From Lachnospiraceae bacterium (lineage in GTDB: Bacteria > Bacillota > Clostridia > Lachnospirales > Lachnospiraceae), in assembly GCA_017553505.1 (NCBI GenBank), contig JAFZLD010000018.1, positions 1 to 64,000 of the forward strand: a DNA stretch of 64,000 nt, read 5' to 3'. Of this stretch, positions 1-64,000 are shown one piece after another. The notes under the pieces were generated by a model, which made no database searches, was not told where the DNA came from, and saw only the letters and a program-made list of their open reading frames with translations. The first letter of the stretch is position 1. Each line of letters begins with the position of its first letter. Made by a program: the position numbers and the translations under genes.

Positions 1-1
1 A

Positions 2-970
2 GATAAGAGACATTACGCACACGTTGACTGTCCAGGACATGCTGACTACGTTAAGAACATGATCACTGGTGCAGCTCAGATGGACGGTGCTATCCTCGTT
101 GTTGCAGCTACTGACGGTGTTATGGCTCAGACCAAGGAGCACATCCTTCTTTCCAGACAGGTAGGCGTTCCTTACATCGTAGTATTCCTTAACAAGTGCG
201 ACATGGTAGACGATCCCGAACTTATCGAGCTCGTTGAAATGGAAGTTACCGAGCAGCTTGAAGAGTACGACTTCAAGGATTGCCCTATCGTTAAGGGTTC
301 AGCTCTTAAGGCTCTTGAAGATCCCTCATCCGAATGGGGCGACAAGATTATGGAACTCATGGACACTGTTGATTCCTACATTCCCGATCCTCAGCGTGAT
401 ACCGACAAGCCTTTCCTTATGCCTGTCGAGGACGTATTCACCATCACAGGTCGTGGTACCGTTGCTACCGGCCGTGTAGAGCGTGGTACACTTCACATGT
501 CTGATGAAGTTGAAATCATCGGTATCAAGGAAGAGACTCAGAAGTCCGTTGTAACCGGTATCGAAATGTTCCGTAAGCTCCTTGACGAAGCTCAGGCTGG
601 TGATAACATCGGTGTTCTTCTTCGTGGTATCAACAGAACTGATATCGAAAGAGGTCAGGTTCTTGCTAAGCCCGGTACTGTAAAGTGCCACAAGAAATTT
701 ACCGCTCAGGTATACGTTCTTACAAAGGATGAAGGTGGACGTCATACTCCTTTCTTCAACAACTATCGTCCTCAGTTCTACTTCAGAACAACTGACGTAA
801 CAGGTGTATGTAACCTTCCTGCAGGCACCGAGATGTGCATGCCTGGTGATAACGTAGAAATGACCATCGAACTTATTCACCCCATCGCTATGGAGCAGGG
901 TCTTACCTTCGCTATCCGTGAAGGTGGACGTACTGTAGGTTCAGGCCGTGTTGCTACTATCATTGAATAG
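2..970 (+). CDS. tuf: Elongation factor Tu (5' end missing)
   Basis: GTPase that delivers aminoacyl-tRNA to the ribosomal A site in the cytoplasm. The reading frame is open from base 2, so the start lies outside the window; 322 residues are visible of a family length near 397. The G3 motif DCPGH (about visible residues 9-13), the G4 motif NKCD and the G5-like GSALKAL are intact, followed by the two beta-barrel domains ending in SGRVATIIE. It is followed by a strong terminator, so it ends its transcription unit. Whether rpsLG-fusA precede it cannot be seen. The assignment is secure. Confidence 0.98.
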
Positions 971-1008
971 TCGCGAGTAACGAGAAGCGAATTTACACTA
1001 AATAATAA

Positions 1009-1047
1009 AAAGCTCAGTTCAAGCTTGCTTGAAACTGAGCTTTTTTT
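1009..1047 (+). terminator. Rho-independent terminator after tuf
   Basis: A stem of AGCTCAGTT pairing with AACTGAGCT (one bulged base), with a short loop, runs directly into seven Ts. It lies about 40 bases after the tuf stop. The stretch from here to base 1199 holds no gene I can support. Confidence 0.9.
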
Positions 1048-1199
1048 GTTTAGTGCATGCTTGCGGCGACAGACGCGAACATGAGGAACCGCGGAGCAGT
1101 TTCGAATTCGCTTCGTATTGTGTATAGGCGGATTGTATATTTGTAAAATGCTTGTTACAATCAAGCTGTAGATGTCTTAACAATGAAAAGGGGTATCAC

Positions 1200-1856
1200 A
1201 TGGCATCATCCATGATTCATTACATAGTATCGCACTTAATAGCCGATCGATTAAAGGTTAAAGATCTTAATATGTTTCTTTTGGGTTCGGTAATAGCGCC
1301 GGATACGGGCAATAAAGAAGACGGTAGTTACTGTAAGCTTCATTATATGGATATACGTGGCGACATTGCGTTAAAAGGTTTTAACTGGGTTTCTTTTGCT
1401 GATGAGCACAAGGATTCGATGGAAGAAGATTATTACAAGGGATATTGCTGCCACCTTATAATGGATGCGCTATGGTTTCACGACGTATGTGATAAGTACA
1501 TCAGGCATCTCCCTAAAGACATCAAGAGCGAAAAGATACAGGCTATGTACAGAGATTATTGGAGACTTAATCATTTGCTGCTAAAGGAATACAATATTCC
1601 TGCTGATTCTATCAGCGTGGCCGACATACCTGATGAAAGTATTGACAATGCAAGTTTGCTAAAAATGGCAGATACTTTCGCCGAGCAATTACAGGCGCCT
1701 GAATGCAACTTGAATGAGCTGGAAGTACTGACCTGGGATATTGTGACGGATTACTTAGAGGAGGCCAAGAATCTGTGCTTGCGGGAGATGACAGCTATTT
1801 CAAATGGCTGTGGCGGTATGAATCCGACGGACTTATTTGTACCTACGATCAATTAA
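1200..1856 (+). CDS. Small helical His-rich protein, possibly zinc-dependent phospholipase C-like
   Basis: 218 residues, single gene between two terminators. The ATG at 1200 is chosen because AAAAGGGG ends six bases before it; an upstream in-frame ATG at 1152 lacks such a site. The N-terminus has spaced histidines and an acidic residue (MIHYIVSHLIAD, FLLGSVIAPD), with a later GYCCHLIMDALWFHD segment. This arrangement resembles the helical, metal-binding fold of zinc-dependent phospholipase C-like proteins common in Clostridia. No signal peptide is visible, so it is probably cytoplasmic. The family resemblance is my recollection of the pattern, not a search; substrate unknown. It could equally be left as hypothetical. 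Confidence 0.6.
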   Translation: MASSMIHYIVSHLIADRLKVKDLNMFLLGSVIAPDTGNKEDGSYCKLHYMDIRGDIALKGFNWVSFADEHKDSMEEDYYKGYCCHLIMDALWFHDVCDKYIRHLPKDIKSEKIQAMYRDYWRLNHLLLKEYNIPADSISVADIPDESIDNASLLKMADTFAEQLQAPECNLNELEVLTWDIVTDYLEEAKNLCLREMTAISNGCGGMNPTDLFVPTIN

Positions 1857-1880
1857 GCATAGTGATAAATAATATTATAT

Positions 1881-1922
1881 AAAAATCCGACGTTGCAAAA
1901 ACCTGTGACGTCGGGTTTTTGT
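1881..1922 (+). terminator. Rho-independent terminator
   Basis: CCGACGT pairs with ACGTCGG across a loop of about 15 bases, flanked by an A-run on the left and five Ts on the right. It ends the preceding gene and could act on both strands. Confidence 0.85.
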
Positions 1923-1963
1923 GTATACATGGAAGGCGGGAACGTGTATCATAAAGGCTGTAA

Positions 1964-5035
<3,072 letters not shown>

Positions 5036-5041
5036 AAGTAT

Positions 5042-5085
5042 AAAAGCGACTGATTCCAAGTAACGAATCGGCCGCTTTTTCTTTT
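5042..5085 (+). terminator. Rho-independent terminator after lacZ
   Basis: An imperfect stem of AAAAGCG and GATTC against GAATC and CGCTTTT, then more Ts. It lies seven bases after the stop. Confidence 0.85.
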
Positions 5086-5145
5086 CAAAAAACTCAAATT
5101 GTGTCACAATATACTAAGACAGTAATTCATAAAAGGGGAATAAAG

Positions 5146-6063
5146 ATGAAGAGAAATACGTTGATTAAGATGATAATGCTGGCGGTTCTCGCGACAAGCC
5201 TTCTTTTGCAGGGATGTGAAAAGAAAGCGACAACAAGCGTAACGGAGCCGGCAACGTCAACAAGCAGTGTGGAGACGACTACGACCACGACCACGACGGA
5301 GCCCGCGCCGGAGCCGGAGGAAAAATCGGAGAAGATTATCGAGAATCTCCCGGAGCGAACCGATGACATTATCCTGCGACTGATTCAGCAGGATGCGGAA
5401 GACCCGCTGGTGATTGACGTAAGAAATGACGGAAGTTTCAGCTACTACACTGCGAGCCATGCAGACCAAAGCGAAGTGATGAACGGCTACTGGAGCTATC
5501 TTGGAGCAGAGTTGTGTCTTGCGGATACGGATATAGATGAGCTTTGGGTAAACAGTCTGATGCTTTACGACGGAAGCTTTGAGTATAACGCTTTAAACTG
5601 TGCCGGATTTGCTTACGGAGATGTGGTTGATAAGGCAATTTTCAAGGACAGCGAGAATACGCCCGATGAAGCCAAGATGGAGGAATATCAGGACAATCTC
5701 GGCGGGGCACCTTTCCATGCAAGAATTCCCGGAAAGTATGCTATGACCGATGACAGATACTTAGGCTTCTGGGAAGACGTCGAATCGGGCTGGTTCGAGA
5801 TTACGGTTTCCAAGGCCAGTGCGGAAATCGGCGGATACACGATTAACCTTGGTAATGTGGACGGCGAATGCCTGATTTACGGCGACGCACATATTGACGG
5901 AGACACACTGAGTATTCATCAGATAAATAACACGAATCAGCAGGCTGAGGTTACGCTTGAGCCCAGCGGAGAAGGCATTCTTTTGCGCGTGGAAGGCGAC
6001 ATCAACATCGGCAACGCAGAGGGTGACGGCCCTTACACATTCGTTAAAGAATTCAAGAGATAG
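5146..6063 (+). CDS. Lipoprotein of unknown function
   Basis: 305 residues. The N-terminus is a lipoprotein signal: KRNTLIK, a hydrophobic stretch, then LLLQGC with the modified cysteine at C24, so the protein should be anchored on the outer face of the membrane. A low-complexity Thr/Ser/Val/Pro/Glu linker follows (about 28-65), then a beta-rich domain with WSY, LGFWED and DINIG segments. I do not recognise the domain. ATG 5146 is preceded by AAAAGGGG; an upstream GTG at 5101 would put 15 residues ahead of the signal. It ends ten bases before the HAD phosphatase gene, so the two are probably cotranscribed. Confidence 0.75.
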   Translation: MKRNTLIKMIMLAVLATSLLLQGCEKKATTSVTEPATSTSSVETTTTTTTTEPAPEPEEKSEKIIENLPERTDDIILRLIQQDAEDPLVIDVRNDGSFSYYTASHADQSEVMNGYWSYLGAELCLADTDIDELWVNSLMLYDGSFEYNALNCAGFAYGDVVDKAIFKDSENTPDEAKMEEYQDNLGGAPFHARIPGKYAMTDDRYLGFWEDVESGWFEITVSKASAEIGGYTINLGNVDGECLIYGDAHIDGDTLSIHQINNTNQQAEVTLEPSGEGILLRVEGDINIGNAEGDGPYTFVKEFKR

Positions 6064-6073
6064 GTAGAAACTT

Positions 6074-6817
6074 ATGTTACGATACAAGAACTACATTTTT
6101 GACCTCTACGGAACACTCATCGACATCTGGACCGACGAGGACAAGAAGCAGCTATGGGAGAATCTGGCGCTTTTCTATTCCCACTACGGCGTAGATTACA
6201 AGCCCTCGGAACTTAAGCGTGCGTACAGGCGCATGGTCAAAGAAGAAGAGAACCTGATGAAGCGCGACGGAATAATCGACTATCCGGAGATTAACCTCGA
6301 GACCGTGTTCCTGCGCTTGTTAAAAGAGGCACCCAAGGGTCACCCCACAGCGCGACTGGTTAAAGACGAAAAAGAATGGGTGGCGGCGGTTGCCAACATT
6401 TTCAGAATCGAGAGCTACAAGAAGATTAAGGTCTACAAGAACGCCGAGAAGGTGCTCAAGACGCTTAAAGAGCGCAAGTGCGGTGTGTATCTTCTGTCGA
6501 ACGCGCAGAGAGTCTTTACGGTGCCGGAGCTTGAGAGGCTGGGGCTCGCGGGATACTTTGACAAGATTTACATTTCGTCCGACATGGGCATTAAGAAGCC
6601 CGACCCGAAGTTTATGCAGTCCCTTCTTTCGGCGGAAGGACTTAACAAGGATAAGTGCATAATGGTCGGCAACGACATGGACAGCGACATCGCGATGGCC
6701 AAGAAGCTACAGATGCCCGCGGTGCTCGTCAATACCTTTCATTACAGCAAGGTTGAGCTGTGGAAGAAGGATAATCAGTACCCGGTTATCAATGATTTGA
6801 AAGAGCTGTTAGAGTAA
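6074..6817 (+). CDS. HAD superfamily hydrolase
   Basis: 247-residue haloacid dehalogenase-type hydrolase, probably a phosphatase for a small metabolite. Motif I is FDLYGTL with nucleophile D10; the second residue of the usual DxD is tyrosine (Y12), as in haloacid dehalogenases and a common Firmicutes clade of uncharacterised members. Motif II is LLSNAQ, motif III the lysine in GIKKPDP, and motif IV GNDMDSD. A helical cap lies between motifs I and II, making it a class I enzyme. It starts ten bases after the lipoprotein gene with a weak ribosome site (AGGTAG). Substrate not predictable from sequence. Confidence 0.88.
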   Translation: MLRYKNYIFDLYGTLIDIWTDEDKKQLWENLALFYSHYGVDYKPSELKRAYRRMVKEEENLMKRDGIIDYPEINLETVFLRLLKEAPKGHPTARLVKDEKEWVAAVANIFRIESYKKIKVYKNAEKVLKTLKERKCGVYLLSNAQRVFTVPELERLGLAGYFDKIYISSDMGIKKPDPKFMQSLLSAEGLNKDKCIMVGNDMDSDIAMAKKLQMPAVLVNTFHYSKVELWKKDNQYPVINDLKELLE

Positions 6818-6877
6818 GCGGCCGGGGACGCCGGTGTACGCCGCGAAATATTGCGACAGAACAGAAACATATTTGGA

Positions 6878-6906
6878 TTGTGAGCAATGAGATTAATTGC
6901 TATTAT
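6878..6906 (+). promoter_or_regulatory. Likely sigma-A promoter of the LUD gene
   Basis: TTGTGA at 6878-6883, 17 bases, then TATTAT at 6901-6906 preceded by TGC, an extended -10. It lies 38 bases before the start codon. Confidence 0.6.
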
Positions 6907-6944
6907 GGGTTTATAGTTTGATGTTTGAGGACGGAGGTTTCATT

Positions 6945-7583
6945 ATGGATGCTAATATCATCAAAAGAAACGAACTTTTGGCGCAGAAAGTCATTAAAGG
7001 GCTTGAGTCCCGCAACATGACCGGTTACTATACGGCTACCAAGGAAGAGGCTTTGAAAAAAGCACTTGAGCTTATTCCCGAAGGCAGCAGCATTACCATG
7101 GGCGGCGCTATGAGCGCTCACGAGATTGGACTTGTTGAGGCAATCAAGAAGGGCAATTACAACTTCATCGACAGAGATGTTGCCAAGACTCCTGAAGAGA
7201 AGCGCGCGATTATGCTGAAGGGCTACGATGCTGACTTCTTTTTATCAAGTGTTAATGCAATGACGGATGACGGAGTATTGGTCAATATTGACGGTAACTC
7301 CAACAGAGTATCGATGATTGCACAGGGGCCCAAGAAGGTTCTTTTTATCGTAGGTATGAATAAGGTGTGCGGAGACATAGACCACGCCATGAAGCGCGCA
7401 AGAAATGTTGCGGCACCGACCAATGCTCAGAGATTCGGGCTTTCGACTCCTTGCTCGAAGGCAGGCACTTGCTTTGACTGCAAGTCACCCGATACTATCT
7501 GCTGTCAGTTCTTAATCACAAGATTTTCAAGACACGAGGGCAGAATTCACGTAATACTTGTTAACGACAATTTAGGATTTTAA
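6945..7583 (+). CDS. LUD-domain (DUF162/LutC-like) protein
   Basis: 212 residues with a lactate-utilisation (LUD) fold: an N-terminal helical part, a TMGGAMSAHEIGL loop, the DADFFLSSVNAMTDDG segment and a GPKKVLFIVG strand. The C-terminus has a cysteine cluster, TPCSKAGTCFDC followed by a CC pair, typical of stand-alone clostridial members and possibly metal- or cluster-binding. LutA/LutB partners are not next to it, so lactate oxidation is not implied. ATG 6945 follows ACGGAGG; an upstream start at 6897 has no comparable site. Cytoplasmic. Its exact role is unknown in this group. Confidence 0.85.
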   Translation: MDANIIKRNELLAQKVIKGLESRNMTGYYTATKEEALKKALELIPEGSSITMGGAMSAHEIGLVEAIKKGNYNFIDRDVAKTPEEKRAIMLKGYDADFFLSSVNAMTDDGVLVNIDGNSNRVSMIAQGPKKVLFIVGMNKVCGDIDHAMKRARNVAAPTNAQRFGLSTPCSKAGTCFDCKSPDTICCQFLITRFSRHEGRIHVILVNDNLGF

Positions 7584-7587
7584 GCTG

Positions 7588-7612
7588 TCGCGGGGCTGTT
7601 AGCAGCCCCGTG
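7588..7612 (+). terminator. GC-rich hairpin after the LUD gene, weak terminator
   Basis: CGGGGCTG pairs with CAGCCCCG across a short loop just after the stop. There is no T-run behind it, so efficient intrinsic termination is doubtful. Confidence 0.45.
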
Positions 7613-7652
7613 ATATTATGTATATATACGTCATATCCTTACGGAGACAACA

Positions 7653-9131
7653 GTGAAACCTATTAACATCTACACACTTACCAGAATATCGGATGCCAAA
7701 AGCCTCGAGCGACTGGAGCGACAGATGTCGTTTCGAAGCCGCACCATGAAAATCAAGGAGTGGGAGACGGAAGGCCTTAAAGCTTTCTGCGACCGCATGA
7801 TGGGCGTGCTTGAGAGCGCATACAGCCTTGATTTTTATTATTCTTTTACCATGCCCAAACTCGGCAAAGAATTCGACTTACTCCGCGTGAATGATTCGAC
7901 GGTGGTGAATGTGGAGCTTAAAAGCGGCAATGTTACCGACGAGGCCATCAAGAAGCAGCTGATTCAGAATCGCTACTACCTGGCTACGCTTAAAAAGAAC
8001 GCGTACTTCTACACCTACATCAGCGGCGACGACAGGCTGATTCGTCTTTCCAACAGCGGAAATCTTGTGGAGGCGGACTGGCAGGAGCTGGCAGAGCTTC
8101 TCCTCAATCAGACCGATTGCTATACGGGCGATATTGAGGATTTGTTCAAAGAAGACACGTATCTTATTTCGCCCCTCAGTGACCCGGCGAGGTTCTTACG
8201 CGGCGAGTATTTCCTGACTTTCCAACAGAGAGATATCAAGAAAGCCATTCTTAAAAACCTGGACAAAGAAGGCATGCTGGTGCAGGGATTCACGGGACTT
8301 CCGGGCACGGGCAAGACCCTTCTTTTGTATGATATTGCGTTAGAGATGTCTAAGTACGACAAAGTGTGCGTACTGCACTTTGGGTCGCACGCGGCGGAGC
8401 TTGAGGAACTTAATGAGAGACTTAAGCGCGTGGATTTCTATTACTGCGAGGCGGGTAAGAGCACTGAAGTTGTGGGCGATTATGTGGCGATTTTCGTAGA
8501 CGAGGGCCACAGGATTGATAAGACTGCGCTTGAAGAAATTCGCAAGATGTCCATTCGCATGAAGGCGCCGATAATTTTCTCGTACGACTGCGAGGACGCG
8601 ATTGAGCCCTATGAGCGGTCGGGGTACGGCGCGTGGCTGATAGAGGCGGTGCCGGGATTCGTGCGGTTTACGCTTACCAATAAGATTCGTCTTAACAGCG
8701 AGCTGTCGACATTCATTCATTGTGTAATGCGCGCTTCGGGCAATCATCGCAGAGACTATCCGTCGGTGTACGTGGGATACGCTTCCGATGAAGAGGAGGC
8801 GGGCAATCTTATCAGGGCGCTTAATCGTGAGGGGTACGTGTACATATATGATGAGGCGGTGAATCCGCTTAACGCCGAGCAGGCTGCTTTTGACGCTATC
8901 GAGGCGGGCGAGTCGACCTGCAAGGAATTTGAACGCGTGGTCATGCTGATGGATGATTCCTTCATCTACGGCGACGACGGATATTTGCGGTCGAAGGTTT
9001 CGAAGGGAGCCGACGATTTCAGGGTTAAGAACATTTTCCACGGGCTCAGCCGTGCCAAAGAACGTGTGGCGCTGGTGGTGCTCGGTAACAAGCAGGTGTT
9101 TGATGCACTGCTGTGGATTTTACAAAAATAA
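7653..9131 (+). CDS. PD-(D/E)XK nuclease fused to a P-loop helicase-like ATPase
   Basis: 492 residues with two modules. Residues about 60-130 look like a NERD-like PD-(D/E)XK nuclease: D75 in GKEFDLL, E88 and K90 in VELKSGN, and Q102 before NRYYL. Residues about 185-490 look like a superfamily 1 or DUF2075-type motor: FQQRDI, Walker A GLPGTGKT (215-222), Walker B FVDEGHR (281-287) and a motif VI-like GLSRAKERV near the end. The predicted activity is ATP-driven nucleic acid processing in the cytoplasm. GTG start at 7653 with ACGGAGA before it. No methylase or other restriction component is adjacent; repair and phage defence are both possible. Confidence 0.75.
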   Translation: MKPINIYTLTRISDAKSLERLERQMSFRSRTMKIKEWETEGLKAFCDRMMGVLESAYSLDFYYSFTMPKLGKEFDLLRVNDSTVVNVELKSGNVTDEAIKKQLIQNRYYLATLKKNAYFYTYISGDDRLIRLSNSGNLVEADWQELAELLLNQTDCYTGDIEDLFKEDTYLISPLSDPARFLRGEYFLTFQQRDIKKAILKNLDKEGMLVQGFTGLPGTGKTLLLYDIALEMSKYDKVCVLHFGSHAAELEELNERLKRVDFYYCEAGKSTEVVGDYVAIFVDEGHRIDKTALEEIRKMSIRMKAPIIFSYDCEDAIEPYERSGYGAWLIEAVPGFVRFTLTNKIRLNSELSTFIHCVMRASGNHRRDYPSVYVGYASDEEEAGNLIRALNREGYVYIYDEAVNPLNAEQAAFDAIEAGESTCKEFERVVMLMDDSFIYGDDGYLRSKVSKGADDFRVKNIFHGLSRAKERVALVVLGNKQVFDALLWILQK

Positions 9132-9153
9132 AGGTACATAGGGAGATTTAGTT

Positions 9154-9499
9154 ATGGTTTCTTTTGCAAGTGATTATATAGCGGGGGCGCATCCTGCGGT
9201 ACTTAAGAGACTGGTGGAGACCAATCTTGAGACGTTACCGGGATACGGCACCGATGAATATTGTGCGTCGGCGGCGGAGAAGATTAAGAAGGCTTGCGGA
9301 CAAGGGGTACAGATTCTTCCTTGAGTCGCCTACAAATCAGCGGTTTGTGATACTGGACAACAAGAAGCTTAAGGAACTTGAGAAGCAGGTTTCTTTCAGC
9401 TTCTGGGAAAAGTACAGCGACACCGAAACGGTAGTGCGCTTTGCCACGAGCTGGTCTACGACGGAAGAGGACCTTAAGTATCTTGAGTCGATAATATAG
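9154..9499 (+). pseudogene. Threonine aldolase-like gene with its middle deleted
   Basis: An ATG at 9154 with a good SD (AGGGAGA) starts MVSFASDYIAGAHPAVL and continues to KIKKACG near base 9300, the N-terminus of a low-specificity threonine aldolase/beta-eliminating lyase. The next bases, from 9299 in another frame, encode DKGYRFFLESPTNQRFV and continue to LKYLESII, the C-terminus of the same family. The expected central part of over 200 residues, with the PLP-binding lysine, is missing. The N-terminal frame stops at 9324; the C-terminal frame stops at 9499. Only about 114 of roughly 340 residues remain. A nonfunctional remnant or an assembly artefact are the two explanations. Confidence 0.8.
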
Positions 9500-9516
9500 C
9501 TTTCCGGCGGCTGCGG

Positions 9517-10359
9517 TTACGGAGCTTTTCTGTAGGCGCCGGGAGTTTTGGAATAGTATTGTTTGAAAGCATTGGTGAAATGCTCGGGCGAGGAGAATCC
9601 AAGTTCCTCGGAGATTTCGCCGATGCTTTTTTGCGTGCCTTTAAGAAGCAGGAGGGCGGCGGACATGCGCGCTTCCGTTTTCTTTTGCTGGAAAGTCATG
9701 TTGTAGTGCTTGTTAAGAAGACGCTCCGTCTGGCGCGTGCCCAAATTGACGCGGCGCGCAAGCTCCGAGAGAGTCAGGTCTTTGTAATCGTAAAGGAAGG
9801 CCTCCTCGATGGTGAGGTAGGTCATATCGGCGGGGTTCGTAAGAACTGCGGGCGCGTGCTTGACGGTGCCCTTTTTGTAGAGCCTGGTTATAGTAAGAAG
9901 GTATTGCTCTATCAAGGAAGTCACCATTAATTCATACCCGTATTTCTTAGAATTCAGCTCCCCAAAAATCGCTTCCATAATGCCCGCCGGCGCATCGCCT
10001 GCATCACAGATATGAAAAGCGGTATCAATGAAAGGCATCATCGGATTGCTGCGCTTCACCGTTTCCGGTACGCTCACCTGCAAATACATTCCATACTCAA
10101 CCATCACATCATCGGGATCGGAAATCTGCTCATGAAACACACCCGGCCCCGTTACAAAGAACGTTCCCGGTTCAACCTTATAAGTCACTTTATCTGCTAT
10201 CAAAGTTCCACGGCCATTTTTGATGTAATGTAACTCATAGCTGTTCTTACTATGACTGTGCCCCGGGAAGGGTGTAAGTATTGTTTCTTCACCAATGCTC
10301 AATATCGTGAATTGGATACCCGACATTTCAAAGGATATCCTTAAGTCTCTGTATTTCAT
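9517..10359 (-). CDS. AraC-family transcriptional regulator
   Basis: 280 residues. The N-terminal half is a cupin-like sensor (PGHSHSKNSYELHYI, then VEPGTFFVTGPG). The C-terminal 100 residues hold two helix-turn-helix units: LTLSELARRVNLG and KSIGEISEELGFSSPEHF, ending in the SKTPGAYRK signature. ATG 10359 is preferred (GAGG upstream); a start at 10434 would add 25 residues with no obvious domain. It is divergent from the dehydrogenase/mutarotase operon that begins at 10762 and is the obvious candidate to control it in response to a sugar or related effector. Confidence 0.9.
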   Translation of the reverse strand: MKYRDLRISFEMSGIQFTILSIGEETILTPFPGHSHSKNSYELHYIKNGRGTLIADKVTYKVEPGTFFVTGPGVFHEQISDPDDVMVEYGMYLQVSVPETVKRSNPMMPFIDTAFHICDAGDAPAGIMEAIFGELNSKKYGYELMVTSLIEQYLLTITRLYKKGTVKHAPAVLTNPADMTYLTIEEAFLYDYKDLTLSELARRVNLGTRQTERLLNKHYNMTFQQKKTEARMSAALLLLKGTQKSIGEISEELGFSSPEHFTNAFKQYYSKTPGAYRKAP

Positions 10360-10443
10360 ATTTGGTACCTCGCCATACACCAATGATAACACACAATCTG
10401 TAAAAATACGACACATGCCTTTACAATCAGTCATCCCATGACA

Positions 10444-10470
10444 TTGTTTAACATATTCTCTAGCTATACT
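10444..10470 (+). promoter_or_regulatory. Possible promoter of the sugar-oxidation operon
   Basis: TTGTTT at 10444-10449 and TATACT at 10465-10470 with a short 15-base spacer. Transcription would begin at the left end of the 276-bp palindrome, placing that element in the 5' leader. The non-optimal spacing would suit an AraC-activated promoter. Confidence 0.35.
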
Positions 10471-10746
10471 CTATAGGTAGGCGCAGTACCGAATGAATGC
10501 TGAAAGTATTTTGTTGGGACCCTATCGGAGCGTCGGCGCTTAGCGGCTGTACTTCAAGCCGCTTATGCACGAAAACTTCTGTTTGAGTTGCAAAAAAGGG
10601 CTGTGCTGCTCTTCAAGCACCACTTTTTGCGTAGGGCAGACCGCAGTCTATACGGAGCGTCTGACCGGCCGCTACGTGAGATCGGAGCGGGAGAGTGTCT
10701 CAAGAAAATACTTTCAGCATTCATGACCGGTTGAGAAAACCTATAG
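10471..10746. repeat. 276-bp imperfect palindrome: MITE-like element or structured leader RNA
   Basis: The outermost arms are CTATAGGT (10471-10478) and ACCTATAG (10739-10746). After exactly 14 unpaired bases on each side come a 20-base arm at 10493-10512 and its perfect complement at 10705-10724. Weaker symmetry continues inward (TTG.GAC, TAGCGGC). The centre is a hairpin, GCAAAAA at 10590-10596 with TTTTTGC at 10624-10630, enclosing GTGCT/AGCAC. Two side hairpins are also possible, near 10539-10564 (AGCGGCT/AGCCGCT) and 10637-10663 (CAGAC/GTCTG). It codes for nothing evident, and I see no clear target duplication or second copy here. Confidence 0.6.
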
Positions 10747-10761
10747 GGATAGGAGAAAAAG

Positions 10762-11967
10762 ATGATTGTAAAGGGTACGTATTTTCAGAATGATGCGGAG
10801 AAGCCATTGGTATATGGCGATGTGGAAATAGAGAATGTGAAAAGACAGAGACTTAAGGGGGAGCCGGCTAAGGACGGAGTGTTGTGCGAGCCTGTAATGG
10901 TGGGCTTTTGCGGCACCGATAATGAGTTTCTGAATATGAGTTATAAGGGCGAGATGGGCCCGAAGTTCCCGGAGGGAAAGAACAGACTGATTAACGGTCA
11001 CGAAGGTATCGTGTGGGTGCCTTCGGAGAATAGATTTGCGATAGTTCTGATTCGCGGAGGCGACAGCGTGGATCCTACGAGATATACGGAGGATGAGACG
11101 TACTTTGAGTATGGCTGCGATAAGGCGGACGGACTGTTTGCGGACAAGCAGTACTTTAACCCGGATATGCTTTTGAAGATTCCGGATGGGTATGTGCACG
11201 ATGGAAAGCTGGACCTTTCTTTTGCCAAGAAGATGGTGTTCCCGGACCCCTTCGCGTGCATGCTGTTTCAGCTTGAGAGGATGGAGGACATGGGAAGCGC
11301 CCATAACTTCAGACGCGCGATGAGAGAGCATAAGTGCGATGAGACTAAGGCCCGTGAGATTGCCAAAGAAGAAATCTTTAAAAGAACCGTAATCTTCGGC
11401 CTCGGCACCACGGGTATGTTCATTGGGGATTTGATTTCCAAGAAGTATCCGGACTCGAAGATTCTTTTCGTGGCAAGAAGTGCGGAAGACTCGACAAAGG
11501 TGAAATTCGCACTGAAGAATTCACATGCGGAGTACCTGCGTAATACGTATGAAAGCGAGCAGGAGCTTGCGGACGCGATTGTTGAGAAACTTGGCGGAAG
11601 GGCGACGACTTTTATCGGAGTGAGCGGTTCTAATGTGGAGCACAGAGTTGCTTTTGAGCATAGGGCGCTTGGTTGTAACGGACTTTATAACAGCTTTTCG
11701 CTGGGCCCGAAGATTTCTTTTGACACAATGCCCTTTGGATTCGAGAACCACTTGATTATCGCATCCATCAACTTCAGACAGGACCACATGGAGCAGGCGA
11801 TAGAGATGCTTGCGAAGAGCAATTACGACGAGATTGTGGAGCTTATTGACAGGGATGAGTTCGCGGAAGACCCGATTAAAGCGTACAAGGAGAAGATTTA
11901 CTCGAAGAGTGCGCCCATGAAGACCGCGGTCATCTGGAACGAAAAATACGTAAACAGGGAGAGATAA
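10762..11967 (+). CDS. Medium-chain dehydrogenase, glucose dehydrogenase-like
   Basis: 401-residue NAD(P)-dependent dehydrogenase of the medium-chain (MDR) type. The catalytic zinc region is CGTDNE and NGHEG, and the Rossmann nucleotide site is VIFGLGTTG near residue 215. CGTDNE, GCDKADG and NFRQDH resemble glucose/aldose 1-dehydrogenases. The usual four-cysteine structural zinc lobe is absent. The likely reaction is oxidation of an aldose to its lactone. AGGAGA precedes the ATG. First gene of a four-gene operon ending in a FucU mutarotase; the next gene starts one base after its stop. The sugar is inferred from context. Confidence 0.82.
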   Translation: MIVKGTYFQNDAEKPLVYGDVEIENVKRQRLKGEPAKDGVLCEPVMVGFCGTDNEFLNMSYKGEMGPKFPEGKNRLINGHEGIVWVPSENRFAIVLIRGGDSVDPTRYTEDETYFEYGCDKADGLFADKQYFNPDMLLKIPDGYVHDGKLDLSFAKKMVFPDPFACMLFQLERMEDMGSAHNFRRAMREHKCDETKAREIAKEEIFKRTVIFGLGTTGMFIGDLISKKYPDSKILFVARSAEDSTKVKFALKNSHAEYLRNTYESEQELADAIVEKLGGRATTFIGVSGSNVEHRVAFEHRALGCNGLYNSFSLGPKISFDTMPFGFENHLIIASINFRQDHMEQAIEMLAKSNYDEIVELIDRDEFAEDPIKAYKEKIYSKSAPMKTAVIWNEKYVNRER

Positions 11968-11968
11968 G

Positions 11969-12988
11969 ATGAAGACTGTTAAGATAAATAAACCTTTTGA
12001 AATAGGAGTTGTGGACACCGAGAAGCCTGTACCCCGCGAGGGCGAGGCGCTTTTGCAGGTGATGTACTGCGGAATCTGCGGTGCGGATGTGGCGAGCTTT
12101 ACGGGCAATCAGCCTTTTACTACATATCCCAGAATTCCCGGACACGAGTTCAGCGCACGAATTGTGGAGATTCCCGAGAACTCACGAGGACTTAAGGCGG
12201 GCGACATTGTGACCTGTAACCCTTATTTTAACTGCGGAAAATGCTACTCATGTAAGCGCGGCTTTGTGAACTGCTGCACCGATAACCAGACTATGGGCGT
12301 ACAGCGCGACGGAAGCTTCAGAGAATATATCGTGATGCCGATTGAGCGTATTTACGAAGGTAAAGGCTTGTCGGCCAAAGAACTTGCTTTGGTAGAGCCT
12401 TTCACCATCGGCTGGCATGCACTGAGCCGTACAGAGATTAAGCCTACCGACAGAGTGCTCGTGGTCGGCGCGGGTCCAATCGGACTCTTTGCAACGATTT
12501 CGGCAGTTGCCAAGGGCGCAACTGTATATGTGGCGGATATCCTTGACGGTCGTCTTGAAAAGGCTGTGAAGTTCGGCGCTAAGGGCACCATCAATTCGGC
12601 GAAGGTTGACATCGTGGAAGAGGCTATGCGCATTACAGACGGCGACGGCTTTGACGTATGTGTTGAGGCTTGCGGAAGCTCGGTGACATTCTTAAATTGT
12701 ATCGATTGTGCTGCTTTTGCCGGCAAGATTATTCTTATCGGTAACGGCAAGAAGGAGACGACTTTCCTTCACTCGATTCTTCTTAAGAAGGAGCTTAACG
12801 TCTTCGGAAGCCGTAACTCTTTCCCTAAGGATTTCAAGGCAGTTATCGATTTGATTTCCACGGGCAAGGTTAACGTGATGGATATGGTGAGCGCGGTGTA
12901 CCCGATTGATGATGTGGCGGCGGCTTTTGACGCACTTACACACAATGACGGAAGCCTTTCGAAGGTGCTCATCGAAGTTAATAAGTAA
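11969..12988 (+). CDS. Zinc-dependent alcohol/polyol dehydrogenase (MDR family)
   Basis: 339 residues, related to sorbitol and L-threonine dehydrogenases. Catalytic zinc motifs are CGICGAD and PGHEFSA. The structural zinc cysteines are present in NCGKCYSCKRGFVNC. The Rossmann motif is VVGAGPIGLF near residue 170. It should oxidise a secondary alcohol with NAD(P)+ in the cytoplasm. It begins one base after the upstream dehydrogenase stop, so the two are translationally close and probably act in one pathway. Unlike its neighbour it keeps both zinc sites. Exact substrate unknown. Confidence 0.88.
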   Translation: MKTVKINKPFEIGVVDTEKPVPREGEALLQVMYCGICGADVASFTGNQPFTTYPRIPGHEFSARIVEIPENSRGLKAGDIVTCNPYFNCGKCYSCKRGFVNCCTDNQTMGVQRDGSFREYIVMPIERIYEGKGLSAKELALVEPFTIGWHALSRTEIKPTDRVLVVGAGPIGLFATISAVAKGATVYVADILDGRLEKAVKFGAKGTINSAKVDIVEEAMRITDGDGFDVCVEACGSSVTFLNCIDCAAFAGKIILIGNGKKETTFLHSILLKKELNVFGSRNSFPKDFKAVIDLISTGKVNVMDMVSAVYPIDDVAAAFDALTHNDGSLSKVLIEVNK

Positions 12989-13009
12989 CAGTTTTTGGCG
13001 GGGTTAATT

Positions 13010-13888
13010 ATGAATTGTATCAAGATAGACGCTCACGTGCATTTGTGGGCCAAGCAGCAAGGAATTGTAGGCGGCAGGCCGGTTTACTCTGTGGGTAACG
13101 GTAAGGCTGATTTCGGCGGAGAGATTCGCCAGATGATGCCACCGTACATGGACGACAACAGGAATTCGGCCGAGCGCCTCATTGCCAACATGGACTACGC
13201 GCGCGTGAACGGTGCGGTTATTACGCAGGAGTATATAGACGGCAACCAGGATATGTATCTTCTTTTGTCCAAAGAAAAATATCGCGACCGCTTACGAATC
13301 TGCTCGCTGTATGAGGAGCACGACGATTTCAGAGTTGATGACTTTGACGGAATTAAGATATGTGCAGGGCGCTTGAAGAACCAAGACTTGCGTGCCCATA
13401 TGGAAGTGTTCAAGAAGGCCGAGCGTTTTGGAAAGTTTGTATCGATTGACATGGCTGACGGAGATGCGCAGGTGGAGTCGATGCAGGCGGTGATTGATGA
13501 GTGCCCGGATCTTCGCGTGGCTATCGGACATTTCGGTATGGTTACGACCGAGGGCTGGGAGCGTCAGATTGCGCTTGCTAAGAATAAGAATGTGTATATT
13601 GAAAGCGGCGGGCTTACGTGGCTCTTCCACAAGGAGTTTTACCCATATCCGTCGGCAGTTGATGCTATACTTACAGCGCGGGATATCTGCGGGATGGATA
13701 AGCTTATGTGGGGAAGCGATTACCCGCGTACGATGACGGATATTACGTATATCATGGCGGTGCGCTTTATCGAGGAGACCGATAAGCTTACGGAGGCTGA
13801 GAAGCAGGCGTTCCTCGGCGGCAATGCGATGCGCTTCTACGGTTTTGATTTCAAGGAGCCGATGCCTTTCATCGACAATATGCTCTAA
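13010..13888 (+). CDS. Amidohydrolase family 2 protein, possible sugar lactonase
   Basis: 292-residue metal-dependent hydrolase with a TIM-barrel pattern: H9 and H11 in DAHVHLW, a central AIGHFGM, the aspartate in WGSDYPRTM and the terminal GNAMRFYGF. This family (PF04909/COG3618) includes L-fuconolactone and L-rhamnono-lactone hydrolases. Between sugar-type dehydrogenases and a FucU mutarotase, a lactonase role is the best inference. ATG 13010 follows GGCGGGG; an in-frame TTG at 12995 would overlap that site. It ends 12 bases before fucU. Other amidohydrolase substrates remain possible. Confidence 0.8.
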   Translation: MNCIKIDAHVHLWAKQQGIVGGRPVYSVGNGKADFGGEIRQMMPPYMDDNRNSAERLIANMDYARVNGAVITQEYIDGNQDMYLLLSKEKYRDRLRICSLYEEHDDFRVDDFDGIKICAGRLKNQDLRAHMEVFKKAERFGKFVSIDMADGDAQVESMQAVIDECPDLRVAIGHFGMVTTEGWERQIALAKNKNVYIESGGLTWLFHKEFYPYPSAVDAILTARDICGMDKLMWGSDYPRTMTDITYIMAVRFIEETDKLTEAEKQAFLGGNAMRFYGFDFKEPMPFIDNML

Positions 13889-13900
13889 AGGAGAATTGAT

Positions 13901-14338
13901 ATGTTAAAAGGAATACCTTCAATAATCGGCCCGGACTTGCTTAAAGTCCTCTGCGAAATGGGCCACGGAGATACAATAGTAATTGCCGACGGTAATTTCC
14001 CAGCAGCTTCTATAGCCAAGGATGCCATACTGATTCGCATGGACGGACACGGAGTGCCCGAGATTCTCGAAGCAATCTTGAAGCTTGTGCCACTAGATCA
14101 GTATGTGGAGAAGCCCGTAACACTCATGGAGCGTTGCGAGGGTGACAATGCGGACATATCTATCTGGGATAAGTACAAGAGGATTGTAAATGACGCGGAG
14201 TCACGGGGAGAAGCGTTAATCGGAACCTTAGAGAGGTTTGCTTTTTACGATGAGGCGGGGAAGGCGTATGCGGTGATTGCTACGTCGGAGACTAACCAGT
14301 ATGCGAATGTGATACTCAAAAAAGGCTGTGTATTGTAA
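13901..14338 (+). CDS. fucU: RbsD/FucU family sugar mutarotase
   Basis: 145 residues. FucU enzymes interconvert the alpha and beta anomers of L-fucose (RbsD members act on ribose). The conserved parts are visible: IGPDLLKVL, MGHGD with H22, ADGNFPA with D30, ERFAFYDEA and ANVILKKG near the end. Length matches FucU. It is the last gene of the operon, with AAGGAG before its ATG and a strong terminator after it. Its presence points to fucose or a stereochemically similar sugar. Phosphorylating fucose genes (fucI, fucK, fucA) are not in the window. Confidence 0.87.
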   Translation: MLKGIPSIIGPDLLKVLCEMGHGDTIVIADGNFPAASIAKDAILIRMDGHGVPEILEAILKLVPLDQYVEKPVTLMERCEGDNADISIWDKYKRIVNDAESRGEALIGTLERFAFYDEAGKAYAVIATSETNQYANVILKKGCVL

Positions 14339-14359
14339 ATACAGCTCCCCTTTCATATG

Positions 14360-14389
14360 AAAACCGGCGGATGTGCACCGCCGGTTTTT
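14360..14389. terminator. Bidirectional Rho-independent terminator
   Basis: AAAACCGGCGG pairs perfectly with CCGCCGGTTTT across a seven-base loop, with T-runs on both strands. It separates fucU from the convergent MATE gene. Confidence 0.93.
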
Positions 14390-14395
14390 GATTGC

Positions 14396-15745
14396 TTATT
14401 CTTTTAACAACTTAAGTCCGTACGACCGATACCTGAGCCACGCGGTAAATCCTGCCATGAACCACACGATTCCGACAGACCACCAGATGCCCCAAAGGCC
14501 GATGGCTGGGATGGCGGTGAGGATAAACGGAACGGTGAAACGGCCGATAACCTCGACTATACCGTTAAGCAGCGAGAAGAATGCATCGCCGAGGCCGCCC
14601 AGTACTCCGCGGATGGAATAGATGACTCCGAGGAATATGTAGAAGAGACTCGATATCTGAATGGCGCGACCGCCCACAGCGATAACTTCCGCATCGTCTA
14701 CGAATATGGCCACGATATTCGAACCGAAGAACTGCATAACCGGAAGCATAAGCACTGAGAAGACAGCAACAATTATAAGTCCGAGGCGATGGCCGACCTT
14801 AACGCGCTCCAATTCGCGGGCACCGAAATTCTGGCCGGTGTAAGTGGAAAGCGTTGCGCCGACAGTCTGGTAAGGCTGATGGATGACCTGTTCGATACGG
14901 CTGATTGCGGTGCTGGCGGCAACAGCAACGGGACCGAAGGAATTGATAACCGCCTGAAGAGCCATGCACGAAATCGAAATCATCGAGAACTGCAGTGAAA
15001 GCGGCACACCGAGACGAATGGTCTTATAGACAATGCTCTTATCGTACTCAAAGTCTTCTTTGGCCAGCTTAAAGTAAGGATTGTGGCGGAAGGAGTGAAG
15101 TATACACAACACGCCGGATAAAAGCTGAGCGATAACCGTAGCAATCGCCGCGCCCCACACTCCCGTATTCAGCACGAGGATAAAGAAAAAGTCGAGGCCT
15201 ACGTTTAAAATACAGGAAAAGATAAGGAAGTACAAAGGCGTTCTGGAATCGCCGAGCGCACGCAGTATCGACGAAATAAAGTTATACAGCGATACGAAGA
15301 TGGTACCGACGCACATTATCCTTAAATATATGAGGGAATCGGCCATAATGTCCTCGGGAGTCTTTAAAAGCACCAAAAGCGGGTGCGAAAGAAGGAGCCC
15401 GAGTCCTCCTATTATAATAGGAACAATCAGCATTATGAAACCTGTGTTGGTGATACATTTCTTAACCGACTTATCGTCGCCCTGCCCGAAGAACTGCGAG
15501 GTTACAATGCCGCCGCCGTTACCGATACCGTTGCAGAGTGCGAAGAAAAGAAAGGTAACCGAACCTGTGGCGCCTACCGCCGCAAGAGCGTCCTTACCTA
15601 TAATACGGCCTACGATTATGGAGTCCGCAAGATTATATAGTTGCTGAAAAATATTACCCACGAGCATGGGAATCGCGAACTTGATTATAAGCTTAAGCGG
15701 ATTGCCCGTGGTCATATTGAGCGTGTTATTCCTGGATTTACGCAT
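14396..15745 (-). CDS. MATE family multidrug/toxin exporter
   Basis: 449 residues, about 12 hydrophobic segments in two similar halves. The first half starts with IIKFAIPMLVGNIFQQLYN and ADSIIVGR, and the second half with RLGVPLSLQFSM. RALGDSRTPLY and GQNFGAREL are typical family landmarks. It should export a cationic or organic compound by Na+ or H+ antiport across the cytoplasmic membrane. A strong AGGAGG precedes the ATG. Single-gene unit, convergent with the sugar operon. The substrate cannot be deduced. Confidence 0.93.
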   Translation of the reverse strand: MRKSRNNTLNMTTGNPLKLIIKFAIPMLVGNIFQQLYNLADSIIVGRIIGKDALAAVGATGSVTFLFFALCNGIGNGGGIVTSQFFGQGDDKSVKKCITNTGFIMLIVPIIIGGLGLLLSHPLLVLLKTPEDIMADSLIYLRIMCVGTIFVSLYNFISSILRALGDSRTPLYFLIFSCILNVGLDFFFILVLNTGVWGAAIATVIAQLLSGVLCILHSFRHNPYFKLAKEDFEYDKSIVYKTIRLGVPLSLQFSMISISCMALQAVINSFGPVAVAASTAISRIEQVIHQPYQTVGATLSTYTGQNFGARELERVKVGHRLGLIIVAVFSVLMLPVMQFFGSNIVAIFVDDAEVIAVGGRAIQISSLFYIFLGVIYSIRGVLGGLGDAFFSLLNGIVEVIGRFTVPFILTAIPAIGLWGIWWSVGIVWFMAGFTAWLRYRSYGLKLLKE

Positions 15746-15939
15746 AAAGGAAATTCCTCCTGTATAGTCCTTTATACTACTTTCCTATTAATAATTCTTT
15801 CGTTTTCCGTCTCAAAAATATCATTAAAAAGCGCGGCCCCAAAGGTTTCCGCAGCGTCAAAAAAATGTTGTTAGAAAAACGTATTACCGGAAAAGAATTA
15901 GACGAAATATTCCGAAAATTTATATTTATACAAAAGAAT

Positions 15940-16076
15940 ATGCAAATTTGCATTAAAAAGGGAACAATATAAAGACATCGAAAACATCGCGAATAAAAAT
16001 ACAATCTATTTATCCTGCTTTTACTGATAAACACTGTATTTTTAAATACAATGCGATATTAATGTATACATGTATA
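15940..16076. promoter_or_regulatory. Cluster of palindromes upstream of the opp-like operon
   Basis: Three symmetrical sites: ATGCAAATTTGCAT (15940-15953, perfect 14 bp), TGTATTT-TT-AAATACA (16037-16052, perfect arms), and overlapping palindromes in TGTATACATGTATA from about 16065. The promoter begins 15 bases further on. They look like binding sites for dimeric regulators. The rest of the 457-base gap is AT-rich, and I see no gene in it. Confidence 0.45.
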
Positions 16077-16090
16077 TCAGTATTTTGTGA

Positions 16091-16119
16091 TTGACAGATT
16101 TAGATTAGTTGTGTAAAAT
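16091..16119 (+). promoter_or_regulatory. Sigma-A promoter of the oligopeptide transporter operon
   Basis: A consensus TTGACA at 16091-16096 and TAAAAT at 16114-16119 with a 17-base spacer. It leaves a 5' leader of about 75 bases before the binding-protein gene. Confidence 0.85.
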
Positions 16120-16202
16120 GTAGAAATCATGATACAGTTTGACTTTAACAGATTGCATCGTTGAAGAAATAATTCATTACATTATCAAAAGGGAGGATAA
16201 TA

Positions 16203-18473
16203 ATGAAAAAGAAACTTTTAAGTGTTATTCTCGCTGCTGCAATGGTTCTTTCTTTTGCAGGTTGTGAGAAGAAGGCACCCGTTTCCGAATCAGTTTCATC
16301 TACAGAAGTATCCGCTTCCGTATCTGAATCTGTTGAGGAACCCGTTGTTGAAGAAGTTGATCCCGACAACGTTCCCGAGTTTGCAGTATTGGCACTCGAG
16401 GGCAAAGAGTACGGCGTTGACTACGAATCTTTATACGATCACGTTGGTAAGAGCATTACCATCGCTGACGTAACCGAAGATCCTGATACAGGATTTGCTT
16501 ACATCACTGTAGACGGCGAGCAGAAGCTCCTTGGTCTTGATTTCTTAACCTTCGCTATGGTTTACAACACCGAGCCCGCAGGTGAGTACAAGACTAACGA
16601 CGAAGTATACGCTGCATGGTGGAAATATTACATTACACGTTGGAACGCTCTTCTTCCTGAGATTCCGCTTTACTCCAATGAGTACTACGATCTCTACAAT
16701 GCACAGATTAAGGGCGTTGACACACACCCCACCAACCCTTACTGGACTCCTGCAGAAGCTTTAATCGACTGGTCTTCAGAAAAGGCTGAAAAGGACATCA
16801 TTCTCGGTAACACCACTGAACTTTCCGGACAGTTCCGTTACGCTTCGTTCGGTAAGTCCAACCCCGGCGGTTCCGATCACGATATTGAAAACATGACCAA
16901 CGGACTTGAGACTGTATCCAAGACCAAAGAAGGTGGATACGTATGGAACGATTTAGTAGTTGACTCTCATGAAGAAGTAGTTAACGAAGACGGTTCCAAG
17001 ACATTCACCATCAAGGTTAAGGATGACCTTAAGTTCTCCGATGGTTCACCTATTACCGCTAAGGACTTCATCGCAAGATCAATGTCCTTCTACACACCCG
17101 TAGCTACTCAGGCTTCAGGTTTCCAGGTAACCGGTACTACCGTTGTTGGTTACGAAGAGTTTAACAAGTACACCGGTCCCGACAGTGCAGAAGGCACCAA
17201 GGTTCTTTCCGGTTACAGACTTATTGATGATTATACATTCTCAGTTACCATTAAGCCTGACTACATTCCTTATTTCTATGATATTACTTACGCAGGATTC
17301 ACACCTAACTTCAGAGCAATGTGGATCGGCGATGCTGATATCAAGGATGACGGCGAAGGCTGCTACTTCACCGATGACTTCTACGCTAAGAATGGTGAAG
17401 ACTATGTTTTAAAGGATCTTATTGAGGCTACAGGTACCGATACTTCCGATGCAGCATATGCTAAGTATCCTTACTCAGGTGCATACTGTGTTAAGTCTTT
17501 CGATACTGCAGACAGCTCCGCAGTTTTAGTTAAGAACGAATACTTCAAGGGTAACTACGAAGGTGCTACACCTTCTATCGAAAAGGTTATCTACAAGAAG
17601 GTTGTTTCCGCTACTCAGCTTGAAGACTTCAAGGCAGGCGGTATTGATGTTATCTCCGGTATTACCGGTGGCGCAGCTACCGACGAAGCTATCGCTCTTG
17701 CAGACGGCTCCGAAGGCAAGTACGTTTACACTCACTACAGCCGTGCAGGTTACGGTAAGCTCGGTTTCCGTGCTGACTACGGCCCTGCTCAGTTCGCAGC
17801 AGTTCGTCAGGCTATCGCATTCTGCATGAACCGTGGTCAGTTCGCTAAGGACTTCACCGGTGGTTACGGTGGCGTTGTTGACGGACCTTACTACACAGGT
17901 TCTTGGATGTACCAGGAAGCTGTTAAGCAGGGTATGATTCTTAACGCTTATGCTACTTCAGCAGACAGCGCAATCGAAGTACTTAAGGCAGGCGGCTGGA
18001 ACTACGCAGCTGACGGTTCCGAGTATGTAGACGGCGTTCGTTACAAGAAGATTCCTGCAGAGTACGCTACCAAGGAGATTAAGGAATACCAGTCCGTAGA
18101 CGGTACTTACAAGACTACCGAAGTTAACGGTGACTACTACATGCCTCTTGTAATCAACTGGTATGGTACTGTTGACAACGAGTTCACCGATCTTCTTCAG
18201 ACAGGTTTCAAGACCAATGAAAACGTTACCGCAGCAGGTATGGTAGTATACAACACCACAGGTGATTTCGCTCCCATGCTTGACGAGTTGTATCAGGCAG
18301 CTGTATACGGTTACTATTCAGGTTCACCTATGTACTGTGCATTCAACTTTGCAACAAGCTTCAGTTCTGCAGTGTATGACTACACTTGGAACCTTACAAT
18401 CAATCCTTCAATGTATGAAGATTACTCTGCATACTACATCAAGGACTACGCAGATATCTATTTGCTTAAATAA
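16203..18473 (+). CDS. Oligopeptide-type ABC transporter binding lipoprotein, rearranged family 5
   Basis: 756 residues, longer than the usual 520-600. The lipoprotein signal ends LSFAGC with C21, so it is anchored outside the membrane; a Ser/Val/Glu-rich linker follows. Residues about 140-190 (RWNALLPEIPLYSNEYYD, then NPYW) look like the segment usually found at the C-terminus of family 5 binding proteins. The normal N-terminal part starts only near residue 200 (SGQFRYASF, later DLKFSDGSPITAKDF). The protein ends at the point where that C-terminal segment would be expected, so the order looks permuted. GGGAGGA precedes the ATG. First gene of the operon, with a terminator behind it. Probably peptide-binding; ligand unknown. 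Confidence 0.88.
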   Translation: MKKKLLSVILAAAMVLSFAGCEKKAPVSESVSSTEVSASVSESVEEPVVEEVDPDNVPEFAVLALEGKEYGVDYESLYDHVGKSITIADVTEDPDTGFAYITVDGEQKLLGLDFLTFAMVYNTEPAGEYKTNDEVYAAWWKYYITRWNALLPEIPLYSNEYYDLYNAQIKGVDTHPTNPYWTPAEALIDWSSEKAEKDIILGNTTELSGQFRYASFGKSNPGGSDHDIENMTNGLETVSKTKEGGYVWNDLVVDSHEEVVNEDGSKTFTIKVKDDLKFSDGSPITAKDFIARSMSFYTPVATQASGFQVTGTTVVGYEEFNKYTGPDSAEGTKVLSGYRLIDDYTFSVTIKPDYIPYFYDITYAGFTPNFRAMWIGDADIKDDGEGCYFTDDFYAKNGEDYVLKDLIEATGTDTSDAAYAKYPYSGAYCVKSFDTADSSAVLVKNEYFKGNYEGATPSIEKVIYKKVVSATQLEDFKAGGIDVISGITGGAATDEAIALADGSEGKYVYTHYSRAGYGKLGFRADYGPAQFAAVRQAIAFCMNRGQFAKDFTGGYGGVVDGPYYTGSWMYQEAVKQGMILNAYATSADSAIEVLKAGGWNYAADGSEYVDGVRYKKIPAEYATKEIKEYQSVDGTYKTTEVNGDYYMPLVINWYGTVDNEFTDLLQTGFKTNENVTAAGMVVYNTTGDFAPMLDELYQAAVYGYYSGSPMYCAFNFATSFSSAVYDYTWNLTINPSMYEDYSAYYIKDYADIYLLK

Positions 18474-18512
18474 TAGATTATTTGAATTGCATTAAGCATT
18501 TCTGACATTAAT

Positions 18513-18562
18513 GTTGTGCTCGGCGGCAAAGACGCCGTCGGGCGCAACCTTTTTGGGTTTTT
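18513..18562 (+). terminator. Partial terminator between binding-protein and permease genes
   Basis: GTTG and CGGCG arms pair with CGCCG and CAAC around a small loop, then CTTTTTGGGTTTTT. Its position between the first and second operon genes would let the binding protein be made in excess. Confidence 0.75.
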
Positions 18563-18608
18563 ACGTGTGTATTTTTTTAAGATGGTTAGATTTTGAAAGT
18601 TACATGCG

Positions 18609-18643
18609 AATCCATGTGTGAGTTTTTGTATCATACATGGATT
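18609..18643. repeat. Inverted repeat in the binding protein-permease gap
   Basis: AATCCATGT (18609-18617) and its complement ACATGGATT (18635-18643) are separated by 17 bases. A possible downstream promoter, TTTACA at 18679-18684 with GATATA at 18701-18706, lies between it and the permease start. Otherwise this 305-base gap is AT-rich and without a gene. Confidence 0.4.
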
Positions 18644-18778
18644 TTGTCACGTTTAAAATAAGGATTTTTGTTATTTTATTTACACTTAAAGTTATTTTTT
18701 GATATATTAGTATGGATATTATCGGAGTAATCCGGTTTATTAATAAATAAAGAAAGTTAGATTTGAGAGGTACCAGTG

Positions 18779-19822
18779 ATGGGAAGATACATTGCAAAAA
18801 GATGCTTGTACATTTTAGCCGTGTTCGCTCTGCTTACATTTCTTCTCTTCAGTCTTTACAGACTGATGCCTGCTAACCGTGCTTACACGGATGCCAGAAA
18901 TGAATTGCAGTCACTTAAGAACAGTATTCCCGCGGCTGAAAGAGAAACCAAATTTGAGGAGCTTTACCTTAAGTATCAGCGTATGTACGGAACAGATACC
19001 GACGATACAGTAATTTTGTACTTAAGATGGCTTGGACTTTATCCTTTTTATGACGGAAAGTGCAACGGTGTATTCCAAGGCAATTTCGGTCATTCATATG
19101 AGTATAATGCTCCGGTAGTACAGATAATCGGACCTGCGCTTCGCAATTCCATGATTATAGGCGCAGTGGCTGAAATATTTATTTTGGCCATTACCATTCC
19201 TTTGGGAATATTATGTGCGGTTAAGAGAGGAAGCAGACTCGATAGAGGAATACAGACATTTTCGCTTATCGGTTTCTCAACACCGAGCTTTATTACATAC
19301 ATTATGTTCATTTTGTTATTTGCTTCCATTCTCCGATGGTTCCCTGTTTCGGGCATGAAGACACCCGGTAGTGACTACCACGGATGGATGTGGGTTAAAG
19401 ATACACTTCATTATATTTCGCTTCCTGTAATCGCATTGGTTTTCGGAGGACTTGCCAGTATTCTTCGTATTACAAGAGCCTCTATGCTTGATGCGTTAAG
19501 CCTTGACTGCGTAAGAACCGCAAGAGCTAAGGGACTTAGCAGCAAGAAGGTTATCTTATCGCATGCATGGAGAAATGCGCTTATTCCCCTTGTTTCCATC
19601 TTTGTTGGCGGATTCTTCGGAATAATCGGTGGTGCGATTATGCTTGAGCGTATGTTCGGTATTAAGGGTATGGGACTTATGTTCCTTGACTCTATCAGTA
19701 AGGCCGATTATGACGTTATCATGTTCATTGAAGTTATTTACGTGTTTATTGGTCTTGTATCCAACCTTATCACAGACTTGTGCTACGGTTTGGTAGACCC
19801 CAGAGTACGTATCAGTAAGTAA
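18779..19822 (+). CDS. oppB: Oligopeptide-type ABC permease, first subunit (OppB/DppB)
   Basis: 347-residue membrane protein. The N-terminal helix with arginines (GRYIAKRCLYIL) is followed by an external loop of about 85 residues, then five more helices. The cytoplasmic EAA-type loop that contacts the ATPases is ARAKGLSSKKVILSHAWRNA near residues 245-265. It ends LVDPRVRISK as in the family. ATG 18779 sits eight bases after GAGAGG; the GTG directly before it at 18776 is the alternative. The partner permease gene follows 13 bases later. Confidence 0.92.
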   Translation: MGRYIAKRCLYILAVFALLTFLLFSLYRLMPANRAYTDARNELQSLKNSIPAAERETKFEELYLKYQRMYGTDTDDTVILYLRWLGLYPFYDGKCNGVFQGNFGHSYEYNAPVVQIIGPALRNSMIIGAVAEIFILAITIPLGILCAVKRGSRLDRGIQTFSLIGFSTPSFITYIMFILLFASILRWFPVSGMKTPGSDYHGWMWVKDTLHYISLPVIALVFGGLASILRITRASMLDALSLDCVRTARAKGLSSKKVILSHAWRNALIPLVSIFVGGFFGIIGGAIMLERMFGIKGMGLMFLDSISKADYDVIMFIEVIYVFIGLVSNLITDLCYGLVDPRVRISK

Positions 19823-19835
19823 GGAGGCAGTTGAA

Positions 19836-21812
19836 ATGAAGAAGAAAAAAGAAAACATATTTCACATCCTTGCGCGCTGGTTCGTAAGAATGTTTATGGG
19901 GCCCAAGTACGAAGAGAAGATGTACAAAAAAGCCAACAAGAACATTGTTATCGACGATGAAAAACAGTCGGTACCCAATGATTCCGAGTTGATTGTAAGC
20001 CCCGCCAAGCAGGCATTACAGGGCTTTTTGGATAACAAATTTGCAGTATTTGCACTTTTTGCATGGGTGTTTATTTTTGCATTTGTATTTATAGCACCTC
20101 TCTTTATGCCCAAGTACTCTGATGCATATACAGAGGTTACACTTAAGAACCTTCCGCCCAACCGTACCATGATGAAGGTTCCCGAAGAATTAAAGAACGA
20201 TATTAAGATGATTGACAGTTACGGTCCTTTCTCCGTAGGCCTTTCCAATGCAGGTAAGGTTTATGTATGGGGATGTAAGAAGCTTGGAGCTTCAGGTATG
20301 GACGTTGAGATTCCCGAAGAATACAAGGATATCAAGATGGCCATGGTTGCTGCAGGCGTGGATCATATCGTTGCAATCGGAGAAGACGGCAAGATTTACG
20401 CATGGGGCAGCGACAGATTCGGCCAGTACGGACGTTCTGAGAACGCAATTACAAGTTCGACTATTGAAGCTATGCCCGAAGAACTCTATGAGAATGGTGT
20501 AGATGTTGCGCATGTCAAGAAGCTTACCTGTGGTTACCAGGCTACCGCAATCCTTATGGATGACGGTCGTGTTTACGTGTGGGGTAATAAGCAGACTTAC
20601 TCCAACATGGATAATTTCCTTGGACGAGAAGATATCTATGATATCGACTTTACCCTTAACTATATTGTAGGTATCGACAGTAAGAGAAACGGTATCTTTA
20701 CCGGTACACGTGGACTTTACGACACAGCCAAGACTTCTTTCAGCGGCAAGGGTGAGAAGATGTTCACCTTCTTAAACGGCAGAAAGATTAACGAGATTAC
20801 AGCAACTACAGCCAATATGTGTATTCTTCTTGACGACGGAAGTATCGCTATTGTCGGTGACTCGGTTGCAGATACCGTAGATGTTCCTACTCTTCCCGAA
20901 GGCGAGCAGTTCGTGGACATCAAGGCAGGTAACTACCATTATACAGCTCTTACCAATAAGGGGAATGTTTATTCCTTTGGCGGAGATCATTACCGTCAGG
21001 CAGAAGCGCCCGCTAAACTTCAGGGTGTGTCCAAGATTTTTGCAGGTTCTTTCCAGAGCTATGCTGTAGATGCTAACGGTGACTACATGGATGCATGGGG
21101 ATTCAAGGGCTTTCTTCTCGGTTCCGATGATGTCGGCGCAGACATTTGGGAACGTATGATTAACGGTGGCCGTATCACCATGACAGTCGGTGCCGTAGCC
21201 GTTATTATCGAGATTATTATCGGTGTTTCATTAGGCTGTATCGCAGGTTACTATGGCGGTTGGGTTGATATTCTTATCATGCGTATTGCAGAGGTGTTCA
21301 GCTCACTTCCTACCATCCCGATTATGCTTATTTTAACATCCCTCATTGCACAGATGTCACTTACTACTAACCAAAGACTTATGATGATAATGGTTATTCT
21401 CGGTGTTCTCGGATGGCCCGGATTTGCCAATATTACCCGTGCGCAGATTCTTGTTGCACGTGAAAGCGAATATGTTACCGCCGCTCAGGCTATGGGTATC
21501 AAAGAGGGCAGAATAGCATTCAGACACATTCTTCCCAATATTGTTTCGGTTATTCTTGTAAGTATTACATTAAGATTTGCAGGCGCTATGCAGACAGAAA
21601 CCGCATTGTCATTCCTGGGATTCGGTGTTAACTATCCTCAGCCCAGCTGGGGCAACATGCTTTCAAGAGCCAGCAACGCTACCGCAGCCAAGAACTTCTG
21701 GTGGCAGTGGGTGTTTACGTCCATTCTTATTATCTTCGTAGGTGTATGTATTAACACCATCGGCGATACGATTCGTGACGTTATGGACCCCAAGACTAAC
21801 AGTGAAAGGTAG
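19836..21812 (+). CDS. oppC: OppC/DppC-type ABC permease with an inserted RCC1-like beta-propeller
   Basis: 658 residues against about 300 for normal OppC. Residues 1-62 are cytoplasmic and TM1 is about 68-91. Residues about 120-425 form a propeller-like insert with turns at 142-146 (VYVWG), 187-191 (IYAWG), 246-250 (VYVWG), about 288 (IFTGT), 337-341 (IAIVG), 378-382 (VYSFG) and 420-422 (AWG). The regular spacing suggests seven RCC1-type blades. The ordinary permease resumes at LLGSDDVGADIWERM and continues to the EAA loop YVTAAQAMGIKEGRIAFRH. Known OppC topology puts the insert outside the membrane, next to where the binding protein docks. AGGAGG precedes the ATG. The fusion sits within one frame without a break. 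Confidence 0.93.
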   Translation: MKKKKENIFHILARWFVRMFMGPKYEEKMYKKANKNIVIDDEKQSVPNDSELIVSPAKQALQGFLDNKFAVFALFAWVFIFAFVFIAPLFMPKYSDAYTEVTLKNLPPNRTMMKVPEELKNDIKMIDSYGPFSVGLSNAGKVYVWGCKKLGASGMDVEIPEEYKDIKMAMVAAGVDHIVAIGEDGKIYAWGSDRFGQYGRSENAITSSTIEAMPEELYENGVDVAHVKKLTCGYQATAILMDDGRVYVWGNKQTYSNMDNFLGREDIYDIDFTLNYIVGIDSKRNGIFTGTRGLYDTAKTSFSGKGEKMFTFLNGRKINEITATTANMCILLDDGSIAIVGDSVADTVDVPTLPEGEQFVDIKAGNYHYTALTNKGNVYSFGGDHYRQAEAPAKLQGVSKIFAGSFQSYAVDANGDYMDAWGFKGFLLGSDDVGADIWERMINGGRITMTVGAVAVIIEIIIGVSLGCIAGYYGGWVDILIMRIAEVFSSLPTIPIMLILTSLIAQMSLTTNQRLMMIMVILGVLGWPGFANITRAQILVARESEYVTAAQAMGIKEGRIAFRHILPNIVSVILVSITLRFAGAMQTETALSFLGFGVNYPQPSWGNMLSRASNATAAKNFWWQWVFTSILIIFVGVCINTIGDTIRDVMDPKTNSER

Positions 21813-21821
21813 GGGGCAGAC

Positions 21822-22838
21822 ATGGCATATTTATTAGAAGTTAAGAATTTACATACATTTTTCAAGACCAAGAAAGGTATCGTTAAGGCAGTTAACGATG
21901 TATCCTATACACTTGAAGCCGGCAAGACCATCGGTATCGTAGGTGAGTCCGGTTCCGGTAAGTCCGTAAGCGCAATGAGTATCTTAAGACTTCTTGACGG
22001 TAACGGATATATTGACAGTGGTGAGATTATTTTCGACGGTAAAGATCTTGCTACATATTCAGAGAAAGAGATGTGTGAAATCAGAGGTAACGAAATCTCC
22101 GTTATCTTCCAGGAGCCCATGACCAGCTTGAATCCTGTCTTTTCTATCGACAGGCAGCTTTCCGAGCCCTTTATGATTCACCAGGGAATGAGCAAGAAAG
22201 AAGCTCATGAGCACGCTGTTCAAATGCTCAGAGACGTTCAGATTCCCAATCCTGAAGTTGTAATCAATCAGTATCCTCATCAGCTTTCGGGCGGTATGAG
22301 ACAGAGAGTCATGATTGCTATGGCTCTTGCCTGCAAGCCCAAGATTCTTATTGCCGATGAGCCTACAACAGCGCTTGATGTTACAATTCAGGCTCAGATT
22401 CTTAAGCTCATGAACAAGCTTAAGAAGGATACCGGTGCAGCCATCATCTTCATTACCCATGACCTTGGCGTAATCAATGAGATGGCGGACGATGTTGCGG
22501 TTATGTACTGTGGACAGGTAGTTGAGCACGCGCCTGCATCGGTTATTTTCCACAAGCAGAAATACAGCCATCCTTATACGGAAGGCCTTATGCAGTCTAT
22601 TCCCAGACTGGATACAGAGGAGGAGCGTCTTGAGCCCATTCCCGGCGTTGTGCCTCATCCTCTTGCACTTCCCAAGGGTTGTAAGTTTGCACCCAGATGT
22701 AAATATTGCACAGAGAGATGCCTTAATGAGGAGCCTCCGCTTTTACAGGTGGGAGAGAATCACAAGGTAAGATGTTTCTATGCGGAAAAGGAGGTGCGTT
22801 TCAGTGCAGAACACAAAGAAATTACTGTCAATAACTAA
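21822..22838 (+). CDS. oppD: Oligopeptide-type ABC transporter ATPase, OppD/DppD
   Basis: 338-residue cytoplasmic ATPase that powers the transporter with its OppF partner. Walker A is GESGSGKS, the Q-loop is VIFQEPMTSLNP, the signature LSGGMRQRV, Walker B ILIADEPTTALD, and the switch histidine lies in ITHD. The C-terminal OppD/F extension has the cysteine pattern CKFAPRCKYCTERC, typical of an iron-sulfur site in this subfamily. Length is normal. Its last 35 bases overlap the start of the OppF gene in another frame, so the pair is probably translationally coupled. Confidence 0.96.
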   Translation: MAYLLEVKNLHTFFKTKKGIVKAVNDVSYTLEAGKTIGIVGESGSGKSVSAMSILRLLDGNGYIDSGEIIFDGKDLATYSEKEMCEIRGNEISVIFQEPMTSLNPVFSIDRQLSEPFMIHQGMSKKEAHEHAVQMLRDVQIPNPEVVINQYPHQLSGGMRQRVMIAMALACKPKILIADEPTTALDVTIQAQILKLMNKLKKDTGAAIIFITHDLGVINEMADDVAVMYCGQVVEHAPASVIFHKQKYSHPYTEGLMQSIPRLDTEEERLEPIPGVVPHPLALPKGCKFAPRCKYCTERCLNEEPPLLQVGENHKVRCFYAEKEVRFSAEHKEITVNN

Positions 22839-24399
22839 TTTAAAGAAATACTTCCCTGTCGCTAAAACCTCTATTTTCCAGAGAAAACAGTTATACGTCA
22901 GAGCCAATGAAGATATTTCCATAGATATTTATGAAGGTGAGACCCTCGGTGTCGTAGGTGAGTCGGGATGCGGTAAGTCTACTCTCGGTCGAGTATTACT
23001 TCAGTTGTATCCTCAGACCGCAGGCTGCAGCCTTTACTACGGTTCCACTATTGATGACGTAACACCTTCATACGTGAAGGATACAATTCTTCACGCAGAC
23101 AAATACAGAAAGCAATATGAAAAGGCTGTTGCCAAGGCAGAAGCGCTCGACAAGAAAGTTGAGGAAGCCGGCGGCGAAGACTCTGCGGATTTCTACCTTC
23201 TTCAGAGCCAGAACATTGCACACTGCGATGTTCAGACAGCAGAGAGCAACATTGTAAAGATTCTCGGCGGATTCTTTGTTAAAGATGACGCAGAGGGCAA
23301 GAAACTTCTTCTTGAGGTTTTTGAAGCCAATAAGAAGCGTAACGTTCTTCTTGACAAGAAGAAGATTTATACTGTCGAACTTGAGCACTATGAGCATGAC
23401 ATAAAGGTTAACGGCTCCAATGCCAAGTCAGAGGCCAAGGTAAGCAAGGCCAAGGATGAAATCATAAAGCTTGATGAGGAAATCGGTGCTGTCGATAAAG
23501 AAATTGCCAATGCTAAGAACAAGCTTAATGCAGTAAAGGGCAAATATAGCTCCGATGCAGAATTTGCCAAGTACGATGCAATGACAGACAACGGTATCGA
23601 CCTTGCAAGACTTACATACAAAGAAATGAGAGCCTTAAGAAAGGATCTTCAGATTATATTCCAGGATCCTTACTCGAGCTTGAATCCTCGTTTCACCGTA
23701 GGTCAGATTATTGAAGAAGGTCTTGTTACACACAACTTCTTCAAGCACGGTTCAGCCAAGCTTCGCGAGTACATCGTAGAGACAATGGAGAAGTGCGGAC
23801 TTCAGGAGTACATGCTTCACAGATATCCTCACCAGTTCTCCGGCGGACAGAGACAACGTATCTGTATCGCAAGAGCTCTTGCAGTACAGCCCAAGTTCGT
23901 AGTATGTGACGAGTGCGTATCCGCTCTTGACGTATCCATTCAGTCACAGATTATTAACCTCTTACAAGAACTTAAAGAGAAACAGAACCTTACATACATG
24001 TTTATTTCCCATGATCTTTCGGTTGTTAAGTTTATTTCCGACCGTATCGTGGTAATGTACCTTGGTAATGTAGTTGAACTTGCAGACAAGAAGGCCATAT
24101 TTGACGATCCCCGTCATCCTTACACTGTAGCTCTTCTTTCTTCAATCCCTACTACAGACCCTGATTCTGCCGATAAGGAGAGAATTGTCCTCGAGGGTAA
24201 CATCCCGAGCCCTGTTAATCCTCCCGCAGGTTGTAAGTTCTGCACACGTTGCTACATGGCAACCGAGAAGTGCTCACGCGTAGCTCCTCCTCTTACTGAG
24301 ATTGAGCCCGGTCACTTCTGTGCATGTCACTACCCTGAGCGTAAGATTGACGAGAATAAGAACTTCCTTTTTGAGGCCAAGACGACAAAGGACGCTTAA
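22804..24399 (+). CDS. oppF: OppF/DppF-type ABC ATPase with a large helical insertion
   Basis: 531 residues against about 325 for the family. Walker A is GESGCGKST (52-60). Instead of the usual short link, residues about 76-268 hold a highly charged Lys/Glu/Ala-rich stretch with coiled-coil character (KAVAKAEALDKKVEE, KAKDEIIKLDEEIGAV). The ATPase core resumes at MRALRKDLQIIFQDPYSSL with the Q-loop, then FSGGQRQRI, Walker B VVCDECVSALD and ISHD. The C-terminal cysteines CKFCTRCYMATEKC are present. GTG 22804 follows AAAAGGAGG by nine bases; ATG 22780 lies upstream of that site. All catalytic motifs remain, so it should be active. Confidence 0.92.
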   Translation: MQNTKKLLSITNLKKYFPVAKTSIFQRKQLYVRANEDISIDIYEGETLGVVGESGCGKSTLGRVLLQLYPQTAGCSLYYGSTIDDVTPSYVKDTILHADKYRKQYEKAVAKAEALDKKVEEAGGEDSADFYLLQSQNIAHCDVQTAESNIVKILGGFFVKDDAEGKKLLLEVFEANKKRNVLLDKKKIYTVELEHYEHDIKVNGSNAKSEAKVSKAKDEIIKLDEEIGAVDKEIANAKNKLNAVKGKYSSDAEFAKYDAMTDNGIDLARLTYKEMRALRKDLQIIFQDPYSSLNPRFTVGQIIEEGLVTHNFFKHGSAKLREYIVETMEKCGLQEYMLHRYPHQFSGGQRQRICIARALAVQPKFVVCDECVSALDVSIQSQIINLLQELKEKQNLTYMFISHDLSVVKFISDRIVVMYLGNVVELADKKAIFDDPRHPYTVALLSSIPTTDPDSADKERIVLEGNIPSPVNPPAGCKFCTRCYMATEKCSRVAPPLTEIEPGHFCACHYPERKIDENKNFLFEAKTTKDA

Positions 24400-25017
24400 A
24401 TGGCACTTTTTCAGAACAATGATGAGCCCACTCAACGTAAGAAACGCGGCATAGAGAAATTCGCCGACGATTACACGATTGAGTATTATGAAGACAAGAA
24501 AGGCCGCGAGAAGCAGCGCGCCGTGTATATCGGTCCTCACATTTATGTGTTGGAAGACGAGCATTCTCTTAAGCTTAAGCTTATAGGAGTTTTGCTTACG
24601 TCGCTTATTGCGGTAGCGGCCGTGCTTTTGTCTCATATGGGGGAGCACGCCTCCGCATGGTGGTTCGGTACCATCCTTCCGCAGGCAGCAGCGCTTTTCC
24701 CTTGCATGTTCGTAGGCTTCGGGCTTCCCAACCTTCCCTTCAACGGTAAGGACATGCAGCGCGACCAGTACATGCACGGTATGATAAGACTCCTTAACTG
24801 CTTTGGCGCAATCGCCGTCATCATGGCGATAGAGCTTATAGCAGAGATTGTCTACAGAGCAACGCATTCTGACTGGCTGTTCTTATCAGGCGATATAGCC
24901 TTCTTAGTGAAGGTATTCGCCGCTATAGTATTCAGCATAGTTTCGGTTGTAATTCTAAGAAGTATCGACGTTGATGAAACCGAGCTCGGTGTAGAACGCA
25001 CGAATAGCAACAAATAA
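24400..25017 (+). CDS. Four-helix membrane protein encoded with the oligopeptide transporter
   Basis: 205 residues. A charged cytoplasmic-looking N-terminus of about 60 residues (RKKRGIEKFADDYTIEYYE) precedes four hydrophobic segments: near 63-80, 88-106, 128-150 and 163-187. The C-terminus is charged. I do not recognise a family. The ATG follows the OppF stop directly (TAA then ATG), which implies coupled translation and a link to the transporter. A strong terminator follows. It may be an accessory subunit contacting the insertions seen in its partners; that is inference. Confidence 0.72.
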   Translation: MALFQNNDEPTQRKKRGIEKFADDYTIEYYEDKKGREKQRAVYIGPHIYVLEDEHSLKLKLIGVLLTSLIAVAAVLLSHMGEHASAWWFGTILPQAAALFPCMFVGFGLPNLPFNGKDMQRDQYMHGMIRLLNCFGAIAVIMAIELIAEIVYRATHSDWLFLSGDIAFLVKVFAAIVFSIVSVVILRSIDVDETELGVERTNSNK

Positions 25018-25028
25018 AGCACTTTTAT

Positions 25029-25063
25029 AAACGCAAGCAAAGCTGATTTGCTTGCGTTTCTTT
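25029..25063 (+). terminator. Rho-independent terminator of the oligopeptide transporter operon
   Basis: AAACGCAAGCAA pairs with TTGCTTGCGTTT over a short loop, followed by CTTTT. Confidence 0.9.
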
Positions 25064-25079
25064 TATTAATGTGTTAAAG

Positions 25080-25092
25080 TGTTAACATGTTA
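25080..25092. promoter_or_regulatory. Overlapping palindromes upstream of the TAXI gene
   Basis: TGTTAACA (25080-25087) and TAACATGTTA (25083-25092) are both perfect palindromes, preceded by further TGTTAA copies. They may be an operator for the TRAP operon, for example for the TetR protein encoded downstream. Confidence 0.35.
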
Positions 25093-25161
25093 GCGCGCGA
25101 CGCAGAGATACTCGGAAACGTCAGCTGCAGCGCTAAATTTGTGAACGGAGAGGAAATGGAT

Positions 25162-26103
25162 ATGAAGAAAATTATAACAACACTTTTGGCACTTGTTCTT
25201 GTGCTTTCTTTGACCGCTTGCGGTTCATCTTCAGCTAATTTAAGATTCGTAACCGGTGGTGAGTCCGGCACATATTACGGATTCGGTTCCGTAATTGCCC
25301 AGCACGCTACCAATAACGCGGGCGTTAAGGTAACCGGCCTTGTAGGTAACGGTTCCCAGTCCAATATCAATGAGTTAAAAGAAGGTAACGCAGAACTTGC
25401 ATTCTGCCAGTCAGACGTTATGGCTTACGCTTATAACGGCACCAACCTTTTTGATACACCTATCACATGCTTCTCAACCGTTGCAGCTCTTTACACAGAG
25501 CAGGTTCAGATTGTTACTCTTAATGCAGACATTAAGACAGTGGCAGACCTCAAGGGTAAGAAGGTATCCATCGGTGCCGCAGGTTCGGGCGTATACTTCA
25601 ACGCTATCGACGTACTCGGCGTATATGGTTTAACCGAGAGCGATATCGAGCCTACATACCAGAGCTTCGGCGATTCCGCAGACGCTCTTAAGGATGGCAA
25701 GATTGACGCTGCATTCATGGTAGCAGGTGCTCCCACAACAGCAGTAGTAGACCTTTCCACCACAAAGCAGGTATATCTCGTATCTCTTGACGACGAGCAT
25801 GTAAATAAGCTTCTTGAAGCTTCACCTTACTACGCTAAGGCAGTTATCAGCGCAGATACTTACAACATGCCTTCAGACGTTACAACCGTAGCGGTAGGCG
25901 CAGTTATCCTTGCCAACAACGATGTATCCGAAGATGCAGTATATGCATTCGTTAAGGACATTTTCGAAAACGCTGCTTCTCTTACAGACAGCCATGCTAA
26001 ATACGCCGAAGTCAATCTTGAGTACGGCGCTTCCATCAAATCCGTACCTTATCATTCCGGTGCTGCCAAGTACTTCGCAGAAAAAGGATTTAAGGTTAAA
26101 TAG
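25162..26103 (+). CDS. TAXI-family TRAP transporter binding lipoprotein
   Basis: 313 residues. The lipoprotein signal ends LSLTAC with C20. The mature part starts LRFVTGGESGTYYGFGS, the phosphate/carboxylate-type opening of TAXI proteins, and continues with LKGKKVSIGAAGSGVYFNA and DAAFMVAGAP. It should capture a small carboxylate or amino acid-like solute outside the cell and pass it to the TRAP permease downstream. ATG 25162 lies eight bases after GGAGAGG; the ATG at 25156 is too close to that site. A terminator-like hairpin separates it from the permease gene, consistent with excess binding protein. Confidence 0.93.
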   Translation: MKKIITTLLALVLVLSLTACGSSSANLRFVTGGESGTYYGFGSVIAQHATNNAGVKVTGLVGNGSQSNINELKEGNAELAFCQSDVMAYAYNGTNLFDTPITCFSTVAALYTEQVQIVTLNADIKTVADLKGKKVSIGAAGSGVYFNAIDVLGVYGLTESDIEPTYQSFGDSADALKDGKIDAAFMVAGAPTTAVVDLSTTKQVYLVSLDDEHVNKLLEASPYYAKAVISADTYNMPSDVTTVAVGAVILANNDVSEDAVYAFVKDIFENAASLTDSHAKYAEVNLEYGASIKSVPYHSGAAKYFAEKGFKVK

Positions 26104-26121
26104 TTTGTAATCACAAGCAAC

Positions 26122-26156
26122 AAAGGCGGATTCTTGTGAAGAGTCCGCCTTTCTTT
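26122..26156 (+). terminator. Hairpin terminator between TAXI protein and TRAP permease
   Basis: AAAGGCGGA pairs with TCCGCCTTT over a loop of about 13 bases, followed by CTTTCTT. It probably attenuates rather than ends transcription, since the permease gene follows at 26176 in the same direction. Confidence 0.8.
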
Positions 26157-26175
26157 CTTAGGAGAATCGGTACAT

Positions 26176-28188
26176 ATGAGTGAACTACAGAAGAATCTCC
26201 GGGCGGAGACCACAACTCAGGCAGAAATCGACGACATCATGAAGAAATACGACAGGGAGTCCAACACCCGCGTGTGGGAAGGCACCCCCAAGAAAATAAT
26301 CGTCGGCTTCATGTCGCTTTTTTCTATATACTGCATATACATGACGCTTTTCTCGACGGCACTTCCGGAGACGAGACTGTCCCTGTTCCTTGGTTTCATC
26401 ACCATCATAGGCTTCCTCGTATACCCCGTAAGTAAAAAGAATGTGCGCGTGAACCACATGCCCTGGTACGACATAGTGCTGATGGTGCTCGGCGCGGGCT
26501 GTTTCTTTTACTTTGCCTTCGCAGCCAAGTCCATCATCAAAATGGTGGCCAATACCGGTATCGGACCGCTTCAGGTAATAATCGGTACTCTCGGAATTCT
26601 TATCATGATTGAACTTTGCAGACGCTGCGTCGGCGTGCCGATACTTTGCGTGCTCGGAGCGCTGCTTTTGTATGCATTCATCAATCAGTTTACTTACGGC
26701 GCAAGCTTCTACAAGGCTCTTCGCGCCATCATCAATAAGCTTTTCTATTCAACCAACGGAATAATCGGCACACCCACCAACGTGTGCTACACATACATAG
26801 TGCTGTTCATTATATTTGGTGCGTTCCTTGAGAGAACCGGTATATCGAACTTCTTTATTTCTTTTGCCAACAGAATCGCAGGATGGTCTTCGGGCGGCCC
26901 CGCGAAGGTTGCGGTTATAAGTTCCGCTCTCTGCGGTATGGTATCCGGTTCCTCCGTAGGTAATACGGTTACCACAGGTTCAGTTACCATCCCTATGATG
27001 AAGAAGACCGGCTACAAGCCTGAATTCGCAGGCGCAGTTGAGGCTGCGGCATCCACCGGCGGACAGATAATGCCCCCTATCATGGGCGCGGCTGCGTTCC
27101 TTATGGCAGAGTACATGAGCATACCCTACGCTCAGGTGGCTCTGAAAGCCGTTTTACCCGCGGTACTGTATTTTGCAGGCATATTTATAGCCGTTCACCT
27201 TGAGGCCAAGAAATTGGGCTTAAAAGGCCTTAAAAAAGAGGACCTCCCGAAATGGAAGTTCCTCCTTAAGAACTGTTACCTGATTATCCCGCTCGTGCTC
27301 CTCGTATGGCTCGTATCTTCGGGCGCGAGAACCATGGCATATTCCGCCGCACTTTCCATCATCGCGGCCCTGGTAATCGGTTTCATCAACTTACTTATCA
27401 ACAATCGCAGTGAGAGAAAGGATGAGGCTTTCGGCACCGTCCTCAAAGATACATGTGCTACGACCTTCAAAAACTCTGTCGACGCACTTCACGCAGGTGC
27501 CAAGGGCGCCATCACAGTTGCGGTAGCGTGCGCAATGGCAGGTATGATTGCGGGCTGTATCACAGTTACAGGCCTTGCATCTATCCTTATCAACGCAATC
27601 GTTCAGATAGCAGGTAACGCAACAATGATCGGTCTCGTGCTGACCATGTTATGCTGTATCATCCTCGGCATGGGCGTACCTACGACTGCTACTTACTGTA
27701 TTATGGCTTCCACATGCGCACCGATACTTATACAGCTTGGCTTCCCGGCGGTTGCGGCTCATTTCTTCGTATTCTATTTCGGAATCGTGGCGGATATTAC
27801 GCCTCCCGTAGCGCTTGCGGCGTATGCAGGCTCGGCTATAGCCAAATCCAACCCCATGAAGACGGGCGTCAACGCAACCAGACTTGCGATAGCGGCATTC
27901 ATCGTGCCTTACGTATTCGCGTATAGCCCGGCAATGTTGCTCGTAGATACGACACCGCTTCAGGTATGCCTTATCGTAGTAACCGCTTTGCTCGGAATCT
28001 TCGGAGTTGCGGCAGGTATAGGCGGATACATATTCAGCAACACCAATCCCGTGTTCAGACTTTTGATTATCGCGGGAGGCTTAATGCTTCTTGTGCCCGG
28101 AACGTTTACCGATATCATCGGCGTGGCACTTGTGGCATTTGTATGCGTGGCAGACTTTTTAACAGCTAAGAGACTTAAGGCAGCCTGA
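26176..28188 (+). CDS. TRAP transporter permease, fused small and large subunits
   Basis: 670-residue integral membrane protein with about 16-18 hydrophobic segments. The first part corresponds to the small DctQ-like subunit (MPWYDIVLMVLGAGCFF). The rest is the DctM-like subunit with GSSVGNTVTTGSVTIPMM, AAASTGGQIMPPIMGA and TLLCCIILGMGVPTTATY-type segments, as in fused TAXI permeases. It should import the solute delivered by the TAXI protein using a Na+ or H+ gradient. AGGAGA precedes the ATG. It ends at a bidirectional terminator shared with the convergent TetR gene. Confidence 0.93.
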   Translation: MSELQKNLRAETTTQAEIDDIMKKYDRESNTRVWEGTPKKIIVGFMSLFSIYCIYMTLFSTALPETRLSLFLGFITIIGFLVYPVSKKNVRVNHMPWYDIVLMVLGAGCFFYFAFAAKSIIKMVANTGIGPLQVIIGTLGILIMIELCRRCVGVPILCVLGALLLYAFINQFTYGASFYKALRAIINKLFYSTNGIIGTPTNVCYTYIVLFIIFGAFLERTGISNFFISFANRIAGWSSGGPAKVAVISSALCGMVSGSSVGNTVTTGSVTIPMMKKTGYKPEFAGAVEAAASTGGQIMPPIMGAAAFLMAEYMSIPYAQVALKAVLPAVLYFAGIFIAVHLEAKKLGLKGLKKEDLPKWKFLLKNCYLIIPLVLLVWLVSSGARTMAYSAALSIIAALVIGFINLLINNRSERKDEAFGTVLKDTCATTFKNSVDALHAGAKGAITVAVACAMAGMIAGCITVTGLASILINAIVQIAGNATMIGLVLTMLCCIILGMGVPTTATYCIMASTCAPILIQLGFPAVAAHFFVFYFGIVADITPPVALAAYAGSAIAKSNPMKTGVNATRLAIAAFIVPYVFAYSPAMLLVDTTPLQVCLIVVTALLGIFGVAAGIGGYIFSNTNPVFRLLIIAGGLMLLVPGTFTDIIGVALVAFVCVADFLTAKRLKAA

Positions 28189-28228
28189 CTGCAAGCGACA
28201 GGCATCGACAAAATCTATACAGACAAAG

Positions 28229-28268
28229 AAAAATCCGCGGTGGCATAAAGGCTACTGCGGATTCTTTT
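28229..28268. terminator. Bidirectional terminator between TRAP permease and TetR gene
   Basis: AATCCGC pairs with GCGGATT, extended by wobble pairs inward, with an A-run before and a T-run after. It overlaps the last codons of the TetR gene. Confidence 0.85.
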
Positions 28269-28821
28269 TAATATTCTCTATCATAAGGTCGAGGCAGCCG
28301 GTAAAGATTACACGGATACGCTCGCTGATTGCGTGCATTTCCTCGGGAGTGTCGCCGTGGGACTCGCCTCTTATCCAGCGTACCAATACTCCGAAAAGCG
28401 CTTCCTCATAGTACGTGGAGATAATGCCCATGTCGATGTCGGAAAGCTTGTAGTCGGCAAGGTGGAGATTGATGTACTTCACAAAAACGTTGTGAATCAT
28501 GCCGATCACGTTCTTTTGCAGAGTTTCCTGACCGAGGGTCTTGTAAAGGTTCTTCCAGACTTTCTTGTACATAACGGTGAATTCGATTATGTCAAAAAGA
28601 ACCTTGTCGTCGTCGGCGGGGTCGCTTAACTCAAGAACTTTAATCTTCTCCTGAATGGCGCTGTCGAGAACATCATATATGTCGTGGAAGTGATAGTAGA
28701 AGGTGTTGCGGGTGATGCCGCACTGCTTGACTATCTCGCCCACAGTAATCTTGCGAAGGGGTTTCGTCTCCGCAAGGGTGATGGTGCAGTCGATTATGGA
28801 CTGCTTGGTGGAAACGGCCAT
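28252..28821 (-). CDS. TetR-family transcriptional regulator
   Basis: 189 residues. The N-terminal DNA-binding helices are AVSTKQSIIDCTITLAE and ITVGEIVKQCGITRNTFYYHF, a classic TetR helix-turn-helix. The remaining 130 residues are helical and resemble the C-terminal ligand domain of DhaS-like regulators. ATG 28821 is chosen because GAGGAGG lies just before it; a start 13 codons upstream would ignore that site. It is convergent with the TRAP operon and divergent from the DUF3048 gene, so either could be its target. Effector unknown. Confidence 0.9.
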   Translation of the reverse strand: MAVSTKQSIIDCTITLAETKPLRKITVGEIVKQCGITRNTFYYHFHDIYDVLDSAIQEKIKVLELSDPADDDKVLFDIIEFTVMYKKVWKNLYKTLGQETLQKNVIGMIHNVFVKYINLHLADYKLSDIDMGIISTYYEEALFGVLVRWIRGESHGDTPEEMHAISERIRVIFTGCLDLMIENIKKNPQ

Positions 28822-28916
28822 GGGACCTCCTCTAAATTCATGCCCGACCGGATGGTTCAATAGGCATTATGGTTAATAAAAGAATACATATTAATAAAAA
28901 AATAATCAAGTTTACA

Positions 28917-28945
28917 TTGAATATTAGACTATGTTTGGTTAAAAT
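28917..28945 (+). promoter_or_regulatory. Sigma-A promoter of the DUF3048 lipoprotein gene
   Basis: TTGAAT at 28917-28922, a 17-base spacer and TAAAAT at 28940-28945. The leader before the ATG is about 45 bases. Confidence 0.7.
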
Positions 28946-28998
28946 AGAATGAGGTTTTTGACCGAGAACAATAACAAATACTTATCAGAGGTAATAAG

Positions 28999-30177
28999 AT
29001 GAAAAAATATTTAAGCATTTTTCTTGCAGGCGCAATGATGCTTTCACTTGCGGCTTGCGGCAAGGAAACATCTGCTTCGGGTTCTCCTTCTTTTGAAATC
29101 AGCGAGAATCCCATCGTAGTTACAACCGACGACGGAGCAGGTAAGGAAACAAGTGCTTCCGAAGAGACAGGCAAGAAGGAAGACGTTATTCCTGCCAACT
29201 CTTACAGAAGTGAGCTTACCAACGAATGGATCAGCAACGACATTAAGGACCAGCGTCCCGTTGCAGTCATGGTTGACAATGAATCCACAGCGCTTCCTCA
29301 CTACGGCACCAGCAATGCAGATATCGTATACGAGATGATGAACTCCACCGCCAACGGACGAATCACCCGTCTTATGTGTATCTTCAAGGACTGGCGTAAT
29401 ATCGAGCAGATCGGTAACATCAGAAGTACACGTAGCACAAATGCTATTATTTTCCCTGAGTACAATGCAATCTTAGTACACGACGGCGGTCCCTTCTACA
29501 TTAAGGACTGGCTTGCCAACCCTAAGTTCCCTAACTCTTACGATCACTTAAGCGGCGGTTTCGCTCGTATCGACAGAGGAAAAGGCGGTACTTACGAAGA
29601 GTACGCTACCATGGACGACTACAAGGGCGTAGGCGAGTACGCAGGTAACTCTTACGACGGACTTGCAACACGTATTAAGAAAGCTAAATTCGACGAAGAG
29701 TACAATGAGTACTACATGGGCAAGCACTTCACCTTCAGCGACGACGAGATAAGCCTTAAGGATATTAAGGATGCCGAGAAGGCCGAGAAGGTTGAGCTTC
29801 CTTACGACCACAACAAGACCAAGCTTACATACAACTCCGATACCGAGACTTATGATTATTCCGAGTACGGTGAGAAGTATGTTGACGGTCTTTACGATGA
29901 CGGCAGAGGACTTACCTTTAAGAACGTAATCATTCAGGTTGCAGACTTCGTACAGTTCGATGACAACGGTTACATGTGCTTCTACGCAATCGGTTCCGGT
30001 ACAGGTTACTTCCTTACCGACGGATACGCTATCCCCATCAAGTGGGAGAAGCCCGACCAGGACGAGCTTACCAAGTTCTACAGAGCCGACAACGGCGAAG
30101 AGATCACCCTTAACACAGGTAAGACCTACATCACCATCTGTCCTCTCGACGTATCTAAGAAGATTGTAATTAAATAA
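28999..30177 (+). CDS. DUF3048 (YerB-like) lipoprotein
   Basis: 392 residues. Lipoprotein signal ending LSLAAC (C20), a Ser/Thr/Glu-rich linker to about residue 65, then the DUF3048 domain: QRPVAVMVDN, NADIVYEMM, ITRLMCIFKDW and IGNIRSTRS. The C-terminal part (about 300-392) contains VIIQVADF and the GSGTGYFLTDGYAIPIKW core. It lies outside the membrane and is widespread in Firmicutes; its biochemical function is not established to my knowledge. GAGG precedes the ATG. Followed by a hairpin and the SLC13-like permease gene. Confidence 0.9.
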   Translation: MKKYLSIFLAGAMMLSLAACGKETSASGSPSFEISENPIVVTTDDGAGKETSASEETGKKEDVIPANSYRSELTNEWISNDIKDQRPVAVMVDNESTALPHYGTSNADIVYEMMNSTANGRITRLMCIFKDWRNIEQIGNIRSTRSTNAIIFPEYNAILVHDGGPFYIKDWLANPKFPNSYDHLSGGFARIDRGKGGTYEEYATMDDYKGVGEYAGNSYDGLATRIKKAKFDEEYNEYYMGKHFTFSDDEISLKDIKDAEKAEKVELPYDHNKTKLTYNSDTETYDYSEYGEKYVDGLYDDGRGLTFKNVIIQVADFVQFDDNGYMCFYAIGSGTGYFLTDGYAIPIKWEKPDQDELTKFYRADNGEEITLNTGKTYITICPLDVSKKIVIK

Positions 30178-30184
30178 ATATCTA

Positions 30185-30218
30185 TGGGGCAAATACCCTT
30201 CGGGGTCTTTGCCCTTAT
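30185..30218 (+). terminator. Hairpin terminator after the DUF3048 gene
   Basis: GGGCAAA and CCC arms pair with GGG and TTTGCCC around a TTC loop, followed by a short TTATTT tail. The next gene starts 19 bases later, so some readthrough is likely. Confidence 0.65.
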
Positions 30219-30236
30219 TTAGCTTTAAGGATTATT

Positions 30237-31430
30237 ATGAAAAAGGTCATTGAGTTTTTGAAAAAAGAAGCCGTTCTCACAGCGGCTCTGCTTCTTGCAA
30301 TCATTTCTTCTTTTGTGGTTAAGCCCGACAAGGAATACATAGAATATGTGGACCTTCGGACGCTTGCCATACTTTTTTCCCTTATGTGCGTTATGGCGGG
30401 ACTTCAGGGTCTTGGCGTATTCAAAAGAATAGCGGGCGGACTTTTAAACAGCGTTAAGAGCGAGCGTAAGATAGTGTTAATCTTAGTGATGCTTTGCTTT
30501 TTCTTTTCCATGCTGATTACGAATGATGTGGCGTTAATCACTTTTGTGCCTTTTACGTTCACGACGCTTGAGATGCTGGGTGCCGACAAATACAAGAAGC
30601 TTGTAATTCCGGTGGTGGTGCTTCAGACAATTGCGGCTAATCTCGGCAGTATGTTAACGCCTCTCGGCAATCCGCAGAATCTTTATCTTTACGGCAAGAT
30701 GGAAACGGACTTTGGCTCTTTTGTGATGATTATGCTGCCTTATACGGTGGCATCACTGGTGCTGGTGGTTGTTAGCGCGTTTATATTTACTCGCGGAAAG
30801 GCTACGCAGGCTGAGACCGAGACCGGGACTGAGACCGGCGCGGAGACGGCTACCCGTGACGGCAGTAACCGCATGACGCTTACAGAGATGTTCCAGAAGA
30901 CCAACAACAGATACCATATGCTGCTTGTGCTGTATCTGCTTCTTTTTATCGTAGCGCTCATGACGGTTGTGAGAGTGTTGCCTTATGAGATTATGTTCTT
31001 TATCACGCTGATACTCGTGCTTATAGCCGACAGGAAGACGATTCTGAAGGTGGACTGGTCATTGCTTCTTACGTTTGTGGGCTTCTTTGTGTTCATCGGT
31101 AACATGGGAAGGGTGCCTGCTTTTTCTGAGGCACTGTCGAAGGTTATTACAGGGCGCGAGACCTGGACAGCGATTGTATCCAGCCAGGTAATCAGCAATG
31201 TGCCGGCGGCACTTCTTCTTTCGGGATTTACGAGCGATTTGAAGTCACTCGTAATCGGTACGAACCTCGGCGGACTCGGTACGCTTATTGCGTCGATGGC
31301 AAGCCTTATATCCTACAAGCTTGCGGCCGCAAGAAAAGATATCAAGATGGGCAAGTATCTAGGATTTTTCACCGTGATGAACGTGGTATTTCTTTGTGTT
31401 CTTGCGGTTCTATATGTTATACTTAGCTAG
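30237..31430 (+). CDS. SLC13/ArsB-type (ion transporter superfamily) permease
   Basis: 397 residues with about 10-11 membrane segments in two halves. Each half has the helix-hairpin signature: NDVALITFVPF with TPLGNPQNLYLY in the first, SNVPAALLL with GTNLGGLGT in the second. These asparagine/proline motifs are typical of PF03600-type carriers for citrate, dicarboxylates, arsenite or Na+. A low-complexity Thr/Glu/Gly linker (ETGTETGAET) joins the halves near residue 200. No arsR or arsC is near, so arsenite export is not supported. Substrate undetermined. Confidence 0.85.
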   Translation: MKKVIEFLKKEAVLTAALLLAIISSFVVKPDKEYIEYVDLRTLAILFSLMCVMAGLQGLGVFKRIAGGLLNSVKSERKIVLILVMLCFFFSMLITNDVALITFVPFTFTTLEMLGADKYKKLVIPVVVLQTIAANLGSMLTPLGNPQNLYLYGKMETDFGSFVMIMLPYTVASLVLVVVSAFIFTRGKATQAETETGTETGAETATRDGSNRMTLTEMFQKTNNRYHMLLVLYLLLFIVALMTVVRVLPYEIMFFITLILVLIADRKTILKVDWSLLLTFVGFFVFIGNMGRVPAFSEALSKVITGRETWTAIVSSQVISNVPAALLLSGFTSDLKSLVIGTNLGGLGTLIASMASLISYKLAAARKDIKMGKYLGFFTVMNVVFLCVLAVLYVILS

Positions 31431-31474
31431 TGGGCTTGTATGCTGATAAGTTCGCACGATGAATAATTACAGAA

Positions 31475-31942
31475 ATGAGTTACATTGTTATGGATAAGAT
31501 TAAACAACTTTTCATAAAATACGAGGAGATAATTATCTACCTGATAGTGGGTGTGCTTACGACGATTGTCTCCTGGACCTGCAAGTTCTTATGGAACAGA
31601 TTCGTGTTCGGAGGACCGATGCATCCCACAGCCACACAGACCTTTATACTGGCGATTGTTACGTGGGTATCGGGCGTTGCCTTTGCATATCCTTTGAACC
31701 GTAAGTGGGTATTTAAGTCCAAGGGTCCGTGGGTAGGCGAGTGCGCCAAGTTCTGGGGCTCGAGACTTTCGACTTTCTTTCTTGATATGTTTATCACGGA
31801 AGTGTTCGGACCGCTCCTTGGAATCAACGTCGTGGTTGTAACGCTTATTTCAGCGGTGCTTGTTACGATTCTTAACTACATTATCAGCAAGGTATTTGTC
31901 TTTAAAAAGAAAAAAGAAGTTGATGAGGAGATTGTTGAATGA
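31475..31942 (+). CDS. GtrA-family membrane protein
   Basis: 155 residues with four hydrophobic segments. The family pattern is clear: YLIVGVLTTIVSW near the start, FAYPLNRKWVFKSKG in the middle, and LNYIISKVFVFKKKK at the end. GtrA proteins help move lipid-linked sugars across the membrane or act in cell-surface polysaccharide synthesis. No good SD precedes ATG 31475; an in-frame ATG at 31490 is an alternative start. Its stop overlaps the ATG of the GH3 gene by four bases (ATGA), implying coupled translation. Confidence 0.88.
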   Translation: MSYIVMDKIKQLFIKYEEIIIYLIVGVLTTIVSWTCKFLWNRFVFGGPMHPTATQTFILAIVTWVSGVAFAYPLNRKWVFKSKGPWVGECAKFWGSRLSTFFLDMFITEVFGPLLGINVVVVTLISAVLVTILNYIISKVFVFKKKKEVDEEIVE

Positions 31943-34683
31943 AGCTTTCTTTTGACTGGAATGAGTACGAGGCGCTTGTAAGAAAAGCGGGGGCAGAGGG
32001 TTGCGTATTACTTAAGAACGATAATGAGGCTCTTCCCTTGAAGAACGGTGAGAAGGTTGCGCTTTTCGGCCGTACGCAGTTTGACTATATCAAGAGCGGC
32101 TCGGGCTCGGGCGGAATGGTTAACATTCCTTACCTTGTAAATGTGTACGACGGATTTAAGAATGCGGGAATCGCGGTTGATGAAGCGGTTGCCGATGTAT
32201 ACAAAGAGTGGCTTAAGGACCATCCTTTTGACAAGGGTGTGGGCTGGGCAGGCGAGCCTTTCAGCCAGGTGGAGATGCCTGTTGAGAGCGCTATGGTTGC
32301 GGGCGCAGCTTCCAGAAATGATGCGGCGGTTGTGGTATTCGGCCGTCTCGCAGGTGAAGACAAAGACAATAAGCCCGAAGAAGGCAGCTATCTCTTAAGA
32401 GAAGACGAGAGAGCACTTCTCAAAGAGGTGTGCGGTGCGTTTAAGCGCGTTATCGTGCTCATCAATTCGGGTAATATCATAGATATGAAATGGGTTAAGG
32501 AATTTAACCCGGCAGCAGTCATGTACATATGGCAGGGCGGCGTCGAGGGCGGTAATGCGGCCGCTGACGTTGTTACAGGTAAGGTAACTCCTTGCGGTAA
32601 GCTTACGGACACGATTGCTTATGACATTACCGATTATCCTTGCGAGGGTAATTTCGGAGATCCCAAGATCGGTATTTATGCCGAGGATATTTTTGTGGGC
32701 TACAGATATTTCGAGACCTTTAAGAAGGATGCTGTGCTGTATCCTTTCGGTTTCGGACTTTCATATACGGAGTTTGACCATGCGGCTACCATGGACTTTG
32801 ACGGCGACAAGATTACCGTTAAGACCAAGGTTACCAATGTGGGCAAGGTGCTTGGTAAGGAAGTTGTGCAGGTATATTACAAGGCGCCTGCGGGTAAGCT
32901 TTCCAAGCCCGAGAGAGAACTTGCACAGTTTGGCAAGACAGGTACGCTCTTTGCGGGTGCTTCGGAAGACGTGACGGTTTCTTTTGACATCAAGGATATG
33001 GCATCTTATGATGACGGAGGATACACGGGATTTAAGAATGCTTTCGTACTCGAGGCAGGTACTTACGAGATTTACGAGGGTAAGGATGTAAGAAGCGCTG
33101 TGCTTATCGGAAGCGTTGACCTTAAGGAAACTGTTCTTGTGGAACAGACCGAAGATGCACTTTCTCCCAAGACCCCTTTCAAAAGAATGATTAACGACGG
33201 CGGCAAGGTGGCATGGCAGGATACACCTCTTCGTGAGACTCCTACCGCAGAATTTATAGAGAGAGAACGTGCAACGCTTAAGGAGATTCCTTACGCAGGT
33301 TCCCAGAAGCACAACCTTAAGGAAGTGCGCGACGGCAAGATTGACCTTGATACATTTATCGCAGGCTTGTCCGATGAAGAGATGATTCAGATGACCCGTG
33401 GTGAGGGCATGTGCTCCGCGAGAGTATGCCCCGGTACTGCGGCTGCTTTTGCAGGTGTCACGGATAAGCTTGTAAGCTACGGTATTCCCGCTTGTTGTTG
33501 TTCCGACGGACCCAGCGGTATCAGAATGGACGTGGGTACCATGGCGATGCAGGGACCTAACGGTGTGGCGCTTGCTTGTACTTTTGACAGAGAGCTCGTA
33601 GAGAGCTTGTACGAATACATGGGACTCGAGCTTCGTTACAACAAGATTGATTCGCTTCTCGGTCCCGGTATCAATATCCACAGAAGTCCTCTTAACGGAC
33701 GTAACTTTGAGTACTTCAGCGAAGACCCTTATCTAACCGGCGCTATGGCGGTTGCCGAGCTTAAGGGTATGCACAAGAATAAAGTTACGGGCACCATTAA
33801 GCACTTCTCCTGCAACAACCAGGAATTCGGCAGACATTCTATCGACAGCGTTGTTTCCAAACGTGCGCTTCGTGAGATATACTTAAAGGGATTTGAAATG
33901 GCTGTTAAGGAAGGTGGCGCTTACAATATCATGACCACCTACGGAAGTCTTAACGGAATCCATACAGCGTCGAGCTTTGAGCAGAACATCATGGTTACCA
34001 GACACGACTGGGGCTTTGAAGGCTTACTCGAGACCGACTGGTGGACCATGATCAATGAAGAAGGCGGCGAGCCCACGAGGCAGAACACTTCTTTCATGAT
34101 CAGAGGCGGTAACGATGTTTACATGGTTACTTCGAACTCGGAACGTAACGACAATAACGACGACTCTGCGGAAGGCCTTAAGAACGGTGTGTTCACAAGG
34201 GCAGAGCTTCAGAGAAACGTGCGTAATATACTTATTGCGGCTATGAAGACGGCTTCTTTTGACAGATTATGCGGAGAGGTCGACGAGTGGGATGTTAAGA
34301 ACAAGCCCGAAGTCGAGAAGTATGAGAAACTCGTTGAGTTTAAGGTGGAAGCCGAGGACGGAACCGTCATCGACGAAAGCCTCATCGATACATCCAAGGG
34401 CGCTATGAACAGAATCTTCGTCTGCCTTAAGGAGAAAGGAATATTCTCGCTTAAGATGGACGTTGCGGCGGAAGGCAGCGACCTTGCACAGATTCCCATG
34501 GTACTTAGCCTTAACGGCGTACCCAAGAAAGTGGTTTTAAGAAACGGCGCAGACCATGAATTCAGAGAAGAGACACTTTTCCTCGAGACGTTCTTGAGCA
34601 TTAACGTTTACGTCGGAATTTCGTTCAATCAGGACGGAATCAAGCTTAAAAATATTCACGTTGTGAAGGAACAGATGCAGTGA
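31939..34683 (+). CDS. Glycoside hydrolase family 3 beta-glucosidase with reversed domain order
   Basis: 914 residues. The GH3 C-terminal type domain comes first (VALFGRTQFDYIKSGSGSGG, about 10-250), then a fibronectin-like domain (about 270-390), then the catalytic barrel (about 440-790) with SDGPSGIRMD, NGRNFEYFSEDPYL, GTIKHFSCNNQEFGRHSID and the nucleophile D700 in ETDWWTM. This order is known from Ruminococcus and Butyrivibrio beta-glucosidases. No signal peptide, so it likely splits imported oligosaccharides. The last four bases overlap the histidine kinase gene (GTGA). Substrate is probably a beta-glucoside; xyloside is possible. Confidence 0.94.
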   Translation: MKLSFDWNEYEALVRKAGAEGCVLLKNDNEALPLKNGEKVALFGRTQFDYIKSGSGSGGMVNIPYLVNVYDGFKNAGIAVDEAVADVYKEWLKDHPFDKGVGWAGEPFSQVEMPVESAMVAGAASRNDAAVVVFGRLAGEDKDNKPEEGSYLLREDERALLKEVCGAFKRVIVLINSGNIIDMKWVKEFNPAAVMYIWQGGVEGGNAAADVVTGKVTPCGKLTDTIAYDITDYPCEGNFGDPKIGIYAEDIFVGYRYFETFKKDAVLYPFGFGLSYTEFDHAATMDFDGDKITVKTKVTNVGKVLGKEVVQVYYKAPAGKLSKPERELAQFGKTGTLFAGASEDVTVSFDIKDMASYDDGGYTGFKNAFVLEAGTYEIYEGKDVRSAVLIGSVDLKETVLVEQTEDALSPKTPFKRMINDGGKVAWQDTPLRETPTAEFIERERATLKEIPYAGSQKHNLKEVRDGKIDLDTFIAGLSDEEMIQMTRGEGMCSARVCPGTAAAFAGVTDKLVSYGIPACCCSDGPSGIRMDVGTMAMQGPNGVALACTFDRELVESLYEYMGLELRYNKIDSLLGPGINIHRSPLNGRNFEYFSEDPYLTGAMAVAELKGMHKNKVTGTIKHFSCNNQEFGRHSIDSVVSKRALREIYLKGFEMAVKEGGAYNIMTTYGSLNGIHTASSFEQNIMVTRHDWGFEGLLETDWWTMINEEGGEPTRQNTSFMIRGGNDVYMVTSNSERNDNNDDSAEGLKNGVFTRAELQRNVRNILIAAMKTASFDRLCGEVDEWDVKNKPEVEKYEKLVEFKVEAEDGTVIDESLIDTSKGAMNRIFVCLKEKGIFSLKMDVAAEGSDLAQIPMVLSLNGVPKKVVLRNGADHEFREETLFLETFLSINVYVGISFNQDGIKLKNIHVVKEQMQ

Positions 34684-37268
34684 GACTGTCAATTTTCAAC
34701 ATCAACCTGTTTTCCAAATACAGGGAGAAAATTGAAGAAAGAAACAAAAAAGGCATATACGGCGGAGGAATAATTTTCCTTGCCGTATTTGTGCTGGATT
34801 ATATTATCAAGCTTTTTGTCAATCCGGACGCGGTTAATTATTTCTTTGGCTTTTATATGCTGATTGACATAGCTTTTCTTGCACTCTTTAAGTTCTTCGG
34901 AAGTAAGATCAAGAGGGCGGTTTCGGTTATGTGCCTGCTTTGGTACGTGCTCGGATTCCTCGTGGTGGGGCACATTCAGTTTATGTATCCCGATACGCTT
35001 GCGATTGTCGAGTACGCTGCAATGGCGATTCCGCTTTCGGTCATTATTCTGATAGAGCCTTTCTTTTTGATACTTGGTCAGTTATTCGGCGCGGGACTTG
35101 TTTCCGTAACAATTTATTTTACCCAGGGCGGCATCATTAACGGCATAGATATGTCGAAGATTATTATTGTGGGACTGCTTGCCATCATTACGGGTATGAT
35201 TACCACTTACATACGTATCGAGGGTCTTGTTTTTGACAGCGAGGTTACGTTCTTTGCGGGAAGCGAGGACGATGATTTTGTGGCCGAGTATTCCGACAGT
35301 GCATGGAGCGGACGTAACAAGTACGGAATCTTAAGCGGCGAGCTTGCGGCCAAGAGACGTGTGTTTTCTTTTATCTTCAACATTTCGAGAGGCAGTCTTA
35401 CTCACATTCGTGAGGTTAATGTTTTCAAGCTCAAAGAAGGCATGAGCTGGGAAGAGGTGCGTGAGCGCATGATAAGAATGGCGCTTGACCCCGGTTCGAA
35501 GATGCGTCTTTCGAGATTCCTTGACCTTAATACCATTAAGCAGGCTTACAAGGCCGACAAGCGCAGGTTCTCGGTAATAGCGGGATTTACCGTGGACGAG
35601 ACCGAGAGAATCTGGCTTGATATCGAATGCATACTTAAGACCCATCCGGTGTCGGGCGAGCTGCTTGCGTCGATTGTGGTGGAGGATATCACTGAGGAAC
35701 GTATCCTCATGGGCGTCCTCAATAAGATTGTAGAGCAGAACTACGACTACGTAATGTGCGTAGAGAGAAAGTTAAATCGTACCATAACATTCAATGTTAA
35801 GCCCGGACAGGAGATTCGCGGTACTTACGGAGATGTTTACGATGTTGAGATGGGCGCGTATATCAGGGAGTCGGTTGATGCTCACGATGTGGAGCGTGCC
35901 TTCAGACTTACGAACCTTGAACGCGTAGACGAACTCATATCGCAGAACGGCATGCACGAGTTCCTTCTTGATGAGAAAGAACGAGGCGGCGCTATCCGTA
36001 AGAAACTCTTTCAGTACTCCTACCTCGATCCCACGCGCAATTTCCTCTGCGTAATCAAGCAGGACGTTACGGAAGTCATCAGCAAGGAAGACGATGCCAA
36101 GAACCGCCTCTCCAAGGCCTTAAGGGAGAAGGAAATCGCCATGAATGCCCGAAGCGAATTCCTAACCCGCATGAGCCATGAGATGCGTACCCCCATGAAT
36201 GCGATTCTGGGTCTTGCGTCTCTTATGAAAGACGAGATTAACAATCCGGAACTTCTGGATTCTTATATATCCAAGCTTCAGTATTCGGGGCGCTTTCTTT
36301 TGCAGCTTATCAATGACGTACTTGATATGTCTAAGCTTGAGCAGGAGAAATTCACGGTCAATCTCGTGCCGTATGCGTTCTCGGAGTTCTGGGGTTCGGT
36401 AGATATGCTGATAGGCCCTATGTGCGCAAAGAAAGGCATAGAGCTTAAGTGGAATTCGAGTATTCCCGACGACAGATTCATTTATGCGGATCCGTTGAGA
36501 CTTACGCAGATATTTGTAAATCTGTTGTCCAATTCGGTTAAGTATACCAATGCCGGCGGACATATCCTCTTTGAATGCAAGGAAGATACAAGAGTCGGTA
36601 ACAAGGTATTTGATACCTTCGTGGTGACGGACGACGGAATCGGAATGAGCGAAGCGTTCCAGAAGCATCTTTTCGAGCCCTTTGCCCAGGAGTCGCACGA
36701 CGTCAATTCCGACCTTAACGGAACGGGCCTCGGCCTTTCAATCGTAAAGGGTATAGTCGATGCGCTCGGCGGCAGCATTGAGGTAGAGAGCAAGTCGGGT
36801 GTGGGCTCCAAGTTCACCGTGCATCTTTCTTTTGACCTTGCCGAAGAAGGCGGGCGCGCCGTAGCAAGGAACAAAGAAGTCGACCTTGAAGGCAAGCGCG
36901 TTCTCGTGGTGGAGGACAATGATATCAACCGAGAAATTGCCGAAGCCGTTCTGCAAAAGAAAGGCATGCTTACCGAGATTGCGGCTGACGGTCAGGAAGC
37001 GGTTGAAAAGTTTGCGTCTCATGCGCCGGGCTATTACGATATGATTCTTATGGATATTCGAATGCCGGTTATGAGCGGACTTACGGCGACGAAGCGTATT
37101 CGTTCGATGGAGCGTGACGACGCGGCTGCGATTCCGATAATTGCGATGACGGCCAATGCTTTCTCGCAGGACGTACAGGCTTCACTGGATGCGGGCATGA
37201 ACGCTCATCTTAGTAAGCCCATCGAGCCGAAACTTTTGTACAGTACGATATCTAAATTCATTTCTTAA
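34680..37268 (+). CDS. Membrane-bound hybrid histidine kinase/response regulator
   Basis: 862 residues. About six membrane segments fill the first 190 residues (a 6-7 TM sensor). A PAS-like region follows (about 220-480). Then the HisKA domain with H500 in MSHEMRTPMNAILG, the HATPase domain (NLLSNSVKYTNAGG, DDGIGM, GTGLGLS) and a C-terminal receiver with D792 in MILMDIRMP and the conserved AMTANAF and LSKP. It has no DNA-binding output, so it must hand phosphate on or act through partners. The GTG start overlaps the GH3 stop; AAGGA lies upstream. Its coupling to a glycosidase suggests sensing of a sugar or surface signal. Confidence 0.93.
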   Translation: MRLSIFNINLFSKYREKIEERNKKGIYGGGIIFLAVFVLDYIIKLFVNPDAVNYFFGFYMLIDIAFLALFKFFGSKIKRAVSVMCLLWYVLGFLVVGHIQFMYPDTLAIVEYAAMAIPLSVIILIEPFFLILGQLFGAGLVSVTIYFTQGGIINGIDMSKIIIVGLLAIITGMITTYIRIEGLVFDSEVTFFAGSEDDDFVAEYSDSAWSGRNKYGILSGELAAKRRVFSFIFNISRGSLTHIREVNVFKLKEGMSWEEVRERMIRMALDPGSKMRLSRFLDLNTIKQAYKADKRRFSVIAGFTVDETERIWLDIECILKTHPVSGELLASIVVEDITEERILMGVLNKIVEQNYDYVMCVERKLNRTITFNVKPGQEIRGTYGDVYDVEMGAYIRESVDAHDVERAFRLTNLERVDELISQNGMHEFLLDEKERGGAIRKKLFQYSYLDPTRNFLCVIKQDVTEVISKEDDAKNRLSKALREKEIAMNARSEFLTRMSHEMRTPMNAILGLASLMKDEINNPELLDSYISKLQYSGRFLLQLINDVLDMSKLEQEKFTVNLVPYAFSEFWGSVDMLIGPMCAKKGIELKWNSSIPDDRFIYADPLRLTQIFVNLLSNSVKYTNAGGHILFECKEDTRVGNKVFDTFVVTDDGIGMSEAFQKHLFEPFAQESHDVNSDLNGTGLGLSIVKGIVDALGGSIEVESKSGVGSKFTVHLSFDLAEEGGRAVARNKEVDLEGKRVLVVEDNDINREIAEAVLQKKGMLTEIAADGQEAVEKFASHAPGYYDMILMDIRMPVMSGLTATKRIRSMERDDAAAIPIIAMTANAFSQDVQASLDAGMNAHLSKPIEPKLLYSTISKFIS

Positions 37269-37278
37269 AATGTCTATA

Positions 37279-37309
37279 ATCTCTCCCCGAAATCGGGGAG
37301 AGAAATTTT
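37279..37309 (+). terminator. Hairpin terminator before rpoB
   Basis: CTCTCCCCGA pairs perfectly with TCGGGGAGAG over a tiny loop, followed by AAATTTTAT. The T-run is short but the stem is strong. Confidence 0.75.
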
Positions 37310-37321
37310 ATAAAATAACCC

Positions 37322-37350
37322 TTGACTTAATAAAAATTTTGACGTAGAAT
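37322..37350 (+). promoter_or_regulatory. Sigma-A promoter of rpoBC
   Basis: TTGACT at 37322-37327 and TAGAAT at 37345-37350, separated by 17 bases. It gives rpoBC its own promoter, about 85 bases before the start codon. Confidence 0.82.
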
Positions 37351-37439
37351 GTAGGTTGCTCTATTGTGGAGTGCTTTGGTTTTTTATGCCCATTTTTCCA
37401 TATAAAAACGGCTAAATCATAAGAACGGGGTGAGTGTCA

Positions 37440-40400
37440 ATGGAAAAAAACAGAATACGTCCTATTGCCGCAGGCAGAAATTCACGTATGAGTTATTCTC
37501 GACAAAAAGAAGTTTTGGAAATGCCCAACCTTATTGAAGTTCAGAAGGACTCTTACGAGTGGTTCTTAAAGGACGGATTAAAAGAGGTATTTGACGACAT
37601 TTCTCCGATTGAAGATTTTGGCGGTAGATTAAGCCTTGAGTTCGTAGATTCCGAACTTTGCAAGGAAGATGCCAAGTACACAATCGAGAAGTGTAAGGAA
37701 AGAGATGCTACATATGCAGCTCCCTTGAAAGTCAAAGTACGTCTTTGCAACAAGGAAACGGGAGCCATCATCGAACACGATATCTTCATGGGAGATCTTC
37801 CTCTTATGACAGAAACCGGTACATTCGTAATCAACGGTGCCGAGCGTGTAATCGTAAGCCAGATGGTTCGTTCTCCCGGTATCTATTACAATATCGAGCA
37901 CGATAAAATCGGTAAGCGTTTGTTCTTTTCAACGGTTATTCCCAATCGTGGTGCATGGCTTGAATACGAGACAGATTCCAATGATGTCTTTTATGTACGT
38001 GTAGACAGAACCCGTAAGGTTCCGATTACCGTTCTTTTGCGTGCCCTCGGACTTGGTACCAATGAAGAGATTAAAGAAGTATTCGGCGACGAGCCTAAGA
38101 TTGAAGCTTCTTTTGCCAAGGATACATCAAGCAACTATCAGGAAGGTTTGCTTGAACTTTACAAGAAGATTCGTCCCGGCGAGCCTCTTTCCGTTGATAA
38201 CGCAAAGAGCCTTATCGAGGGAATGTTCTTCGACCCCAAGCGTTATGACTTAGCACGTGTAGGTAGATATAAATTTAATAAGAAACTTGCGCTTAAGAAC
38301 CGTATCCGCAACATGGTTCTTGCAGAGGATGCAGTATCACCCGTAACAGGTGAAGTTGTTGCCGAGAAAGGCACCAAGATTACTGTTGAAATCGCTAACG
38401 CAATTCAGGATGCGGCAGTTCCTTTCGTAATGGTAGAGACAGAAGAGCGCGTTGAGCGTGTTCTTTCCAACTTAATGGTTGACATTACCAAGTACGTAGA
38501 CTGCGATCCCGCAGAGCTCGGTATTACCGAGGCTGTTTACTATCCCACTCTCAAGGCTATTCTTGATGAGTACGGCGATAAGCCCGAAGAATTATTCGAT
38601 GCATTGAAGCGCAACGTACATGAGCTTGTTCCCAAGCACATTACCGTTGATGATATTTTTGCATCCGTTAACTACAATATGCATCTTGAGTACGGTATCG
38701 GTAACGATGACGATATCGACCACTTAGGAAACAGACGTATCCGTGCTGTCGGTGAGCTTTTACAGAACCAGTACCGTATCGGTCTTTCAAGACTTGAGCG
38801 TGTGGTTCGTGAGCGTATGCAGACACATGATACCGAGGAAGTTACTCCTCAGGCTCTTATCAACATCAAGCCCGTACAGGCAGCTGTTAAGGAGTTCTTC
38901 GGTTCATCACAGCTCTCACAGTTCATGGATCAGAACAACCCTCTCGGTGAGTTAACTCATAAGAGACGTTTGTCGGCACTTGGTCCCGGCGGTCTTTCAA
39001 GAGAGAGAGCATCCTTCGAAGTTCGAGACGTACATTACTCCCACTACGGACGTATGTGTCCCATCGAGACTCCCGAAGGTCCCAACATCGGTCTTATTAA
39101 CTCTCTTGCATCTTATGCAAGAATTAACGTATACGGTTTCATCGAGGCTCCTTATCGTAAGATTGATAAGACAGATCCCGAGAACCCTCGCGTTACCGAC
39201 GAAGTTGTATACATGACAGCGGATGAGGAAGACAACTACCACGTAGCTCAGGCTAACGTAGCACTTAATCCTGACGGAACCTTCGTTAAGAAGTCCGTAT
39301 CAGGTCGTTTCCGTGAGGAGACACAGGAATACCCCATCACCATGTTCGATTACATGGACGTATCACCTAAGATGGTATTCTCAGTTGCTACAGCGCTTAT
39401 TCCTTTCCTTCAGAACGACGATGCTAACCGTGCCCTCATGGGTTCCAACATGCAGCGTCAGGCCGTACCGCTTATGGTTACCGAAGCTCCCGCAGTAGGT
39501 ACCGGTATGGAGCCCAAGGCAGCAGTAGACGCAGGTGTCTGCGTAGTTGCCAAGGAATCCGGTGTTGTTGATTATGTATCATCCAATCTCGTACGCATCA
39601 ATCAGGACAACGGCGAGACCGTAGAATACAAGCTTACTAAATTCCAGCGTAGTAACCAGTCCAACTGCTACAACCAGAAGCCCATCGTATTCAAGGGCGA
39701 GAGAGTAGAGAAGGGCGAAGTTATCGCTGACGGACCTTCCACTTCCGGTGGTGAACTTGCACTCGGTAAGAACCCTCTTATCGGATTCATGACCTGGGAA
39801 GGTTACAACTACGAGGATGCTGTACTTTTAAGTGAGCGCCTTGTACAGGATGACGTTTATACATCCATTCATATAGAGGAATACGAAGCAGAAGCTCGTG
39901 ATACCAAGCTCGGACCCGAAGAAATCACAAGAGACGTTCCCGGTGTCGGCGACGATGCCCTTAAGGATCTTGATGACAGAGGTATTATCCGTATCGGTGC
40001 TGAGGTTCGTGCCGGCGACATTCTCGTAGGTAAGGTAACACCTAAGGGTGAGACCGAGCTTACAGCTGAAGAGAGACTCTTAAGAGCAATCTTCGGTGAG
40101 AAGGCTCGCGAGGTCAGAGATACCTCCCTTAAGGTACCTCACGGCGAATACGGTATAGTAGTAGCTGCCAAGGTATTCACAAGAGAAAACGGCGACGAGT
40201 TGTCACCCGGCGTTAACGAATCCGTTCGTGTCTACATCGCTCAGAAGCGTAAGATCAGCGTCGGCGATAAGATGGCAGGTCGTCACGGTAACAAGGGTGT
40301 CGTTTCAAGAGTACTTCCCGTAGAAGATATGCCTTATCTTCCCAACGGTCGTCCCCTTGATATCGTGCTTAACCCCTTGGGCGTACCTTCACGTATGAAT

Positions 40401-41351
40401 ATCGGACAGGTCCTTGAAATCCACTTGTCACTTGCAGCCAAGGCTCTTGGCTTCAACATCGCAACACCCGTATTTGACGGCGCTAACGAGAAGGACATTC
40501 AGGATTCCCTTGAACTTGCCAATGACTACGTAAATCTTCCTTTCGACGAGGCAGAAGCTAAGGCCGAAGCTGAGAAGAACGGAACCAAATATGATAAGAA
40601 TGCACCTACCTTCTCAAGTCTCCACAAGGATGAACTTCTTCCCGAAGTTTATGATTACCTTTCGGAGAACAGAGCTCACAGAGCACTTTGGAAGGGTGTT
40701 CCGATTTCCAGAGACGGTAAAGTTCAGTTAAGAGACGGCCGTACCGGTGAACTCTTCGACGGACCTACCACAATCGGTCACATGCATTATCTTAAGCTCC
40801 ACCACCTGGTTGACGATAAGATCCACGCTCGTTCAACCGGCCCTTACTCACTCGTTACACAGCAGCCTCTCGGCGGTAAAGCCCAGTTCGGTGGTCAGCG
40901 TTTCGGTGAAATGGAAGTTTGGGCACTGGAAGCTTACGGTGCTGCTTATACCTTACAGGAAATTCTTACGGTTAAGTCCGATGACGTTGTCGGCCGTGTT
41001 AAGACCTACGAGGCAATTATTAAGGGCGAGAACATTCCCAAGCCCGGTATTCCCGAGTCCTTCAAGGTACTCCTTAAGGAACTCCAGTCCCTCGGTCTTG
41101 ATATCAAGGTACTTCGTGAGGACAACACCGAAGTTGAACTTACAGAATCAGTCGACTATGGCGAGACCGATTTCAGAATGGCTGAAATCGACGGAAGCGA
41201 CAGAGGCGGCAGAGGCAATGAAGACTTCGCATCAGCAGGTTATCAGACTCAGGAATTCGATGAGTCCGGTGAGCTTGTGGAAGCGGAAGATACCTTCGAA
41301 GAGGATATGGAATTTGCAGAAGACGATTACGAAGGAAGCCTCGACGAATAA
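37440..41351 (+). CDS. rpoB: RNA polymerase beta subunit
   Basis: 1303 residues. All beta-subunit regions are present, including the rifampicin-binding segment [17 protein letters not shown] followed by [13 protein letters not shown], which has the sensitive-type residues at the common resistance positions, and the C-terminal [19 protein letters not shown] clamp region. The end carries an acidic tail. ATG 37440 is preferred over a GTG two codons upstream (37434), since GGGGTGA precedes it. It has its own promoter and is not preceded by rplJ-rplL, unlike the common bacterial order. rpoC follows after 34 bases. Confidence 0.98.
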
Positions 41352-41385
41352 GTTTTTCTAATAAAAATGTAAAGGAGCGCCATAA

Positions 41386-44300
41386 ATGTCGGAAATTAAG
41401 AATGATACATACCAGCCGATGACTTTTGACAAGATTCAGATCGGCTTAGCATCCCCTGAGAAAATCAGGGCTTGGTCCAGACGCGGTGACGACCCGGATT
41501 TCGGTATCGTTACCAAGCCCGAGACCATCAACTACAGAACATTAAAGCCCGAGAAAGATGGCTTGTTCTGTGAAAGAATATTCGGACCCAACAAAGACTG
41601 GGAATGTCACTGCGGTAAGTACAAGAAGATTCGCTATAAAGGCGTTATCTGTGACCGCTGCGGTGTAGAAGTTACCAAGGCAAGCGTTCGTCGTGAGCGT
41701 ATGGGACGTATCGAGCTCGCTGCTCCTGTTTCTCATATCTGGTATTTCAAGGGTATCCCTTCCCGTATGGGTCTCATTCTCGACATCTCTCCCAGAGTAC
41801 TCGAGAAGGTACTTTATTTCGCATCTTACATTGTACTCGACGCAGGCGAGACCAACCTTGAATACAAGCAGGTTCTTTCCGAACGTGAGTATCAGGATGC
41901 CAAGGAAACCTACGGCAACAAGTTCCGTGTAGGAATGGGCGCCGAGGCTATCAAAGAGTTATTACAGGCTATCGATCTTGAGACCGAAGCCGAAGAATTA
42001 AAGGCTGAACTCAAGGAGTCCACCGGCCAGAAGAGAGCTCGTATCATCAAGAGACTCGAGGTTGTGGAAGCTTTCCGTGAGTCCGGTAACAAGCCCGAGT
42101 GGATGGTAATGGATGTTATTCCCGTTATCCCTCCGGACCTTCGTCCTATGGTACAGCTTGAAGGCGGCAGATTCGCTACATCCGATCTTAACGACCTTTA
42201 CAGACGTATCATCAACCGTAACAACCGTTTACAGAGACTTCTCGAACTCGGTGCGCCCGACATCATCGTACGTAACGAGAAGAGAATGCTTCAGGAAGCA
42301 GTTGACGCACTTATCGACAACGGCCGTCGCGGACGTCCCGTAACAGGCCCCGGTAACAGAGCTCTTAAGTCTCTTTCCGATATGTTAAAGGGTAAGGGCG
42401 GACGTTTCCGTCAGAACCTTCTCGGTAAGCGTGTAGACTACTCCGGACGTTCCGTTATCGTAGTAGGACCAGAACTTAAGATTTACCAGTGCGGTCTCCC
42501 TAAGGAGATGGCAATCGAATTGTTCAAGCCCTTCGTTATGAAGGAGCTTGTGGGACGTGGCATTTCCCAGAATATTAAGAATGCCAAGAAGCTTGTTGAA
42601 AGACTCGACTCCCAGGTATGGGACGTGCTCGAGGACGTTATTAAAGAGCATCCCGTAATGCTTAACCGTGCTCCTACACTTCACAGACTCGGTATTCAGG
42701 CTTTCGAGCCCATCCTTGTAGAAGGTAAGGCTATTAAGCTTCATCCCCTTGTATGTACCGCTTTCAACGCCGACTTCGACGGTGACCAGATGGCTGTACA
42801 CCTTCCTCTTAGCGTAGAGGCTCAGGCAGAATGCAGATTCCTTCTTCTTTCTCCCAACAACCTCTTAAAGCCTTCGGACGGTGGCCCTGTTGCGGTTCCT
42901 ACACAGGATATGGTTCTTGGTATTTACTACCTCACCATGCACAAGTACTATGACGACCCTTCTCTTAAGGATCAGGCTGTTGCAGAGTTCGCTTCAATCG
43001 ATGAGCTCAAGGCTGCTTACGAAGAATACGAGAAGAAAGTTGCCAAGGCCGTTAAAGGCAAGGACGGCGACGCTGCCAAGGAAGCAGTTGCTGCCATCAA
43101 GGACGCACATCTTGACTACGATGCAGTCGTAAGAGTATGCGTTGACACTGAGAGAAACCGTGTTGTAACCTGTCGTGTTATCGATATCATGGGCAGATAT
43201 TACAACTCCACAAGAGAAGCTTTACTTGCATACGAGAACGGTGAGATTACTCTTCACCAGAGCATCTATGTAAGAAAGACCACCGAATGGAACGGCGAAG
43301 AAGTTGAAGGTATCATCGAGACCACTCTCGGACGCCTCCTCTTCAATGAGATTATCCCTCAGGATTTAGGTTACGTAGATCGCTCCAAGAGAGAGAATGC
43401 TCTTCTTCTTGAAGTAGACTTCCACGTAAAGAGAAAACACTTAAAAGAGATTTTACAGCGAGTAATCAATATACACGGCGCATCAGTAACCGCTGAAGTT
43501 CTTGACCTTGTTAAGGCTACCGGTTACAAGTACTCCACAAGAGCAGCTATGACCGTATCAATTTCCGATATGACCGTGCCTGCTTCCAAGCCCGAAATTC
43601 TTGAAGGCGCTCAGGAGACCGTTGAAAAGATTACACGTAACTACAGAAGAGGTCTTATCACCGACGAAGAAAGATATCGTGCGGTAGTAGAGACCTGGAA
43701 CGAGGCCGATGGCAAGCTTACCAAAGAGCTTCTTGACGGTCTTGACAAGTATAACAACATATTCATGATGGCCGACTCCGGTGCCCGTGGTAGTAACCAG
43801 CAGATTAAGCAGCTTGCAGGTATGCGTGGACTTATGGCGGATACAACCGGTAAGACCATTGAGCTTCCTATTAAGTCCAACTTCCGTGAAGGTCTTGACG
43901 TACTCGAATACTTCATGTCCGCACACGGTGCTCGTAAGGGTCTGTCCGATACCGCTATCAGAACCGCTGACTCAGGTTACTTAACCCGTCGTATGGTTGA
44001 CGTATCACAGGAACTTATCATTCGTGAAATCGACTGCTGTGAAGGCAGAGAAGAGATCCCCGGAATGGATGTATATGCATTCATGGACGGTAAGGAAACA
44101 ATCGAAGGTCTTAAGGACCGTATCCAGGGCAGATATACCTGCGATGACATTCTTAACGCCAAGGGCGAAGTAATCGTTAAAAAGAACCACATGATTACCC
44201 CCAGCCGTGCGGCAAGAGTGCTCAAGGAAGGTATTGACGTTAACGGTAAGCCCGTATCCGATGAAGAGGGCAATGTTAATCCCGGAGCACGCATTAAGGT

Positions 44301-45360
44301 TCGTAACATTCTTTGCTGCCGTTCACACAACGGTATCTGCGCTAAGTGTTACGGTGCCAACATGGCAACCGGTGAAGCAGTACAGGTCGGCGAAGCTGTA
44401 GGTATCATCGCAGCTCAGTCAATCGGTGAGCCCGGTACACAGCTTACCATGAGAACATTCCATACCGGTGGTGTTGCCGGCGGCGATATCACACAGGGTC
44501 TTCCCCGTGTAGAGGAATTGTTCGAAGCAAGAAAGCCTAAGGGACTTGCAATCATCGCTGAATTCGGCGGTAAGGCAAGCATTAAAGATACCAAGAAAAA
44601 GCGTGAAGTAGTAGTTACCAACGAGGAAACAGGTGAGTCCAAGTCTTACCTCATCCCTTACGGTTCACGTATCAAGGTAACCGATGAGCAGATTATCGAA
44701 GCCGGTGACGAACTCACCGAAGGTTCCGTTAACCCTCACGACTTACTCAAGATCAAAGGTATCCGTGCGGTACAGGATTACATGCTCAGAGAAGTTCAGC
44801 GTGTATACCGTCTCCAGGGTGTTGATATCAACGATAAGCACATCGAAGTCATTGTACGTCAGATGCTTAAGAAGGTTCGTATCGAGAACAACGGCGATGC
44901 AGAATTCCTTCCCGGCTCCATGATTGACTTCCTTGACTTTGAAGACATGAACGAACAGCTCATTGCTGAAGGTAAGGCTCCCGCAGAGGGAACAAGAGTT
45001 ATCCTTGGTATTACCAAGTCCGCTCTTGCTACCAACTCCTTCTTGTCAGCAGCTTCCTTCCAGGAGACCACCAAGGTTCTTACAGAAGCAGCTATCAAGG
45101 GTAAGGTAGATCCCCTTATCGGTCTTAAGGAAAACGTTATCTTAGGTAAGCTCATCCCTGCAGGTACAGGTATGAAGCGTTACAGAGACGTAGAACTTTC
45201 ATCCGATGAAAGATACGAGCAGATGCTTGTTGAAAGAGCAGAAGCCGAAGCTAAGGCAGCCAAGCAGCGCAGCGCTGAAGAAGAGCCCGAAGAGACCATC
45301 ACAGTAGAAGAAGAACTCGTATACGAAACCGAGGAAGCAGCTTCTGCAGATGAAGAATAA
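41386..45360 (+). CDS. rpoC: RNA polymerase beta' subunit
   Basis: 1324 residues. The N-terminal zinc ribbon is [20 protein letters not shown], the catalytic magnesium site is [12 protein letters not shown], the bridge helix/trigger loop region contains [18 protein letters not shown], and the second cysteine set is [13 protein letters not shown]. The C-terminus ends in a strongly acidic tail rich in glutamate. AAAGGAG precedes the ATG. Followed by a strong terminator rather than rpsL-rpsG-fusA, so the classical cluster is split here. Confidence 0.98.
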
Positions 45361-45371
45361 GCAATAACAAT

Positions 45372-45404
45372 TAAGGCACGTGGTGTAAGCCACGTGCCTT
45401 TTAT
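45372..45404. terminator. Terminator after rpoC
   Basis: AAGGCACGTGG pairs perfectly with CCACGTGCCTT across a six-base loop, followed by TTTAT. The A-rich left side may also serve the convergent filament operon. Confidence 0.92.
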
Positions 45405-45438
45405 CATGCGTTTAATTATTTAAAATAACCACATCAAT

Positions 45439-45879
45439 TTACTTACCGAATACCGGCAACGTATCGTCGTAGTCAAGTTCCCCGGTAGTATCGGTCTTCC
45501 ACGAAGTAATATCATAGAACGACTCGCCCGCACTCTCGGGATAGAGAATTCGTATCTCAACCTCTAAGGTCTGAATATCGTTAATCGGTATTGCGAAGGC
45601 CTTTTTTTTGCCGACATTCTCGAAATATCCCGCGCGAGAAATCCCTGTATCGTACAAATCCTTAAGCGTCTTATCGAAGCTTGCCAGCTGCTCCTCGGCC
45701 TCATTGCAGGCGTCGTAATATGCCTGAGAGTTCTCCACAACACGCTTGCTGAGCTTGTAATCACTCATGGCGCTTGAGAGCGACAATATAGCAAAAGAAA
45801 CCAGACACAAGATTACGAATATGAACAATACCGAAGATGTACCGACATTTAACGGTAATTCACGTTTTTTCTTAGCCAT
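45439..45879 (-). CDS. Pilin-like single-pass membrane protein, last gene of the filament operon
   Basis: 146 residues. A short charged N-terminus (AKKKRELPLN) leads into one hydrophobic helix (about 13-35), followed by a helical region and a mixed C-terminal domain. Size and layout match a minor pseudopilin, perhaps the GspK/PilX-like position, but there is no clear GFxxxE cleavage motif, so family membership is inferred from position. Its ATG overlaps the preceding gene's stop by one base (TAATG), implying coupled translation. Confidence 0.65.
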   Translation of the reverse strand: MAKKKRELPLNVGTSSVLFIFVILCLVSFAILSLSSAMSDYKLSKRVVENSQAYYDACNEAEEQLASFDKTLKDLYDTGISRAGYFENVGKKKAFAIPINDIQTLEVEIRILYPESAGESFYDITSWKTDTTGELDYDDTLPVFGK

Positions 45880-46250
45880 TACGACACCTCCTTCTTATGA
45901 CGCTTGAAGGTGTACGCATACACTTCCTCGGACTTCGGAGTGTAGAAGAACTTAAACGTCATATATTCAAAGGTCTCATCCGACGAAAAATCCAAAGAAT
46001 AAGAGTACTCCGGCAGATTAAATGCCGAGGAAAGCGTAGTCTCAATCATGTCACGACCGCTTCCGCCGAACTCATAGAAGCATTCAGCCGCGTTATCGGC
46101 CCACAGGACCGCGTAATTGGCGCTCTCGGTCTCATGTGCCACATCATGTGCCTTAATGAACACACGCATGCACACGGCGCTTGTAAGGGCAAAAAACAAT
46201 ATGACGATAATTAGCTCCATCAAGAACAGAGCAGATTTTGATTTTTGCAT
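45879..46250 (-). CDS. Type IV pilin-like minor subunit
   Basis: 123 residues. A short basic leader (QKSKSAL) is followed by FLMELIIVILFFALTS, a hydrophobic helix with an early glutamate like the E5 of type IV pilins. The remaining 90 residues form a small globular domain. It is expected in the membrane or in a filament tip. ATG 46250 follows GAAAGG; a TTG five codons upstream is less likely. It is the eighth of nine closely spaced minus-strand genes and overlaps the next by one base. Confidence 0.7.
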   Translation of the reverse strand: MQKSKSALFLMELIIVILFFALTSAVCMRVFIKAHDVAHETESANYAVLWADNAAECFYEFGGSGRDMIETTLSSAFNLPEYSYSLDFSSDETFEYMTFKFFYTPKSEEVYAYTFKRHKKEVS

Positions 46251-46283
46251 TTGACTACCTTTCAAAACCGGAACACCGGGAAT

Positions 46284-46763
46284 TTATTTCAAGCTTCTTA
46301 CATGAACGAACAAAGTCTCGTCCGCGCTCTTATCGGGCGTAATATCGAATCGATACAAAGAATCCGTAACCTTCGTAATCTTAAACGACTTAACATCCAG
46401 AATATCCGTACCGAACTCGGGGCCAAGGTCCTGACCGTATCTTGTGAAGAGTTCTTTGACCTTGCCTTCATACTCGTAGAGATAAGTGCAATACGTGATA
46501 TTGTCAATCTCCTCCGAAATAACAAGCGCATCGCCGCCTGCATAAGTGCCCACCGACACAAGCCCGTCGACATCGCTCTGGTGCACCTTGTTGTAGATGT
46601 AGGAAAAAGAAGTTCTTGAGCTGTAATTGCCGCTCATCTTATTGACAACATTCTGATACACGCTCGCGCCCGTGCCTGTTAATGACACAACGGAAATTGC
46701 GAACACCAGGAAAAGCGTGATAACGAACAAAGCATCAATTGTATGCTCCGAAGACTTATTCAT
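46284..46763 (-). CDS. DUF4860-like filament operon protein
   Basis: 159 residues. One N-terminal hydrophobic helix (ALFVITLFLVFAISVVSLTG) followed by a beta-rich domain with SYIYNKVHQSD and a GKVKELFTRYGQ segment. The pattern matches proteins I know as DUF4860, usually found among pilus-like genes in Clostridia. Likely a pseudopilin-type structural component. ATG 46763 lies after GGAAAGGAG; it overlaps the end of the preceding gene by eight bases. Function not established. Confidence 0.72.
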   Translation of the reverse strand: MNKSSEHTIDALFVITLFLVFAISVVSLTGTGASVYQNVVNKMSGNYSSRTSFSYIYNKVHQSDVDGLVSVGTYAGGDALVISEEIDNITYCTYLYEYEGKVKELFTRYGQDLGPEFGTDILDVKSFKITKVTDSLYRFDITPDKSADETLFVHVRSLK

Positions 46764-47097
46764 GCCGCTCTCCTTTCCTGATAACCACAACCTCCGGGTA
46801 GATATTGGAACCTTCAGGGCGATAATCTATAAAGAAAGAATCCTTGTCATAAGTAAGACCGTAATGCTCAACCATATACTCAAGGTTAGGCGGATAAGTA
46901 CCCTCTACGCAGTAGCAGGACACAATAGCCCTGTTAAGCGCGGAATTAAGGCTTTCCTCCTGACGCGCCTTGGTATCGTCGGAAATATTCCCAAGCATGT
47001 AGAGAAAGAACACGAACACAGCAATAAAGAATATCACCGAGAACTGCACGCTTCCGAATAAAGTTTTTAAAGAACGCCTTTCTTTAAACCTGTACAT
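46756..47097 (-). CDS. Pilin-like single-pass protein
   Basis: 113 residues. A basic leader (YRFKERRSLKTLFG) precedes one hydrophobic helix (about 20-40), then a small domain containing EGTYPPNLEYMVEHYG. That GxYPxxLxxL pattern is typical of minor pilins after the transmembrane helix. ATG 47097 follows AAGGGA at a good distance. It sits directly after the GspF/PilC gene (15-base gap), which supports a role in the same filament or secretion complex. Confidence 0.7.
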   Translation of the reverse strand: MYRFKERRSLKTLFGSVQFSVIFFIAVFVFFLYMLGNISDDTKARQEESLNSALNRAIVSCYCVEGTYPPNLEYMVEHYGLTYDKDSFFIDYRPEGSNIYPEVVVIRKGERHE

Positions 47098-47112
47098 AAA
47101 CTGTCCCTTCAA

Positions 47113-48159
47113 CTAGCCGATGGTGGTCATAATTCCCATAAGAGGAAGAATTACCGACAAAAGAATGAGCCCCACAACAAGCGACAACACGATAACCAGC
47201 GTAGGCTCGATTACAGAAATAATATTGTTAATCTTTTTTTCATTGGCACGCTGGTAGCCGTCCGCAATCTTATTAAGCACCTGCTCGATATCACCGGTCT
47301 TAATACCTACGGCAACCATACGGTTGTTAACGTTACTGAAAATGGAGGCTTCTTTTAAGCCGTCCGCAAGACTGTCGCCGTTAAGAAGCACCTGACGGCA
47401 GACATCAATCTTTTCCTCGGTTTTCTTATTCTCCACAAGGTTGGAAACCATCTTAAGGCTTTCAAAAGTATCAAGACCTGCGGAAATCGCAAGCGCCATA
47501 CCTGAAGCAAAGCGTTCTGCCGCGAGACCCTCGTAGAAACCCTTAAACAACGGAATTTTGGAAGCAAAAGTCTTGATGGCCTTCTTGCCGGACTGCGACT
47601 TCGAGAAGAAGAGATACAGCACCACAAGAACCGCCAGAATAGCAATAAACACAACGGAGTATGACTTAAGCGCACTGCCGAGATTCATAAGAGAAGCGGC
47701 AAAGCCCGTCATTTCCGTACCAAGCTGTATGAATACCTGATTGAATATGGGGAGAACTCTCGTAATAAGAATAACGATAACCACAAGCATCATCACGATC
47801 ATAACCAAAGGATAGGTTACTGCACTTCTGATACTCTCTGAAATCTGTGTCTCACGATCGTAATAAGCTGCAAGTGCCGACATAACTTCGTCAAGCGAAC
47901 CGGCCTTCTCACCAAGCTTGATCGTATTGATTACGTAGTCCGGAAAGACACCTACAATCTCAAGACTCTCGGCGAAACTGTTGCCTTCATTAACAGCGTC
48001 GATAATCGCCTGAAGCAGTTTCTTCGAGCCCGAATCATTGGTGTCTGACAAAAGAATGCGGATGCCCTCGGTGGGAGTGATTCCCGCCTGCAAAAGAATG
48101 GACACCTGACTGCAGAAGGAGGCAAGCTCCTCGTTGGATAGTTTCCTTGATTTACTCAT
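47113..48159 (-). CDS. GspF/PilC-type inner membrane platform protein
   Basis: 348 residues. Two homologous helical repeats: the first begins ASFCSQVSILLQAGITPTEG, the second AERFASGMALAISAGLDTFES, each ending in membrane helices (about 115-165 and 305-345). The GEKAGSLDEV and GIKTGDIEQV segments are family hallmarks. It forms the membrane base on which the pilus ATPase works. No GspE/PilB ATPase or prepilin peptidase gene is present next to it, so these must be encoded elsewhere or be missing. ATG 48159 follows AGGGGA; an ATG six codons upstream is possible. Confidence 0.93.
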   Translation of the reverse strand: MSKSRKLSNEELASFCSQVSILLQAGITPTEGIRILLSDTNDSGSKKLLQAIIDAVNEGNSFAESLEIVGVFPDYVINTIKLGEKAGSLDEVMSALAAYYDRETQISESIRSAVTYPLVMIVMMLVVIVILITRVLPIFNQVFIQLGTEMTGFAASLMNLGSALKSYSVVFIAILAVLVVLYLFFSKSQSGKKAIKTFASKIPLFKGFYEGLAAERFASGMALAISAGLDTFESLKMVSNLVENKKTEEKIDVCRQVLLNGDSLADGLKEASIFSNVNNRMVAVGIKTGDIEQVLNKIADGYQRANEKKINNIISVIEPTLVIVLSLVVGLILLSVILPLMGIMTTIG

Positions 48160-48182
48160 TCCGTTAATTCCCCTCATAAGTA

Positions 48183-49208
48183 TTAGTAAACGTGTGAAAT
48201 CTCGTAATTGGTTCCGTCACCGATGTATTTCTTCAAAGTCTTGGGATCGGTGCTGGCACCGAAGGTAGGATCAACCAGCGACCATTCCTTACCGTTAAAC
48301 TGGATGATTCCGTTAAGCCAGCCCACATCCTCGATATATACGCTTATCCATGCGTGATACACGGGATTCTCGGCACCCACATATCCGACCTCAAGTCTTG
48401 TGGGAATCCGCTGACTCCTAAGCATACTCGTCATAACTGCCGAGTAGTCAAGACAAATACCTGTGCCACTTTCCAATATCTCATCAACATTCGAAATGTA
48501 ACCCGACGCAACCGTATTGGCCTTGTCGTAGTCATACACGATGTTCTGCGTGATGAAATCGTAAACATTGGTAACGACGTCTAAGTCTGTGCTGCAATAT
48601 GCCGCAAGATTGGCGCCCTTGGTAATAACCTTGCAACTGTCGTTGTAATAAACATACTGATTGGGATGCAAGTACGGTCCGAACTCCGAGATGTCCGGAA
48701 AATCAAGAGAAGTGGCGTACGCTACCGAGTACTTGGTGCCGGAAATGTTCTCACAGACACTGAACTCGTAGGTGCCGTTTCCGCCCGTAAGAGGGAAAGC
48801 GGCGTAACCGTTCTTGATATCATACTTGTTCTGAATACCGTCGGGACCGGTAATTAAGAGCTTAACCTTGGCGCAGGAGCCGAGATAATTGACCATCACG
48901 TAGCCGTCTTTGTAATTGGAATAATCAAGAACAGCCAAGTCGTTACCGTCCGAAGCGGTGCCGGGAGCGGTAGTCTCAAGACAAACCGGAGTGTTGTCGC
49001 GCGCGGTCTTAGGGTCAATTACCTTATCGGCCGAAGAAAGTGCCGTGTGAACCTCGGGATTCTCGATGGTGGTAGTGGTACTCGGCTTAATACTGCCGCC
49101 TCCGCCTCCGCCGATTCCGGGGTCATCCGTAACAGCCTTCTCACATGCGGTAAGGAAAAGTATCGATATGGTTAATATCAAAAGAACGTACTTGTTCTTT
49201 TTAATCAT
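48183..49208 (-). CDS. Transglutaminase-like lipoprotein in the filament operon
   Basis: 341 residues. Lipoprotein signal with C22 in FLTAC, a Gly/Ser/Thr linker containing six consecutive glycines, a beta-rich middle domain, then a transglutaminase-like core. The catalytic triad is visible: C252 in GTGICLDY, H285 in VYHAWIS and D313 in LVDPTFG. Such extracellular domains act as cysteine proteases or as crosslinking or cyclising enzymes on the cell surface. ATG 49208 follows AAAGGAG. It lies between the sigma/anti-sigma pair and gspF, suggesting a role in maturing or anchoring the filament. Confidence 0.88.
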   Translation of the reverse strand: MIKKNKYVLLILTISILFLTACEKAVTDDPGIGGGGGGSIKPSTTTTIENPEVHTALSSADKVIDPKTARDNTPVCLETTAPGTASDGNDLAVLDYSNYKDGYVMVNYLGSCAKVKLLITGPDGIQNKYDIKNGYAAFPLTGGNGTYEFSVCENISGTKYSVAYATSLDFPDISEFGPYLHPNQYVYYNDSCKVITKGANLAAYCSTDLDVVTNVYDFITQNIVYDYDKANTVASGYISNVDEILESGTGICLDYSAVMTSMLRSQRIPTRLEVGYVGAENPVYHAWISVYIEDVGWLNGIIQFNGKEWSLVDPTFGASTDPKTLKKYIGDGTNYEISHVY

Positions 49209-49213
49209 AGGGA

Positions 49214-49708
49214 TTATCTCCTTTTTCGGGGACTTAAGAGCAAGTGAATGCACTTGCCGTTCGTATCGTAAACATAGATGTTGTATTCCTTCTTGTCATA
49301 AGGAAAAACAACGGTGTTGGTAGCACTGTCGTACTCGGCGATGCTGACTGTCTCGTCGTCATCGTCCACCATATAACTGTTCACAACATCAACGGGAGAA
49401 CCGTCGAAGGTGATGGAGAAAGTGGACTCTGTCATATGGTGTTCTTTGACCGTTAAGGGGCGACTTGAGGCCGCATCTACGGACATAAGAACCTTGCTGT
49501 GCGGAAAGAACACGGGCATCAGCAAAGTTATAACAAATATCAATGATGATAATACTATAAAGAGATTATCGGAGAATAAATTTTGCTTGCTTCTTAACAC
49601 GATTTTGTCAAAAGGAACCGTGTTGGGAGAAGTCTCGGCCTTGGCAAATACTTTCTCAAGCATTTTGCCGGCTGTATTTATATCCATACTGTAGGTTTTC
49701 TTTTTCAT
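49214..49708 (-). CDS. Probable anti-sigma factor, single transmembrane helix
   Basis: 164 residues. A cytoplasmic N-terminal half of about 47 residues, one membrane helix (LFIVLSSLIFVITLLMPVFF, about 49-68), then an extracellular domain of about 95 residues with an acidic turn (VDDDDE). Gene position directly after the sigma factor (14-base gap) and this topology are typical of membrane anti-sigma factors. No zinc-binding HxxxCxxC motif is visible, so it is not a standard ZAS-type anti-sigma. Function is inferred from context. It ends five bases before the transglutaminase gene. Confidence 0.65.
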   Translation of the reverse strand: MKKKTYSMDINTAGKMLEKVFAKAETSPNTVPFDKIVLRSKQNLFSDNLFIVLSSLIFVITLLMPVFFPHSKVLMSVDAASSRPLTVKEHHMTESTFSITFDGSPVDVVNSYMVDDDDETVSIAEYDSATNTVVFPYDKKEYNIYVYDTNGKCIHLLLSPRKRR

Positions 49709-49722
49709 AAATTCACCAATCC

Positions 49723-50277
49723 TTAACCGTTCATAAGATTTTTAAGCTTGGACACAGACGCCGCGAGTTGTCTCTTGACGGTGGAACGGCTTATGCCGGT
49801 GGCACTTACGATATCGTCGATTTTCATGGAGTTAAAGTATCGAAGGGTGACAAGCTCGCGCTCGGAGACAGATAGCTTATCGAGGGCTTCAAAGAGCCGC
49901 TTGCTCTCGTCGCGATCGAGGGCGCTGGCCTCGGGGTTCGTGGTGCGCTTGGTGTCGCATACCTCCTCGAGAAGCTCGGGGTCGGCCTCGCCGTAATCGG
50001 ATTTGTGAGCCTTGGCCATATCGAAGCAGACGTGGAAAGAAATCTGGTTAAGCCAGGCTACAAAGAGAGTAGGGTCGTTAAGCTTCTTTATATTCTTAAG
50101 AGCCGACACGAAGATTTCCTGAACTGCGTCCTGAGCCAGGTAGTCGTCTCTAAGATAGTGCCGTGTGTAGTTGTAAACCTTATTAAAGGTCATATTGTAG
50201 AGTTCCGCAAAAGCGTCGCTGTCCCCATTCTGCGCGCGCTTGACGTACTCCGCAATGTAAGTGTGAGAAAATTCCAT
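49723..50277 (-). CDS. ECF-type RNA polymerase sigma factor
   Basis: 184 residues. Region 2 is AFAELYNMTFNKVYNYTRHY with DYLAQDAVQEIFVSAL; region 4 is SERELVTLRYFNSMKIDDI and TGISRSTVKRQLAASVSKL. It should redirect RNA polymerase to a small regulon. Its gene lies in the middle of the minus-strand unit, between a GGDEF-type protein and a one-TM protein that is a plausible anti-sigma. The filament genes downstream are candidate targets. I see no recognisable autoregulated ECF promoter. Confidence 0.93.
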   Translation of the reverse strand: MEFSHTYIAEYVKRAQNGDSDAFAELYNMTFNKVYNYTRHYLRDDYLAQDAVQEIFVSALKNIKKLNDPTLFVAWLNQISFHVCFDMAKAHKSDYGEADPELLEEVCDTKRTTNPEASALDRDESKRLFEALDKLSVSERELVTLRYFNSMKIDDIVSATGISRSTVKRQLAASVSKLKNLMNG

Positions 50278-50296
50278 AAAAGTTTAAAACCCTAAC

Positions 50297-50989
50297 CTAT
50301 CTTCCGAGTTTCTTGTACGCTTGAGCAATGAGTTCGGAGAAGCTTGAAACTTCTTCTTTGTCGAAGAGAACCGATTCGGACCTGACTACGATTGAAACGG
50401 GCTCGTGTTTGTTGTATTCATCGATGCCGTTGCTTAAGAGCTTGCAGAAAGAAGAAAGCTTATCATCGGTACACTTCTCGATAACGGTTACAAATTCGTT
50501 ACCGCCGTTTCTTCCCACAAAGCCAAAGTCCTTGGCCGAAGATTCGAGGATATTGGAGAAGTCGCGGATGACCTTGTCGCCCACATCCTTGCCGTTGGCC
50601 TCGTTGATGGCCTTTATATTGGAAATCTCGCTTACCATGCAGCAGATTCCGTTAAGCGAATCCTTGGAACCGTGAGTGTCAAAGAACATGCTGCAGCTCG
50701 TGCGGTTAGGGATGCCGGTCTTGGAATCGAGGTACGCAAGATTCTCAAGCTGATGGCTCTGAATCTTTAATTCCCTGATTTTGATGAAGTCATATATCAG
50801 AAATGACAGCGAAAGAATAATCGTCGCATACATAACACTGCAAAGAGTGAACAGGCTCTTGTCGACGAAAATGCTGGATTTCATGGTCTTATTGGTAAGA
50901 AGAACAATAAGAAAGATTACCTCGAGAATAATGAAAACGGAAAGCTCTATAACCTTTAAGGTTTTGAATCTGTGGACGTTCTTTTTCAT
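50297..50989 (-). CDS. Membrane protein with a degenerate GGDEF domain
   Basis: 230 residues. Two membrane helices (about 15-32 and 45-68) and a GGDEF-type domain from about residue 82. The active loop is GRNGGNEFV, with GGNEF (162-166) in place of GG(D/E)EF. The upstream metal-binding aspartate region, normally like DIDNFKxIND, reads MVSEISNIKAINE. The loss of these acids suggests no diguanylate cyclase activity and a sensing or regulatory role instead. First gene of the sigma/filament unit; AAAGGAG lies some 15 bases before the ATG. Confidence 0.85.
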   Translation of the reverse strand: MKKNVHRFKTLKVIELSVFIILEVIFLIVLLTNKTMKSSIFVDKSLFTLCSVMYATIILSLSFLIYDFIKIRELKIQSHQLENLAYLDSKTGIPNRTSCSMFFDTHGSKDSLNGICCMVSEISNIKAINEANGKDVGDKVIRDFSNILESSAKDFGFVGRNGGNEFVTVIEKCTDDKLSSFCKLLSNGIDEYNKHEPVSIVVRSESVLFDKEEVSSFSELIAQAYKKLGR

Positions 50990-51071
50990 AAAGCGATAAG
51001 AAATCTCCTTTCTTGTCTTTGTAATAAATCGTTACACAAAAAAGTGTATAATTATATAGATTATAGTGTAT

Positions 51072-51117
51072 TATATAGGTAAGACCTATTCTTCGGTCGG
51101 TGTTTCATACCTATATA
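51072..51117. promoter_or_regulatory. Long inverted repeat between divergent GGDEF/sigma and PilZ units
   Basis: TATATAGGTA at 51072-51081 is repeated as its exact complement at 51108-51117, with 26 bases between, inside which GACC and GGTC can pair. Several TATAAT-like sequences lie on the minus strand around it. It may be a shared operator or a leader hairpin. The rest of the 287-base gap (50990-51276) is AT-rich with no gene seen. Confidence 0.45.
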
Positions 51118-51276
51118 TTATAAACCAAAATGCGATAATAATCATTAAAAATTCTATCTGTGGCGGCGGTAGGAAACCCCAATTAAAAAATAATTAAATT
51201 TTTTTGCAAAAACCTGAACCTTTTTTCAAAAGAATAAGTCTTTACTTAATGAAAAGGATAAAGGAATGACTGATTT

Positions 51277-51618
51277 ATGATTACATTGGACGGTTTAAAG
51301 TACGGATTTAAATTTATAGCTTCTGCTACCGCACAAACCTTTGAAAACGCATACGACCTCATAGTGGTCGATGACGAAGCCACACCTCTTTCAAACGGAC
51401 CGCTTTCCGTTAACTACTATCCCACGGCAATAGCTGTTGTAATCGCCCTCGCGGTGATAGCACTCTTAGCTGTATGGATGATAAGAAGAAACGGATATAA
51501 AGCGAGACTTCTTGAATTAAGACAGAAGGCCGGAGATACGAGCAAGGCGATTCCTTTTACCATCAGAGGAATCAAAGACGCGGTTAAAGAAGCTGAGAAA
51601 AACTTAATAACAATTTAA
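51277..51618 (+). CDS. Small single-pass membrane protein
   Basis: 113 residues. An N-terminal amphipathic part of about 45 residues precedes one strong hydrophobic helix (AIAVVIALAVIALLAVWMI, about 51-69), then a basic cytoplasmic tail (RRNGYKARLLELRQK) with helical character. No family recognised. AAAGGAA lies upstream of the ATG at a somewhat long distance. It is followed after 22 bases by the PilZ gene and is probably cotranscribed with it and the large surface protein. Confidence 0.65.
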   Translation: MITLDGLKYGFKFIASATAQTFENAYDLIVVDDEATPLSNGPLSVNYYPTAIAVVIALAVIALLAVWMIRRNGYKARLLELRQKAGDTSKAIPFTIRGIKDAVKEAEKNLITI

Positions 51619-51640
51619 TCTATACGGGGGGAACAATCAA

Positions 51641-51961
51641 ATGATTGAGAGACGAAGAATTGACCGAGTATCCTATAACGCAGACAGTGTCATTGTCGTG
51701 CGGGAGGATTTAAAGAAAATATACTGCAAGGTTAAGAACTTAAGTCCTTTAGGAATGGCTGTGACGGTGGACGGAGATACACCTTCACTCCTTGGCAAAG
51801 ACGTAATAATCGTAGCCGACACATTGATAATGTATGCGGACGTTATTCGTGAAGATCCCGCCGAGGACGGTAACAAAATTGTTGCATTAAATGCCAAGAA
51901 ATTTACAAATGAGGTTTTGGAGTATTTGTTTGAGCACATTGCTGAAGATGAGGAACAGTAA
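51641..51961 (+). CDS. PilZ-domain protein (c-di-GMP receptor type)
   Basis: 106 residues, a single PilZ domain. The two c-di-GMP-binding motifs are present: RxxxR as R5-RID-R9 near the N-terminus and NxSxxG as N33-LSPL-G38. A strong GGGGGGAA precedes the ATG. PilZ proteins relay cyclic-di-GMP levels to motility, pili or surface polysaccharide. The position between a membrane protein and a surface protein, divergent from a GGDEF/filament unit, fits that role. Binding itself is not demonstrated. Confidence 0.88.
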   Translation: MIERRRIDRVSYNADSVIVVREDLKKIYCKVKNLSPLGMAVTVDGDTPSLLGKDVIIVADTLIMYADVIREDPAEDGNKIVALNAKKFTNEVLEYLFEHIAEDEEQ

Positions 51962-52003
51962 GTGCTAAGTCACAAAAGGGGAACAGAAAGGAAAAGGGAA
52001 AGA

Positions 52004-55000
52004 ATGAAAAAGAACATCAGATTGAACAAGCAGATTATCAAAGCTCTCTCAATCGGTATCAGCGCGAGCATGTTACTTCAGCCTGTAACAGCATATGCAG
52101 ATGCGCTTGATACCCCCGCACCCGAACCTGCAACAGACGGTTCAGAGAGCACAGTAGCTCCCGAGCAGGATTTCGACGGAGCCAAGGCAGATGCAGTTGT
52201 TGCAGATGCAGCGGTTGATACCGCTATCGAAGCTTCACACGAAGCTATCAACGCAGTTACAGGAAGCACAGCATATGACGAGACTAAGGCTGTAGCTGTA
52301 AGCTTCAATGATGTTTTAACAGACAACGAAACAGAACTTGCCGATGATGTAATCGACACCACCGACGAGAAGACTTCCGCAGAGGAATACGTTGAGAAGG
52401 CAGAGCAGGACAACATGCTTGCACTTGCAGCAGACGTATCCGCAGGCAATGCGGCAAGAGACATGAACGCCGATGTGTCTACCGGCGATCAGGCACAGGC
52501 TGATGCAGAAGCTCTTGCTTCCGCTACACTTGCTTCCGTATCCGGCAATGCAGAGACCGTTGCACAGGAAAGACAGAACATTGCCAATGCAACCGATCCT
52601 GATGAAGCCAGAGCGGCATACACCAGAGCAACCAACGCAGTTAAGGCTGCCGATGATACCGTTATCCAGGCAGAAGTTGACTTCGCAGTTATCGAAGGCA
52701 CATACAAAAGTGCCAAGGACGATTATGTAGCAAAGAAGGCAGCTTATGAAGCAGCAGTTCAGGCTCTTAACGATGCCAGAGCTCAGTTTGGTATTGATGT
52801 AAGCGGCGGTGAAGCAGAGGCAGAAGATGCCCTTGCAAGACTCGACCGGCTTGCAGCAGAGGCTGAGGCATTAAGAATTGCTACCGAAGATGCTTTGGCT
52901 AAGTACGCCAAGGAAGAAAAAGCACTTTATGAGATTCAGAGACTTGAGGCTGAGGCAGCAGCACTTCCCGATGCTTCCGGCGGAGAAGTTTACGAAGATG
53001 TTTTCGATCCTTTATTTAAGGCAATTATGGAGGGATATTATGGTCCCGAAATCGAAGGCGCAGAAGTTACAGACATTGTATGGACTAAGTTCGAAGGCAA
53101 TGACAAACTCAACTACGCTACAGTTACCTTCAAAAAGGGCGACACAACATATACCAGAATTTTAAACTACAGACGTACCAAGAACGGCAACAAGGGCGGT
53201 CGTATCGTAATCTTTGAAAAGGTTGAGCACGTAGTATATGACAAGCTCGATGTTACCGGCGGCCTTAAGGACGGCGAAGTAGTAGAATACGGCGACAAGC
53301 TCGTTACCAAGAACGAAGACGGCGAATACGTAGTATACAATAATGCCGACGGCGTTGAAGACAACAAGCTTGGAGACAATCAGACCGTTAACGAAGGAAC
53401 AGAAGTTGTCAGCTACGAATATGTAAACGGCAACCTTGTTAAGACCGTTACAGCTGATGTTACCACCACAACATTCACAGGCGCTACACTCGATGCAAGC
53501 GAAATCACCATGAAGGATGAAGATGCCGCAAAGGCAGCATATGTGGCTGCAGTGCAGGCTGAGATTGACAAGCTTGAAGAAGGCAAGTCTATCATTATTT
53601 CCTACGAAGAAGACGGTGTAGAAAAGCAGATCGAGTACAAGAGCGGCGATACAGCTACAGATATAGGCTTCGTAGTTGATACTAAGGATGTACAAGAACT
53701 GGTTACGGTAATAAAGGACGTTTCCCAGAACTACATGGAGACCGTCGGCTATACCGTAAACGGTACTTACCGCGAGAAGTTTACCAAGACTATCGATGTA
53801 GCAAAGGATAACTTCAAATCCAGAGAAGCAGCTGTTACTTCGTACAAAGAAGGTGGCTTCAACGACGATGTTGAATATCACAAAGAAGATGACGTTCTGG
53901 GCTTTGGCGGTCACTACGAAGGTGAGAAAGAAATTTCAGAAACAGCCAACAATGACGCTAAGTATATTAAGTATAAGAACTGGTCAAACAGCACAAGATA
54001 CAAATATACAGGAACTTATACTGTTGAATTTGAAAAGATTACCTCGACGACAATTGACGATTACTGCGCAATATTGACATTCTTAAACGAGCCTTCCGAT
54101 GAAGAAAGAAAGCAGGCTGTAATCGATGACATTGTTGCTAAGGGCGGAGAAATTATTACATTCAAAGCTCTCGACGGAAACTTCTTTAAGGGCAGCATAA
54201 TCTACGTACCCGGCGTAAGCCTTGAAAATGTTACCGTTACCGACGAAGCTGATGCAGAGGCAGCCTTCAATGCGGCAGTAGCAGGTATCAGTGCTCCCGG
54301 TTCAGCAGTATTTACAGGAACAACCGCTATCCAGGAAGAACGTTATAAGGACGTTCCCACGGAAGTTGAAGAGTTACAGCCGGTTACCAAGTATGGTTAC
54401 AAGGAACTTGCTTACCTCATCAAGTCAATCAGCATAGATCAGAATGTTGTAGTATCCAACACCGAATGGGAACAGGTTTATGCCAATGCTACCGTTGAGT
54501 GGAGAAACGATAACTACAATTCAGGTAATGTTCTTCTTGCTGAGTACACCGATAAGAAGGGCGATTACTACAACGATAACGGCGTGAAGATGCACCTTAC
54601 CACCAAACAGAAAGCAACTACCCTTACTTTCCGTAAGAAGGTTGACGGCGTAGCAGCTAACGTTAAGATGTACAATGACCTTATCAGCAAGGCTAAGAGC
54701 GCTGAGTCAGCTATCGCAACTGCTAAGCAGAAGGTTTCCGACCTTGAAGCTGCTATCAAAGCTCTTAAGACAGCTGAGGCAAGAGCCGATGAAATCGCTA
54801 AGTTCGAAGCAGACCTTGAAAAGGCTAAGGCAGACCTTAAGGCAGCAATTGATTTAAGAGATCAGCTTTTAGACGACCTTATAGATATCGCTGAAGAGCT
54901 TGACGATAAGGTTAATCCCGGCCCTACACCCGGACCCACACCCGGCCCTACACCCGGTCCTACACCCGGACCTACCGAGCCTACTCCCGCTCCTGCAGCA

Positions 55001-55321
55001 CCCATCTTATTCACAGCTCCTGCACCTGCTCCCGCAGCACCTGTTTTGGAACTTGAAGAAGAGGAAACTCCTTTAGTTGAAGCTCCTCAGGATGTACAGG
55101 CAGAAGAACTCGAAGTTGAAGACGATGATACTGCTCTTGCAGCAGCTCCCATCAATGTAGGCGACGATGCTACACCTCTCGCAAGCATTCCCGACCAGAG
55201 CGAAATGTCTTGGTGGTGGTTGTTAATCGTATTGGTACTTGGTGCTACCGGTGCAGAAATGTACAGAAGACACATGGCCAAGAAGAAAGCAGCCGAAATC
55301 AATACTACAGACGTTAAGTAA
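52004..55321 (+). CDS. Large cell-surface protein with coiled-coil regions and Pro-Gly-Thr stalk
   Basis: 1105 residues. A signal peptide (LSIGISASMLLQPVTAYADA) is followed by Ala/Asp/Glu-rich helical stretches with coiled-coil character (about 55-330). A beta-rich middle (about 340-880) holds related EEY/VDVAK-like blocks, then another coiled coil (about 890-970). A stalk of five PGPT units follows. The end is a hydrophobic helix (WWWLLIVLVLGATGAEMY) with a basic tail, but no LPXTG sorting motif. It is probably membrane-anchored and spans the wall. ATG 52004 follows AAAGGGAA; an in-frame start at 51962 would precede the signal. Possible adhesin or stalk linked to the PilZ/filament genes. Confidence 0.8.
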   Translation: MKKNIRLNKQIIKALSIGISASMLLQPVTAYADALDTPAPEPATDGSESTVAPEQDFDGAKADAVVADAAVDTAIEASHEAINAVTGSTAYDETKAVAVSFNDVLTDNETELADDVIDTTDEKTSAEEYVEKAEQDNMLALAADVSAGNAARDMNADVSTGDQAQADAEALASATLASVSGNAETVAQERQNIANATDPDEARAAYTRATNAVKAADDTVIQAEVDFAVIEGTYKSAKDDYVAKKAAYEAAVQALNDARAQFGIDVSGGEAEAEDALARLDRLAAEAEALRIATEDALAKYAKEEKALYEIQRLEAEAAALPDASGGEVYEDVFDPLFKAIMEGYYGPEIEGAEVTDIVWTKFEGNDKLNYATVTFKKGDTTYTRILNYRRTKNGNKGGRIVIFEKVEHVVYDKLDVTGGLKDGEVVEYGDKLVTKNEDGEYVVYNNADGVEDNKLGDNQTVNEGTEVVSYEYVNGNLVKTVTADVTTTTFTGATLDASEITMKDEDAAKAAYVAAVQAEIDKLEEGKSIIISYEEDGVEKQIEYKSGDTATDIGFVVDTKDVQELVTVIKDVSQNYMETVGYTVNGTYREKFTKTIDVAKDNFKSREAAVTSYKEGGFNDDVEYHKEDDVLGFGGHYEGEKEISETANNDAKYIKYKNWSNSTRYKYTGTYTVEFEKITSTTIDDYCAILTFLNEPSDEERKQAVIDDIVAKGGEIITFKALDGNFFKGSIIYVPGVSLENVTVTDEADAEAAFNAAVAGISAPGSAVFTGTTAIQEERYKDVPTEVEELQPVTKYGYKELAYLIKSISIDQNVVVSNTEWEQVYANATVEWRNDNYNSGNVLLAEYTDKKGDYYNDNGVKMHLTTKQKATTLTFRKKVDGVAANVKMYNDLISKAKSAESAIATAKQKVSDLEAAIKALKTAEARADEIAKFEADLEKAKADLKAAIDLRDQLLDDLIDIAEELDDKVNPGPTPGPTPGPTPGPTPGPTEPTPAPAAPILFTAPAPAPAAPVLELEEEETPLVEAPQDVQAEELEVEDDDTALAAAPINVGDDATPLASIPDQSEMSWWWLLIVLVLGATGAEMYRRHMAKKKAAEINTTDVK
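54917..54976 (+). repeat. Five tandem 12-bp repeats coding for PGPT
   Basis: Five in-frame units of CCCGGNCCNACN, each encoding Pro-Gly-Pro-Thr, form the stalk of the surface protein. In-frame 12-bp units can expand or contract by slippage without breaking the frame. Confidence 0.9.
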
Positions 55322-55339
55322 TTCTTTACTACTAAAATG

Positions 55340-55377
55340 AAAATCGTCGTGCAGGTAACTGCACGGCGATTTTTTTG
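55340..55377 (+). terminator. Rho-independent terminator after the surface protein gene
   Basis: CGTGCAG pairs with CTGCACG over GTAA, extended by AATCG/CGATT, followed by seven Ts. Confidence 0.92.
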
Positions 55378-55520
55378 TTATTTCAAAAAGTTTATTATAA
55401 AAAAGCAATACCGTCACAGGAAACGATTTTTGAAGAAACGGTTTATTTAAACACGCATATTTTCACGCTGTCGTAGGAGAAGGCGGGAATATAGAGGTTT
55501 AAAAATTTACCAAAATGTAG

Positions 55521-55526
55521 TATAAT
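55521..55526 (+). promoter_or_regulatory. -10 element upstream of the lipoprotein/glp region
   Basis: A consensus TATAAT lies 50 bases before the lipoprotein start. The -35 position (TTTAAA at 55498-55503) is weak, so activation by a regulator is possible. Confidence 0.5.
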
Positions 55527-55576
55527 CACACTATATAAATAAGTGTTTTGGCGATAATCTCGGAGGACTTAAATCA

Positions 55577-56095
55577 ATGATTAAGAAGAGTTTAAGCTTT
55601 CTTTTGCTGATAACTGTATTATCCGTATCTCTTGCGGGCTGCTCTAAGAAGCCTGTTACTTCGGAGAGCGTATCGTTCCCTGAAGAGATACCGCTTGTAA
55701 CTACCACATCGGTTTCGACGCCCACCGAGTCTTCGGTATCGACGGGGATTGAAAGCTCGGTTTCTTTTGAAACGCCTGTTGAGAATGAAGAGGCGACAAT
55801 CGATTACAAGCTGGTGGTCCTCAATCAGTGCAATGCCGACATCGGTATGGTATGCATGCTCGACCCTGTCAGTGCCGAGCAGACAGAAATTGGGCCGCTT
55901 GCGGACGGAACGGCTTTGATAATGAATTTTGAAGGCTGGCCGGAGCGAAATACCACTCTGGACCTGGCATTTTATAACAATAGCGGTAATTTGGTATCTA
56001 CCACAGAAGTGGACATAACGGGGGTTGAGTCCACTGTAACGGTTTCTCTTTCGGGAAACGGCAATATTGAAAAAGTTAAGGGTGAAGTAAATTAG
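55577..56095 (+). CDS. Small lipoprotein of unknown function
   Basis: 172 residues. Lipoprotein signal ending LAGC with C22, then a Ser/Thr/Val-rich linker of about 50 residues, then a compact beta-rich domain of about 95 residues with YKLVVLNQCNADIGM and a TVSLSG strand near the end. It should be anchored on the outer membrane face. CGGAGGA precedes the ATG. I do not recognise the domain. It lies 30 bases before the glp operon and may share its transcript, though a functional link is not evident. Confidence 0.72.
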   Translation: MIKKSLSFLLLITVLSVSLAGCSKKPVTSESVSFPEEIPLVTTTSVSTPTESSVSTGIESSVSFETPVENEEATIDYKLVVLNQCNADIGMVCMLDPVSAEQTEIGPLADGTALIMNFEGWPERNTTLDLAFYNNSGNLVSTTEVDITGVESTVTVSLSGNGNIEKVKGEVN

Positions 56096-56125
56096 CGAAT
56101 TTATATAAATGTATTTGGAGGGTTC

Positions 56126-57556
56126 ATGAAAAGAGAAGTTGTAATTATCGGAGCGGGCGTTGTCGGCTCCTCGATTGCAAGAGAATTGTCTCGTTATAAC
56201 GTAGACGTATGCGTGCTGGAGAAAGCATCCGATGTCTGCGAGGGCACATCCAAGGCCAACAGCGGGATAGTTCATGCGGGTTTTGACGCAGAGCCGGGTA
56301 CTCTGAAAGCCCGTTTTAACGTTGCGGGAAGCCGTAAGATGGAGGCTTTGTCCCGCGAGCTTGATTTTTCCTACAAGAGGAACGGTTCACTTGTCCTTTG
56401 TTTCTCAAAGGATGGTTATCCCCAATTAGAAGAACTTAAGAAACGCGGCGAGTCTAACGGTGTGGAAGGCGTTACGATCCTTACCGGTGACGAAGTGCGT
56501 AAGATGGAGCCTGCAATCTCGGATGAGGTTGTGGCTGCTTTGTATGCGCCCACGGGAGCGATTGTGTGCCCCTTCGGACTTACGATAGCCATGGCGGAGA
56601 ACGCGGCTGTTAACGGCACTGAGTTTAGATTTAACGAGCCTGTGACGGGCATTAAGGCTGGCGGTGACGGATTCGTAGTGACCACCGATAAGGGCACTTA
56701 CGAGTGCAAGGCGGTAATCAATGCGGCAGGCGTGTATGCGGACGCTATCCACAATATGGTCTGCGCCGACAAGATTCACATTACGGCAAGAAAAGGCGAA
56801 TATTGCCTCTATGATAAAAAGGTGGGCGGAACGGTTTCCTCCACCATATTCCAGCTTCCGGGAACATACGGCAAGGGCGTATTGGTAACGCCTACGGTGC
56901 ACGGTAACTTGTTACTCGGGCCCACCGCTACGGATACCCCGGACAAAGAAGAAGTCAACACCACGAAGGTAGGTCTCGATACCCTTCAGGCCACAGCGGC
57001 CAAGAGCATCAAGACTGTGCCGTACAGATCAGTAATTACTTCTTTTGCGGGATTACGTGCGCATGAGGACGGCGGAGACTTTATAGTGGGTGAGTCAAGC
57101 GTTAAGGGATTCTACGATGCGGCGGGAATTGAGTCGCCGGGACTTTCGGCGGCACCTGCTATCGGTGAGTTTCTGGCAGGTGAAGTGGCAGGATATCTTG
57201 GGGCTATTGAGAAGAGCGATTTCAAGGCTACGAGAAAGGGCATACCCAACGTGGCACTTGCTTCCAAGGAAGAGCGCGACAGACTCATTAAGGAGAATCC
57301 GCTCTATGCCAATGTTATCTGCCGTTGCGAGCTTGTGACGGAAGGCGAGATTGTGGACGCTATCAAGAGACCTGTCGGAGCGACTACGCTCGACGGTGTG
57401 AAGAGGCGTACAAGAGCCGGTATGGGACGTTGTCAGGCAGGTTTCTGCTCTCCTAAGACACTTGAGATACTGGCCAGAGAGCTGGGAACGGATATTACGA
57501 AGATTACCAAGCATGGCGAAGGTTCGGAGTTCTTATCCGAGCACAAAGGTTTGTAA
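56126..57556 (+). CDS. glpA: GlpA-like FAD-dependent glycerol-3-phosphate dehydrogenase
   Basis: 476 residues. The FAD-binding Rossmann motif is VVIIGAGVVGSSIARELS; GTSKANSGIVHAGFD is the DAO-family active region. The C-terminal 90 residues form a BFD-like cysteine domain with CRCELVTEGEI and CQAGFC. It should oxidise glycerol-3-phosphate to dihydroxyacetone phosphate, passing electrons to the next gene product. GGAGGG precedes the ATG. First of four genes (glpA-like, FAD/NAD oxidoreductase, DUF1667, glpK) with gaps of 11, -1 and 11 bases. Shorter than E. coli GlpA, as usual in Clostridia. Confidence 0.9.
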   Translation: MKREVVIIGAGVVGSSIARELSRYNVDVCVLEKASDVCEGTSKANSGIVHAGFDAEPGTLKARFNVAGSRKMEALSRELDFSYKRNGSLVLCFSKDGYPQLEELKKRGESNGVEGVTILTGDEVRKMEPAISDEVVAALYAPTGAIVCPFGLTIAMAENAAVNGTEFRFNEPVTGIKAGGDGFVVTTDKGTYECKAVINAAGVYADAIHNMVCADKIHITARKGEYCLYDKKVGGTVSSTIFQLPGTYGKGVLVTPTVHGNLLLGPTATDTPDKEEVNTTKVGLDTLQATAAKSIKTVPYRSVITSFAGLRAHEDGGDFIVGESSVKGFYDAAGIESPGLSAAPAIGEFLAGEVAGYLGAIEKSDFKATRKGIPNVALASKEERDRLIKENPLYANVICRCELVTEGEIVDAIKRPVGATTLDGVKRRTRAGMGRCQAGFCSPKTLEILARELGTDITKITKHGEGSEFLSEHKGL

Positions 57557-57567
57557 GGGAGGCGCGC

Positions 57568-58857
57568 ATGAATACTAAGATAGCAATCATCGGCGGCGGC
57601 CCCGCAGGCCTTGCCGCAGCAGTAAGCGCATATGATGCGGGAGTTAAGGATGTAGTGATACTCGAGCGTGACGACAAGCTCGGCGGTATTCTCAATCAGT
57701 GCATCCACAACGGTTTCGGTCTTCATACTTTCAAGGAAGAGCTGACCGGTCCCGAGTACGCAGAGCGCTTTATAGAGAAGGTACGCGAGAGAAATATCGA
57801 GTGCCTGCTTAAGACAATAGTTGTAGACCTTTCCGAGTCGCAGGGGGGCGGTGTGACCGTTACCGCAATGTCGGCCGAGAAAGGAATGTTTGAAATACAG
57901 GCTGAGGCTGTAGTCCTTGCAATGGGTTGTCGTGAGCGTCCGAGAGGAGCTCTCAATACTCCCGGTTACAGACCCGCGGGTATTTACTCGGCAGGAACGG
58001 CCCAGAGATACGTTAATATTGAGGGCAAGATGCCCGGTCATGAGGTGGTAATCCTTGGTTCCGGTGACATCGGCCTTATTATGGCGCGTCGTATGACGTT
58101 AGAGGGCGCACACGTTAAGGCAGTGGCAGAGCTTATGCCTTATTCCGGCGGACTTAAGCGTAATATCGTGCAGTGCCTTGATGACTTTGACATTCCGCTT
58201 AAGCTCAGCACTACCGTTACGGATATTAAGGGTAAGGACCGAGTGGAGAGCGTTGTTCTTTCTAAGGTAGACGAGAAGAACAATCCTATCCCCGGCACGG
58301 AGGAGGAGATTCCTTGCGATACGCTTCTTTTGTCCTGCGGACTGCTTCCCGAGAATGAGCTTTCAAGTATGCTCGGAGTGGATTTAAGCCCTGTTACGGG
58401 CGGCGCGAGAGTGGACGAGAGTCTTGAGACTTCCATTCCCGGCGTATTCGCCTGCGGTAATGTGTTGCACGTTCATGACCTTGTGGACTATGTGTCGGGC
58501 GAGGCTACGGAGGCCGGCAAGCATGCTGCTGAGTATGTTCTGGGCAAGACCCCGGCGGGAGAAGAGGCGTCGATTGCGCTTGAGACCGGAAATGGTGTAA
58601 GGTACACGGTTCCTTCTTTTGTCAGACCCGGCAGACTTGAGAATTTCCTTACGGTTCGCTTTAGGGTGGGTAACGTCTACAAGAACCCCGAGATATGCGT
58701 GTACCTCGGCGACAAGTGCCTGCAGAGGCGTAAAAAGCAGATATGCGCCCCTGGAGAAATGGAACAGGTGATGATTAAGAAATCAGACATAGAGGCTATG
58801 GCGCCCGGCGAGACCATACGCATAGCCATCGAGACAGAACAGGAGGCGGCACAATAA
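57568..58857 (+). CDS. FAD/NAD(P)-dependent oxidoreductase, partner of the GlpA-like enzyme
   Basis: 429 residues of the pyridine nucleotide-disulfide oxidoreductase type. The N-terminal FAD site is IAIIGGGPAGLAAAVSA, the second nucleotide site is VVILGSGDIGLIMARRM (about residue 160), and the third FAD contact is SIPGVFACGNVLHVHDL. LGGILNQCIHNGFG near residue 35 is typical of the clostridial glycerol-3-phosphate operon member. It likely transfers electrons between the GlpA-like flavoprotein and NAD(P). GGGAGG precedes the ATG; its stop overlaps the next start by one base. Confidence 0.9.
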   Translation: MNTKIAIIGGGPAGLAAAVSAYDAGVKDVVILERDDKLGGILNQCIHNGFGLHTFKEELTGPEYAERFIEKVRERNIECLLKTIVVDLSESQGGGVTVTAMSAEKGMFEIQAEAVVLAMGCRERPRGALNTPGYRPAGIYSAGTAQRYVNIEGKMPGHEVVILGSGDIGLIMARRMTLEGAHVKAVAELMPYSGGLKRNIVQCLDDFDIPLKLSTTVTDIKGKDRVESVVLSKVDEKNNPIPGTEEEIPCDTLLLSCGLLPENELSSMLGVDLSPVTGGARVDESLETSIPGVFACGNVLHVHDLVDYVSGEATEAGKHAAEYVLGKTPAGEEASIALETGNGVRYTVPSFVRPGRLENFLTVRFRVGNVYKNPEICVYLGDKCLQRRKKQICAPGEMEQVMIKKSDIEAMAPGETIRIAIETEQEAAQ

Positions 58858-59222
58858 TGGAAACGAAGAATCTGACATGTATCGGCTGCCCCATGGGCTG
58901 TGCCCTCACGGTTACATATGAGCCCGGCAACAGGGAGTCCGTCAAGGTCACGGGCAATACCTGTAAGAAAGGCGAACTCTACGCGATAGACGAGGTTACG
59001 AATCCCACAAGAATCGTTACGGGAACGGTAAGGGTTTCCAATCGCAAGAACCTTGTGGCTTCCGTTAAGACCAAGGACGTTATTCCGAAGAGCAAGATTT
59101 TTGATGTAGCTCACGAACTTATGAAGATTTCCGTGGAAGCGCCCGCTAAGATAGGCGACGTTGTGGTTAAGGACATCTGCGGAACGGGTTCAGACTTGAT
59201 AATTACGAGAAACGTTGAATAG
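58857..59222 (+). CDS. DUF1667 protein of the glycerol-3-phosphate operon
   Basis: 121 residues. The N-terminus holds CIGCPMGC and a further cysteine in GNTCKKGE, which together could bind a metal or iron-sulfur cluster. The rest is a small domain with [13 protein letters not shown]. It is the conserved third component next to GlpA-like and FAD/NAD oxidoreductases in Firmicutes and is thought to be an electron-transfer subunit; direct evidence is limited as far as I know. The ATG overlaps the upstream TAA by one base, and it ends 11 bases before glpK. Confidence 0.9.
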
Positions 59223-59233
59223 GGGGATATGCA

Positions 59234-60736
59234 GTGGATAAGTATTTAATGGCATTGGATCAGGGTACTACGAGTTCGAGATGTATTCTTTTTGACAGAA
59301 GCGGTAACATCGTTAACATGGCTCAGCGCGAGTTTACGCAGATTTATCCCAAGCCCGGCTGGGTAGAGCACAACGCTATGGAGATTTGGTCTTCGCAGCT
59401 TGCGGTGGCTCTTGAGGCTATGGCGCTCGTGAATGCGGACTTTAGCAAGATTGAGGCTATCGGCATTACTAACCAGCGCGAGACCACAATCGTGTGGAAT
59501 AAGAACACCGGCGAGCCTGTTTACAACGCTATCGTGTGGCAGTGTAAGCGTACCGCCGACTATATCGAGAAGGTCAAAGAAGAAGGAATGACCGACAAGA
59601 TTCGCGAGAAGACCGGACTTATTCCCGACGCATATTTCAGCGCTACGAAGCTTAAGTGGATCCTCGACAATGTTGAGGGCGCAAGAGAAGCGGCCGAGAA
59701 AGGTGATCTTTTATTCGGAACCGTGGACACCTGGCTTATGTGGAACTTAACCAAGGGCGCCATTCATAAGACCGATTACACTAACGCATCACGTACGATG
59801 CTTTTTAATATCAATACTCTTGAGTGGGATAAGGAACTCTGCGATTACTTCGGAATTCCTATGTGTATGCTTCCTGAGGTGTGTAAGTCTAGCACTTTCT
59901 TTGGCAAGACAGCGCCTTTTGTATTAGGCGGAGAGATACCTATTACGGGTGTTGCGGGCGACCAGCAGGCGGCTCTTTTCGGTCAGTGCTGTTTCGAGCC
60001 CGGCGATGCTAAGAACACTTACGGAACAGGTTGCTTCCTGCTTATGAATACAGGTAAGAAAGCGATATTCTCCAATAACGGTCTGGTTACCACCATTGCT
60101 GCCAGCGAGTGCGACAAGCCCGATTATGCGCTTGAAGGAAGCGTCTTCGTAGCCGGAGCGGCGGTTCAGTGGTTAAGAGACGAAATGCGTATGGTTGAGA
60201 CCGCGCGCCAGACAGAAGAATTCGCCACCGTAGTGCCCGACACTGCGGGAGTATATATAGTGCCCGCCTTCGTAGGTATGGGCGCCCCTTACTGGGATCA
60301 GTACGCACGCGGAACCGTCGTAGGCGTTACCCGCGGCTGTAAGAAAGAACACTTTATCCGCGCTACCCTCGAATCCATAGCTTACCAGACTCACGATGTC
60401 CTTAAGTCCATGGAAGAGGACTCTACCATAAAACTTAATACCCTTAAGGTGGACGGCGGCGCCAGCGCCAATAACTTCCTCATGAAGTTCCAGGCCGATA
60501 TGCTGGGCCTTAGCGTAGAGCGCCCCAAGTGCATCGAGACCACAGCCCTCGGCGCGGCATACCTTGCAGGCCTCGCTACAGGCTATTACAAGAACCGCGA
60601 AGACATCGTTCAAAACTGGAAGCTCGGCCGCAGATTTGAGCCTACCATGGACATGCCTACCCGCAATAAATTGCTGAAAGGCTGGGATGTAGCGGTTAAG
60701 TGCGCACAGCTGTATGGTGAACTTACGGAAGATTAA
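59234..60736 (+). CDS. glpK: Glycerol kinase
   Basis: 500 residues, normal length. It phosphorylates glycerol with ATP in the cytoplasm. The ATP-binding opening is [31 protein letters not shown] and [16 protein letters not shown] are FGGY-family signatures; the second domain has [19 protein letters not shown] start at 59234, seven bases after AGGGGGA. It completes the four-gene operon, feeding glycerol-3-phosphate to the dehydrogenase. No glycerol facilitator (glpF) is visible nearby. Confidence 0.97.
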
Positions 60737-60760
60737 TAATTTGTAGGAGGGGATAGAATA

Positions 60761-61636
60761 GTGAGAATGATACATAAGATTACAGCGATTGTGGCGTTGA
60801 CCGCCTGCGTGTGCCTGTGTGCATGCGCTCATAAGCAGGTTACAAGTGCTTCGGATGAGACGGTTTCTGTGTCCGAATCCGTGACATCGGTCGTTAAAGA
60901 AGAGGCGGCTGTAAGCGAGCCGGAAGAGGTTTCTGTTGAGGAACCTGAAGAGGAAAAAGAAGAACCGACGCCGGAGCCTGAACCCGAAAAAGAAGTCGTT
61001 TACGAAACCTTAACCGAAGAGGAAGCAGCTCCTTACCTTGAGCATTTATCCATATCAGATAATGAAACTTCTCTTGGCAACATGGTTCTTACGGAAGATG
61101 AAAGTTACCTGTTTTATTTTGACTGTGGAGAGAATTTTAAGGCAGAAGAAGCTACACTTCAGATTAAACGTGAAAAGGATTATCCACAAAAAATTCATGT
61201 TAGCGTTGTATTCGGTGAGGAAGAACTACCGCTCGGGCGTTATTACGAAGCTAAAGAGAGTTGGTTTCCCTGGCCTAAGTTTGACCCTAGGGTAGGGATT
61301 AACCTTGGCAACATTCCGGATTTTATCACAAATAATGAATATGAATGTGCCTTGGTAAAGGGTTGCCCGGATGATGACAATTGTCTGCTGATAGATTTCG
61401 GAACTGAAATCGGAACTGTAAAGACCGGCAATATATGTTTAGATGGCGGGGATGGAGAATATGAGCATGTACCGATAGCTGACAAGCCTATGCTAGCAGT
61501 GATTATAGATAATGGAGATTGGGGATACGTTTATGCCACGGAAAAGCTTTTGGAAAAAATCCCTTACCCCTTACTGTGTTATGTAGGAATGGAGGACGGA
61601 AAGGTCCGCTGGATTTATGAGTTGTTTGTTTCATAA
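60761..61636 (+). CDS. Lipoprotein with acidic proline-rich linker, unknown function
   Basis: 291 residues. Lipoprotein signal ending LCAC with C22, then a long Glu/Pro/Val linker (about 40-80, with EEPTPEPEPEKE). The remaining 200 residues form a beta-rich domain with FYFDCGENF, SWFPWPKFDP and a final WIYELFVS. I do not recognise the family. GTG 60761 is preferred, eight bases after AGGAGGGG; an ATG two codons later is further from that site. It follows glpK by 24 bases and may be cotranscribed, but looks functionally separate. A terminator follows. Confidence 0.72.
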   Translation: MRMIHKITAIVALTACVCLCACAHKQVTSASDETVSVSESVTSVVKEEAAVSEPEEVSVEEPEEEKEEPTPEPEPEKEVVYETLTEEEAAPYLEHLSISDNETSLGNMVLTEDESYLFYFDCGENFKAEEATLQIKREKDYPQKIHVSVVFGEEELPLGRYYEAKESWFPWPKFDPRVGINLGNIPDFITNNEYECALVKGCPDDDNCLLIDFGTEIGTVKTGNICLDGGDGEYEHVPIADKPMLAVIIDNGDWGYVYATEKLLEKIPYPLLCYVGMEDGKVRWIYELFVS

Positions 61637-61642
61637 GATTAT

Positions 61643-61677
61643 AAAAGGCATACTGAATTTCTTCAGTATGCCTTATT
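61643..61677. terminator. Bidirectional terminator between lipoprotein and MATE genes
   Basis: AAGGCATACTGAA pairs perfectly with TTCAGTATGCCTT over a TTTC loop, then ATTCTT. On the minus strand it overlaps the last codons and stop of the MATE gene. Confidence 0.88.
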
Positions 61678-63024
61678 CTTCAGTTTATTATAAACAATTA
61701 TGAAACATATCAAATGTACCGTCGTCGTAATCGTCCAGGATATCGGATACGAAATGTACAGATTCTCAAGCGAGCGGAAGGCTCTGAAAATCGTGAATAT
61801 CCAGACGACTCTGAAGGCGCAGGCGCCGAGGAGTGAGACAATCATAGGCATTACGGAGTAGCCGAGGCCGCGGATGGCGCCGACGCAGGTGTCCATCATG
61901 CCACAGGTGAAGTATGTGAACATGATGACGGCCATACGGCGCATGCCGTACTCGATTACGACGGATTTATCAGCGTCATTGGCGTACAAAGAAAGCAACT
62001 GCGGCCCGAACACATACGCAAGGGAGCCCGCTATGAAGCCTACCGCCGCCACACTGCCTAGGCAGATAAGAATTATCTTCTTAATACGGTCGAAGTAATG
62101 CCTTCCGTAGTTCTGGCTGACAAAAGAAAGACACGTCACATGGAAAGTATTCATGGCCACATACACGAAGCCTTCTATATTGCAGGCGGCACTGTTGCCG
62201 GCCATGGCGTCGGGACCGAAGGAATTGATGGAGGACTGAATCAAAACGTTTGAAATAGAGAAGATGGAGCCCTGAAATCCTGCGGGAAGACCGAGGCGTA
62301 ACAACTGTCCGAGCTTGTCGCGATATATGCGAAGCTTCTTAAACTCGAAGCGATAAGACTCGTCGGATACCATAAGACATCGCATGGTAAGAATTGCGGA
62401 AATAGCCTGCGATAGGATAGTGGCGTAAGCCACACCGTCTACGCCCATGCCGAAGACTACGATAAATATAACGTTACATATCGCATTAATGGCACCTGAT
62501 ATGGTAAGATAATATAAAGGACGCTTGGTATCGCCGATGGCGCGTAAGATAGCGGCGCTGAAATTATAAATCATCAGTACCGGCATACCGAGGAAATATA
62601 TACGCGTATAAAGGGTAGCCATGGGAAGCACGGATTCGTGAGTGCCCATAAGAACCAAAAGCTTAGGCGCTACGATTATTCCGAGAGCAGACATAATGAC
62701 ACCGCAGATAAAAGAAAGCGCGATGGAAGTATGAACCGTCTCATGCACATCCTTGTCCTGTCCCGAACCGAAGAATCTGGCCACCAGGACATTGGCCGCG
62801 GTGGAAAGACCGATGAATACGTTTGTGAGCAGGTTAATAAGAGACGAAGTGGAGCCTATCGCCGCAAGGGCTTCTTTGCCCACATATCGTCCCGCCACAA
62901 TCATATCCACAGCATTGAATAAAAGCTGCAACAGTCCCGACAGAATCAGAGGAATGGTGAATATCCAGATCTTTGAGAAAAGCGGACCTTCACACATGTT
63001 CATACTATATTTTTTGTTTTTCAT
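61663..63024 (-). CDS. MATE family exporter (second copy type)
   Basis: 453 residues, about 12 membrane segments in two halves. It begins with GPLFSKIWIFTIPLILSG and FNAVDMIVAGRYVGKEALAA, with RAIGDTKRPLYYL ending the first half and LLRLGLPAGFQGSIFS opening the second. It differs clearly from the MATE protein at 14.4 kb, so the two are separate paralogues. It should export toxic organic compounds or metabolites using an ion gradient. Divergent from the glycosyltransferase gene. Substrate unknown. Confidence 0.92.
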   Translation of the reverse strand: MKNKKYSMNMCEGPLFSKIWIFTIPLILSGLLQLLFNAVDMIVAGRYVGKEALAAIGSTSSLINLLTNVFIGLSTAANVLVARFFGSGQDKDVHETVHTSIALSFICGVIMSALGIIVAPKLLVLMGTHESVLPMATLYTRIYFLGMPVLMIYNFSAAILRAIGDTKRPLYYLTISGAINAICNVIFIVVFGMGVDGVAYATILSQAISAILTMRCLMVSDESYRFEFKKLRIYRDKLGQLLRLGLPAGFQGSIFSISNVLIQSSINSFGPDAMAGNSAACNIEGFVYVAMNTFHVTCLSFVSQNYGRHYFDRIKKIILICLGSVAAVGFIAGSLAYVFGPQLLSLYANDADKSVVIEYGMRRMAVIMFTYFTCGMMDTCVGAIRGLGYSVMPMIVSLLGACAFRVVWIFTIFRAFRSLENLYISYPISWTITTTVHLICFIIVYNKLKNKAY

Positions 63025-63035
63025 ATATACACCAT

Positions 63036-63072
63036 ACGCAAAATGAGTTATAGCATCATTATCAATTTGCGT
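63036..63072. promoter_or_regulatory. Nested inverted repeat between MATE and glycosyltransferase genes
   Basis: ACGCAAA (63036-63042) and its complement TTTGCGT (63066-63072) flank an inner AATGA/TCATT pair. It sits in the 79-base divergent gap, so it could be an operator shared by both promoters. Confidence 0.4.
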
Positions 63073-63103
63073 CAGTCAAAAAACAAGGGGGAAAACTGCT
63101 GAT

Positions 63104-64000
63104 ATGATTACAATTTCTGCTTGCATGATTGTCAAAAACGAAGAAAAAGTGCTCGCAAGATGCCTCGATTCTCTTAAGGGCATCTGGGATGAGCTTATTA
63201 TCGTGGACACGGGTTCCACCGACAAGACCAAAGAAATCGTCGCGCGTTACACCGACAAGATTTATGACTTTGAGTGGATAGACGATTTCAGCGCCGCAAG
63301 AAACTTTGCCATGGAGAAGGCAACCTGCGACTATATCTACACGCCCGATGCCGACGAGATTCTGGACGAGGATAACCGCGAGAAGTTTATTAAGTTAAAA
63401 GAACTTCTTTTGCCGGAAATAGAGATTGTGGAGATGCGCTACGTCAATCAGCTTGAGAACGGCACCGTTTACAACTTTGACAAAGAATACAGACCGAAGC
63501 TTTACAAGCGCCTTCGCAAGTTTACTTTCATCGAGCCCGTTCACGAGATAGTGCGCTTAGACCCCGTGGTGTTTGAAAGCGATATTGATATTATTCACAA
63601 GCCCGAGGCCGTTCATTCGGGACGCGATATCAAGATATTCGAAAAGATAATAAATGAAGGCGGCTCATTGAGCATCCGCCTCGCCAAGATGTATGCCAAG
63701 GAACTGATGATTTCGGGACAGGAAGCGGACTTCCAGAACGCGGCGCCATACTTCAAAGCCGTTGCGGACAGCACCGCCAATGAAGAGCTTTTGAAGCTTG
63801 CCTGCATCGTGGTATCCGAAGCCGCAGCCATCAGAAACGACCCCGAAGAACTGCTTAAATACGCCCTGAAGGACGTTGCCAGCGACGGCAGTAGTGAAAC
63901 TTGCACAATACTCGGGGCCTACTATGAGTCAAAAGGCGACCTGTTCGAAGCTGCCGTATGGTATTACAACGGTCGATACGAGACCGAACCCCAGGCCAAC
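63104..64000 (+). CDS. Family 2 glycosyltransferase with C-terminal TPR-like region (3' end missing)
   Basis: 299 codons are visible and the frame is open to the window edge. The N-terminus is ISACMIVKNEEKVLARCL with VDTGSTDKT, and the metal/nucleotide-sugar site is YTPDADEIL: a GT2 catalytic domain of the SunS/TPR-associated type. After FIEPVHEIV and HSGRDI the sequence becomes helical (about residue 190 on), resembling tetratricopeptide repeats (AAPYFKAVAD, EAAVWYYNGRY). It likely adds a sugar to a protein or surface polymer from the cytoplasm. ATG 63104 lies 12 bases after AAGGGGG. Acceptor unknown. Confidence 0.9.
   Translation, partial: MITISACMIVKNEEKVLARCLDSLKGIWDELIIVDTGSTDKTKEIVARYTDKIYDFEWIDDFSAARNFAMEKATCDYIYTPDADEILDEDNREKFIKLKELLLPEIEIVEMRYVNQLENGTVYNFDKEYRPKLYKRLRKFTFIEPVHEIVRLDPVVFESDIDIIHKPEAVHSGRDIKIFEKIINEGGSLSIRLAKMYAKELMISGQEADFQNAAPYFKAVADSTANEELLKLACIVVSEAAAIRNDPEELLKYALKDVASDGSSETCTILGAYYESKGDLFEAAVWYYNGRYETEPQAN

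Follow-up and report, generated by a model that had tools for sequence, protein, structure and literature searches.

The window, that is, the whole stretch of 64,000 nucleotides analysed here, contains a run of five genes, oppA-oppB-oppC-oppD-oppF, in which the third gene, oppC, encodes a permease subunit carrying a large inserted domain (Table 1). Coordinates and strand of the oppC ORF were verified, and an aaggagg ribosome-binding site is located upstream of its ATG. The substrates of the importer would be peptides, as judged from family assignment only. A promoter-like site (18679-18708) follows the terminator-like hairpin between oppA and oppB, suggesting that oppBCDF may be transcribed apart from oppA. 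Directly 3' of oppF, positions 24400-25017 hold a 205-aa ORF (orf205) without a Pfam match; a relative of it also lies 3' of oppF in locus L134, and a weaker relative is found upstream of oppA in L055 and L192.

Table 1. Features of the opp operon in the window (positions are those of the whole stretch)
Feature	Position	Strand	Basis
oppA, binding-protein lipoprotein, 756 aa, lipobox FAGC	16203..18473	+	SBP_bac_5, lipobox pattern
Extra OppA N-terminal stretch, about 140 aa, residues about 50-190	16350..16772		alignment of 51 OppAs
Terminator-like hairpin between oppA and oppB	18513..18548	+	15 bp stem, T tract; fold z -3.5
oppB, permease subunit, 348 aa	18776..19822	+	BPD_transp_1; top NCBIfam model Opp4B, under cut-off
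oppC, OppC-class permease subunit with built-in propeller, 658 aa	19836..21812	+	ORF, Pfam, NCBIfam
OppC TM1, residues 69-87	20040..20096	+	hydropathy
RCC1-type propeller, residues about 111-424, extracellular TM1-TM2 loop	20166..21107	+	Pfam, fusion alignment, blade profile
Short junction WGFKGFLLGSD, last blade to permease core	21096..21128	+	loose pattern in 46/53 fusions
BPD_transp_1 permease core, residues 463-654, EAA motif at 545	21222..21797	+	Pfam, hydropathy
oppD, ATPase, 338 aa	21822..22838	+	ABC_tran and oligo_HPY
oppF, ATPase, 539 aa	22780..24399	+	ABC_tran and oligo_HPY
Core of OppF insert between Walker A and Q-loop, charged, about 180 aa	23077..23598	+	Walker A to Q-loop 232 aa

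The first-pass annotation had read the oppC product as an OppC-class permease with an RCC1-type propeller built into it, which is borne out by the Pfam families found along the protein. OppC_N was matched at residues 55-108 (E 3e-7, 30.6 bits against a cut-off of 23.9) and BPD_transp_1 at residues 463-654 (E 2e-32, 112.9 against 26.4 bits), and the profile search against RCC1 families was positive within residues of about 119-425 for both RCC1_2 (E 7e-29, four stretches, 99.3 against 22 bits) and RCC1 (E 1.7e-10, 41.7 against 21.7 bits). WD40_RLD (PF25390) reached an E-value of 3.4e-34 in the same region but only 119.2 bits, under the family cut-off of 150, and the top NCBIfam model for OppC, Opp4C (NF045476), scored 268 bits, under its cut-off of 350. 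MalF_P2 was absent among the Pfam families matched by the protein. Three RCC1_2 matches were detected in the window's genome (E <= 0.001), all inside the oppC ORF.

Six transmembrane (TM) segments were identified in OppC by hydropathy (residues 69-87, 451-469, 487-505, 515-533, 560-578, and 625-643), and none was found within the insert, whose top 19-residue hydropathy mean is 1.14. The insert (about 111-424) lies between TM1 and TM2, as expected from the earlier observation of about 300 extra residues between TM1 and a conserved segment; LLGSDDVGADIW begins at residue 427. The EAA motif (EYVTAAQAMG, residue 545) is located between TM4 and TM5. In this permease family the EAA motif touches the ATPase and is hence cytoplasmic, so that counting back from it places the TM1-TM2 loop, and with it the propeller, on the extracellular side, where the first-pass annotation had also put it. 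The N-terminal tail (residues 1-67) has a net charge of +4 and the loop (residues 96-425) one of -13.

Turns of the WG type occur in the window protein at residues 142 (VYVWG), 187 (IYAWG), 246 (VYVWG), 378 (VYSFG), and 420 (AWG). They had been described as regularly spaced, which did not hold up: VYVWG 246 and VYSFG 378 are separated by a gap of 132 residues, occupied by two degenerate blades (IFTG 287 and AIVG 338), d and e, and the gap is long because these blades have no WG turn in this protein. Seven repeats, the number proposed earlier, can be read from the alignment (a 122-147, b 167-192, c 226-251, d 268-292, e 317-342, f 357-383, and g 397-423), and the propeller is probably seven-bladed on this reading; by the blade profile, the window protein scores only four. 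This profile, which was built from blades b and f and takes stretches over 2 bits as blade-like, found three to nine such stretches per protein in all 54 fusions, that of the window among them, and 54 shuffled sequences gave none; in 53 of the 54 fusions, two of the matches per protein are the training blades themselves. In locus L189, the oppC product (876 aa) has nine blade-like repeats by profile, and this permease perhaps carries a larger or double propeller.

The stretch ahead of blade a resembles the P-containing inter-blade stretches and includes P116, conserved in 52 of 53 fusions, and the last blade ends on WG and passes directly into the permease, with a loose WG-x-K-G...G[TS]D pattern in 46 of 53 fusions. 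An insert that opens with an inter-blade-like P stretch and finishes with a WG strand should have its termini side by side, which insertion into a loop requires, and the N-terminal stretch may thus close the ring of seven blades.

Comparison of the window with L134 gave dN/dS values of 0.050 for the propeller (blades 1-3, 0.022; blades 4-5, 0.088; blades 6-7, 0.068) and 0.084 for the permease core; the propeller is under purifying selection. Across 53 sequences, mean column entropy is 1.23 bits in the permease, 1.6-2.4 bits in the blades, and 2.2-2.9 bits in the inter-blade stretches, the most variable part of the propeller. The best-conserved propeller residues are structural (G, W, P, and H), and as the inter-blade stretches vary, no conserved docking patch stands out.

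A survey for the same architecture found it in many genomes; the family, genus, order, class, and phylum samples overlap, and each includes the window's genome. At the family level, 16 of 397 genomes matched the loop plus its flanks (E <= 1e-12), and all 16 are represented in the fusion alignment. A profile of 17 rows (A1, used at E <= 1e-90 for the other scans) matched 2 of 18 genomes in the genus, 27 of 392 in the order (24 after removal of G040, G439, and G496, matched in the permease part only), 18 of 391 in the class (17 without the permease-only G798), and 14 of 398 in the phylum. These counts are lower bounds, as at most three first-look candidates were scored per genome in the order, class, and phylum scans and at most four in the family scan. 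Among the 80 loci listed from named genomes, at least 13 are fusions, including those of Clostridium sp. Cult1 and an Erysipelotrichaceae MAG, and propeller permeases were found in genomes of several families. We collected 54 propeller-OppC loci (window included), a subset of all positives; 53 of the fusions (all except the 876-aa L189 protein) form 52 clusters at 90% identity, and their identity to the window OppC ranges from 0.31 to 0.90. An unrooted tree, built by a quick method, covered 32 of the 54 fusions and 81 other permease domains (113 in total); a single branch with an SH-aLRT support of 100 has all of these fusions on one side.

The genes around these permeases were examined with seven window proteins as queries (OppA, OppB, OppC, OppD, OppF, orf205, and TAXI). 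A complete oppA-B-C-D-F set on one strand is present in 49 of the 54 loci, window included. Four of the five incomplete loci sit on contigs under 10 kb: oppA is missing in L163, L165, and L193 (contigs of 6-7 kb) and oppF in L182 (9.4 kb). The fifth, L187, has neither oppD nor oppF within the stretch fetched; it is a second RCC1-oppC copy, with oppA and oppB, in a genome (G507) that also has a complete operon (L186).

These operons share a further feature on the inner side of the membrane, namely a probably helical insert between Walker A and the Q-loop of OppF. Of 52 RCC1 opp loci, 50 have it; among non-RCC1 opp loci, none of 41 does. In 49 of the 51 RCC1-operon OppFs measured, Walker A and the Q-loop are 180-245 residues apart, and in the remaining two (L060 and L190) 52-56, compared with 45-54 in all 41 non-RCC1 OppFs that were recognised and measured; the oppF ORF of L174 starts within the insert and was counted as insert-bearing, which gives 50 of 52. 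The insert has about 130-200 residues (184 in the window by this measure). No convincing Pfam family was found in the window insert; among four inserts scanned, that of L173 matches PF22905 (28.2 bits against a cut-off of 27) and the other three match none. A search of 196 genomes of the class with an insert profile matched 10, of which eight are known propeller genomes. In G829, the match lies on a 3.7-kb contig that stops before oppC, and the sole A1 match elsewhere in that genome (E <= 1e-20) is permease-only; in G802, it covers 55 residues in a 69-aa frame at a contig end and is taken for chance. The OppF insert is a second, co-inherited module of the propeller lineage, and its link to the propeller may be due to shared ancestry only.

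Large domains of another kind occupy the same loop elsewhere. A separate branch of the permease tree (15 rows, support 83) consists of clostridial OppCs with about 190-440 extra residues between TM1 and TM2, in which no convincing Pfam family was detected (eight of the 15 members scanned). Because the fusions and these orphan-insert OppCs belong to different branches, a large domain appears to have entered the TM1-TM2 loop at least twice. The possibility that the orphan insert is a hidden propeller was rejected, with no RCC1 profile match at E 1e-5 and no RCC1 in Pfam for the eight scanned. An FxxxGxxY motif recurs in several orphan inserts, and internal self-similarity exceeded all shuffles in only one of six proteins tested (L073). 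Within the window's genus, nine of 17 further genomes encode an orphan-insert OppC (L004, L005, L007-L010, L012, L014, and L017), five of them represented in the tree; further examples are L006, L067-L069, L071, L073, and L082-L085. In six wider orphan-insert loci (L142-L147), no ORF matching the window OppA was found, and OppD has 395-399 aa.

The partner to which the propeller is tied was sought by correlating distances between loci (43 of the 54), and partial correlations were taken with the permease, OppB, OppD, and OppF core as fixed covariates. The loci dropped were L189 (longer propeller), L163, L165, and L193 (no oppA), L182 and L187 (no oppF), L174 and L176 (broken or short oppF), L060 and L190 (OppF without insert), and, by choice, L172 (short OppB). 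Raw propeller distances correlate best with those of OppA (0.83), against 0.71 for the propeller's own permease domain. With the other partners fixed, the partial correlation between propeller and OppA core is 0.56 (p 0.002, the floor of 499 permutations) and that between propeller and its own permease is -0.05. Permease and OppB, which are known partners, served as a positive control and gave 0.74, indicating that the test can find contact, and the control of OppF insert with OppA gave -0.08. The propeller-OppA correlation is 0.48 when L180 and L181 are left out and 0.51 when the OppB external loop is also fixed. By part, it is 0.62 for blades a-c, 0.12 for d-e, and 0.30 for f-g. In the DNA, oppB separates oppA from the propeller, so that proximity of the genes is not sufficient to account for this pattern.

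The contrast is less clean in sub-samples than in the 43 loci. Inside the window-like clade (16 loci), propeller and OppA give 0.88 (blades a-c 0.78, d-e 0.79, and f-g 0.60), and the OppC N-terminus plus TM1, which should not touch OppA, reaches 0.51 there, compared with 0.03 in the full set. Outside that clade (27 loci), the propeller-OppA value is 0.37 (p 0.004), about as strong as those of OppB with OppA (0.39) and permease with OppA (0.28). The OppB external loop tracks both OppA (0.34) and the propeller (0.37), and part of the signal may therefore be common to extracellular surfaces. For propeller and OppF insert, tight co-evolution receives no support from the full sample (0.06, p 0.15, and 0.05, p 0.2; 0.01 without L180 and L181), though both sub-samples give about 0.25 (p 0.004 and 0.022). 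The extra N-terminal stretch of the window OppA was considered as the partner of the propeller and is unlikely to be so, because most of the 51 RCC1-operon OppAs have gaps there.

One locus, L180, is a mosaic operon. It was set against the window and L057, the clearest case among nine rows compared. Its permease (0.70 vs 0.60), OppB TM part (0.69 vs 0.54), and OppF core (0.76 vs 0.65) resemble those of L057 more than those of the window, whereas its OppA (0.66 vs 0.46) and propeller (0.52 vs 0.35) are closer to those of the window. OppD is an exception among the remaining parts and sides with the window, at 0.76 to the window and 0.72 to L057.

The explanation that we favor, with a probability of roughly 0.55, is that the propeller is a docking platform of the MalF-P2 kind matched to the OppA of its own operon. 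The RCC1-like propeller in the TM1-TM2 loop of OppC would form a rigid platform at the channel mouth, as MalF-P2 does, and would contact OppA in order to capture, orient or hold it; as a consequence of such docking, mainly the cognate OppA would deliver peptides. Alternatively, the propeller might be a ligand-binding or capture domain in its own right (for a peptide, a glycan, or a wall polymer), serving to enrich substrate or to anchor the importer in the wall, with OppA docking as usual on the membrane loops. Its large size and extracellular position would suit such a role, its highly variable inter-blade stretches (2.2-2.9 bits vs 1.2 in the permease) are what a diversifying binding face might look like, and a common substrate would likewise make propeller and OppA diverge together. 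However, there is no ligand-site signature among the most conserved propeller positions, and the unrelated inserts in the same loop of another clade suggest a generic role for this slot; we consider this alternative unlikely. Gating of docking, holding of a second ligand, and attachment to wall material were all offered by the first-pass annotation, whose interpretation is supported in outline; of the three, docking has the best support, from the P2 slot and from co-divergence.

A different possibility is that propeller and OppF insert are the ends of one signalling relay, in which OppA or peptide would be sensed outside and a cytoplasmic partner reached via the OppF insert. This would fit the distribution of the insert (50/52 RCC1 operons vs 0/41 others), the propeller being present in eight of the 10 insert-matched genomes (196 of the class), and the values of about 0.25 in both sub-samples, but the correlation is near zero in the full sample, L060 and L190 keep the propeller without the insert, and single ancestry could explain the linkage; a relay thus seems quite unlikely. 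Still less probable is that the propeller acts as a scaffold for some other surface protein (e.g., a peptidase) or mainly stabilizes the complex: its conservation is mostly structural and RCC1-like propellers are protein-binding folds, yet co-divergence points to OppA. An artefact, either a gene fusion by misassembly or chance similarity, is refuted by the locus survey (54 loci from several families and including named records, with the 53 aligned falling into 52 clusters at 90% identity) and by the low dN/dS, and its chance is negligible.

A broader proposal can be made, which we advance tentatively and at somewhat below even odds. OppA and propeller might belong together as a pair, evolving and at times being exchanged jointly, with the rest of the transporter as an interchangeable chassis. 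Such a pair would form an extracellular docking code by which an Opp channel accepts delivery from certain binding proteins and not from others. The OppF insert, which marks the propeller lineage from inside, would make these systems a distinct class of Opp importer, rebuilt on the cytoplasmic side too. The TM1-TM2 loop might then be a general slot for docking domains, filled by RCC1 repeats here, by P2 in MalF, and in a second clade by an orphan domain of about 190-440 aa. To our knowledge, recognition of the cognate binding protein by an importer has been explained in few systems, and a large separable domain at the docking position in many species makes the selectivity question testable by a one-domain swap. 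According to the abstract of PMC10569065, Opp importers function in nutrition and, in many Gram-positive bacteria, also in peptide signalling, which gives docking selectivity a wider meaning.

No description of the architecture, the loop, or the OppF insert was found in titles, the beginnings of abstracts, and some passages of papers outside subscription journals, and tables in PMC10710014 and PMC9491525 contain unrelated mentions. InterPro may nonetheless display the architecture even if no paper comments on it. The system can be described as an Opp importer in which a P2-like domain is built from an RCC1 propeller.

Among known structures, the nearest relatives of the propeller by sequence profile include the RCC1-like propellers of BLIP-II (3qhy, 2e-45) and UVR8 (6xzn, 5e-45), and RCC1 itself (1a12, 1e-27) was also matched; all three share RCC1 repeats with it; BLIP-II and UVR8 bind proteins. 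No propeller-bearing permease was found among the 39 PDB sequences matched, as judged from names and matched ranges. E. coli DppC and OppC (8z1v and 8z21) have the permease core in common with the fusions (E 3e-62 and 8e-69 with the profile), and their match starts at residue 75-81 of chains of 300-302 residues, which leaves no room for a propeller before the core. The Opp4-type importer (OppABCDF with Opp4B/Opp4C) resembles the window system in gene order, in its OppC_N plus BPD_transp_1 permease, and in its two oligo_HPY-tailed ATPases, whereas the window system adds the OppC propeller of about 310 residues and the OppF insert, and its permeases score under the curated Opp4 cut-offs (OppC, 268 vs 350 bits).

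The closest parallel in position is MalF of E. coli K-12, in which MalF_P2 (residues 100-260) lies between a TM segment at 73-91 and BPD_transp_1 at 298-501 (TM 285-303), just as the propeller lies between TM 69-87 and BPD_transp_1 463-654 (TM 451-469) in the window OppC. By these boundaries, the propeller occupies the slot of MalF-P2, between the TM segment before the core and core TM2; HHalign of MalF against the permease profile is too weak (probability 9.8%) to add to this, and the assignment to the slot is based on Pfam boundaries and hydropathy. MalF differs in its additional N-terminal TM region (PF20872), and MalF-P2 (PF14785) has about 160-180 residues and belongs to a Pfam family different from that of the RCC1 propeller. 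Titles of papers cited in PMC3150292 and PMC8134467 report an interaction of MalF-P2 with MalE over the whole cycle and a role of MalF-P2 in signalling the availability of substrate to MalK.
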